DNA from: Acidobacteriota bacterium
GTDB taxonomy: Bacteria > Acidobacteriota > Vicinamibacteria > Vicinamibacterales > UBA2999
Assembly (NCBI GenBank): GCA_022842985.1
Contig: JALHON010000012.1
Location: forward strand, 1-36,496
DNA length: 36,496 bases
Direction of reading: 5' to 3'
Shown: positions 1-36,496 of the stretch, piece after piece
Layout: each line of letters starts with the position of its first letter
Position numbering within the stretch: position 1 is the stretch's first letter
The notes under the pieces: model-generated
Database searches by the model: none
What the model was told of the DNA's origin: nothing
Seen by the model: only the letters and a program-made list of their open reading frames with translations
Made by a program: the position numbers and the translations under genes

Positions 1-1
1 C

Positions 2-553
2 CACGACCAGGCCGCCGGTGACCACGGCGCTGCCGCCGAACACGCCGGCGCCGAAGCCGAACACGGCGGCGAACACGGCGGCCTCGCGGGCCTGCTGTGG
101 CCGGTCGCCAACTTCATCGTGCTCGTCGTGCTGTTGAACAAGTTCCTGCGCGCGCCGATTGCCGAGTACCTCGCCGCCCGCTCCTCGGAGATCCGCAAGG
201 ATCTGGTGGACGCCGCCGAACTCAACAAGACCGCCACGGCCCAGCTCGCCGAGGTCGAACGCAAGATGCAGGCGCTCCCCGGTGAGCTCGATGCCCTGCG
301 CACCCGCGGTGCCGAAGAGATCGTGGCCGAGGAAGAACGCATTGCCAGCGCCGCCGCCGCCGACCGCGCCCGCCTGCTCACGCAGACGAAGCGCGAGATC
401 GAAGTGCGCCTCCAGGCCGCCGAGCGCGAGCTGAGCGACCACGCCGCGGCCCTCGCGCTGCAGCTCGCCGAGCAGAAGCTCGCGAAGGAGATGACGGCCG
501 CGGATCACACGCGCCTCGTCGAACGTTACGTCGCGCAGGTGAAGGAGCGCTAG
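2..553 (+). CDS. atpF: F1Fo ATP synthase subunit b (5' end outside window)
   Basis: Subunit b of the Fo sector: a membrane anchor followed by a long helix that forms the peripheral stalk holding F1. The reading frame is open from base 2, so the gene begins upstream. Visible order: about 30 residues rich in His, Gly, Ala and Glu, then one hydrophobic segment (LLWPVANFIVLVVLLNKF, about codons 31-48), then a charged Ala/Glu/Arg-rich coiled coil to the end. The GTG at 119 lies inside the membrane helix and cannot be the real start. It is followed after 4 nt by atpH, consistent with one atp operon. The low-complexity N-terminal extension is absent from the E. coli protein; I infer it is lineage-specific. 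Identification rests on helix pattern plus operon position. Confidence 0.9.
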   Translation, partial: HDQAAGDHGAAAEHAGAEAEHGGEHGGLAGLLWPVANFIVLVVLLNKFLRAPIAEYLAARSSEIRKDLVDAAELNKTATAQLAEVERKMQALPGELDALRTRGAEEIVAEEERIASAAAADRARLLTQTKREIEVRLQAAERELSDHAAALALQLAEQKLAKEMTAADHTRLVERYVAQVKER

Positions 554-557
554 GCCG

Positions 558-1106
558 ATGTCGACCCGCACCTCCGCCACCCGCTACGCCAAGGCGCTGC
601 TCGACGTCACGACGAACGATGCCGATGCCGCCAAGGTCGAACAGGACCTCGGCGCCTTCGTCGCGCTCATCGAATCGAACCCCGAACTCCGCCAGGCGCT
701 GCTGTCGCCGTCGGTGCCCGCGAGCGCCCGGCGCAACATCGCCTCGGCCGTCGCCGAACGCATCGGCATGGCGCCCACCGGCGTGCGTCTGCTGCAGCTG
801 CTCGCCGACCGCGACCGGCTCGGCATGACCGGCGAACTCCTCGCGGTGTTCCGCGAGCGCCTGCTCGATCGCCGCAAGGTCGTGCGCGCCGAACTCCGTT
901 CCGCCGTGGCGCTCTCGTCAGAGTCGGTCGCGGCCATCGCGTCGCGGCTCGGCGCCGTGACCGGAAAGAACGTCGCCATCGACGCCGCCGTCGATCCGGC
1001 GCTCATCGGCGGTGTCGTCGCGAAGGTCGGCGGCACGGTGTACGACGGCAGCGTGAAGTCGCAGCTCGAGAAGCTGCGCAAGCAGTTGGCAGGGGCTGGG
1101 AGCTAG
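558..1106 (+). CDS. atpH: F1Fo ATP synthase subunit delta
   Basis: The 182-residue delta subunit (OSCP family) caps F1 and joins it to the b stalk. The N-terminal six-helix domain begins TSATRYAKALLDV, the usual YAxALF-type start of the family. The C-terminal half carries VVRAELRSAVALS and ends with the conserved pattern GGVVAKVGGTVYDGSVKSQL. Length is normal. The start is an ATG 4 nt after the atpF stop. The last codons (Ala-Gly-Ala-Gly-Ser) and the stop fall inside the first heptad repeats of the G-rich spacer before atpA, so the extreme C-terminus looks overwritten by repeat sequence. Confidence 0.95.
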   Translation: MSTRTSATRYAKALLDVTTNDADAAKVEQDLGAFVALIESNPELRQALLSPSVPASARRNIASAVAERIGMAPTGVRLLQLLADRDRLGMTGELLAVFRERLLDRRKVVRAELRSAVALSSESVAAIASRLGAVTGKNVAIDAAVDPALIGGVVAKVGGTVYDGSVKSQLEKLRKQLAGAGS

Positions 1107-1155
1107 GGCCCGGGGGCCGGCGTTCGACCGAATGCCGCCCGGGACCCGGGACCCG
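1092..1155 (+). repeat. Decayed 7-bp tandem repeats between atpH and atpA
   Basis: Consecutive heptads GGGGCTG, GGAGCTA, GGGCCCG (1092-1112) and then CCCGGGA, CCCGGGA, CCCG (1138-1155). The same 7-base period recurs at two other spacers in this window (3575-3599 and 6332-6362), which points to a dispersed intergenic repeat family rather than chance G-richness. Confidence 0.6.
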
Positions 1156-1172
1156 AATGAGACACAGAGCTT

Positions 1173-2699
<1,527 letters not shown>

Positions 2700-3563
2700 A
2701 TGCCGTCACTGATCGACATCAGGCGCCGCGTCCGCGCCACCAAGTCGACGCAGCAGATCACGAAGGCCATGAAGATGGTCTCGTCGTCGAAGCTGCGCCG
2801 CGCGCAGGAGCGCATCGTGCGCAGCCGGCCGTACGCGCAGGAGATGCTGCGCGTGTTCAACAGCCTGGCGACGCGCGTCGATGCCTCGGCGCATCCGCTG
2901 CTGCAGGACGATCCGCAGTCGGCGCGCACGCTGCTCGTCGTCATCAGCGCCGACCGCGGCCTGTGCGGCAGCTTCAACACCAACGTCATCAAGGCGACGG
3001 CCCAGCACATCACCGACCATCCGGCCGAACCCGGCCGCGAAGTGGCGCTGGCGCTCGTCGGCCGCAAGAGCCGCGACTTCTTCAACCGCCGCGGCTTCGA
3101 CGTGAAGTACGAAGAGGTCGGCCTCTTCCAGAACGTCAAGTGGGAACACGCCCAGGCCATCGCGAACACCTGCATCAAGGAGTTCCTCGGGCCTGACGTG
3201 AGCTCGGTCTACCTGGTCTACAACGAGTTCCGCTCGGTGATCTCGCAGCGCGTGGTCGTTGAACGCCTGCTGCCCATCCCGAAGCTCGAGGTCGAAAAGG
3301 TCGAAGGCGCGGACTATCTCTTCGAGCCGGCGCCTGGCGAACTGCTCGAGACGCTGCTGCCGTTCCACGTGGCGGTGCAGGTGAACCGGGCGCTGCTCGA
3401 GTCGTCGGCCGCGGAACATGCGGCCCGCATGACCGCCATGGACGCCGCCACCCGCAACGCCAAGGAAATGGTGGACCGGCTCACGCTTTACATGAACAAG
3501 GTGCGGCAGGCCGCCATCACGCGCGAGATCATCGAGATCGTCGCCGGCGCGCAGGCCACGTAG
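2700..3563 (+). CDS. atpG: F1Fo ATP synthase subunit gamma
   Basis: Central rotor stalk of F1, 287 residues. The N-terminal helix contains the family pattern ATKSTQQITKAMKMVSSSKL and the C-terminal helix ends RQAAITREIIEIVAGAQA, the two coiled-coil strands that turn inside the alpha/beta hexamer. The middle Rossmann-like part includes ISADRGLCGSFNTN, a gamma hallmark. The ATG abuts the atpA stop, so the two are probably translationally coupled. An 86-nt spacer containing a G-run repeat separates it from atpD. Confidence 0.97.
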   Translation: MPSLIDIRRRVRATKSTQQITKAMKMVSSSKLRRAQERIVRSRPYAQEMLRVFNSLATRVDASAHPLLQDDPQSARTLLVVISADRGLCGSFNTNVIKATAQHITDHPAEPGREVALALVGRKSRDFFNRRGFDVKYEEVGLFQNVKWEHAQAIANTCIKEFLGPDVSSVYLVYNEFRSVISQRVVVERLLPIPKLEVEKVEGADYLFEPAPGELLETLLPFHVAVQVNRALLESSAAEHAARMTAMDAATRNAKEMVDRLTLYMNKVRQAAITREIIEIVAGAQAT

Positions 3564-3574
3564 AGACAGGTGCT

Positions 3575-5089
<1,515 letters not shown>

Positions 5090-5091
5090 CC

Positions 5092-5505
5092 ATGGCCCTG
5101 CCGACGTCGATCACGCTCAACATCGTCACGCCCGATCAGTCGTTCGCCCACGAGGTGGACGAGGTGTCGCTTCCGGGGTCGGAGGGCGACTTCGGCGTGC
5201 TGCCGGGTCACACGCCGTTCTTCACGGCGCTCCGCACGGGCCAGATGTGGTACCGGAAGGGCGCCGAGAAGCGCTTCCTCGCCGTGTCGGTGGGGTTCGT
5301 GGAAGTGCTGCCGGCCAAGGTCACGGTGATCGCGCAGGTGGCCGAACGCGCCGAGGACCTCGACCCGGCCCGCGCCGAAGCCGGCATGAAGCGCGCCCAG
5401 GAAATGCTGGGCCCGGTCGCGCACGAGATGGACTTCGAGCGCGCGCGCCTTGCGCTGCTCAAGACGCTCCAGCAGATGCAGGCCGAGTCACGACGCGGCA
5501 TGTAA
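5092..5505 (+). CDS. atpC: F1Fo ATP synthase subunit epsilon
   Basis: Rotor subunit epsilon, 137 residues. The N-terminal beta-sandwich contains the family pattern LPGSEGDFGVLPGHTPFFTAL, and the short C-terminal helical hairpin (ERARLALLKTLQQMQAE) is the part that can inhibit ATP hydrolysis in other bacteria. It closes the atp operon; the ATG comes 2 nt after the atpD stop. The next gene, an ABC exporter permease, starts 26 nt later on the same strand, so read-through is possible. Confidence 0.96.
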   Translation: MALPTSITLNIVTPDQSFAHEVDEVSLPGSEGDFGVLPGHTPFFTALRTGQMWYRKGAEKRFLAVSVGFVEVLPAKVTVIAQVAERAEDLDPARAEAGMKRAQEMLGPVAHEMDFERARLALLKTLQQMQAESRRGM

Positions 5506-5531
5506 CGGCCGTGGCACACTAGCCAGGCCAG

Positions 5532-6326
5532 ATGTTCGCCAATCTCCTCTCGCTGCTGAAGTACCGCGGCCTCATCCAGACGCTGGTGGCGCGCGACCTG
5601 AAGGCGCGCTACCGCGGCTCGGTCCTCGGGTTCTTCTGGTCGTTCTTCAATCCGCTGCTGCTGATGGCGGTGTACACCTTCGTGTTCACCGTCATCATGC
5701 CGGGCGCCCATCCCGCCGACATCCAGCCGTACGGGCTCTTCTTCTTCTGCGGCATCCTGCCGTGGACGTGGTTCAGCTCGTCGCTCACGGAATCGGCCAA
5801 CGTGCTCATCTCGGGCGGCAACCTCATCAAGAAGGTGTTGTTCCCGGCCGAAGTGCTTCCGATCGTGTCGGTGCTGGCCAACCTCGCCCACTTCATGCTC
5901 GGGCTGCCGATCCTGGCGGCGCTCCTCCTCTACTACCAGCGTCCGCTCGATCCGCTCGAGCTGCTGTGGTTTCCGGTCATCATCGTCGTGCAGTTCTTCT
6001 TCACGACCGGCATCGCCTTCCTGCTCGCGGCGCTCACGGTGCACTTCCGCGACATCAAGGACATCCTGGCGAACATGCTCACGCTGTGGTTCTTCTCGAC
6101 GCCCATCATCTACTCGATCCAGATGGCGCCGGAGAGCTACCGCTGGGTGCTCAACCTGAACCCGATGACGCACCTGGCCATCTCGTACCAGGAAGTGCTC
6201 TTCCACGTGGGGCCGCACGGCCACTGGAAGTGGCTGCTGGCGCTCGGCGCCGGCTCGATCGTGGTGTTCCTGGCCGGCTACTTCGTGTTCGACCGCCTGC
6301 GCGACTCGTTCGCGGAAGAAGTCTAG
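5532..6326 (+). CDS. wzm: ABC transporter permease, Wzm/ABC-2 polysaccharide export type
   Basis: Inner-membrane permease of an ABC-2 exporter for O-antigen or a related surface glycan, 264 residues. The opening [24 protein letters not shown] is the hallmark of the Wzm/TagG family, followed by six hydrophobic segments (about residues 35-60, 65-80, 105-130, 145-165, 180-200, 235-255). The pair with the ATPase gene at 6380 makes a complete half-transporter set. A 53-nt spacer of G-rich heptad repeats separates the two. Gene symbol is by family resemblance; the transported glycan is unknown and no glycosyltransferases are in the window. Confidence 0.9.
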
Positions 6327-6331
6327 ATGGC

Positions 6332-6362
6332 GGGACTCGGGGCTCGGGGCCCGGGGCTCGGG
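6332..6362 (+). repeat. Heptanucleotide tandem repeat between wzm and wzt
   Basis: Four perfect-period heptads GGGACTC, GGGGCTC, GGGGCCC, GGGGCTC followed by GGG. It begins 6 nt after the wzm stop and ends 17 nt before the wzt start. This is the clearest copy of the 7-bp repeat seen also at 1092-1155 and 3575-3599. Confidence 0.75.
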
Positions 6363-6379
6363 AAGAGCCAGGACGTGTC

Positions 6380-7762
6380 ATGAAAAACGCCATCGACGCG
6401 GTCAACGTCACCAAGGTCTACCGGAAGTACGCCCGGAAGAAGCAGTTCGCCACGCTGAAGTCGGCGCTGCTCTCGGGCAGCCTCGTGAGCGAGCTCCAGC
6501 CCGACGAGACGTTCGAAGCCCTGCGCGGCGTGTCGTTCAGCGTGCCCAAGGGCTGCACCTACGGCGTCGTCGGCCGCAACGGCTCCGGCAAGAGCACGCT
6601 GCTCAAGTGTGTGGCCGGCATCACGCGCCCGACCACCGGCACGGTCACTGTGGATGGCCGCATCTCGGCCCTCATCGAACTCGGCGCCGGCTTCCACCCC
6701 GAAATCTCCGGCCGCGAGAACGTCTTCATCAACGGCATCATGCTGGGCCTCTCGAAGAAGGAGATCCAGAAGCGCTTCGACGAAATCGTCGAGTTCGCCG
6801 AGCTGAAGGACTTCATCGACGCGCCGGTGAAGACCTACTCGTCGGGCATGTACATGCGGCTCGGCTTCGCGGTGGCCATCCACGTCGATCCCGAAGTGCT
6901 GCTCGTGGACGAAGTGCTGGCGGTGGGCGACCAGGGCTTCACCGTGAAGTGCCTCGACAAGTTCGCCGAGTTCCGCCGCCGCAACAAGACCATCCTGCTC
7001 GTGACGCACTCGCTCGACCTGGTCGAGAAGTTCTGCGATCAGGCGCTCTGGCTCGACAAGGGCAAGACGCACGGCGAAGGCGACCCGAAGCTCGTCGTCA
7101 CCGCCTACATCGTGGACGTCGAGAAGTCGGAAGAGCAGCAGCTCGCGAAGGAAGAAGCGGCGCGCGTCGCCGCCGCCCAGGGCGACACCGATACGCCGCC
7201 GCCGGCCACCGCCGACGAGCCCCACAACCCGGTGGAAACCGCGGAAGCGCCGGCCGATATGTTCAAGGCCACCGAGGGCCGCTGGGGCACGCGCGAAGTC
7301 GAGGTGACGGCGGTGACGATCGCGGACGCCGCCGGCACGCCCGCGCACGTCTTCCACACCGGCGATCCGCTCACCGTGCACATCAAGTTCCGCGCCCATC
7401 ACCCCACGCGCGACTTCGTGTTCGGGCTCGGCATCTTCAACGGCGACGGTGTCTGCTGCTACGGGACCAACACCAACATCGACGAACTCGAACCCGACCG
7501 CATGAGCGGCGACGGGGAAGTGCGCTTCGTCATCGACCGGCTCGACCTCGTCGAAGGCACCTACAAGTTCGACGTCGCCGCGCACAAGCTCGACGGCTAC
7601 CCGTACGACTACCACCGGCAGCTCTACACGATCCGCGTGAAGGACCGCCGCAAGGACGTCGGCATCTACCGTCCACCGCATCGCTGGGAAGTGACCGGCG
7701 ATGTCACGTTCCGCGCGCCGGGCTCCGGCTTCAGGCGTGGCGCCGACGACGAGACGGCCTGA
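6380..7762 (+). CDS. wzt: ABC transporter ATP-binding protein with C-terminal glycan-binding domain (Wzt type)
   Basis: ATPase of the polysaccharide exporter, 460 residues. The start chosen is ATG 6380 ([17 protein letters not shown]). ABC domain about residues 4-245: Walker [10 protein letters not shown], the KpsT/Wzt-type [16 protein letters not shown] stretch, signature YSSGMYMRL, Walker [14 protein letters not shown]-loop VTHSLD. A low-complexity Glu/Ala/Pro linker (about 250-295) leads to a C-terminal beta-rich domain (about 300-440, with [19 protein letters not shown]) like the Wzt C-domain that reads the terminal sugar in E. coli O8/O9a. This implies that the exported glycan carries a recognised end modification, an inference from the family. 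Confidence 0.92.
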
Positions 7763-7764
7763 CG

Positions 7765-8238
7765 ATGCGCGTGCTCGCGAGCCGCGCGGATGCCGCCGCC
7801 TGGGCCGCGGATCATCGCGCCGCCGGACGCGCCGTGGTGTTCACGAACGGCGTCTTCGACGTCCTGCATCCGGGCCACACGCGGTATCTCGCGGATGCGC
7901 GCGCCGAAGGCGACGTGCTCATCGTGGCCGTGAACTCTGACCGCTCGGTGCGCGCGCAGAACAAGGGCGCCGACCGGCCCATCCATCCCGAACAGGAACG
8001 CGCGGAGCTGCTGAGCGCGCTGGCGTGCGTGGACGCCGTCGTGGTGTTCGACGAAGACACGCCGTTCGAGATCGTGCGCGCCATCCAGCCCGACGTGCTC
8101 GTGAAGGGTGCGGACTGGGCGGCCGACGCCATCGTGGGCCGCGACGTGGTCGAAGGGCGCGGCGGGCGCGTCGTGCGGATCGCACTCGCCCCCGGTTACT
8201 CGACGACGTCGATTCTGCAGCGCGCCCGCAAAGGGTAG
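7765..8238 (+). CDS. rfaE2: D-glycero-beta-D-manno-heptose 1-phosphate adenylyltransferase (HldE C-domain type)
   Basis: Nucleotidyltransferase of 157 residues that would activate heptose 1-phosphate to ADP-heptose for lipopolysaccharide core or S-layer-type glycans. The cytidylyltransferase signature [17 protein letters not shown] gives the HxGH nucleotide-binding motif (HPGH), followed by [10 protein letters not shown] and the family-typical VKGADW and GYSTTSIL motifs. It corresponds only to the C-terminal half of E. coli HldE; the kinase half is not encoded here. ATG lies 2 nt after the wzt stop, so it is co-transcribed with the exporter, supporting an envelope-glycan role. Confidence 0.88.
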
Positions 8239-8274
8239 CCGCTCGTCTCTCCACCGAGGCGCGCCGGTTTCTGA

Positions 8275-8280
8275 TAGCCT
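8275..8280 (+). promoter_or_regulatory. Putative -10 element before the cupin-like gene
   Basis: TAGCCT in the 74-nt spacer after rfaE2, 32 nt before the next ATG. It fits a TAnnnT pattern seen before several other genes in this window. No convincing -35 partner was found. Confidence 0.25.
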
Positions 8281-8312
8281 TCCGCCGGTTGACTCAGATC
8301 CGGGAGGTCAGA

Positions 8313-9044
8313 ATGCGTGCAGCGAGCCTGGTGTTCGGGGTGTGGATGGTGGCGGCCGTTGCGCCTGCCGCGGCGCAGACGCCGCCTACGGCCGAAAAGC
8401 CGGTGCCGGTCTTCGAGGAGCCGCGCCATCATCTGGTTCTCGATACGCCATCGCTGCGGATTCTCGATATCCAGATCCCCCCAGGCGACACCACGCTCTT
8501 CCACATGCACAACTCGGCGATGATCTACGTGCCGATCTCGAGTTCGCGCACGCGCAATCAGAACCTGGGCGAAGACTGGCCCGCCCCGACCGCGGCGCCC
8601 CCGGCGCCCACCGCGCCCGCCGCGCCCGCTCGTCCTGGCCGCATCAACGGCGGGGCGAACTACGTCGAGAAACCCCAGACCCATCGCGTCAACAACATCG
8701 GGACGACGCTGTTCCGCCTCATCGGCATCGCCAACATGACGCCCGGAGACGCGACCGCACCCGCCGCGGCGTCGCCGGTGAAGCCCGAGATGGAGAACCG
8801 CTGGTATCGCGTCGAGCGACTCGTCATCGCCCCCGGCGCTTCGGCGCCGGTGCCGACCTTCGCCGGCACGATCGTCGTCGTGATGCAGACGAACGGCACC
8901 GCCGCCCTCGACGGCAAGGTCTGGCATCCGCTGAACGGACCCGGAGACTTCGCGCGGATCGACGGCACCCTGCCCTACGTGGTGCACAACCGCGGCACCG
9001 CGGAAATCGAAGTGGTCGCCGTGGCCGTGAAGGGCGCGAAGTAG
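8313..9044 (+). CDS. Secreted cupin-like protein of unknown function
   Basis: 243 residues with a clear Sec signal peptide (about residues 1-23, ending VAPAAAQ). Start ATG 8313 is preceded by a good Shine-Dalgarno, GGGAGG, 6 nt upstream. The mature part has two beta-rich halves: LDIQIPPGDTTLFHMHNSAMIYVPIS (His residues in a cupin-like first motif) and a second (VIAPGASAPVPTFAGTIVVVM), joined by an Ala/Pro-rich insert near residues 91-108. The pattern resembles periplasmic cupins that lack one or more metal ligands; I cannot assign a substrate. It converges with the metalloprotease gene, leaving 9 nt between stops. Confidence 0.7.
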   Translation: MRAASLVFGVWMVAAVAPAAAQTPPTAEKPVPVFEEPRHHLVLDTPSLRILDIQIPPGDTTLFHMHNSAMIYVPISSSRTRNQNLGEDWPAPTAAPPAPTAPAAPARPGRINGGANYVEKPQTHRVNNIGTTLFRLIGIANMTPGDATAPAAASPVKPEMENRWYRVERLVIAPGASAPVPTFAGTIVVVMQTNGTAALDGKVWHPLNGPGDFARIDGTLPYVVHNRGTAEIEVVAVAVKGAK

Positions 9045-9053
9045 CCGCCGCGG

Positions 9054-12000
9054 CTACGGCACGACGACGACGACTTCGCTCGACGGCGCGCTCAGGTTCG
9101 TGTTGGCGCGCGTCCGCAGACGGATGAAGTAGCGGCCCGGGGGCACCGTGCCGCTGACCGCCGTGGCGGTGCTGCCGGTGTTGAACGACCCCAGGTTTGC
9201 CGACCCGCTGATGGTGCCCACGTCCACGACGTAGCTCGTGGGCGTGGCGCCGGTCGTCGGCGGTGTCCACGAGAGCGAGATCACGCGGCCGCTGACCGAG
9301 GCGGTCAGCCCGCTCGGCGGCACCGGCACCACGCCGCCGCCACCCCCGCCGCCGCCCGAGAGCACCGACGCGGTGATGTCATTCGACGCCGCGCCCACGC
9401 CGCAGGCCGACCGTCCGGCCACGCGCAGGAAGTAGGTGCCGGCCGGCGCGTTGGCCGCGAAGGTCGTGCCGGGGCCGGCGAGATTCAGCACTGCGAGGTC
9501 CGCGCGCCCGGGGGCCGAGCCCGCGAAGAGCACGTAGCTCGAGGGCGCCACCGTGCCTGACGGCGTATCCCAGGCGAGCGAGAGCAGGCTGCCGCTGACC
9601 GACGGCGCCTGCAGCACCGGCGCGTAGGGCAGACCCACGCAGCCCCCCGTCACGCCCATCGTGACGCCGAGATCGTCCGACGGCGCGCCGGTTCCGGCGG
9701 CGTTCGAGCCGCGCACGCGCAGCCAGTAGGTGCCGTCGGGCACCCCGGGCGCCACGAACGAGAGGCCGGGGCCGACGGGTACCACGACCAGATTCGCGAG
9801 GCCCGGTGCCGATCCCACTTCGAGCACGTAGTTCGTGACGGGGTCACCCGTCGCAGGCGCCGCCCAGGCGATCGAGATCGTCCGCCCGCTGAACGAGGCC
9901 GTCAGTCCCGTGGGCGCGCCCGGTCGCGGATCCGGCGGCACGATGCTCACCGACACCTCGGGTGAGGCGACGCTCGTGCCGTACGTGTTCACGGCCCTGA
10001 CCCGCGCGAAGTAGGTGCCGCCCACGGTGATGGGCACGCTCAGTGACGTGCCCGCCGTGGTCTGCACCGGCAGGGTGGTGGCGCCGGGTGCGTTGCCGAT
10101 GTGCACGGTGAAGCTCGTGGGCGCGCTGCCTGTCGTGGCCGGAGTCCACGTCAGGGTGAGCGTCGAGCCGGTGACGCTCAGCGAGAGGCTGGTGGGCGGA
10201 TCGGGCGCGGCCGGTGTGGCCGTGACGCTCACCTGCACGGCGCGGCCGACGCCACTCGTGAGGTCTTCGCCGAGCAGCGCGATGCCGCCCGTGCCGGTGA
10301 CGCCGGCCCTCGGCAGCACGGTGACCGAGAACGTGCGGCTCGTGGCCGTGGACGACAGCGGCGTCACGGTGAGCCCCGTGTTCGCGATGAGCGCGGAGGA
10401 CGTGGTGGAGGCCGTGAGCCGCAGCGTCGAGCCCGTCGTGTCGGGATCGGTGACCGTCACCTGGAACGTCGTCGGCGTGTCGATCACGGTCGAGATCGCG
10501 GACGGAATGCCGGGGCCGAAGCTGGGCGGGTCGTCCACCGCGTTCACCGTGAGCACGAACGACGTCTGCGCCGACGCGAGGCCGTCGTTCACGACCACCG
10601 TGATCGTGGTGGTGCCCGACTGATTCGCCACCGGCGTGGCCGTGAGCGTGCGGCCCGAGCCGCTGCCCGCCACGGCGAGATTCGCGTTCGGCACGAGCGT
10701 CGTGTTCGACGACGTCGCCGTGACGACGAGCATGTCGAGCGGCGTGTCGGCGTCGCTCACCGTCACGGCGATGTCGCGCGGGGTGTCTTCCGGCGTGGCC
10801 TGCGCGGTGATCGCCGCAATCGACGGCGGCTGCGGCACGGTAACGGTGAGCGCGAAGGTGGTGACCGCGGTGGCGGCGCCGTCGGACGCGGTCAGCGTGA
10901 CCACCGACGCTCCGGCCTGTCCGGGCGCCGGCGTCATCGCCACGTCGAAGGTGCGCGTGGTCGAGGTCGTGTTGCTGATGGTCACCGTGACGTTCGCATT
11001 CGGCAGCAGCGCCGTGTTCGACGAGCTCGTCGAGAGCACGAGGGCGCTGCCCGCCGTGTCGATGTCGGTGATGGTGACCGTGGTGTGCGCCGTGAGCCCG
11101 CTGGCGCTCGTGCCGGACGCGGGCGAGCGGGTGACGGTGGGCGCATCGTTGACCGCGTTCACGGTGAGCGTGAAGGTGCGCGTGGCCGTCTGGGCGCCGT
11201 CGCTCACCGTCACGCTGATGGTGGCGGTGCCGCTGCGGTTCGCCGCCGGCGTCACGACCAGCGTGCGGTTGGCGCCGGCGCCGCCGATGGTGAGCGCGGC
11301 GCCGGTGTTCGGCACGAGTGTGGTGTTCGACGAGGTGGCCGTGACCACGAGTGCATTGACGTCGGTGTCGGTATCGCCCACCGTGATGGCAATCGTGGGC
11401 GTGACGCCGTCTTCGTTGATCGTCACGTTCGACAGCGCCGCCATGGTCGGCGCCGCAACGCTGCCCACGGCCTGGCGCCAGTTGGCGATCGTGAGCGCGG
11501 CGTTGTTGATCGACCGCTCGTTGTCGTGCTGGTCGGCCACGCCCGTCGGCGCCCCGCTGTAGTTCACACTCGGGTTCGAGAAATGGAGCACGCGCGGGCA
11601 GCCGCCCGTGCAGTTGTAGGCCATCACCGTACGGAACAGGTTCGACGGGTTCTTGTAGCCGAACGAGTACGGATAGAGCGAGGGCTGGCCGGCGCCGTCT
11701 TCCGGCGCGTGTGCCGAGCCCATGTTGTGGCCGAGTTCGTGCGCGAAGGTGTAGTTCGGGCTGATGCAGGGATAGGCGGTGACGCTGAAGGCCGACGACG
11801 CGAAACCCGCCGACAGCGACGTCATCACGTAGGCCACGCCGCACGCCCCGCCGGCGGCGTTGCCCACGATGAGCACCATCATGTCGGCGCCGAGCGCGTT
11901 GCGGCGCGCGTGCACCTCGTCCATCGCGCCGTCGCCCGTGCCGCGGAATGTGCTGAGGTCGGTGCTGAGATCGCCGCTTTCCGTGTAGCTCGTGAGTTCC

Positions 12001-12725
12001 GCGCCTACGAGGCGCAGGCGCGGCGTGATGCCGCTGTTGGCGTAGGCGGTGTTCGTCTCCGAGATGCCGAGTGCGATACGGTTCTGCACCGCGATGTCGG
12101 AGCCGGCCGCGCTGCGCGCGCTGGGGGTGTAGAAGACGGCGACGTCGATCGTGCTGCCGTCATCGCCGGCGATGGGCGGCACGTCCCCGGCGGGGGCACC
12201 CTCGTCGATCGGCGGCAGCAAGGGGTCGATCTCCCCGCCGGTGGCCGCCGCGTCCACGAGGCGCACGACGTGCACGGGACCGCCCGCGGCTGGCTCGATC
12301 GAATACGCGCCGTCGAGCAGACGCACCGAGCCCTGGAGGATGCCGCCGTAGAACACGAGCGTGACGCTGCTCAGCGGCTCGCCGGGAATGTGGCCCGACC
12401 ATGTCTCGGCGCCATTGCGGTGGCGTTCGCGACGGTCGAGCTCGGCGCGCACGACCCGGCCCGAGGTCAGTTCGATGTCGAGGACGCTCGCCGCGAGGGC
12501 CGCCGCGTTCACGCTCACCGGCCGCGCCTGCAGCGTGTCGAGGCGCTGGGTGACCTGGAGCGGCACCCGCGCCCCGGCGCTGGCCGCTCCGAGCAGCGCC
12601 GGCACCACCGGCCCCTGCGCACGACTTCCCGCGCTCAGGGCGAGAACGAAGAGACAGAGGCCAGCCAGCCAGCGGCGGCGTGACGAAATCGTTATTTGAA
12701 CGCGCACGAAGCGCTGGTTGTGCAA
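9054..12725 (-). CDS. Secreted zinc metalloprotease (reprolysin-like) with Ig/cadherin-like and FN3 repeats
   Basis: 1223-residue exported protease. Signal peptide at about residues 12-36 (RRRWLAGLCLFVLALSAGSRAQG). The catalytic domain, about residues 180-405, contains the metzincin zinc motif HELGHNMGSAH at 329-339 with three His ligands and the catalytic Glu. Then come four cadherin/Ig-like repeats of about 100 residues (pattern NEDG...TVSDGAQTATRTFTLTVNAVNDAP), and four FN3 domains at the C-terminus (SLSLSVTGSTLTLTWTP type), the last two joined by a run of nine Gly. The start is the TTG at 12725, with GGGGGA 7 nt upstream; GTG at 12707 is possible but lacks a ribosome site. No sorting signal was recognised at the C-terminus. 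The transglutaminase-like gene is 57 nt upstream in the same direction. Confidence 0.88.
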   Translation of the reverse strand: MHNQRFVRVQITISSRRRWLAGLCLFVLALSAGSRAQGPVVPALLGAASAGARVPLQVTQRLDTLQARPVSVNAAALAASVLDIELTSGRVVRAELDRRERHRNGAETWSGHIPGEPLSSVTLVFYGGILQGSVRLLDGAYSIEPAAGGPVHVVRLVDAAATGGEIDPLLPPIDEGAPAGDVPPIAGDDGSTIDVAVFYTPSARSAAGSDIAVQNRIALGISETNTAYANSGITPRLRLVGAELTSYTESGDLSTDLSTFRGTGDGAMDEVHARRNALGADMMVLIVGNAAGGACGVAYVMTSLSAGFASSAFSVTAYPCISPNYTFAHELGHNMGSAHAPEDGAGQPSLYPYSFGYKNPSNLFRTVMAYNCTGGCPRVLHFSNPSVNYSGAPTGVADQHDNERSINNAALTIANWRQAVGSVAAPTMAALSNVTINEDGVTPTIAITVGDTDTDVNALVVTATSSNTTLVPNTGAALTIGGAGANRTLVVTPAANRSGTATISVTVSDGAQTATRTFTLTVNAVNDAPTVTRSPASGTSASGLTAHTTVTITDIDTAGSALVLSTSSSNTALLPNANVTVTISNTTSTTRTFDVAMTPAPGQAGASVVTLTASDGAATAVTTFALTVTVPQPPSIAAITAQATPEDTPRDIAVTVSDADTPLDMLVVTATSSNTTLVPNANLAVAGSGSGRTLTATPVANQSGTTTITVVVNDGLASAQTSFVLTVNAVDDPPSFGPGIPSAISTVIDTPTTFQVTVTDPDTTGSTLRLTASTTSSALIANTGLTVTPLSSTATSRTFSVTVLPRAGVTGTGGIALLGEDLTSGVGRAVQVSVTATPAAPDPPTSLSLSVTGSTLTLTWTPATTGSAPTSFTVHIGNAPGATTLPVQTTAGTSLSVPITVGGTYFARVRAVNTYGTSVASPEVSVSIVPPDPRPGAPTGLTASFSGRTISIAWAAPATGDPVTNYVLEVGSAPGLANLVVVPVGPGLSFVAPGVPDGTYWLRVRGSNAAGTGAPSDDLGVTMGVTGGCVGLPYAPVLQAPSVSGSLLSLAWDTPSGTVAPSSYVLFAGSAPGRADLAVLNLAGPGTTFAANAPAGTYFLRVAGRSACGVGAASNDITASVLSGGGGGGGGVVPVPPSGLTASVSGRVISLSWTPPTTGATPTSYVVDVGTISGSANLGSFNTGSTATAVSGTVPPGRYFIRLRTRANTNLSAPSSEVVVVVP

Positions 12726-12782
12726 AATCCGGTCCCCCAGCCTGGCCGAATCGACGCCGGGGTTCGCCGGGTTGAGATGACG

Positions 12783-14510
12783 CTACGGCGCCACGAGGCC
12801 GACGCGCGTGACCGGTCCACGAACGCCACGCAGATTCACACCACGGACCTCGATGGCACGGTCGGACGTGCCCACCCGCCACATGACGGCGGATAGTCCG
12901 TGCGGCTGCCACGCGCCGGGCTGGCCGGCGTCGTTGATGATCCGGAACTCCGTGCCCGCGATTTGCGGCATGTCGTGCGCCAGATCGAGTGCCACCGTGG
13001 TGCCAGTAGTGACGCGGGGCGTCACCCAGACCTGATTCAGGGGCGCGTTCGCGACGGCCGCGTCGGTCGTGGACCGGGCGGTCAGCGGTTCTTTCGGGAA
13101 CTGCGACGGCACGGCGCTCGACTCCCACGGCACGGTGCGGCTGTCCGTCCATTCGATCATGTCATTCCAACGGTCGAAGGCTGCCTCTGCCGGCGCCCAC
13201 ACGTGGTCGGCTTTCAGCTGATAGCGCAGGTAGTAATAGAACTCCTTCGTGCGCAGGGGCCACTCGGCTGGGGACGGAAGGGCAGTGCGATAGGCCCCCT
13301 CGATGACTTCGACACCATCAGCCGCGCCAGACACCAGCGCTTCGTGGAGTTCAAGGGCGCTCAGCGGAATCGCGTTTCGTTCGTAGTGGACGTTGAAACT
13401 CGGATCCATCACCACCCACTTGTTGAAGTGGTTCGACCAGAACTCCATCGGGAAGTGCGCGTAGGGATTGTCGACCATTCCGACCTCGACGTAGCGGGCC
13501 GGAACTCCGAGCGCGGCGAGTGACTGGACCATCACCTGTGAGTACTGCGCGCAGAACCCTCCCGTCTGCCCCGCGCGAATCGCGTCAAGGATGATCAGTG
13601 CATCCCACGGTGGGTAGGGGTCCGGATTGCCGAACGGGAACTGTGCCGCCACCCACTCCTTGAGTTTCAGCACGGCTTCGAACTCATTGGCCGATCCGGC
13701 CACCACCGCCTCCAGGTCCTCGCGCGCCGCGAGTTGCCGAATGCGCGGGGCATCGTAGTGTTCGTAGCGCACGGGCAGGCCCGCATCACCTGGCGCGCGT
13801 GTCGGGCCCTGCTGCACCTGTGCCACGAGGCCGGGCACCGTGACGGTAATGGCCGGCGTGCCGTCGCTCTCGCCGGCGGCGTTGGCCGCGCGGAGCCGCA
13901 TCGTGTAGATGCCGTCGGGCACGCCGTCCACCCGGAACTCGCCTGTGGGTCCGAGCGGGAAGTTGCCGGAGACCGGGCCCACGACCTCGAGCCGCACGAG
14001 GTCAGGCGCACCGCCGTCAACAGGTTGACGCCATTGGAGCACCAATCCATGCCCCACGACCAGCCCGCGGAAGTCCTGCGGTTCGGCTGGCGGGGCGGAC
14101 AGCCCCACACTCACCCGGATTTCGTTCGAGGCGGCGCTGCGCACGCCGTCTTCAACCGCGTAGCTCCTGATGAAATACACACCGGCCGGCAGGGTGATCC
14201 GGGCGACGGTCTCACCGTTGCCCAGGGCGAGGCTGCCGGCCACGTCGTTCGGGGCGAAGCCGCCCTCGAGCACGTAACCGTCGAGAGTTGAACCCTCGGG
14301 GGCTTGCCAGCTCAGGGTCACGACGTGTCCCTGCACCGCGTCCACGGACAGCTGGGCGGGCGCCTCGGGCGCCGACTGGGCTCGTGTCCACGCCGTGCCG
14401 GACGCAAGCAGACAGAGCACTGCCAGGGCGGCGAGAGCCGAACGAGCCGCGCGGCTGACAGAGAGATGTGACGTTGGTGAACACGGACTCACGGCTGTGA
14501 CCTGTCTCAA
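12783..14510 (-). CDS. Secreted transglutaminase-like protein with FN3-type domains
   Basis: About 570 residues. Signal peptide ARSALAALAVLCLLASGTAWTRAQS. Two FN3-like segments follow (about 50-135 and 140-235), then a transglutaminase/protease-like fold: nucleophile Cys in GGFCAQYSQVM (about residue 320), His in HFPMEFW and Asp in MDPSFNVHY, giving an apparently complete Cys-His-Asp triad. A C-terminal region of about 150 residues has no recognised domain. Such proteins crosslink or cleave proteins or peptidoglycan-linked peptides; the substrate is unknown. Start is uncertain: TTG 14510 or GTG 14492, the latter with AGACAGG about 9 nt upstream. It lies upstream of the metalloprotease and is likely co-transcribed. 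Confidence 0.85.
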   Translation of the reverse strand: MRQVTAVSPCSPTSHLSVSRAARSALAALAVLCLLASGTAWTRAQSAPEAPAQLSVDAVQGHVVTLSWQAPEGSTLDGYVLEGGFAPNDVAGSLALGNGETVARITLPAGVYFIRSYAVEDGVRSAASNEIRVSVGLSAPPAEPQDFRGLVVGHGLVLQWRQPVDGGAPDLVRLEVVGPVSGNFPLGPTGEFRVDGVPDGIYTMRLRAANAAGESDGTPAITVTVPGLVAQVQQGPTRAPGDAGLPVRYEHYDAPRIRQLAAREDLEAVVAGSANEFEAVLKLKEWVAAQFPFGNPDPYPPWDALIILDAIRAGQTGGFCAQYSQVMVQSLAALGVPARYVEVGMVDNPYAHFPMEFWSNHFNKWVVMDPSFNVHYERNAIPLSALELHEALVSGAADGVEVIEGAYRTALPSPAEWPLRTKEFYYYLRYQLKADHVWAPAEAAFDRWNDMIEWTDSRTVPWESSAVPSQFPKEPLTARSTTDAAVANAPLNQVWVTPRVTTGTTVALDLAHDMPQIAGTEFRIINDAGQPGAWQPHGLSAVMWRVGTSDRAIEVRGVNLRGVRGPVTRVGLVAP

Positions 14511-14528
14511 TCCGGGACGGAACCCCTC

Positions 14529-14558
14529 GGCCGATTTCGGTTTTGCAATAAATCGGCC
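14529..14558. promoter_or_regulatory. Hairpin/inverted repeat in the transglutaminase-mfd divergent region
   Basis: GGCCGATTT (14529-14537) and AAATCGGCC (14550-14558) form a perfect 9-bp inverted repeat around a 12-nt spacer. It lies 18-36 nt upstream of the possible transglutaminase starts, in the 198-nt region between divergent genes. It could be an operator or a 5' leader hairpin. Nothing else firm was seen in this spacer. Confidence 0.45.
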
Positions 14559-14708
14559 ACGACCCCGCGGAGGTTGATTCCGTGCAGATTTGACCGGAGC
14601 GCGCCCTCCAGGGTTACCTTGGGCCCTCCAAAAACGTCAGTCGTAGGACAATAGGCGTTTGCCCCTTGCGCCCCCGCCTCGCCATGAGCGCGGGCCGTTG
14701 CCACGTAC

Positions 14709-17700
14709 ATGTCCTCCTCCCTCGCCCTGCGCTCGCTCTTCAAGGCCCTCGTCGCCCGGGACGGCCTGACCACCCGCGGCCCCGGCCTGCACGGGCTGAC
14801 CCTGCAGGCCAAGGCGCTCGCCGCGGCGGCCGCGTCGCACGAGCAGCCCGGCGACCCGGTGCTCGTCATCGTGCCCACCGACGCCGAGATCGACGGCGTG
14901 GTCGGCGACGTGCGCTTCTTCCTCGGCGCCATCGAAGGCCTGAGCGATGGCGCGCTCGGCGGCCTCGTGCTGCCGCTGCCGTCGTTGCAGGTCGATCCGT
15001 ACCGCGCGCTCGCGCCGCACATGCGCGTGAGCTCGGCGCGTGCCCGCGCGCTGCTCGCGCTCGCCACCGGCAACGCGCGCGTGGTCGTCATGTCGGCGCC
15101 GGCACTGCTGCCGCGGCTGCCCGATCCGGGCGCGCTCGTGGCGCGGTCGCTCGGCGTGAAGGTGGATGCGGAGGTCGATCCGCAGAGCCTGGTCGCGCTG
15201 CTCACCGACGGCGGGTACGACCGCCACGATCCGGTGGAGCAGCACGGCGAGTTCTGCCTGCGCGGCGGCATCCTCGACGTGTACCCGCCGAACGAACTCT
15301 GGCCGATCCGCATCGAGTTCATGGGCGACATGGTGGAGTCGATCCGCCGCTTCGACCCCGACACGCAGCGCTCGGTGGAATCGCTCGATCAGTTCATGGT
15401 CGTGCCCGTGCGCGAGTCGACCGATCCCACGGACCTGCCCGTGGATCTGCAGCGCGCGGCCACCGTGTTCGATTACCTCGCGGCCCGCCGGTCGGGCCGC
15501 CTCTTCGTCTCGGAACCCGACGAGGTGCAGGCGGCGATCGAACGCGTGCGCGCGCAGGTGCAGGCGAGCTACGAGGAAGCCAGCACCCGCACCAACGCCG
15601 TGGCCACGCTCACGCCGCCCGAAGCGCTCTTCGTGAGCGAGGCCGAGGTCGCTACGCGGCTCGTGCGCGCCACCCGCCTCTCGGCGCTCGACGTGGATGC
15701 CTCGGCGGCGCCGCTCGCGCACGTGCCCACGCAGCCGATCGCGCACTTCCGCGGCCGCATCAGCGACTGGATCACCGAGCTGCGCGAACGCCGCGATGCC
15801 GGTGACGCCGTGATCTTCGTGGCCCACACGGCCGGCCGCGCCGAGCGCACGCTCGAGATGCTCAAGGACTACGACGTGCGCGCCGAATCGGCGGCGCGCA
15901 CGAGCGAGCTGAGCGCCGGCGCCGTGCTGGTCACGATCGGCGGGCTCTCGAACGGCGTCCGCTTCACCCGCGGCGGCGTCACCATCTACGCCGAGACCGA
16001 TCTCTTCGACGACGATCGGCAGCGGGGCAGCGCGGCGCGCAAGAAGTCGGCGACTGCCGCCTTCCTCTCGGACCTGCGCGATCTGAAGGTGGGCGACCTC
16101 ATCGTCCACGTCGACAACGGCATCGGCGAATTCGTCGGCCTGAAGCAGATCGGCGTCGGCGACAGCGCGCACGAGTTCCTCGAGCTGCGCTACCACGGCG
16201 ACGACAAGCTGTTCGTGCCGGTGGAGCGGCTGGACCTCGTCCAGAAGTACACCGGCGGCAGCCGCCCGGCGCTCGATCGCCTCGGCGGCACGTCGTGGGC
16301 GAAGGCGAAGACCAAGGTCAAGAAGGCCATGCGCGACATGGCCGAGGAGCTGCTGAAGCTCTACGCCGCGCGCAAGGCGGTGCCGGGCCACGCGTTTTCG
16401 GCCGACACGCATTGGCAGGAAGAGTTCGAAGCGGCGTTCCCCTGGGACCTCACGGTGGACCAGGCGAGCGCGGTGGCCGACATCAAGCGCGACATGGAGT
16501 CGTCGACGCCGATGGATCGGCTGCTCTGCGGCGATGTCGGCTACGGCAAGACGGAAGTGGCGATGCGCGCTGCCTTCAAGGCGGTGATGGACGGCAAGCA
16601 GGTGGCCATCCTCGCGCCCACGACAGTGCTCGCGTTCCAGCATCACGAGACGCTCAAGTCGCGCTTCGCGTCGTTCCCCGTGCGTGTGGACATGGTGTCG
16701 CGCTTCCGCACGAAGACCGAACAGCTCGCGACACTCGCGCAGCTCGCCGGCGGGCATCTCGACATCCTCGTCGGCACGCACCGGCTGCTGTCGAAGGACG
16801 TGGTGTTCCGCGATCTCGGGCTGCTCATCGTGGACGAAGAGCAGCGCTTCGGTGTGGCGCACAAGGAACGCATCAAGCAGATGCGCAAGAAGGTGGACGT
16901 GCTCACGCTCACCGCCACGCCGATTCCGCGCACGCTCAACATGTCGCTCGTCGGCATCCGCGACATGTCGGTCATCGAGACGCCGCCGAAGGACCGGCTG
17001 TCGATCCAGACGCATGTCGTGAAGTTCGACGCGAGTGTGATCACGCGGGCGCTCAGGTCCGAACTCGCGCGCGGCGGCCAGGTCTACTTCGTGCACAACC
17101 GCGTCGAGTCGATCTACTCGATGGCGAACCTCATCACGCGCCTCGTGCCCGAGGCGCGGGTGGTGGTCGGCCACGGCCAGATGGGGGAAGAGGCGCTCGA
17201 GAAGACGATGCTCGATTTCGTGGCGCACAAGTACGACGTGCTGCTCTCGACCACGATCGTCGAGAACGGGCTCGACATCCCGAACGCCAACACCATCGTC
17301 ATCAACCGGGCCGACCGCTACGGCCTGTCACAGCTCTACCAGTTGCGCGGACGTGTCGGCCGCAGCGATCGTCCGGCCTACGCCTACATGCTCATCCCGC
17401 CCGAAGAGGCGCTGTCGCCGGTGGCGAAGAAGCGCCTGGCGGCGATCAAGGAGTTCAGCGACCTCGGCAGCGGCTTCCGCATTGCCGCACTCGACCTCGA
17501 GATCCGCGGCGCCGGCAACCTGCTCGGTGGCCAGCAGAGCGGCCAGATCGACGCCGTGGGCTTCGAGATGTACATGAAGCTCCTCGAAGACACGGTCAAG
17601 GAGCTGAAGGGCGAAGACCTCGACGACGACGTGCGGGCGGTGGTGAACCTGAAGGTCGACTTCCGGATTCCCGACGCCTACATGCCCGACATGAACCAGC

Positions 17701-18188
17701 GCCTCTCGATCTACCGGCGCATGGCCTCGGCGCGCACCGATACCGACATCCGCACGCTGCTCGACGAGCTGGCCGACCGCTACGGCGCGCCGCCGCCGGC
17801 GGTGGTCAACCTGGCGCACTACGGCCGGGTGCGGGTCTGGGCCGACCGCCTCGGGCTGGAGACGATCGACCGGGACGGCTCGGTTGTCGTCTATAAGTTC
17901 AGGCCGAAGACGAAGGTCGATCTGCCCCGGCTGGTCAACCTGGTGCGCGAACGGCCGGAACTGCAGCTCATCCCGCCCGGCAGCCTCAAGCAGGATCTGA
18001 AGCGGGACGAGGCGCCGGCCAGCCGGCGGCCGAAACCGGCCTGGTGGACGGCCCGGGCTACGGCGGGCGAGGTCACGGCGGGGTTCTCGAAGGCCGAAAT
18101 CACCCGTGCGGCGCCCACGGACGCCAGGAGCGACGGTGGCCTGCTCGAGCGCGTGCTCGGGGTGCTCGAAGCGCTGTCGGATGAATAG
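14709..18188 (+). CDS. mfd: Transcription-repair coupling factor Mfd
   Basis: 1159-residue ATP-dependent DNA translocase that removes stalled RNA polymerase at lesions and recruits UvrA. Domains in order: UvrB-homology region (about 1-330, with HGEFCLRGGILDVYPPN), CarD-like RNA-polymerase-interaction domain (about 455-520, LKVGDLIVHVDNGIGEFVG), then RecG-like translocase lobes with Walker A CGDVGYGKTE near 608, DEEQ box (IVDEEQRFGV) near 708 and helicase motif VI YQLRGRVGRSDRPAYAY, and the C-terminal TRCF domain (INxRLSIYRR-type stretch MNQRLSIYRRMA). Length matches the family. The chosen ATG has no obvious ribosome site, but upstream sequence is in a different frame. Confidence 0.97.
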   Translation: MSSSLALRSLFKALVARDGLTTRGPGLHGLTLQAKALAAAAASHEQPGDPVLVIVPTDAEIDGVVGDVRFFLGAIEGLSDGALGGLVLPLPSLQVDPYRALAPHMRVSSARARALLALATGNARVVVMSAPALLPRLPDPGALVARSLGVKVDAEVDPQSLVALLTDGGYDRHDPVEQHGEFCLRGGILDVYPPNELWPIRIEFMGDMVESIRRFDPDTQRSVESLDQFMVVPVRESTDPTDLPVDLQRAATVFDYLAARRSGRLFVSEPDEVQAAIERVRAQVQASYEEASTRTNAVATLTPPEALFVSEAEVATRLVRATRLSALDVDASAAPLAHVPTQPIAHFRGRISDWITELRERRDAGDAVIFVAHTAGRAERTLEMLKDYDVRAESAARTSELSAGAVLVTIGGLSNGVRFTRGGVTIYAETDLFDDDRQRGSAARKKSATAAFLSDLRDLKVGDLIVHVDNGIGEFVGLKQIGVGDSAHEFLELRYHGDDKLFVPVERLDLVQKYTGGSRPALDRLGGTSWAKAKTKVKKAMRDMAEELLKLYAARKAVPGHAFSADTHWQEEFEAAFPWDLTVDQASAVADIKRDMESSTPMDRLLCGDVGYGKTEVAMRAAFKAVMDGKQVAILAPTTVLAFQHHETLKSRFASFPVRVDMVSRFRTKTEQLATLAQLAGGHLDILVGTHRLLSKDVVFRDLGLLIVDEEQRFGVAHKERIKQMRKKVDVLTLTATPIPRTLNMSLVGIRDMSVIETPPKDRLSIQTHVVKFDASVITRALRSELARGGQVYFVHNRVESIYSMANLITRLVPEARVVVGHGQMGEEALEKTMLDFVAHKYDVLLSTTIVENGLDIPNANTIVINRADRYGLSQLYQLRGRVGRSDRPAYAYMLIPPEEALSPVAKKRLAAIKEFSDLGSGFRIAALDLEIRGAGNLLGGQQSGQIDAVGFEMYMKLLEDTVKELKGEDLDDDVRAVVNLKVDFRIPDAYMPDMNQRLSIYRRMASARTDTDIRTLLDELADRYGAPPPAVVNLAHYGRVRVWADRLGLETIDRDGSVVVYKFRPKTKVDLPRLVNLVRERPELQLIPPGSLKQDLKRDEAPASRRPKPAWWTARATAGEVTAGFSKAEITRAAPTDARSDGGLLERVLGVLEALSDE

Positions 18189-18200
18189 GCGTCGGCGGGT

Positions 18201-18206
18201 TAAGCT
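18201..18206 (+). promoter_or_regulatory. Putative -10 element before the prolyl isomerase gene
   Basis: TAAGCT, 12 nt upstream of the ATG at 18219 and just upstream of the ribosome site GGAAGGA. Fits the TAnnnT pattern recurring in this window. The gap from mfd is only 30 nt, so the gene may also be read from mfd. Confidence 0.3.
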
Positions 18207-18218
18207 GGAAGGACCACT

Positions 18219-19292
18219 ATGAAGCACTTGCTCACGGCTGCACTCGCTCTGGCGCTCGCGGTGGCCACGGCCTCGACACTCGGCGCCGCCGACATCGTCG
18301 AGCAGATCCTGGTCAAGGTGAACGGCGAGATCATCACCAAGTCGGACCTCGAGCAGCGGCAGATCGCGGCGCTGCGTCAGCGGCCCGAAGTGCAGGGTCT
18401 GCGCGGCGACGACGCGGCGCTGGCCAGGCTGCTCTCGGAAGTGACGCCGCAGGTCATCGTGGACGCGGTCGACGAGCTGCTGCTCCTGCAGCGCGGCAAG
18501 GAGCTCGGCTATGCGATGGGCGATGAGCAGTTCAAGAGCATCGTCGACAACATCAAGAAGGAAAACAAGATCGAGACCGATGAGCAGTTCGCTGAGGCGC
18601 TCAAGGGCGAGAACATGACGATGCTCGACCTGCGCCGGCAGCTCGAGAAGCAGATGCTCGTCTCGCGCGTGCAGCAGACCGAGGTCATGGGCAAGATCAG
18701 CGTGGGCGACGAGGAAGTGAAGGCCTACTACGACGCCCACAACGACGAGTTCGCGTCCACGCCGCAGGTCACGTTGCGCGAGATCCTGATTGCCGTGCCC
18801 ACTACCGCCGACGGCGTGAATGTCGGTCTCGACGAAGAGGCGCGCACCAAGGCCACCGAAGTGCACAAGCGCCTGCTCGCCGGCGAGCCGTTCCCCCGCA
18901 TGGCGGCCGATGCGTCGGATTCGTCGTCGAAGGCCAACGGCGGCCTGCTCGGCGAAATTCCGTGGGCCGACATCTCGCCCGAGCTGCAGAAGGAACTTTC
19001 GGCGCTGAAGGTGGGCGAGATCACGCGCGTGCTGCGCACGACGCGCGGCTACCAGATCTTGAAGGTGGAAGCCCGCGTGGACGGCACCGTGAAGCCGCTC
19101 GAAGACGCGCGCGAGGATGTGTCCGAGCGCGTCTTCGAGTCGAAGCGCCGCGTCGAGTTCGGCAAGTACATCGTGCGCCTGCGTGGCCAGGCCATCATCG
19201 AGTGGAAGAACGACGAAGTGAAGAAGGCCTACGAAGCCGGCGTGAAGTCGCGGGACGAGGCACGCGAGAAGAGCGAGAAGACCGGCCTGTAA
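18219..19292 (+). CDS. Periplasmic peptidyl-prolyl isomerase, SurA/PpiC (parvulin) family
   Basis: 357 residues with a signal peptide (MKHLLTAALALALAVATASTLGA). The SurA-type N-terminal chaperone region contains ILVKVNGEIITKSDLEQRQ and helices to about residue 160. One parvulin domain spans about 183-285: VTLREILIAVP, then GEPFPRMAADASDSSSKANGGLLGEIPW and LKVGEITRVLRTTRGYQILKVE, the standard parvulin order. It presumably helps fold outer-membrane proteins. It carries one PPIase domain rather than the two of E. coli SurA. Ribosome site GGAAGGA lies 5 nt before the ATG. It is followed directly after its stop by a large inverted-repeat element. Confidence 0.9.
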   Translation: MKHLLTAALALALAVATASTLGAADIVEQILVKVNGEIITKSDLEQRQIAALRQRPEVQGLRGDDAALARLLSEVTPQVIVDAVDELLLLQRGKELGYAMGDEQFKSIVDNIKKENKIETDEQFAEALKGENMTMLDLRRQLEKQMLVSRVQQTEVMGKISVGDEEVKAYYDAHNDEFASTPQVTLREILIAVPTTADGVNVGLDEEARTKATEVHKRLLAGEPFPRMAADASDSSSKANGGLLGEIPWADISPELQKELSALKVGEITRVLRTTRGYQILKVEARVDGTVKPLEDAREDVSERVFESKRRVEFGKYIVRLRGQAIIEWKNDEVKKAYEAGVKSRDEAREKSEKTGL

Positions 19293-19535
19293 GCCGCCGC
19301 GTGCACCAGCACCGGACCCGTGGCCGGCCCTCCGCACGGCGTCAAACGACTGCGGGGGCGAGTGTCGGTCGGAGGCGCGCGGGGCCCCGGGCGGTGCTGC
19401 GCGACGGCGATTCATGCGTCGCCGCTGTGCCTGAACACCCCACGCGGACTTCGGCGCCGCCTTGTCGTTTGACGTCTGACGCGTGCGCGCCGTGCTCCGG
19501 ACGGCCACGCGTCCGGTGCCGGTGCACGCGCCGGC
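19293..19535. repeat. ~243-nt imperfect palindromic element after the SurA-like gene
   Basis: The left arm 19293-19350 and the reverse complement of the right arm 19464-19535 align over nearly their full length: GCCG[C/G]CGCGTGCACC, GCACCGGAC, CGTGGCCG, GCACGGC and GTCAAACGAC match in the same order, with a few mismatches and a 15-nt insertion in the right arm. The central part contains a further short hairpin, CGGCGA (19405-19410) with TCGCCG (19419-19424), close to the symmetry centre. It starts on the base after the stop codon. Candidates are a MITE-like element, a structured 3' UTR/terminator, or a non-coding RNA. No flanking direct repeat was found. Confidence 0.65.
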
Positions 19536-19563
19536 ATGCGGGCAGTTGCCGTACCGGCGATGT

Positions 19564-19569
19564 TATGCT
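19564..19569 (+). promoter_or_regulatory. Putative -10 element before the two-helix membrane peptide
   Basis: TATGCT, 19 nt upstream of the ATG at 19589 and followed by the ribosome site GAGGG. It lies just downstream of the large palindrome, suggesting that the small gene has its own promoter. No -35 box at standard spacing. Confidence 0.3.
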
Positions 19570-19588
19570 GCGCCTTCAGCGAGGGCCC

Positions 19589-19804
19589 ATGAACTCGATC
19601 GGGATTCCGGAACTGTTCATCGTTGTCGTCGTCATCGGCGCGTGGCTTTCTGTGGTGTGGCCTGCCGCACGCGTCTGCAGCCGGCTTGGCTACTCGCCGT
19701 GGATCGGGGCCCTCGCCATCGTGCCTGGCGCCAATCTCCTGCTGCTGTGGTGGCTCGCGTATACCCGCTGGCCCATTCAGGCGGCAACGCGGCGCATCGT
19801 CTAG
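19589..19804 (+). CDS. Small two-helix membrane protein, unknown
   Basis: 71 residues. Two hydrophobic helices (IPELFIVVVVIGAWLSVVW and WIGALAIVPGANLLLLWWLA) flank a short positive loop (RVCSRLGYSP). The N-terminus NSIGIPELFIVVVVI resembles the start of TatA/TatB, but the Phe-Gly hinge and the amphipathic helix are missing, so I do not call it Tat. The pattern Cys-x-x-Leu-Gly-Tyr-Ser-x-Trp followed by IPGxNLLLLW is one I associate with unnamed small membrane proteins. Start ATG 19589 has GAGGG 3 nt upstream; an ATG at 19564 would add nine residues. Confidence 0.6.
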   Translation: MNSIGIPELFIVVVVIGAWLSVVWPAARVCSRLGYSPWIGALAIVPGANLLLLWWLAYTRWPIQAATRRIV

Positions 19805-19809
19805 CCGCA

Positions 19810-19825
19810 CGTTTCCGCGGAAACG
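19810..19825. promoter_or_regulatory. Perfect 16-bp palindrome
   Basis: CGTTTCCGCGGAAACG, 5 nt after the small membrane gene stop and 27 nt before the PH-domain gene start. A dimeric repressor operator or a 6-bp-stem RNA hairpin are both possible. There is no U-tract, so it is not a typical terminator. Confidence 0.45.
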
Positions 19826-19852
19826 ACCGGGATTCAAAGGAAGCGAGGGTGT

Positions 19853-20230
19853 GTGGGTCTCCTTGATGGGTTACTCGGGAACGCGTCCGAGGTCGAGCCG
19901 TCGAGCATTCAGGCCGAGTTCGCCCAGGTCCTTGCGCCTGGCGAACGGGTTGAGAAGGCGTATCAGCTGATTCGCGACATGTTCGTGTTCACGGACAAGC
20001 GCCTCATCTTCGTCAACCGTCAAGGCATGACGGGAAAGAAGGTCGAGTATCAGTCGTTGCCCTATCGCAGCATCACCCGTCTCAGCGTCGAAACCGCGGG
20101 AACGTTCGATCTCGACGCCGAGTTGAAGATCTGGGTGACGGGCACCGCAGCCCCGATTCAGCTGCAGTTCAACAAGAAGCTGAGCATCTACACGGTGCAG
20201 AGCGTTCTGGCTTCCTACGTGCTGCGATAG
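19853..20230 (+). CDS. Bacterial PH-domain protein (DUF1696/bPH type)
   Basis: 125 residues, soluble, almost entirely one PH-like beta-barrel. Visible pattern: GERVEKAYQLIRDMFVFTDKRLIFVNRQG, then KKVEYQSLPYRSITRLSVETAGTFDLDAELKIWVTG, and a closing helix, which is the order of the bacterial PH family. A short amphipathic N-terminal stretch (GLLDGLLGNAS) is typical of the family. Cellular role is unknown; such proteins often occur as rings or associate with membranes. Start is GTG 19853; GAGG lies close and AAGGA about 11 nt upstream. The membrane peptide gene is 48 nt upstream with a perfect palindrome between them. Confidence 0.8.
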   Translation: MGLLDGLLGNASEVEPSSIQAEFAQVLAPGERVEKAYQLIRDMFVFTDKRLIFVNRQGMTGKKVEYQSLPYRSITRLSVETAGTFDLDAELKIWVTGTAAPIQLQFNKKLSIYTVQSVLASYVLR

Positions 20231-20306
20231 GCAGCCACGGCGCGGGCCCTCGCAGTTCTGCTCGTACTGGCCCTGTCGAACTGGCTGGCGGCGCTCGAGG
20301 TGCTGC

Positions 20307-20312
20307 TAAGAT
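20307..20312 (+). promoter_or_regulatory. Putative -10 element before dus
   Basis: TAAGAT, 15 nt upstream of the dus ATG at 20328 in a 97-nt spacer. Same TAnnnT arrangement as before the genes at 18219 and 19589. Confidence 0.3.
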
Positions 20313-20327
20313 CGGGATCTGGCTCCC

Positions 20328-21425
20328 ATGAAGATCGGCTCCATTGAACTCGCCTCGCCGCTCGTCGTCTCGCCCATGGCGGGCATGACCGACACGGCCT
20401 TCCGCCGCCTCGTGAAGCGGCACGGCGGCTGCGGTCTGGTCGTGAGCGAGATGGTGAGCAGCGAGGGGCTCGTGCGCGGCATCGACCGCACGCTCGAGTA
20501 CGCCGAGTACACCGAAGAAGAGCGGCCCGTCTCGATCCAGATCTTCGGTGGTGATCCCGACCGCATGGCCGAAGCGGCGCGGGTGGTCGAAGGCATGGGC
20601 GCGGATGTCGTGGACATCAACATGGGCTGCCCGGTGCCGAAGATCGCGAAGCACCATGCCGGCTGCAGCCTGATGAAGGAACCGGAGCACGCCGCCCGCA
20701 TCGTGGGCGCGATGACGAAGGCCGTGAAGATCCCGGTGACGGTGAAGATGCGCAAGGGCTGGGACGACACGCAGATGAACGCGGCCGATGTCGCCGAGCG
20801 CGTCGAACAGGCCGGCGCTGCCGCCATCACCGTGCACGGCCGCACCGCCAAGCAGAGTTACACCGGTACGGCCGACTGGGATTTCGTGGCCGAGGTCGCG
20901 CGTCGCGTCTCGATTCCGGTGTTCGGATCGGGCGACTGCGTCGAGCCGCAGCAGATCGTGGACCGCCTGCGCCAGGGCGTGAACGGCGTGTTCGTGGGCC
21001 GCGGCGTGCTGCGCAATCCGTGGATTCTCGCGCAGGCCACCGACATGCTCGCCGGCCGCGCGCCCCGCATCGTCACCGCCGAAGAACGCGCGCGCTTCCT
21101 GCTCGAGTACATCGATCTGCTGCTCGACGATCGCGCCCGCGAGGCGGAAGGCTTCCGGCACGTGGCGCCGGCGGCGCCGGCCGAGCCCGATCCGCGCGCG
21201 AAGAGCCGCGAGCGCTGGGTCGTGAACAAGGTGCGCGCGCTCTGCACGTGGTACACGAAGGGGCTCGACGGCGGCTCGCATCTGCGCATCGCGGTCAACG
21301 CCGCGCCGTCGATCGCCGAAGTGCGCGAGATCATCGACCGCTTCTTCCTCGCGCCCGACACGTTCGGTCCGCGCGGACACGAGCTCGACGACGCGGCAGA
21401 CGACGCCCTGCTGGCGGAGCACTGA
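20328..21425 (+). CDS. dus: tRNA-dihydrouridine synthase (DusB-like)
   Basis: 365-residue flavoenzyme that reduces uridine to dihydrouridine in tRNA. The FMN-binding TIM barrel starts IELASPLVVSPMAGMTDTAFR; QIFGGDPDRM is followed by DVVDINMGCPVPKI with the catalytic Cys at residue 101; then VKMRKGWDD, TVHGRTAKQSYTGTADWDF and the phosphate-binding GSGDC...VNGVFVGRGVLRNPW stretch. The C-terminal helical domain binds tRNA. The length is slightly longer than DusB, mainly through an Ala/Pro-rich insert near residue 285. The next gene starts 6 nt downstream, so the two are likely co-translated. Confidence 0.93.
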   Translation: MKIGSIELASPLVVSPMAGMTDTAFRRLVKRHGGCGLVVSEMVSSEGLVRGIDRTLEYAEYTEEERPVSIQIFGGDPDRMAEAARVVEGMGADVVDINMGCPVPKIAKHHAGCSLMKEPEHAARIVGAMTKAVKIPVTVKMRKGWDDTQMNAADVAERVEQAGAAAITVHGRTAKQSYTGTADWDFVAEVARRVSIPVFGSGDCVEPQQIVDRLRQGVNGVFVGRGVLRNPWILAQATDMLAGRAPRIVTAEERARFLLEYIDLLLDDRAREAEGFRHVAPAAPAEPDPRAKSRERWVVNKVRALCTWYTKGLDGGSHLRIAVNAAPSIAEVREIIDRFFLAPDTFGPRGHELDDAADDALLAEH

Positions 21426-21431
21426 GCGCCC

Positions 21432-22115
21432 GTGGGCCTGCGCGTCGCCATCGACCTCGACGGCACGGTGGCCGATCTGTCGCGCGCGATGCACGACATC
21501 GCGAAGAAGAAGTTCCGTAAGCTGCAGGATGCCGACCCGGCCCCGCCGGCGGAGGCCGAGGACGGCGCCCTGACGACGGCGCGGCCGACACTGCGCAATC
21601 TCGGGCTGAGTGCGTCGGATCTCGATCGCCTGTGGACGCACGTCCTCAAGCAGCGCAACTTCTGGACGACGCTCGACGAGATGGAGCCGGGCGTGGTCGC
21701 GCGCATCCAGCAGCTGGCGGATGAACGCCGCTGGGACGTGATCTTCATCACCACGCGTCCGCTGGCGGCCGGCGCCACGACGCAGGTGCAGAGCCAGGAG
21801 TGGCTGGCCGCGAAGGGCTTCCGCCACCCGAGTGTCTACGTCGTGAAGGGTTCCCGCGGACGGGTGGCCACGGCGCTCGATCTGGATGCCGTCATCGATG
21901 ACCGCCCCGAGAACTGTCTCGACGTGGCCACGGAATCAACGGCGAAGGCGATTCTCGTATGGCCGGGGCCGCCTGACGCGCTCGGCCCCGGGGTGGCGCG
22001 GCACGGCGTGGTGGTGAAGGCGTCGATTCGCGAGGCGCTCGACGAGCTCGAAGAGATGGACCGCGCGAAACGCGGCGGCGTCGTGCGGTCGATCAAGCGT
22101 CTGTTCGGCAAGTAG
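21432..22115 (+). CDS. HAD-superfamily hydrolase, 5'(3')-nucleotidase-like
   Basis: 227 residues. The HAD motif I is IDLDGTVADL (nucleophile Asp8 and acid/base Asp10), motif II is in FITTRPLA, and the motif IV pair is in VIDDRPENCLDVA. The cap is a helical insert at about 20-75. Layout and the DDRPEN motif resemble NT5C-type deoxyribonucleotidases, but substrate cannot be read from sequence. The start is GTG 21432, 6 nt after the dus stop. It converges on the Doc gene with only 11 nt between stops. Confidence 0.75.
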   Translation: MGLRVAIDLDGTVADLSRAMHDIAKKKFRKLQDADPAPPAEAEDGALTTARPTLRNLGLSASDLDRLWTHVLKQRNFWTTLDEMEPGVVARIQQLADERRWDVIFITTRPLAAGATTQVQSQEWLAAKGFRHPSVYVVKGSRGRVATALDLDAVIDDRPENCLDVATESTAKAILVWPGPPDALGPGVARHGVVVKASIREALDELEEMDRAKRGGVVRSIKRLFGK

Positions 22116-22126
22116 CCGCAGCGGCT

Positions 22127-22531
22127 CTAGCTCCCGGCACTCACGTGCTGGCGAATCCACTGGGCCAGCTGCTCTTCTGACGTCGTGCCATCGGCGAGCG
22201 AGACGATGGTTACGACGATGTCTGCCTCGGCGGCGTCGAACTCGACCGAATTGATCCCGAGGAACGTCACCAGCGTCAGGAAGCCGATGCGCTTGTTGCC
22301 GTCGCGGTACGGATGGTTCTTCACGAACCCGAAGGCGTAGGCGGCGGCCAGACTCGCGAGGTCCGTGGCGTTGTCGTAGTGCCACTTCTGCTGCGGGCGG
22401 ACCAGCGCCGATTCCAGCACGTTCTCGTCGCGTACGCCAGGGAGCCCGCCATGTTCGCGCAGCTGATCGTTGTGGATGGCGTCCACGACGAGGCGCGTGA
22501 GCCAGCGAGGCTCCTGACGCCGCTTTGCCAC
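22127..22531 (-). CDS. doc: Doc-type (Fic fold) toxin of a type II toxin-antitoxin pair
   Basis: 134 residues. The Fic/Doc signature HPYRDGNKR (residues 73-81) matches the Doc form of HxFx(D/E)GNxxR; Doc proteins phosphorylate EF-Tu and stop translation. The conserved N-terminal pattern GGLPGVRDENVLESAL is typical of death-on-curing proteins. GTG 22531 was chosen as the start: it lies 4 nt beyond the antitoxin stop, and the longer upstream frame would overlap the antitoxin and reads as Arg-rich shadow. Antitoxin-then-toxin order with tight spacing supports co-translation. Confidence 0.87.
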   Translation of the reverse strand: MAKRRQEPRWLTRLVVDAIHNDQLREHGGLPGVRDENVLESALVRPQQKWHYDNATDLASLAAAYAFGFVKNHPYRDGNKRIGFLTLVTFLGINSVEFDAAEADIVVTIVSLADGTTSEEQLAQWIRQHVSAGS

Positions 22532-22535
22532 GTCG

Positions 22536-22763
22536 CTACTTCGCGAGTTCCCGCAGGGCGTTGCGGTACTTCTTCGCCGCCTTGGCCGCGACCTGCAGTG
22601 CAAGCTCGGCGTCTGGATCGTACGGCGTGAGCAGGATGCCCTTGTCGGTCTCGACCGCCAGCACGCGGTCGCCGGCTTCGAGGCGCAGGCGGTCGGCCAT
22701 GTCCTTCGGCAGCGTGGCGCTGACGGAGCCGCCGGCCTGCCGGAGCGTCACTTCCTTGGTCAT
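22536..22763 (-). CDS. AbrB/MazE-type antitoxin partner of Doc
   Basis: 75 residues. The swapped-hairpin AbrB DNA-binding domain is visible as VTLRQAGGSVSATLPKDMADRL then LEAGDRVLAVETDKGILLTPYDPD, followed by a C-terminal helix (ALQVAAKAAKKYRNALRELA) that probably wraps the toxin. Classical phage P1 Doc pairs with Phd; here the partner is an AbrB-fold protein, an alternative seen in chromosomal pairs. ATG 22763 sits just downstream of a perfect 20-bp palindrome, so autorepression is likely. Confidence 0.88.
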   Translation of the reverse strand: MTKEVTLRQAGGSVSATLPKDMADRLRLEAGDRVLAVETDKGILLTPYDPDAELALQVAAKAAKKYRNALRELAK

Positions 22764-22771
22764 GCCCCGAG

Positions 22772-22791
22772 AGTAGCACATATGTGCTACT
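22772..22791. promoter_or_regulatory. Operator palindrome of the AbrB/Doc operon
   Basis: AGTAGCACATATGTGCTACT is a perfect 20-bp inverted repeat ending 9 nt upstream of the antitoxin ATG on the minus strand. Position and symmetry fit binding by an AbrB-fold antitoxin dimer. Confidence 0.7.
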
Positions 22792-22806
22792 GGCACGGGC
22801 CGTGCG

Positions 22807-24240
22807 CTAGTACTTCTTCTTCGGCGGTCCTGAACGTCCGCGCGGACCCCCGCCGAACCCACCGGGCTTGCGGCCGAAGCCGCCGCTGCCGCCGGGCTTC
22901 GGACCCCGCGGCCGGTCGCCCGCGGGGCGATCGCGCCACTCGGGTTTGGGACCACGCGGGCGATCACCGGCCGGCTTGTCGCGCCAGTCCGCCTTCGGCT
23001 TGTCCCGCCACTCGGGACGCGGGCCACTCGGACGGTCGCCACCACGGTCGAACGGTTTCGGGCGGTCGCGCCACTCGGGCTTCGGAGCACGCGGGCGATC
23101 GTCGCCGCCGCGATCGAAGGTCTTCGGGCGGTCGCGCCATTCGGGCCGCGGACCGCTGGGTCGATCCCCGCCGCGATCGAACGGCTTGGGTCTGTCGCGC
23201 CATTCGGGCTTCGGACCCCGCGGGCGATCATCGCCCCCGCGGTCGAACGTCTTCGGCCTGTCGCGCCACTCAGGCCGCGGACCGCTCGGGCGGTCACCAC
23301 CGCGATCGAACGGCTTGGGTCTGTCGCGCCATTCGGGCTTCGGACCCCGCGGCCGGTCGTCGCCGCCACGATCGAATGTCTTTGGGCGGTCGCGCCACTC
23401 AGGCCGCGGACCGCTCGGGCGGTCACCACCACGGTCGAACGGCTTGGGCCGATCGCGCCACTCGGGCTTCGGTCCACGCGGCCGATCACCAGCGGGCTTG
23501 TCACGCCATTCGGGCTTGGGCCTGTCGCGCCATTCGGGCTTCGGGCCACGCGCATCGGGACGCGGCGTCCAGCCAGGACGCCCGCCGCCGAAGCCGCCGC
23601 CCGGCTTGCCGCGCCATTCCGGCTTGGGCGGCCGCGCGCTCCACGCGCGCTTCGGTGCCGGGGCCTCGCCGCGATCGGCACGCGGACGTCCGCGCCAGTC
23701 GGTCGACGGCGCCGGCGCATCGTTGCGCGGGGAGTCATCGGCCGGGCCATCGTCGTTCGGGCCATCGGGCAGATTGAACGGTTCCGGATCGAAGCCCTGC
23801 GAGTCGATCGTGTCATCGGGTGCGTCGAGCGGACCGTCGAGCGGCGCGAAGACGTCCTCGTCGACCTTCGGGCCGTGGCCGGGCCGCGCGCGCACCATCT
23901 GCTTGAACTTCTGCCACTTCGCCTTCTTGGCGAGTTGGTACTTCTCGCGCGGGTCGCGGTGTTCGCCGCCCGGACGCCAGCTCTTGGTGCGCCGCTCGAA
24001 TCCTTCCGGCGGCGGCAGCAGCGCGCCGTCGGGACCAACCGTGTAGCCGGCCTCGAGCTTCTCTTTGGCCTCGTCGCGCGAGTCCCAGAGCCTGCCCTTC
24101 TCGAACCACTTCATCGTGGCGCCGGGCTGCTTGACCTGCAGGCGTTTCAGCGTGGGCAGCAGTTCATCGGGCTCGGCGGCACGAAAGGCGGTGGGGCCCC
24201 CGTCAACGAGGATGGTCCAGTACGCGTAGCGGGGTGGCAT
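22807..24240 (-). CDS. Unknown protein with conserved N-terminus and long repetitive Arg/Pro/Gly-rich tail
   Basis: 477 residues. Residues 1-100 look globular: PPRYAYWTILVDGGPTAFRA, LLPTLKRLQVKQPGATMKWFEKGRLWDS, GYTVGPDGALLPPPEGFERR. Then comes a basic helix (KYQLAKKAKWQKFKQ) and an acidic Asp/Pro segment (FAPLDGPLDAPDDTIDSQGF). From about residue 250 the protein is disordered repeats of PEWRDRPK(P/T)FDRGGD(D)RP(S/R)G: 3.5 copies of a 43-residue dimeric unit (21 + 22), ending RGRSGPPKKKY. The tail is strongly basic and RGG-like, suggesting RNA binding or condensate behaviour, an inference only. ATG 24240 has AGGA 7 nt upstream. No named family recognised. Confidence 0.8.
   Translation of the reverse strand: MPPRYAYWTILVDGGPTAFRAAEPDELLPTLKRLQVKQPGATMKWFEKGRLWDSRDEAKEKLEAGYTVGPDGALLPPPEGFERRTKSWRPGGEHRDPREKYQLAKKAKWQKFKQMVRARPGHGPKVDEDVFAPLDGPLDAPDDTIDSQGFDPEPFNLPDGPNDDGPADDSPRNDAPAPSTDWRGRPRADRGEAPAPKRAWSARPPKPEWRGKPGGGFGGGRPGWTPRPDARGPKPEWRDRPKPEWRDKPAGDRPRGPKPEWRDRPKPFDRGGDRPSGPRPEWRDRPKTFDRGGDDRPRGPKPEWRDRPKPFDRGGDRPSGPRPEWRDRPKTFDRGGDDRPRGPKPEWRDRPKPFDRGGDRPSGPRPEWRDRPKTFDRGGDDRPRAPKPEWRDRPKPFDRGGDRPSGPRPEWRDKPKADWRDKPAGDRPRGPKPEWRDRPAGDRPRGPKPGGSGGFGRKPGGFGGGPRGRSGPPKKKY
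22990..23480 (-). repeat. In-frame 129-bp tandem repeat inside the Arg/Pro/Gly-rich gene
   Basis: Alternating units of 63 and 66 bp encode the two versions of the repeat (PKPFDRGGDRPS and PKTFDRGGDDRPR). Three full A-B dimers plus a further A unit are visible, with degenerate copies at both edges. Near-identical codons between distant copies suggest recent expansion or gene conversion. Edges are approximate. Confidence 0.75.
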
Positions 24241-24279
24241 CCCTCGATCCTACTAGGGATTCGGCCTATTGCCCGGGTC

Positions 24280-25707
24280 TTACTGTGCCAGATCGGGAAT
24301 CCGCTTGAGCTTTTCCACGAGGGTCGTGCGCTTCAGTCCGAGCAGGCGCGCGGCATCGGCGCGGTTGCCATCGGTGCGCGTCAGGGCGCGGCTGATGAGA
24401 TCGCGCTCGACGCGGGCGATGAGCGACGGCAGGTCCACACCGTCGTCGGGCAGGTCGAGCGTCGGCGCAGCTTCCACCGGCACCGACTGCACTTCGGGCG
24501 GCAGGTCCGTCACGTCGATCTGCGGACGCGTGCCGCGCAGAATGAGCGCGCGCTCCACGGCGTTCTCGAGCTGCCGCACGTTGCCCGGCCAGGCATAGGC
24601 CATGAGCCGGCGCATCGCATCCTGCGACACCATCACTTCGGGGCTGTTCGCCGCCTGTCCGTCGCGCGTCGTCACCTTGCGGATGAAGTGCTGCACGAGC
24701 AGCGGCACGTCTTCCTTGCGATCGCGCAGCGGCGGCAGGGTGAGCGGAATCACGTTGAGCCGGTAGTACAGGTCTTCGCGGAACGTGCCCTCGCCCACCA
24801 TCTTCAGCAGATCCGAGTTGGTCGCCGCGAGCACGCGCACGTCCACCTTGATCGTGCGGTTCTCGCCCACACGTTCGAACTCGCGCTCCTGCAGCACGCG
24901 CAGCAGCTTCTGCTGCAGCGGCATCGCCATCGTGCCCACTTCGTCGAGGAACAGCGTGCCGCGATCGGCCTGTTCGATGCGGCCCTGGCGCGTGGCCACG
25001 GCGCCGGTGAAGGCGCCGCGTGCGTGGCCGAAGAGTTCGGCTTCGAGCAGGTTCTCGGGAATCGCGCTGCAGTTGAGCGCCACGAAGCGCTGCTGCCGCC
25101 GCGGACTCGTCTGATGGATGGCGCGCGCCACCACTTCCTTGCCGGTGCCGGTTTCGCCGGTGATGAGCACGGTGGCGCCGCTCGGGGCCACGGTCTCGAT
25201 CATCTGGCAGAGGTCGCGCATCGGACCGCTGCGGCCGACGACACCCGGCAGCCCGTCGCGCTGTTCCAGCTGCTGGCGCAGGTACGCATTTTCCGAACGC
25301 AGGCGCCGTTGTTCGAGCGCAGATTCCAGCACGTGCAGCAGCTCTTCGAACTGGAAGGGCTTGCTGATGAAGTCCGACGCGCCGCGCTTGATCGCGTCGA
25401 CCGCGTCCTTCACGGTGCCGTAGCCCGTCACGACGATGCCGATGATGCCCGGATACCGCTGCAGCGCTTCCGCCAGGACTTCGCGGCCGTCGATGCCCGG
25501 CAGGCGCAGGTCCGAGACCAGCACGTCGAAGGCAAAGCGTTCGAGTTTCTCGAGGGCCTGTTCGCCCGACGAGGCCTCCGTCACCTGAAAGCCCGCGTCC
25601 GTGAGGCGCTCGGCCATCACAGTGCGCAGCGCGTCTTCGTCGTCAACGATCAGCAGATGGATGGATTCAGCCAAAGGGGGAACCTGGGGGTTTTCCGGAA
25701 GCGTCAA
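24280..25707 (-). CDS. Sigma-54-dependent response regulator (NtrC family)
   Basis: 475 residues in three domains. Receiver: LLIVDDEDALR with phosphoacceptor Asp66 (VSDLRLPG) and the Lys in ISKPF. AAA+ domain: Walker A GETGTGKE at 184-191, the sigma-54 contact loop GAFTGA at 231-236, Walker B TLFLDE. C-terminal Fis-type helix-turn-helix: LTRTDGNRADAARLLGLKRTTLVEKLK. It would open sigma-54 promoters when phosphorylated. Start is uncertain: TTG 25707 or TTG 25674, the latter giving a more typical length before the receiver. A sigma-54 promoter lies nearby at 26517-26533, and a hybrid kinase at 27442 is a plausible partner. Confidence 0.95.
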   Translation of the reverse strand: MTLPENPQVPPLAESIHLLIVDDEDALRTVMAERLTDAGFQVTEASSGEQALEKLERFAFDVLVSDLRLPGIDGREVLAEALQRYPGIIGIVVTGYGTVKDAVDAIKRGASDFISKPFQFEELLHVLESALEQRRLRSENAYLRQQLEQRDGLPGVVGRSGPMRDLCQMIETVAPSGATVLITGETGTGKEVVARAIHQTSPRRQQRFVALNCSAIPENLLEAELFGHARGAFTGAVATRQGRIEQADRGTLFLDEVGTMAMPLQQKLLRVLQEREFERVGENRTIKVDVRVLAATNSDLLKMVGEGTFREDLYYRLNVIPLTLPPLRDRKEDVPLLVQHFIRKVTTRDGQAANSPEVMVSQDAMRRLMAYAWPGNVRQLENAVERALILRGTRPQIDVTDLPPEVQSVPVEAAPTLDLPDDGVDLPSLIARVERDLISRALTRTDGNRADAARLLGLKRTTLVEKLKRIPDLAQ

Positions 25708-25824
25708 TATCCTGACACTTTCACCGCTGAGCCGTCAACCCTGAAATCTGGTCGGACTGGCACACCCCTGCCCTAATCCCCACGACACAGCAACCGATAC
25801 CAGCCTTTGAAGGAGAACTGACCT

Positions 25825-26019
25825 GTGGAACGTCAGACCATCAGCATCATGAAGGCGTGCGAGCTCGTGGGTGTCAGCCGGCGAACCATCTACAACTGGA
25901 TCGCGGCTGGTAAGGTTGAATACGTCCGCACGGCGGGCGGCAGCATCCGGATCTTCGTGGATACGCTGTGGCGTCAGCCGGACGGCAGCACGCGCGCTGG
26001 TTCCAGCCCTGCGGCTTAA
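25825..26019 (+). CDS. Small MerR/excisionase-type helix-turn-helix protein
   Basis: 64 residues, essentially one winged helix-turn-helix: ISIMKACELVGVSRRTIYNWIAAGKVEYVRTAGGSIRIF, the HTH_17 (excisionase/BldC-like) pattern where the helix pair reads the operator and the wing follows GKVEY. Start is GTG 25825 with AAGGAG 9 nt upstream. The gene is divergent from the sigma-54 activator with a 117-nt shared spacer. A BldC-like DNA coater or a phage-type Xis are possible; with no integrase here I favour the former. Confidence 0.82.
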   Translation: MERQTISIMKACELVGVSRRTIYNWIAAGKVEYVRTAGGSIRIFVDTLWRQPDGSTRAGSSPAA

Positions 26020-26051
26020 CCCGTACCGGTTCGGATCAAGGGCGAGAGCAC

Positions 26052-26285
26052 GTGAATACGTCGACCATCCCCCTGGAGACAGGCCCACAGGCACGGTCAG
26101 CCGATGACCTGCGCGGCCTGTTTCACCAGCTCAGCAATCAGCTCGGCATCGTTCTCGCCAACGCCGAGCTGATGGAGCTCAAGCTGAGCGATCCCGCTCA
26201 GCGCGCCCGTGCCACAACCGTGGTCAATGCGGCGCTCGAAGCGATGGCCACCTCCCGCGCCATCCGCGACGTGTCGGGTCTCTGA
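26052..26285 (+). CDS. Stand-alone histidine-kinase dimerisation (DHp)-like mini-protein
   Basis: 77 residues. DDLRGLFHQLSNQLGIVLANAELMEL (residues 18-43) closely mimics the H-box helix of sensor kinases (HELNNPLxxIxxxAELL), with His25 at the phosphorylation site but Ser-Asn-Gln-Leu in place of Asn-Asn-Pro-Leu. A second helix (ALEAMATSRAIRDVSGL) matches the DHp return helix. There is no ATPase domain and the frame stops, so it cannot autophosphorylate. It might act as a phosphotransfer module, a dimerisation antagonist, or a kinase remnant. Start GTG 26052, 32 nt after the HTH gene. Confidence 0.65.
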   Translation: MNTSTIPLETGPQARSADDLRGLFHQLSNQLGIVLANAELMELKLSDPAQRARATTVVNAALEAMATSRAIRDVSGL

Positions 26286-26364
26286 CCCCACACCGTCAAT
26301 CCTCGTCATCCCCGACCAAAATTCGACGCCACTCGCCGTCACTGGCTTGGCGTAGCACACTCTG

Positions 26365-26388
26365 AAACCGCCAAGAACTTGGCGGTTT
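26365..26388. terminator. Strong inverted repeat after the DHp-like gene (possible bidirectional terminator)
   Basis: AAACCGCCAAG and CTTGGCGGTTT are perfect inverted repeats around AA; as RNA this is a 10-bp stem with a GAAC tetraloop, with A-tract and T-tract flanks of three bases. It lies 80 nt downstream of the 26285 stop. The U-run is short, so termination is uncertain; an activator-binding site is an alternative. Confidence 0.45.
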
Positions 26389-26412
26389 GGGTGCGTATTC
26401 GCCCATCTTCCG

Positions 26413-26436
26413 CGTAGTGCACGGGCTTGCACTACG
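26413..26436. promoter_or_regulatory. Inverted repeat, candidate enhancer (upstream activator) site
   Basis: CGTAGTGCA and TGCACTACG are perfect 9-bp arms around CGGGCT. The centre is about 95 bp upstream of the -24 GG of the sigma-54 promoter at 26517-26533, the usual distance for binding of an NtrC-type activator. An activator gene of that class lies about 0.7 kb away. Confidence 0.5.
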
Positions 26437-26516
26437 AATCCGTAAGCCATTAATAATCAAGCACTTAGTAACAAATTTCGCAGGCCAAGAGCGGCCAAAC
26501 GCAGTGTTGCGCGAAT

Positions 26517-26533
26517 CTGGCATCGGCAATGCA
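26517..26533 (+). promoter_or_regulatory. Sigma-54 (-24/-12) promoter upstream of the FliA-like sigma gene
   Basis: CTGGCATCGGCAATGCA matches the consensus YTGGCACGN4-5TTGCA with the invariant GG (26519-26520) and GC (26531-26532) at the required 10-nt separation; it deviates at three less critical bases. Transcription would start near 26543, leaving a leader of about 40 nt with ribosome site AGGAG before the ATG at 26585. The 299-nt spacer 26286-26584 is unusually AT-rich in part (26449-26480). Confidence 0.6.
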
Positions 26534-26584
26534 AGAGTGCTCGGCGTCCGCCACGAACGGCGGATCAACAGGAGCCCGATTTCC

Positions 26585-27616
26585 ATGACCGCCGAGCACA
26601 CCGCCGAGCAGATCAACCCCCGAGTCGAAGCTGGTATCCCGTTCGTCGAGGCGCTGGCGCGTCGCGTGGCCGCCACCATGCCGCACTCGATCGACCTGGG
26701 CGACCTGGTGCAGGACGGGGTCATCGGGCTCATCGATGCCGCCAAGCGGTTCGAGGAATCGCGGGGCATCAAGTTCGAGACCTTCGCCGAGCGCCGCGTG
26801 CGCGGGGCGATGATCGACGCCCTCCGCAAGGATGCCTGGCCGCGTGGCGTGCGCCGCGTGCGCCGCGAGCTCGAGGCGGCGCGTGAGCGCCTGCGCCTCT
26901 CGCTCGGTCACGAGCCGTCGCTGGCGGATCTGGCCGCCGCGGTCGGGTCTGACGAAGAGCGCCTCGGCAAGGTGATCGTCCGCATCAACACCATCGAGCA
27001 GACGTCGCCGCTCTCGTGCGCCGACAACATCGACGAATCGCAGCTCCCCGCCGTGCTCGTGCCGGTGGAAGCCGAGCGTCCCGACGCCGCCTACGAGCGG
27101 CGCGAAGTGCAGGACCGGGTGCGCGGCGCCATCGCCTCGCTGCCCCCGCGCGAACGCCGCGTCATCGCCCTCTATTACTACGGCGAAGTCACGATGAAGG
27201 AAATCGGCGCCGAACTCGGCGTGAACGAATCGCGCGTCTCGCAGCTCCACGCCCGCGCGCTGCGCCGTCTGCGTGAAGCCCTCGGCCCGGATGCCACGCC
27301 CGTCGCGGCGATGGCGGCCATCCGCCAGGCCGTCGTGGCCTTCGAACACCGCCCGAAGATGGCCAAGGCGTCGCTGCCCCAGAGCGACACGGTGGTGCCG
27401 CCGGCCGCGGTGGAACGCGCCGAACGTGGAATCGTGATCGACTACGCCAGCGCTTCGCGCGCCGCGCGCAGCAAGTCGCCGAGCCGGAAGGGCTTGGAGA
27501 GCCACCGGCAGCCGCTGTCCTCGAGGAAGCGTTCGGCGTCGGTGCCGGCCACGTCGCCCGTGACGAAGATGACGCGTCGCGCCAGCGCCGGGGTGGCCGC
27601 GGTCATGGCCCTGTAG
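26585..27616 (+). CDS. FliA/WhiG-type (sigma-28 family) RNA polymerase sigma factor with C-terminal tail
   Basis: 343 residues from ATG 26585 (AGGAG about 10 nt upstream; an earlier in-frame start would add unrelated sequence). Region 2: DLGDLVQDGVIGLIDAAKRF then FETFAERRVRGAMIDALRKDAW, the sigma-28 pattern. Region 3: ELEAARERLRLSLGHEPSLADLA. Region 4: LPPRERRVIALYYYGEVTMKEIGAELGVNESRVSQLHARALRRL, ending near residue 232. The remaining 111 residues form a tail with no recognised domain, the last 58 codons lying antisense to the hybrid kinase gene. No flagellar or sporulation genes occur in the window, so the regulon is unknown. A sigma-54 promoter precedes it. Confidence 0.9.
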   Translation: MTAEHTAEQINPRVEAGIPFVEALARRVAATMPHSIDLGDLVQDGVIGLIDAAKRFEESRGIKFETFAERRVRGAMIDALRKDAWPRGVRRVRRELEAARERLRLSLGHEPSLADLAAAVGSDEERLGKVIVRINTIEQTSPLSCADNIDESQLPAVLVPVEAERPDAAYERREVQDRVRGAIASLPPRERRVIALYYYGEVTMKEIGAELGVNESRVSQLHARALRRLREALGPDATPVAAMAAIRQAVVAFEHRPKMAKASLPQSDTVVPPAAVERAERGIVIDYASASRAARSKSPSRKGLESHRQPLSSRKRSASVPATSPVTKMTRRASAGVAAVMAL

Positions 27617-29076
27617 AACCGGATGCCGTCCACGCGCGGCATCTTCAGATCGCACACGATCAGGTCGTAGTGGTTTTCGGCGACGAGCGCGAGGCCTTCC
27701 TCGCCGTCGCCGGCCCGATCCACGACGAACCCGGCGTCCACGAACGATTCCTTCACCGCACTGGCGAGCGCCGGCTCGTCTTCCACGACGAGCACGCGCG
27801 CGCCCTTGAACACGTCGCGCTTCGGCGCAGCCGTGGCGGCTGGAGCCGGCGGCGGCGGCGGAGGGGGCGCATGGTGCAGGCGTCTGGCCGGGGCGGTCGC
27901 GCCCACCGGCGACATCGGAAACTCCACGAAGAACGAGGCACCGGCGCCCGGCCGTGATTCGAGGCGGATGCGTCCGCCGTGTTCCTGCACGATCGCGTAG
28001 GCCACCGTGAGCCCGAGCCCGGTGCCCTTGCCCACTTCCTTCGTGGTGAAGAAGGGATCGAAGATCTTCCCCTTCACGTCTTCGGCCACGCCCGGCCCGT
28101 CGTCGTTCACTTCCATCACCACCATCTGCTTGGCGCTGTCGTGCCACGTGCGGATGACGATCGTGCCGCGGCCGTTGGCGCCGAGCATCGCCTGCTCGGC
28201 GTTCATCAGCAGGTTGAGCAGCACCTGCTTCACCTGGTGGCCGTCGGCGAACACGGCCGGCAGCCCGGCGGCGAGCGCCGGGATGACGGTGATGTTCGTG
28301 ATGCGCTGCTCGTAGGCGCGCAGGTTCAGTGTTTCGCGGATGATCTCGTTCAGATCGACGAGCGCGCGCGTGCTCTGCCGCTTCCTCGCGAACGTGAGCA
28401 GGTTGCGCACGATCCGGGCGGCGCGTTCCGACTCGCTCAGGATCACGTCGAGCCCGCGCTTGAGCGGCGCGTTGCCGTCGGCGTGCTCCGACAGACGCTC
28501 GGCCCACGACAGGATCGTCGCCAGCGGATTGTTGAGCTCGTGCGCCACGCCCGAGATGGTCTGGCCGAGGGCCGCCATCTTCTCCGTCTGCAGCAGCTGG
28601 TAGTAGAGATCGCGCGACTGCACCTCGAGGTGCTTGCGCTCGCTCACGTCGCGCACGAGCGCTTCGATGCGCATGGCACCGGTGGAATCGGGCGGATCGG
28701 CCGTGGCCGTCACTTCGATCCAGGCCAGCGTGTTGTCGGCGCGGCGCAGGCGCACCAGGTAATCCGCCACCGATCCGGCGTTCGCCAGACGTTCGAGGAA
28801 GGCGACGCGCGCCTGCGGATCGGCGAAGCGGCCCACGTCGAACGGCCGTACTTCGCGCTCGAACGTCTCTGGCGGATAGCCGAGCACGAGCTTCAGGTGC
28901 GGGTTCGCGGCGAGCGTGGTCGTGGTGGCCGCATGCACCATCCCGATGTACACGCCTTCGTGGACCGCCTCGAAGAGGCGCGCGAAGGCCGCCGCGCGGT
29001 CGTCCACCACCGGGCTCAGCGCTTCTTCGGCGGCACCGGCGGCGTCGGTGTCTTGGTGTGGTGCTGCGGCGTCCAT
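27442..29076 (-). CDS. Hybrid sensor histidine kinase (PAS-HisKA-HATPase-receiver)
   Basis: 544 residues, no membrane segment, so a cytoplasmic sensor. PAS domain about 25-150. DHp H-box GVAHELNNPLATIL with His179. ATPase domain: N-box NLLMNAEQAM, G1 DDGPGV, F-box FDPFFTTKEVGKG, G2 GTGLGL. Then a proline-rich linker (PPPPPPPAPAA) and a receiver domain with VVEDEPAL, phosphoacceptor Asp476 (IVCDLKMPRV) and WLSKPF. Its 3' end overlaps the sigma factor gene antisense by 175 nt, and its 5' end overlaps the upstream PCYCGC gene by 61 nt. The start ATG 29076 has a weak GGAA site. It may feed the NtrC-type regulator; not shown by sequence. Confidence 0.94.
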   Translation of the reverse strand: MDAAAPHQDTDAAGAAEEALSPVVDDRAAAFARLFEAVHEGVYIGMVHAATTTTLAANPHLKLVLGYPPETFEREVRPFDVGRFADPQARVAFLERLANAGSVADYLVRLRRADNTLAWIEVTATADPPDSTGAMRIEALVRDVSERKHLEVQSRDLYYQLLQTEKMAALGQTISGVAHELNNPLATILSWAERLSEHADGNAPLKRGLDVILSESERAARIVRNLLTFARKRQSTRALVDLNEIIRETLNLRAYEQRITNITVIPALAAGLPAVFADGHQVKQVLLNLLMNAEQAMLGANGRGTIVIRTWHDSAKQMVVMEVNDDGPGVAEDVKGKIFDPFFTTKEVGKGTGLGLTVAYAIVQEHGGRIRLESRPGAGASFFVEFPMSPVGATAPARRLHHAPPPPPPPAPAATAAPKRDVFKGARVLVVEDEPALASAVKESFVDAGFVVDRAGDGEEGLALVAENHYDLIVCDLKMPRVDGIRFYRAMTAATPALARRVIFVTGDVAGTDAERFLEDSGCRWLSKPFRLGDLLRAAREALA

Positions 29077-29504
29077 TTCCGTTCGATCGCGGCCCGGATG
29101 CTCGCCACGTCGGCGCCGGAGTTGTAGAGCTGCATCGTCTCGCGCGCCACGTCGACGCAGATCGCGCAGCCGAAGCCGTGCGTGTCCCAGCGGGTCACGT
29201 TGCCGTTGGCATCGCGGGCGCCGATGAAGCAGTTTTCGTTGTTGCGATGCCCGTCGGCTTCGCAGCCGCAGTAACAGGGCACGTACCGCGACACCTCCGG
29301 GTGGCGTGCCGCGAACTCGTAGACCGCGCGCGTGACCGCCAGCGGCCGCGCCAGCGCGTAGCCGGCGGTGTTGAGCGGGGGCAGCGGCGCCTGGGCCGCC
29401 GCCGTGGCCGGTCTGGCCGGACCACCCTGCCGCGCAACGAGCGCCACCGCGAACGAGACCGTGAGAGCCAGAGCCAGCGCGCCAACTCGGGGGAGCGTAC
29501 GCAT
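29016..29504 (-). CDS. Secreted PCYCGC-motif protein, unknown function
   Basis: 162 residues with a signal peptide (about 1-26, ALALALTVSFAVALVA). The defining motif PCYCGC is at 76-81, followed by Cys92 and a second pair in HGFGCAICVDVA (Cys113, Cys116), the pattern of the PCYCGC domain family, which probably binds a metal or forms redox-active disulfides. The preceding helix VTRAVYEFAARHPEVSRYV is also typical. The C-terminus is Thr/Pro/Lys-rich. It is the first gene of a two-gene unit with the hybrid kinase, so the kinase may respond to its state; this is speculation from the overlap. Start is ATG 29504. Confidence 0.85.
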   Translation of the reverse strand: MRTLPRVGALALALTVSFAVALVARQGGPARPATAAAQAPLPPLNTAGYALARPLAVTRAVYEFAARHPEVSRYVPCYCGCEADGHRNNENCFIGARDANGNVTRWDTHGFGCAICVDVARETMQLYNSGADVASIRAAIERKWTPQHHTKTPTPPVPPKKR

Positions 29505-29511
29505 GGCCGTT

Positions 29512-29517
29512 ACTTTA
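29512..29517 (-). promoter_or_regulatory. Putative -10 element for the PCYCGC-kinase unit
   Basis: TAAAGT read on the minus strand, 7 nt before the ATG at 29504. If functional, the transcript would have almost no leader. Confidence 0.25.
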
Positions 29518-29563
29518 TCTCAGGCGCGTGGACGAATCGCACGTGATGTACGCTCGATCCGTC

Positions 29564-30529
29564 ATGAGCAGCCGGCTGCCGCGCGTCGCGCACCTCGAAC
29601 CCGACAAGACGGGCTGGAACTTCTTCCTCTGCACCCGCAAGGACGTCCGCGTGGGGAAGAGCGGCGAGTACCTCGCGCTCGTCCTGCAGGACGCCTCCGG
29701 CCAGGTGGCCGGGCGCGTGTTCGACGGCGTGGACCGCTTCAAACACGAATTTGAAATCGGCGAGTTCGTGCGGGCCGAAGGGCGCACGAGTGTCCACAAC
29801 GGCGAATTGCAGCTCGTGGCCGGCAACATCCGCCGGGTGAATCCGGAACAGGACGCCGCCCAGGGGTTCCGCGAGGAAGACTGCATTCCCAGTGCGCCGC
29901 GCCCGATCGGCGACATGTGGACGGAGCTTCTGGCGCTCGTGGAGGCGGTCACCGACCGGCATCTGCGTGTGTTCCTGCTGCGCCTGCTGACCGACCACGA
30001 GGCGGCGTTGCGCGACTGGCCGGCCGCCCAGACGGTGCACCACGCCTACCGCGGCGGGCTGCTCGAACACGTGCTGTCGATGGCCACGGCGGGGAAGGCC
30101 CTGGCGGCGCACTACGGCGCCCGCGAGGACCTGCTGGTGGCCGGCGCCATCATCCACGACATCGGCAAGCTGCAGGAACTCGCCTACGACAACGGCGCCA
30201 TCAGCTACACGCGCGACGGCAACCTCATCGGGCACATCGCGCTCGGGCTCGTCATGGTGCGCGAGGCAGCCAAGGGCGTGAGCGGGTTCCCCGACGATCT
30301 CAGGGCCGAGCTTGAACATCTGGTCGTGTCGCACCACGGCGCCCGCGACAAGGGGTCGCCGGTCGAGCCGAAGAGCGTCGAGGCGTTCATCCTCTCGGCC
30401 GTGGACGACCTGGACGCGAAGCTCCACCAGGTGCGCTCGGCGCTCGGGGAAGGCAGCGCCGAGGCCGAGTTCACTGGCTGGCACCGCCGCTTCGGCCGCG
30501 TGCTCTACCGCGGCGTGCGCGAAAGTTAG
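29564..30529 (+). CDS. OB-fold/HD-domain protein, YhaM-type 3'-5' exoribonuclease family
   Basis: 321 residues from ATG 29564. N-terminal OB-fold about 8-95 (KSGEYLALVLQDASGQVAGRVFDG) binds nucleic acid. HD phosphohydrolase domain about 155-290: HHAYRGGLLEHVLSM, then IIHDIGKLQEL with the HD pair at 198-199, DGNLIGHIALG and LVVSHHG, supplying the metal ligands. This order matches YhaM/CBF1, a manganese-dependent 3'-5' exonuclease. A GTG at 29528 would extend the protein by 12 residues, but that region contains a -10-like TACGCT, so I prefer the ATG. Confidence 0.88.
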   Translation: MSSRLPRVAHLEPDKTGWNFFLCTRKDVRVGKSGEYLALVLQDASGQVAGRVFDGVDRFKHEFEIGEFVRAEGRTSVHNGELQLVAGNIRRVNPEQDAAQGFREEDCIPSAPRPIGDMWTELLALVEAVTDRHLRVFLLRLLTDHEAALRDWPAAQTVHHAYRGGLLEHVLSMATAGKALAAHYGAREDLLVAGAIIHDIGKLQELAYDNGAISYTRDGNLIGHIALGLVMVREAAKGVSGFPDDLRAELEHLVVSHHGARDKGSPVEPKSVEAFILSAVDDLDAKLHQVRSALGEGSAEAEFTGWHRRFGRVLYRGVRES

Positions 30530-30545
30530 CGCACGCGCGCCACGC

Positions 30546-31028
30546 TCAGGCAGAGAACGACGCCCAGCCCTTGAGCTTCGCTGCCTGCTGCAGCCATGCC
30601 GTCAACTGATCGTCGTCGAGCGTGTCGTGCTCGCCGATGTTCAGCCAGCGGGCATTGGGATCCTTGCCCTTCCCGGGAGGCACCGGGTCGAGCGAGGCGC
30701 CGCAGAAGAAGTTCACCTGCACATGGCGGCTCAAGACGTGGAAGGACACGAGCCAACCGTTGTCCTCACGACCGTAGAACGGTGAGTTCCAGCGCACGGC
30801 CTTCCGCACGTGGGGCAGATGGCGAGTGATGAGGGCGTCGAGATGTTCACCGACCGCACGCTTCCAGCCAGGCATCGCGGCGATGTACGCCTGAACCGGC
30901 GCATCACCGTCTCCCTTGGCAATCTGCGGATTTCCCCCCGTCAACAGCTTCACGGGCTCCGACGTGGTGTTGCGACGGACGCGGCTGATGTTACGCCGCT
31001 GGGCGGGTTTGGTCGTGGAAGGACTCAT
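30546..31028 (-). CDS. DUF1801-family protein
   Basis: 160 residues. The DUF1801 (YdhG-like) fold is visible from about residue 40: VQAYIAAMPGWKRAVGEHLDALI, then VRKAVRWNSPFYGREDNGWLVSFHVLSRHVQVNFF and LNIGEHDTLDDDQLTAWLQQAAKL. Biochemical function of the family is not established. The N-terminal 35 residues are basic and Thr/Arg-rich, not seen in short members. It is the last gene of a minus-strand run of seven; a 40-nt spacer with a small hairpin (CTCCA-N5-TGGAG) separates it from the preceding gene. Confidence 0.82.
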   Translation of the reverse strand: MSPSTTKPAQRRNISRVRRNTTSEPVKLLTGGNPQIAKGDGDAPVQAYIAAMPGWKRAVGEHLDALITRHLPHVRKAVRWNSPFYGREDNGWLVSFHVLSRHVQVNFFCGASLDPVPPGKGKDPNARWLNIGEHDTLDDDQLTAWLQQAAKLKGWASFSA

Positions 31029-31068
31029 CGGCAGCCTCCAACGTCTGGAGCGGGTGAGGCGTCAGGCA

Positions 31069-31494
31069 TTACCGCCTGGCCAACCTTTCGCGCTCTCGCT
31101 GACGCTCCAACCGAATCTCCCGCAGCATCTCAAAGCGCCTCGTGTGCGGGATGTCGGGATTCGGCGTGCACCGAACCGAGCCATCAGGGTTCTCAGTGAC
31201 GAGATCTCCGATGCGTCTGCTTTCCTCGATCATTTCGCGTTGCGCGTCGAATTCTTGCGGCACGTAACTGGGGTTGACCGGCTCAACAGCCAGATGACCC
31301 GGGACGAGGCTGCGAGGAAGGAATCCGGACATGCTGCCCCAGCCGTCTACAGACTCGTGGGATTCCTTGATGTAGGGCCTCCCACCATCGCCTGGACGAA
31401 AGGATTCGGATAGGTACTCGCGTTCGTCGGGTGACAGCTCTCGAACGGAGCCGTCCTGATTGACGTACACGAAGTCGCGCTCGCCTGTCACCAT
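31069..31494 (-). CDS. Hypothetical protein
   Basis: 141 residues, soluble, not recognised. Begins VTGERDFVYVNQDGSVRELSPDE; the middle contains GGRPYIKESHESVDGWGSMSGFLPR, a Gly/Trp-rich stretch that looks conserved rather than random; the C-terminus is a highly charged helix (RRFEMLREIRLERQRERERLARR). Its ATG overlaps the end of the reductase gene by 7 nt, an arrangement typical of translational coupling, which supports that it is real. No signal peptide or membrane segment. Confidence 0.65.
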   Translation of the reverse strand: MVTGERDFVYVNQDGSVRELSPDEREYLSESFRPGDGGRPYIKESHESVDGWGSMSGFLPRSLVPGHLAVEPVNPSYVPQEFDAQREMIEESRRIGDLVTENPDGSVRCTPNPDIPHTRRFEMLREIRLERQRERERLARR

Positions 31495-32075
31495 GTGCCC
31501 GTCGACCCAGCCCGGCGAACCTCGTAGCGCAGCTCCACCATGCCGCTCTTGTAAGGACGCACCTCCGCCAGGTGCAGCGGGATGTCGGCGGTGAGCGGGC
31601 CGAAGAACGGAATGCCGTCGCCAATCAATACGGGTACCACCGAGTAGCGCAGTTCATCCGCGAGGCCGAGGCGCAGGCATTCGGTGGCGAGGGCGCCGCC
31701 GCCGCCCACCCAGATGTTGTTGAACCGCGGACGCAGCTGCTCGTTCATGATCGCCGTGAGATCACCGGCGTGGAACTGCACGGTCTCCCGCGTGCGCGGC
31801 AGGTCGCGGTGGGTGAGTACGAACGTGGGCGTGTCGCCGTAGGCCCAGCCGTAGCCCTGCGCTTCGAAGGCCAGCGCCGTTTCGTAGGTGCGCGCGCCCA
31901 TCACGTAGCAATGGATGGATTTCAGGAACTCCGCGATGTACTCCGCCGTGAGCGTGGCGCCACCTTCGAATTCGTCTTTGGTCTCGAGCCAGTCCACGCG
32001 CCCGTCCTTGCGGGCGATGAAGCCGTCGAGGCTGGCGACCATGTGGATGGTGACGCGAGAGGTGCCAGGGCTCAT
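31488..32075 (-). CDS. Dihydrofolate reductase-like protein (RibD C-terminal domain)
   Basis: 195 residues. DHFR/RibD-C fold: IHMVASLDGFIARKDGRVDWL at the start (the MSLDGFIA hallmark), VMGARTYETAL, FVLTHRDLPR, the NADPH loop NNIWVGGGGALATECLRLGLADELRYSVVPVLIGDGIPFFG, and a closing strand VELRYEV. These stand-alone proteins are annotated as NADPH-dependent reductases of unknown substrate. Start ATG 32075 overlaps the stop of the upstream membrane-protein gene by 4 nt (ATGA), so it is part of the coupled cluster. Confidence 0.85.
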   Translation of the reverse strand: MSPGTSRVTIHMVASLDGFIARKDGRVDWLETKDEFEGGATLTAEYIAEFLKSIHCYVMGARTYETALAFEAQGYGWAYGDTPTFVLTHRDLPRTRETVQFHAGDLTAIMNEQLRPRFNNIWVGGGGALATECLRLGLADELRYSVVPVLIGDGIPFFGPLTADIPLHLAEVRPYKSGMVELRYEVRRAGSTGTW

Positions 32076-32506
32076 TGCGGCGAATCCTCGATGAGCTCCC
32101 ACACATAGCGGCTCGTGAGCAGCCGCCACGCGGCGGCCAGCCCCACGATGTACAATCCCAAGGTGGCCGAGAGCGCCACGGGCGCCAGGCGCTGCGCGCG
32201 CGAAACATACTCCCACTGTTGAGCGCCAGGTTCGTACGGGCTGCCCCACTGCAGACAGACGAGAACCGCCAGCGTGTGGGCGCTCAGCACGAGGATGGCG
32301 CCCGTGCGCTTGCCGCGTGCCAGTAGATGCCCAAGGGCGCCCCACAAGAGCACCGGCGCGACGATGCCTGCACCCGGCACCCACGACAGCGGCGCGCCCG
32401 CCAGGGCCAGTGGCAGATAACTTCCATGCCCGCCCGCCGCCACCACGAACGACCCCAGCATGAGCAGGCCGCCGAACGTCAGGCCCGCCTGAAACCCTCT
32501 ACTCAT
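32072..32506 (-). CDS. Four-helix membrane protein, unknown
   Basis: 144 residues with four predicted membrane helices: GLTFGGLLMLGSFVVAAGG, WVPGAGIVAPVLLWGALGHLL, GAILVLSAHTLAVLVCL and LAPVALSATLGLYIVGLAAAW. No known motif. Start and stop both overlap neighbours by 4 nt (ATGA), placing it firmly in a coupled run with the DinB-like and reductase genes. Confidence 0.72.
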   Translation of the reverse strand: MSRGFQAGLTFGGLLMLGSFVVAAGGHGSYLPLALAGAPLSWVPGAGIVAPVLLWGALGHLLARGKRTGAILVLSAHTLAVLVCLQWGSPYEPGAQQWEYVSRAQRLAPVALSATLGLYIVGLAAAWRLLTSRYVWELIEDSPQ

Positions 32507-33015
32507 CGCATGAGCCCCTCGATTTGGCGGATGTGCCGGTCGAGGTGTACGTCGAGCATCCGCAGCGTGTCAGCCATGGTCATCGCCCCCGCCACGGGAT
32601 GAGAGAACAGCGCGTGCCGCCGCACGCGAGTGTCCGAAGCCTCAACCCAACGATGCAGTGCCGCGTGGCTGGCCTCCCACTGCACCCAGAGGTCTCCCAC
32701 GGACCTCGTGCCCTCTGGGCGCAGTGCCGCGGACGGCACCTTCACGGGAATGTCGAAGCGCAGGATGAACATCACCACCCAGTAGAGCGCGCGGTTCCTG
32801 AGTGAACGCTCGCGCGGTGTGCGCTGCTCGAGCGTATCGAGGGGCCCGAACACCACGCGCTCCGACAACACCAGATGTTCCACGATCTCCAGGATCGACC
32901 ACTTGTCGGGACGAGGGCGGGCAGTCACGACGTGTGGCTCGAGCACGGAGACACGCTGCTGCAGGCGAATCCGCTTCGTCTCGATCGCATGCAACCTGGC
33001 AGCAAGGGACTTCAT
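32503..33015 (-). CDS. DinB-like superfamily protein
   Basis: 170 residues, helical. DinB/YfiT four-helix-bundle features: RPDKWSILEIVEHLVLSERVV, with a His of the first metal-ligand position (EHL), and the C-terminal HPVAGAMTMADTLRMLDVHLDRHIRQIEGL carrying the HxxxH pair. DinB-fold proteins include thiol S-transferases and many stress proteins; the substrate here is unknown. Start is ATG 33015 (GTG 33018 also possible). The stop overlaps the next gene by 4 nt. Confidence 0.82.
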   Translation of the reverse strand: MKSLAARLHAIETKRIRLQQRVSVLEPHVVTARPRPDKWSILEIVEHLVLSERVVFGPLDTLEQRTPRERSLRNRALYWVVMFILRFDIPVKVPSAALRPEGTRSVGDLWVQWEASHAALHRWVEASDTRVRRHALFSHPVAGAMTMADTLRMLDVHLDRHIRQIEGLMR

Positions 33016-33057
33016 CACCTGTGCGGTGTCCGCATGATGCCATACGATGCGCCCGAC

Positions 33058-33642
33058 TCAGCGGCGGCAGAGGAAATAGTGATTCGCGCCCTCGTCGGTG
33101 AACTCGCGCACCAGCGTGAGCCCGGCGGCGGTCAGCGCGGCTGCGTACTCCACAGCGCCAAGACTCTGTGACCGGTGGCCGGTGAGCACGTCCGTCCATT
33201 CCACGGGCGCGGCTGGCGACGTGAACAGGAACAGGCCGCCCGGTTCGAGCACCCGCGCCACGCGGGCGATCACATCGCGCTGCGTGTCTGGTGGCAGCAG
33301 GAACAGCACGCCCACGGCCACGACGGCGCCAAACGTGCGCCCGAAGAAGGGCGACGCGGCCAGGTCGTGGCACGCGCACTGGAACTGCGGGAACCTGTCG
33401 GCGAAGCGGGCCAGTAGCGTAGGCGAGGCGTCGATGCCCCACACCACGCAGCCCGCGCGCGCGAGCTCCTGCGTGACCGGCACACCGGCGCCGCAGCCCA
33501 GTTCGAGCACCTCGGTGCCGGGAGCCAGCGTCTGCGCCCACGCGGCCATCGTGCCGGCGCCAACCCGCGCCTTTTCCCGCGCCGCCTGAAAGGTGCCCGC
33601 CGCGGATTCGTAACCTGCGGAAGCGTCGTGGCTCGCCATCAT
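33058..33642 (-). CDS. Class I SAM-dependent methyltransferase
   Basis: 194 residues. SAM-binding motif I VLELGCGAGVPV (residues 45-56), acidic motif II in CVVWGIDASPTLL, motif III ACHDLAASPFF, and motif IV FGAVVAVGVLFLLPP, as in small-molecule methyltransferases of the UbiE/Methyltransf_11 group. The substrate cannot be told. I start at ATG 33642 (GGAAC just upstream); a longer frame exists but its extra residues look random. Short gaps of 42 and 34 nt separate it from its neighbours on the same strand. Confidence 0.85.
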   Translation of the reverse strand: MMASHDASAGYESAAGTFQAAREKARVGAGTMAAWAQTLAPGTEVLELGCGAGVPVTQELARAGCVVWGIDASPTLLARFADRFPQFQCACHDLAASPFFGRTFGAVVAVGVLFLLPPDTQRDVIARVARVLEPGGLFLFTSPAAPVEWTDVLTGHRSQSLGAVEYAAALTAAGLTLVREFTDEGANHYFLCRR

Positions 33643-33676
33643 TGTTCCGCGTGCTTTGCGGGATCTTCGCGGGCGG

Positions 33677-34516
33677 TCACATGAAATGCGCGCGCACGTT
33701 CCGGTCGCGCTTCCCGGCAGACCATCCCTGCGAAACGATAAGCACGCCAACCAATGTGCCAGTGGCCAATATCACGGAAAACGGAAGATCCGCACTTGCC
33801 AGGTAGACCTGCCGCCACCACGCCAGATCGTCACACACTTCGAGTCCGATGCTTTGCAAAACCAGCACGACACCGACAACGAGAAACGGTTGTCCGACGG
33901 TCCGGTTCTGCCGGTAGAGGAGCACAGCGAACGCAAGTGCCAGAAGCTGCGACAAGTGAATTGCCCAATAGATCCTGCGCATGTCTTCGAGCGAGTTGAC
34001 GGTCAAGCCTGGCATGTAGTCATTGAAGATGCGGCCCAGGATGGACTCGGTAAACAGGAACGGTATCGCGACCATGTATCGGGCATGCAGTGGCACCGTG
34101 TCCCGGTTCTTCAGACCCGCATAGTACAGATACCCGATCGCGGCAGCGGCGATGAGCGTGAGCACGGCGATGCCCGGGCCGAACACAGTCCGGAAAGGGT
34201 CGCCGCGGAGGATCGTCTTCGCCTCAGACTGGATCACCAGAAAAAAGCTGGCCAGAAACACTGGGAACACCGCGAAGCTCAGCCGCCCGAGGCGAGCGTG
34301 AAGCGCTGAACGCCGGTGGTGTATCGCCCAGTTCTGCGCGGCCAGCAGGACAACCCAGAGCGTGGCAGACCAGCTGTGGAGGTGGACAGCCGCACGCGCC
34401 TCCGGAATCCGGGAAAAGAAGCTGTCCCAGAATGCGATGATCGAAAGCGGGATGATTCCGAGCACGTAGAGATGCGCATACCTATAAGGCACGAACGGCT
34501 CCTCTTGGTCGGCCAC
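33677..34516 (-). CDS. Polytopic membrane protein, unknown
   Basis: 279 residues with about seven membrane helices, beginning YAHLYVLGIIPLSIIAFWDSFF. Conserved-looking intramembrane or loop His residues: AVHLHSWSATLWVVLLAAQNWAIHHRRSALHARLGRL, and PLHARYMVAIPFLF. The clustered His in helix 2 and 4 could be heme or metal ligands, as in cytochrome b561-like or DUF2306-like proteins, but I cannot assign a family. Start is a GTG at 34516 without a visible ribosome site. First gene of the minus-strand run; the upstream 85-nt spacer contains a small GGGGT-N5-ACCCC hairpin and nothing else I recognise. Confidence 0.68.
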   Translation of the reverse strand: MADQEEPFVPYRYAHLYVLGIIPLSIIAFWDSFFSRIPEARAAVHLHSWSATLWVVLLAAQNWAIHHRRSALHARLGRLSFAVFPVFLASFFLVIQSEAKTILRGDPFRTVFGPGIAVLTLIAAAAIGYLYYAGLKNRDTVPLHARYMVAIPFLFTESILGRIFNDYMPGLTVNSLEDMRRIYWAIHLSQLLALAFAVLLYRQNRTVGQPFLVVGVVLVLQSIGLEVCDDLAWWRQVYLASADLPFSVILATGTLVGVLIVSQGWSAGKRDRNVRAHFM

Positions 34517-34601
34517 GCAAGCGGTTGGGGTATCGCACCCCGTAGGAGTGCTTCAATGCCAACTAATCAGTGTTGCAGTTCGTTCTTGAACTCAGACCGC
34601 G

Positions 34602-35120
34602 TCAAGAGCACCGCGCCACTCCGATATCAGACTCGATCGGGACCCAGCTCCCACCGTCGCGCTTGAGTTGCACCTGCCACGAACAGCAGCACGCGACCAG
34701 ACCCTGACTTTTCGATGGTCTCGTAAACGCTGCACCAACCCACAGCGTTGCGACGTCCGGGGTGAGCTGTTCGTCATGCACGAAGACGTAGTACTGGTTG
34801 GCGCCCAGTGCGTCCGCAGCGGCTTGCAGTGCCGCGCGGCTAGTGAGCTGAAATGGCCGACCGCCATCTGAGGGCAATACTCGGTCGGTCCAGCGGAGTG
34901 TTCGCGCTTCGGCAACGAGCGGAATCGGTCCCGTGGCGGCAAGCAGTCGGATGTCTGGGATGTGACGCCGATCGGGGAACCTGCCAAGGACCGCGCGCAC
35001 AGCCACCTCAAGCGCGGGGTCGGCCTCGACAGATGGCGACGGCTGCTGAGGCTGCGCCAGAGCCTCGGAGCACAGGACGGTAACGAGTGTCACGCAGAGC
35101 ACTGAATGCCGGACGCTCAC
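34602..35120 (-). CDS. Secreted hypothetical protein
   Basis: 172 residues from GTG 35120, which has GAGG 6 nt upstream; a TTG at 35156 would add twelve residues lying in the attC-like site and is less likely. Signal peptide SVRHSVLCVTLVTVLCSEALAQ. The mature part is alpha/beta (VEADPALEVAVRAVLGRFPDRR, then AADALGANQYYVFVHDEQLTPDVATLWVGAAF) with a Cys-Cys-Cys-Ser run (VACCCSWQVQL) and a terminal Cys. No family recognised. It starts 22 nt after the attC-like site, the position of a gene-cassette ORF. Confidence 0.65.
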   Translation of the reverse strand: MSVRHSVLCVTLVTVLCSEALAQPQQPSPSVEADPALEVAVRAVLGRFPDRRHIPDIRLLAATGPIPLVAEARTLRWTDRVLPSDGGRPFQLTSRAALQAAADALGANQYYVFVHDEQLTPDVATLWVGAAFTRPSKSQGLVACCCSWQVQLKRDGGSWVPIESDIGVARCS

Positions 35121-35141
35121 TACGCACCTCGCTATTCGTCT

Positions 35142-35213
35142 GGCTAACGATGCCAAATCAGCCGCCCGCCGACTCGTGACATCCGGCGCGTCGGCTGCAT
35201 TTGGATGTTATGC
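35142..35213 (-). other. attC-like (integron cassette recombination) site
   Basis: A 72-bp imperfect palindrome. Read on the minus strand: GCATAAC (35213-35207), a folded region, then GTTAGCC (35148-35142), matching RYYYAAC...GTTRRRY with one deviation each. The paired inner boxes are ATTTGG/CCAAAT (35199-35204, 35153-35158), CGGCT/AGCCG (35192-35196, 35160-35164) and CGGCG/CGCCG (35184-35188, 35167-35171), with one extra unpaired base on one arm. The upstream gene's TAA stop lies within the first box, as is usual for cassettes. No second site and no integrase are visible. Confidence 0.5.
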
Positions 35214-35519
35214 CGCACCCCGTTTGGGTTGCGTATGGAGGGCCTGAATCACCGCTTTCGGATTGCGAGCCGCGACGCGAAGCAACGCCAGCGCCGGGCC
35301 ATCCGGTGTACGCCGGCCCTGCTCCCAATTCCGGAGCGTGGCGACGCTGACGCCGATCATCAGGGCGAACTCGGCCTGCGACGCGCCGAGCTTCGCCCGC
35401 ACCGCTTGGACGTCGGTGGGCTCGAACGTGGTCGTCCGTGCGGGCCGGCGAGTGCCACGACGAATTGCACCCGCCTGGCGCACGCTGGCGAGGAGCTCGT
35501 GAAACGCAGTGTCCTTCAT
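35208..35519 (-). CDS. HigA/NadS-like helix-turn-helix antitoxin
   Basis: 103 residues. The Xre helix-turn-helix is VQAVRAKLGASQAEFALMIGVSVATLRNWEQGRRTPDGPALALLR, typical of NadS/HigA antitoxins that follow their toxin. The N-terminal 45 residues probably contact the toxin. The ATG overlaps the toxin stop by 4 nt (ATGA). The stop codon TAA is embedded in the outer box of the attC-like site. Likely represses the operon through the palindrome at 35844-35860. Confidence 0.85.
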   Translation of the reverse strand: MKDTAFHELLASVRQAGAIRRGTRRPARTTTFEPTDVQAVRAKLGASQAEFALMIGVSVATLRNWEQGRRTPDGPALALLRVAARNPKAVIQALHTQPKRGAA

Positions 35520-35833
35520 TTGAATTCCTCTCGAACCACCTTCGCGAGCGCGCGGACTTGCAGGGCCGTCAGGTCTCCCTGATCGACCTTCGCGTAGATG
35601 TAGAGCATGTAAAACACGCTCTCACCCGGGGCCCAGTAGTAGATCACGCGAACCCCGCCCCGCTTGCCGACCCCAGCCGACGCCCACCGCACCTTCCGGA
35701 GACCACCGGACCCCTTGATGGTCGGTCCCTGTTCGGGTCGAAGCATCAACGCGATCTGCAGTTGCCGGTACCGTTCGTCGTCGAGGTGCCGCTGAAGCAC
35801 CGCCGTGAACACGGACGTCTCGACGAACCGCAT
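35516..35833 (-). CDS. RelE/HigB-family toxin
   Basis: 105 residues. Pattern: FVETSVFTAVLQRHLDDERYRQLQIALMLRPEQGPTIKGSGGLRKVRWASAGVGKRGGVRVIYYW then VFYMLYIYAKVDQGDLT, matching the RelE-superfamily strand order with basic residues around GGLRKVRW and KRGGVRVIYY used for ribosome/mRNA contact. Family members cleave mRNA on the ribosome. Toxin-first order with an Xre antitoxin is the HigBA arrangement. ATG 35833 is preceded by a palindrome over the probable promoter. Confidence 0.85.
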   Translation of the reverse strand: MRFVETSVFTAVLQRHLDDERYRQLQIALMLRPEQGPTIKGSGGLRKVRWASAGVGKRGGVRVIYYWAPGESVFYMLYIYAKVDQGDLTALQVRALAKVVREEFK

Positions 35834-35843
35834 GATTGCGATG

Positions 35844-35860
35844 ATACGCCATTGGCGTAT
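35844..35860. promoter_or_regulatory. Operator palindrome of the HigBA-like operon
   Basis: ATACGCCATTGGCGTAT: perfect 8-bp arms around a central T, 10 nt upstream of the toxin ATG. Position fits autorepression by the Xre antitoxin. Confidence 0.6.
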
Positions 35861-35935
35861 AGCTGTTCAATCTGAGGTGGTGCCGAATCGGCTGCAAGCC
35901 GTGGTGAGGCTGCGAGTTGCGATGCCGGCGCCACG

Positions 35936-35953
35936 TATGTCATATTGGACATA
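35936..35953. promoter_or_regulatory. Operator-like inverted repeat before the Gp49-like toxin
   Basis: TATGTC and GACATA arms separated by ATATTG (TGTC-N6-GACA core), with a TATT-rich centre that could be the -10 box. The ATG at 35959 lies immediately downstream but is out of frame with the toxin, see that gene. Confidence 0.5.
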
Positions 35954-36314
35954 TCGAGATGGCTCGACCCGCCGACTACCGCTCGTGTGGCTGTTCGGAG
36001 ATGTGAAGACGCCGCCCTTCAGCGCCGAGGCGCGAGTCGAGGCTGGGTTTCTGCTGCGGCGGCTCCAGCAGGGCGAGACGCTGGGGCTGCCGCAGTCACG
36101 CCCCATGCCCACGATCGGTGCTGGGTGTCATGAGCTACGGATACCCGACCGGTCGGTCACGTGGCGGATCGTGTACCACGTCGCAGGCGATGCCGTCGTG
36201 ATTCTCGATGTGTTCGCGAAGAAGACGGAAGCGACACCGCAGGGCGTGCTCGCGACCTGCCGCCGACGTCTCACGCAATACCGCGCCGCCACCAAGACGA
36301 GGACCCGACGATGA
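35937..36314 (+). CDS. RelE superfamily toxin, phage Gp49-like (DUF891), possibly frameshifted at the start
   Basis: Up to 125 residues. The diagnostic body is LPLVWLFGDVKTPPFSAEARVEAGFLLRRLQQGE, then SRPMPTIGAGCHELRI, TWRIVYHV and VVILDVFAKKTEATPQGV, as in Gp49-like toxins. Family members as I remember them start only a few residues before the PLVWL motif. The in-frame ATG 35937 lies inside the operator, while the better placed ATG 35959 enters another frame and stops after 15 codons. A 2-bp gain near 35971 would explain this. Since the antitoxin next door is truncated, loss of the toxin start would be selected for. Stop overlaps the antitoxin ATG by 4 nt. Confidence 0.6.
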   Translation: MSYWTYRDGSTRRLPLVWLFGDVKTPPFSAEARVEAGFLLRRLQQGETLGLPQSRPMPTIGAGCHELRIPDRSVTWRIVYHVAGDAVVILDVFAKKTEATPQGVLATCRRRLTQYRAATKTRTRR

Positions 36315-36394
36315 AGCAGACGAAGAAGACGCGGCTCGAGGCTGCGGGATGGCGCGTCAGCGATGCTGCCGAGTTTCTGGGGGCGAATTCATAA
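36311..36394 (+). pseudogene. Truncated Xre-type antitoxin of the Gp49-like pair
   Basis: Only 27 codons: KQTKKTRLEAAGWRVSDAAEFLG followed by ANS and a stop. The first 23 residues match the conserved start of the Xre antitoxins that accompany Gp49-like toxins, which normally continue for about 70 more residues including the helix-turn-helix. The reading is interrupted at about 36384, where insertion-sequence-like DNA begins. The protein has no DNA-binding domain left. Confidence 0.65.
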
Positions 36395-36496
36395 AGTAAG
36401 TGCAACACACTGGCGCCGAAGGGAGGCGACCCGGGATACTTGCGATTCCTCAAATCCGCCAAGAGAAGGGGACGCGCAATGACGTATCACCAGATC
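36385..36496 (+). mobile_element. Left end of a probable IS30-family insertion sequence (runs out of the window)
   Basis: The antitoxin frame is broken here, and what follows contains AAGTAAGTGCAACACAC, with a GCAAC core like IS30-family ends, a short leader, and an ORF start typical of these transposases. The right end is outside the window, so the terminal repeat and target duplication cannot be confirmed. Boundary is approximate. Confidence 0.45.
36479..36496 (+). CDS. Start of a transposase gene, probably IS30 family (partial)
   Basis: Only six codons are in the window (MTYHQI). The ATG has a strong ribosome site, AGAAGGGG, 7 nt upstream. IS30 transposases often begin with a Met-x-Tyr-x-Gln-Leu/Ile stretch before an ERYxI motif, which would lie beyond the window edge. 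Assignment leans on the interrupted antitoxin next to it. Confidence 0.4.

Follow-up and report, generated by a model that had tools for sequence, protein, structure and literature searches.

In Borrelia burgdorferi, the NtrC-like activator Rrp2 and sigma-54 (RpoN) switch on a second sigma factor, RpoS, which controls surface lipoproteins (PMC3037356). In the flagellar hierarchy, sigma-54 activators of the FleQ/FlrC type stand above the sigma-28-type factor FliA. WhiG of Streptomyces and Rubrobacter is a FliA-type sigma factor with a non-flagellar task and is held by the c-di-GMP anti-sigma factor RsiG. The locus studied here, within a window of 36,496 nucleotides (the whole stretch of DNA that was analysed), shows partial likeness to each. 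As in Borrelia, an NtrC-type activator and sigma-54 would lead to a second sigma factor and from there to surface lipoproteins; this second sigma factor is, however, of the FliA/WhiG type and not RpoS, the locus has tandem boxes and a likely feed-forward promoter, and the lineages are unrelated. The order of a sigma-54 activator above a sigma-28-type factor is that of the flagellar hierarchy, but the present cassette has no flagellar genes, is kept in genomes without FlhA and encodes a sigma factor of a separate clade. With WhiG it shares a FliA-type sigma factor, a presumably non-flagellar task and the promoter class, whereas the control that can be seen here is a sigma-54 promoter. The predicted cascade resembles the Borrelia sigma-54 to sigma-S and the flagellar hierarchies, and the tests made on the sequence do not place it within either. 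A search of the open-licence PubMed Central literature did not return a description of it.

On the plus strand, the cassette encodes a 64-aa helix-turn-helix (HTH) protein, a 77-aa protein and the sigma factor, flanked by a divergent gene for an NtrC-type regulator and a convergent one for a hybrid histidine kinase. The sigma factor (26585..27616, plus strand) was assigned to the FliA/WhiG type by the model TIGR02479 (200.8 bits, cut-off 189.6) and by its position in a tree; RpoS models gave 68.0 against a cut-off of 378.7, so it is not RpoS. Membership in this family, the flagellar class of the promoter upstream of the HTH gene and the presence of flagellar genes in the same genome would all be compatible with a sigma gene that is a FliA, or an additional one, and acts on flagellar genes at other places in the genome. 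We consider this very unlikely. Flagellar FlhA is found on contig C256 of the same genome, followed after about 1.1 kb by a distinct FliA that shares 44% identity with the sigma factor of the window. This paralogue alone passed the FliA model NF005413, with 228.5 against a cut-off of 201; the window sigma factor reached 177.1. In a quick tree, cassette sigma factors (19 rows) formed one group with a support of 100 and flagellar FliAs (12 rows) another with a support of 93. Furthermore, FlhA was present in 18 of the 40 genomes compared, the own genome included, and was without a match in 20 of the 36 genomes with a sigma orthologue, 13 of these 20 being listed as at least 95% complete. The window sigma factor is thus of the FliA/WhiG type, but was rejected as the flagellar FliA on the grounds of the separate gene on C256, the NF005413 score and the tree. 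The preliminary description had spoken of a FliA-type sigma gene remote from flagellar genes; this holds for the cassette, which contains none, but not for the genome, with its FlhA and own FliA on C256.

The 40 genomes, the own one and its relatives, represent 34 genera. A close orthologue of the sigma factor (57-100% identity, above 300 bits) was present in 36 of them and was not found in G003, G013, G027 and G030. For promoter comparisons, 35 of the 36 orthologous loci had enough upstream DNA, L106 lying too near its end, and made up a first set. A second set was drawn from named relatives of the sigma factor, of which 80 were kept out of 246 found; their titles were mostly Acidobacteria, five of them Vicinamibacterales, and removal of 23 duplicates and one too-short locus left 56 loci. 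Across 149 genomes of the phylum, 11 matched the cassette sigma factor at E 1e-55 or better, a cut-off chosen to exclude FliA. All 11 are of the same order, orders being known for the listed genomes and the 118 genomes without a match not being among those listed; G027, a listed genome of this order, had no match. Several public records whose titles name Cyanobacteria, Acidimicrobiia or Bifidobacterium breve also carry the cassette sigma factor (L140, L149, L152, L185 and L190). As these are metagenome bins, the titles are probably wrong.

A putative sigma-54 promoter precedes the sigma gene at 26518-26533 on the plus strand (TGGCATCGGCAATGCA). Its GG (26519-26520) and GC (26531-26532) are 10 nt apart, it ends 52 nt 5' of the ATG at 26585, and its -12 element reads ATGC, departing from TTGC. 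Taken alone, such a match was not above chance: with TGGCACGN4TTGCW and up to 3 mismatches, the whole window gave 53 matches against a mean of 62 in shuffled sequences. We judge it real because of its conservation across orthologous loci, TGGYAYN5TTGC being present with at most one mismatch upstream of the sigma gene in all 35 loci of the first set and all 56 of the second. The promoter of the sigma gene is hence, as judged from these loci, a conserved sigma-54-type promoter with a GG-N10-GC core, in the place and with the spacing first proposed for it. An RpoN DNA-binding domain was detected in 37 of the 40 genomes and in 34 of the 36 with a sigma orthologue; the domain search did not find it in G001, G013 and G024. 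G001, listed as 100% complete, and G024 carry the cassette sigma orthologue, and these two cases argue against the sigma-54 model unless the assemblies are incomplete. In the own genome, strict -24/-12 sites numbered 26 against 10 in the control, the window's own promoter not being among the 26. A wider sigma-54 regulon was considered for this genome and set aside: boxes numbered 7 against 6 for the reversed pattern, a background level, and we claim no further targets.

The conserved enhancer consists of two palindromic boxes, GYCA-N6-TGRC, which resemble FleQ boxes and lie at 26338-26351 (box 1, GTCACTGGCTTGGC) and 26370-26383 (box 2, GCCAAGAACTTGGC), the latter ending 135 bp before the GG. 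This assignment, made by comparison of orthologous loci, differs from the preliminary description, in which activator dimers were placed on a 9-bp-arm inverted repeat downstream of both boxes, at 26413-26436 (CGTAGTGCA-N6-TGCACTACG). The repeat is exactly as had been described: it is perfect, it is not expected by chance (none of 100 shuffles matched it, even with 3 mismatches), and its distance of about 95 bp 5' of the GG would be workable for an enhancer. It was, however, private to this genome, being the only perfect 9-bp-arm repeat between box 2 and promoter among the 35 loci. The same-genus loci L064, L101 and L102 do not have it and keep both boxes and the promoter. We therefore give practically no credence to the repeat itself as the enhancer, its non-conservation having ruled it out. 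Perfect repeats of at least 7 bp, all different, occurred in 6 of 35 loci, against 1.5 in shuffles.

Both boxes, by comparison, were recovered with at most one mismatch over the pair in 31 of the 35 loci; L099 and L077 had 2 mismatches, L082 had 3, and in L095 box 1 was cut by the contig end. The distance from the end of box 2 to the GG was 133-137 bp in 31 of 35 loci, and 132 bp in L083, 122 in L092, 121 in L082 and 110 in L080. In the second set, all three elements were found with at most one mismatch in 49 of the 56 loci and with at most two in 54; the spacing was 133-136 bp in 43 and 120-124 bp, about one helical turn shorter, in 8. Since the site pickers choose the best site within a range, the two sets were combined and checked against shuffled sequences. 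Both boxes and the -24/-12 element were present in 80 of 91 orthologous promoters at spacings of 90-189 bp, 68 of them at 130-137 bp, and in none of 1,820 dinucleotide shuffles; the 91 loci are related and thus do not represent 91 independent events. The distance between promoter and ATG ranged from 28 to 157 bp among loci, and the fixed spacing of boxes and promoter can therefore not be put down simply to sequence that has stayed unchanged. G014 gave no FlhA match; in 1.60 Mb of this genome the architecture occurred once, at the sigma gene, and it occurred once in the window. None was found in 0.31 Mb of flagellar clusters, but this is a weak test, as those stretches contain no exact TGGYAYN5TTGC at all. 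At 26455..26467 on the plus strand lies a site (AATCAAGCACTTA) that we take to be IHF-like by its consensus. Of the 35 loci, 13 have such a site between boxes and promoter when one mismatch is allowed; mononucleotide shuffles gave a mean of 1.9 and a maximum of 5.

The neighbouring regulator gene (24280..25707, minus strand; its TTG start is doubtful) encodes everything that defines an NtrC-type enhancer-binding regulator: a receiver (PF00072), an AAA+ domain (PF00158) and a Fis-type HTH (PF02954, with LKRTTLVEKLKR). The GAFTGA reported for this activator was present in the translation. FleQ has a helix similar to LKRTTLVEKLKR, and FleQ chains were among the solved-structure matches of the regulator, without being the best. 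The site bound by FleQ is a 14-bp palindrome in which 2 nt separate GTCAAT from ATTGAC (PMC10723142), and the outer half-sites of the cassette boxes are the same. We treat this likeness, a comparison of motifs, as a lead only.

The own genome has 72 matches to the regulator, and the flagellar-cluster regulator is 53-54% identical to it and has a similar HTH (LSRTTLIDKLNR), so the boxes might be read by another NtrC-type regulator, for example the flagellar one, and the gene next door be incidental. We find this unlikely, since 31 of the 36 loci keep the neighbouring gene beside the sigma gene and genomes without FlhA still have the boxes. Where the regulator was not seen, contig ends came first in L095, L102 and L106, and the 667 bp available at L103 hold another gene. 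In the remaining locus, L083 of G039, the regulator is absent beside the sigma gene, but the contig carries an orthologue (64% identity, E 4e-187) at a distance of 58 kb. The boxes of this locus are preserved, which fits a regulator that works in trans. A further box is found where the regulator gene itself begins (25703..25716, GTCAATATCCTGAC). An exact box was present near the regulator start in 50 of 75 intergenic regions between the regulator and HTH genes, against 31 of 1,500 shuffles of these regions, and a box with at most one mismatch in 67 of 75. This box suggests autoregulation and is a further point for the neighbouring regulator as the protein that would read the boxes. In a quick regulator tree, five flagellar-cluster regulators formed one group (support 100) placed among the cassette ones (supports 84-91). 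A kinship of both kinds of regulator is likely on this basis.

Upstream of the HTH gene, between it and the regulator gene, we noted a predicted sigma-28-type promoter, CTAA-N16-ACCGATA, at 25773..25799 on the plus strand. The TAA-CCGATA motif was first noticed in 28 loci. As TA[AC]-N17/18-CCGA[TAC]A it was present in 63 of 78 loci, a count from which two loci were removed because their HTH gene borders a contig end: 24 of 29 in the first set and 39 of 49 in the named set, which had not been used for finding the motif. Thirteen of the 15 loci missing the full motif still had CCGATA, and at other spacings, from 6 to 29, at most 2 of 80 loci matched. The motif fits the consensus of WhiG and flagellar promoters, TAAA at -35 and GCCGATAA at -10, as given in PMC8325347. 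Because the HTH and DHp-like genes lie just upstream of the sigma gene, such a promoter predicts a feed-forward loop, and its sequence suggests that the sigma factor acts on its own cassette through 25773-25799. Where a flagellar FliA exists, it could read this element instead, and no feed-forward would follow. We hold this reading by another sigma factor to be doubtful, since genomes that lack an FlhA match have the element as well and no second FliA-like match above 100 bits was found in G014.

The same promoter class pointed to a possible target outside the cassette. A strict scan for TAA-N16/17-N-CCGATA over 1.60 Mb of G014, about half of the genome, returned the cassette promoter and two others. 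TAA-N17 sites exceeded those at other spacings by a handful at most, and in the scanned half sites with one mismatch showed no excess at the right spacing. One candidate, L247, was rejected since it starts inside a coding frame. The only perfect TAAA-N16-GCCGATA in the scan ends 23 nt 5' of the ATG of a 403-aa secreted lipoprotein, so called from a signal and Cys read by eye, with Pfam matches under the cut-off. This lipoprotein had matches at E 1e-10 in 16 of the 40 genomes, and 14 upstream regions were compared, G035 and G031 being left out. TAAA-N15/16-NCCGATA was present in 9 of the 14 (G000-G005, G010, G014 and G025); G033 and G036 had TACA, G026 and G038 only CCGATA, and G032 neither. 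The conservation among orthologues supports this promoter as a target. G003 has the lipoprotein promoter and a flagellar FliA and is without the cassette sigma factor, so both sigma factors may read it. The lipoprotein family (L267:14833-16041 and homologues in L295-L324) shares a common C-terminal part with no Pfam match above the cut-off, and is multi-copy in some genomes, with 7 matches in G038.

At the other end of the proposed pathway, the hybrid kinase (27442..29076, minus strand) was confirmed by its HisKA, HATPase and receiver domains, and the gene was present in 33 of 36 loci. Judging from adjacency, it may act on the neighbouring activator. Both tiny genes of the preliminary description exist as well. 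The 64-aa HTH protein (25825..26019, plus strand) is excisionase/MerR-like (TIGR01764, 39.9 bits, cut-off 28.8) and was matched in 30 of 36 loci, with no match in G026 and G038. The 77-aa protein (26052..26285, plus strand) was without a Pfam match in the window; it was matched in 32 of 36 loci, L095 and L106 being cut by contig ends, and was absent at L080 and L103, the latter having another gene; the genomes counted as lacking it are G014 and G021. Its His25 (FHQLSNQLGI) was invariant in the 32 aligned rows, hhalign aligned it to the H-box region of the kinase's own DHp domain with 91.5% over 33 columns, and its structure model was a two-helix hairpin (pLDDT 87). From sequence and model, the protein has what characterizes a DHp domain, a predicted helical hairpin and a conserved H-box histidine. 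Hybrid kinases commonly depend on a phosphotransfer partner when the receiver is on another protein, and this DHp-like protein would therefore be a natural candidate.

The sigma and kinase genes are convergent and overlap over 175 bp (27442-27616) at the 3' end of the kinase gene. Of 33 loci, 23 have precisely this length of overlap, 2 have 145 bp, and 8 have none or 4 bp. The overlap is probably a by-product of the kinase coding sequence, because most loci with a sigma gene that ends earlier also show no internal stop codon in the frame; the persistence of this open frame opposite shorter sigma genes led us to discard the sigma tail as a selected feature. Overlapping transcripts of both genes would be mutually antisense.

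The genes, the boxes, both promoter classes, their conservation and their spacing are established from the DNA itself; from them we infer the steps of binding, phosphotransfer and transcription and the reading of the second promoter class by the sigma factor. The hybrid kinase would phosphorylate the NtrC-type regulator, possibly via the DHp-like protein, and regulator dimers would bind the two FleQ-type boxes, which are separated by about three turns of the helix. With the DNA looped, perhaps bent at the IHF-like site, the AAA+ ring would open the sigma-54 polymerase at the -24/-12 promoter, and the FliA/WhiG-type sigma factor would be made. The latter would read TAA-N17/18-CCGATA promoters before the HTH and DHp-like genes, feeding forward, and before the secreted lipoprotein, while the box at the regulator gene would let the regulator control itself. 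We are reasonably confident in this chain from hybrid kinase through activator and sigma-54 to a non-flagellar sigma-28-type factor, with feed-forward and a surface protein, as a reading of the sequence, and in its retention across an order of Acidobacteriota. Of the cascade originally proposed, the sigma-54 promoter, the FliA-type sigma factor and the adjacent NtrC-type activator stood and proved conserved; the repeat as activator site did not. For the full picture, in which a non-flagellar cascade from sigma-54 to a sigma-28-type factor extends through the order, with near-fixed geometry, feed-forward, a stand-alone DHp protein as phosphorelay link, surface lipoproteins as output and a regulator lineage common with the flagellar hierarchy of these bacteria, we put the chances at about even. 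If true, a soil group of mostly uncultured bacteria would have a sigma cascade of its own, in which a flagellum-type sigma factor is turned to another use by sigma-54; the spacing rules and targets of the cascade are open to immediate testing. The cassette, with a promoter layout near-identical in dozens of relatives, would represent a compact switch by which one sigma factor apparently turns on another. New in this work are the corrected enhancer and two further putative regulatory links, the promoters of the HTH gene and of the lipoprotein.

Some other genes of the window may be mentioned. After the kinase gene, here and in several relatives, lies a gene for a PCYCGC-motif protein (29016-29504, minus strand; PF13798) of unassigned function. 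Beyond the regulator gene, an ORF at 22807-24240 on the minus strand has an N-terminal part that recurs beside the regulator in most of 20 loci compared, and its C-terminal half is, by eye, a long repeat run rich in Arg, Pro, Lys and Trp-Arg-Asp. At 22127-22778, again on the minus strand, a Fic/Doc-type toxin-like ORF with HPYRDGNKRIGF, which we take to be the motif of this type, adjoins the end of a small AbrB-type antitoxin-like ORF, and the two are likely a toxin-antitoxin pair. Finally, two adjacent small ORFs at 35208-35833 on the minus strand resemble, by eye, a toxin of the HigB/RelE type and an HTH antitoxin of the HigA type.
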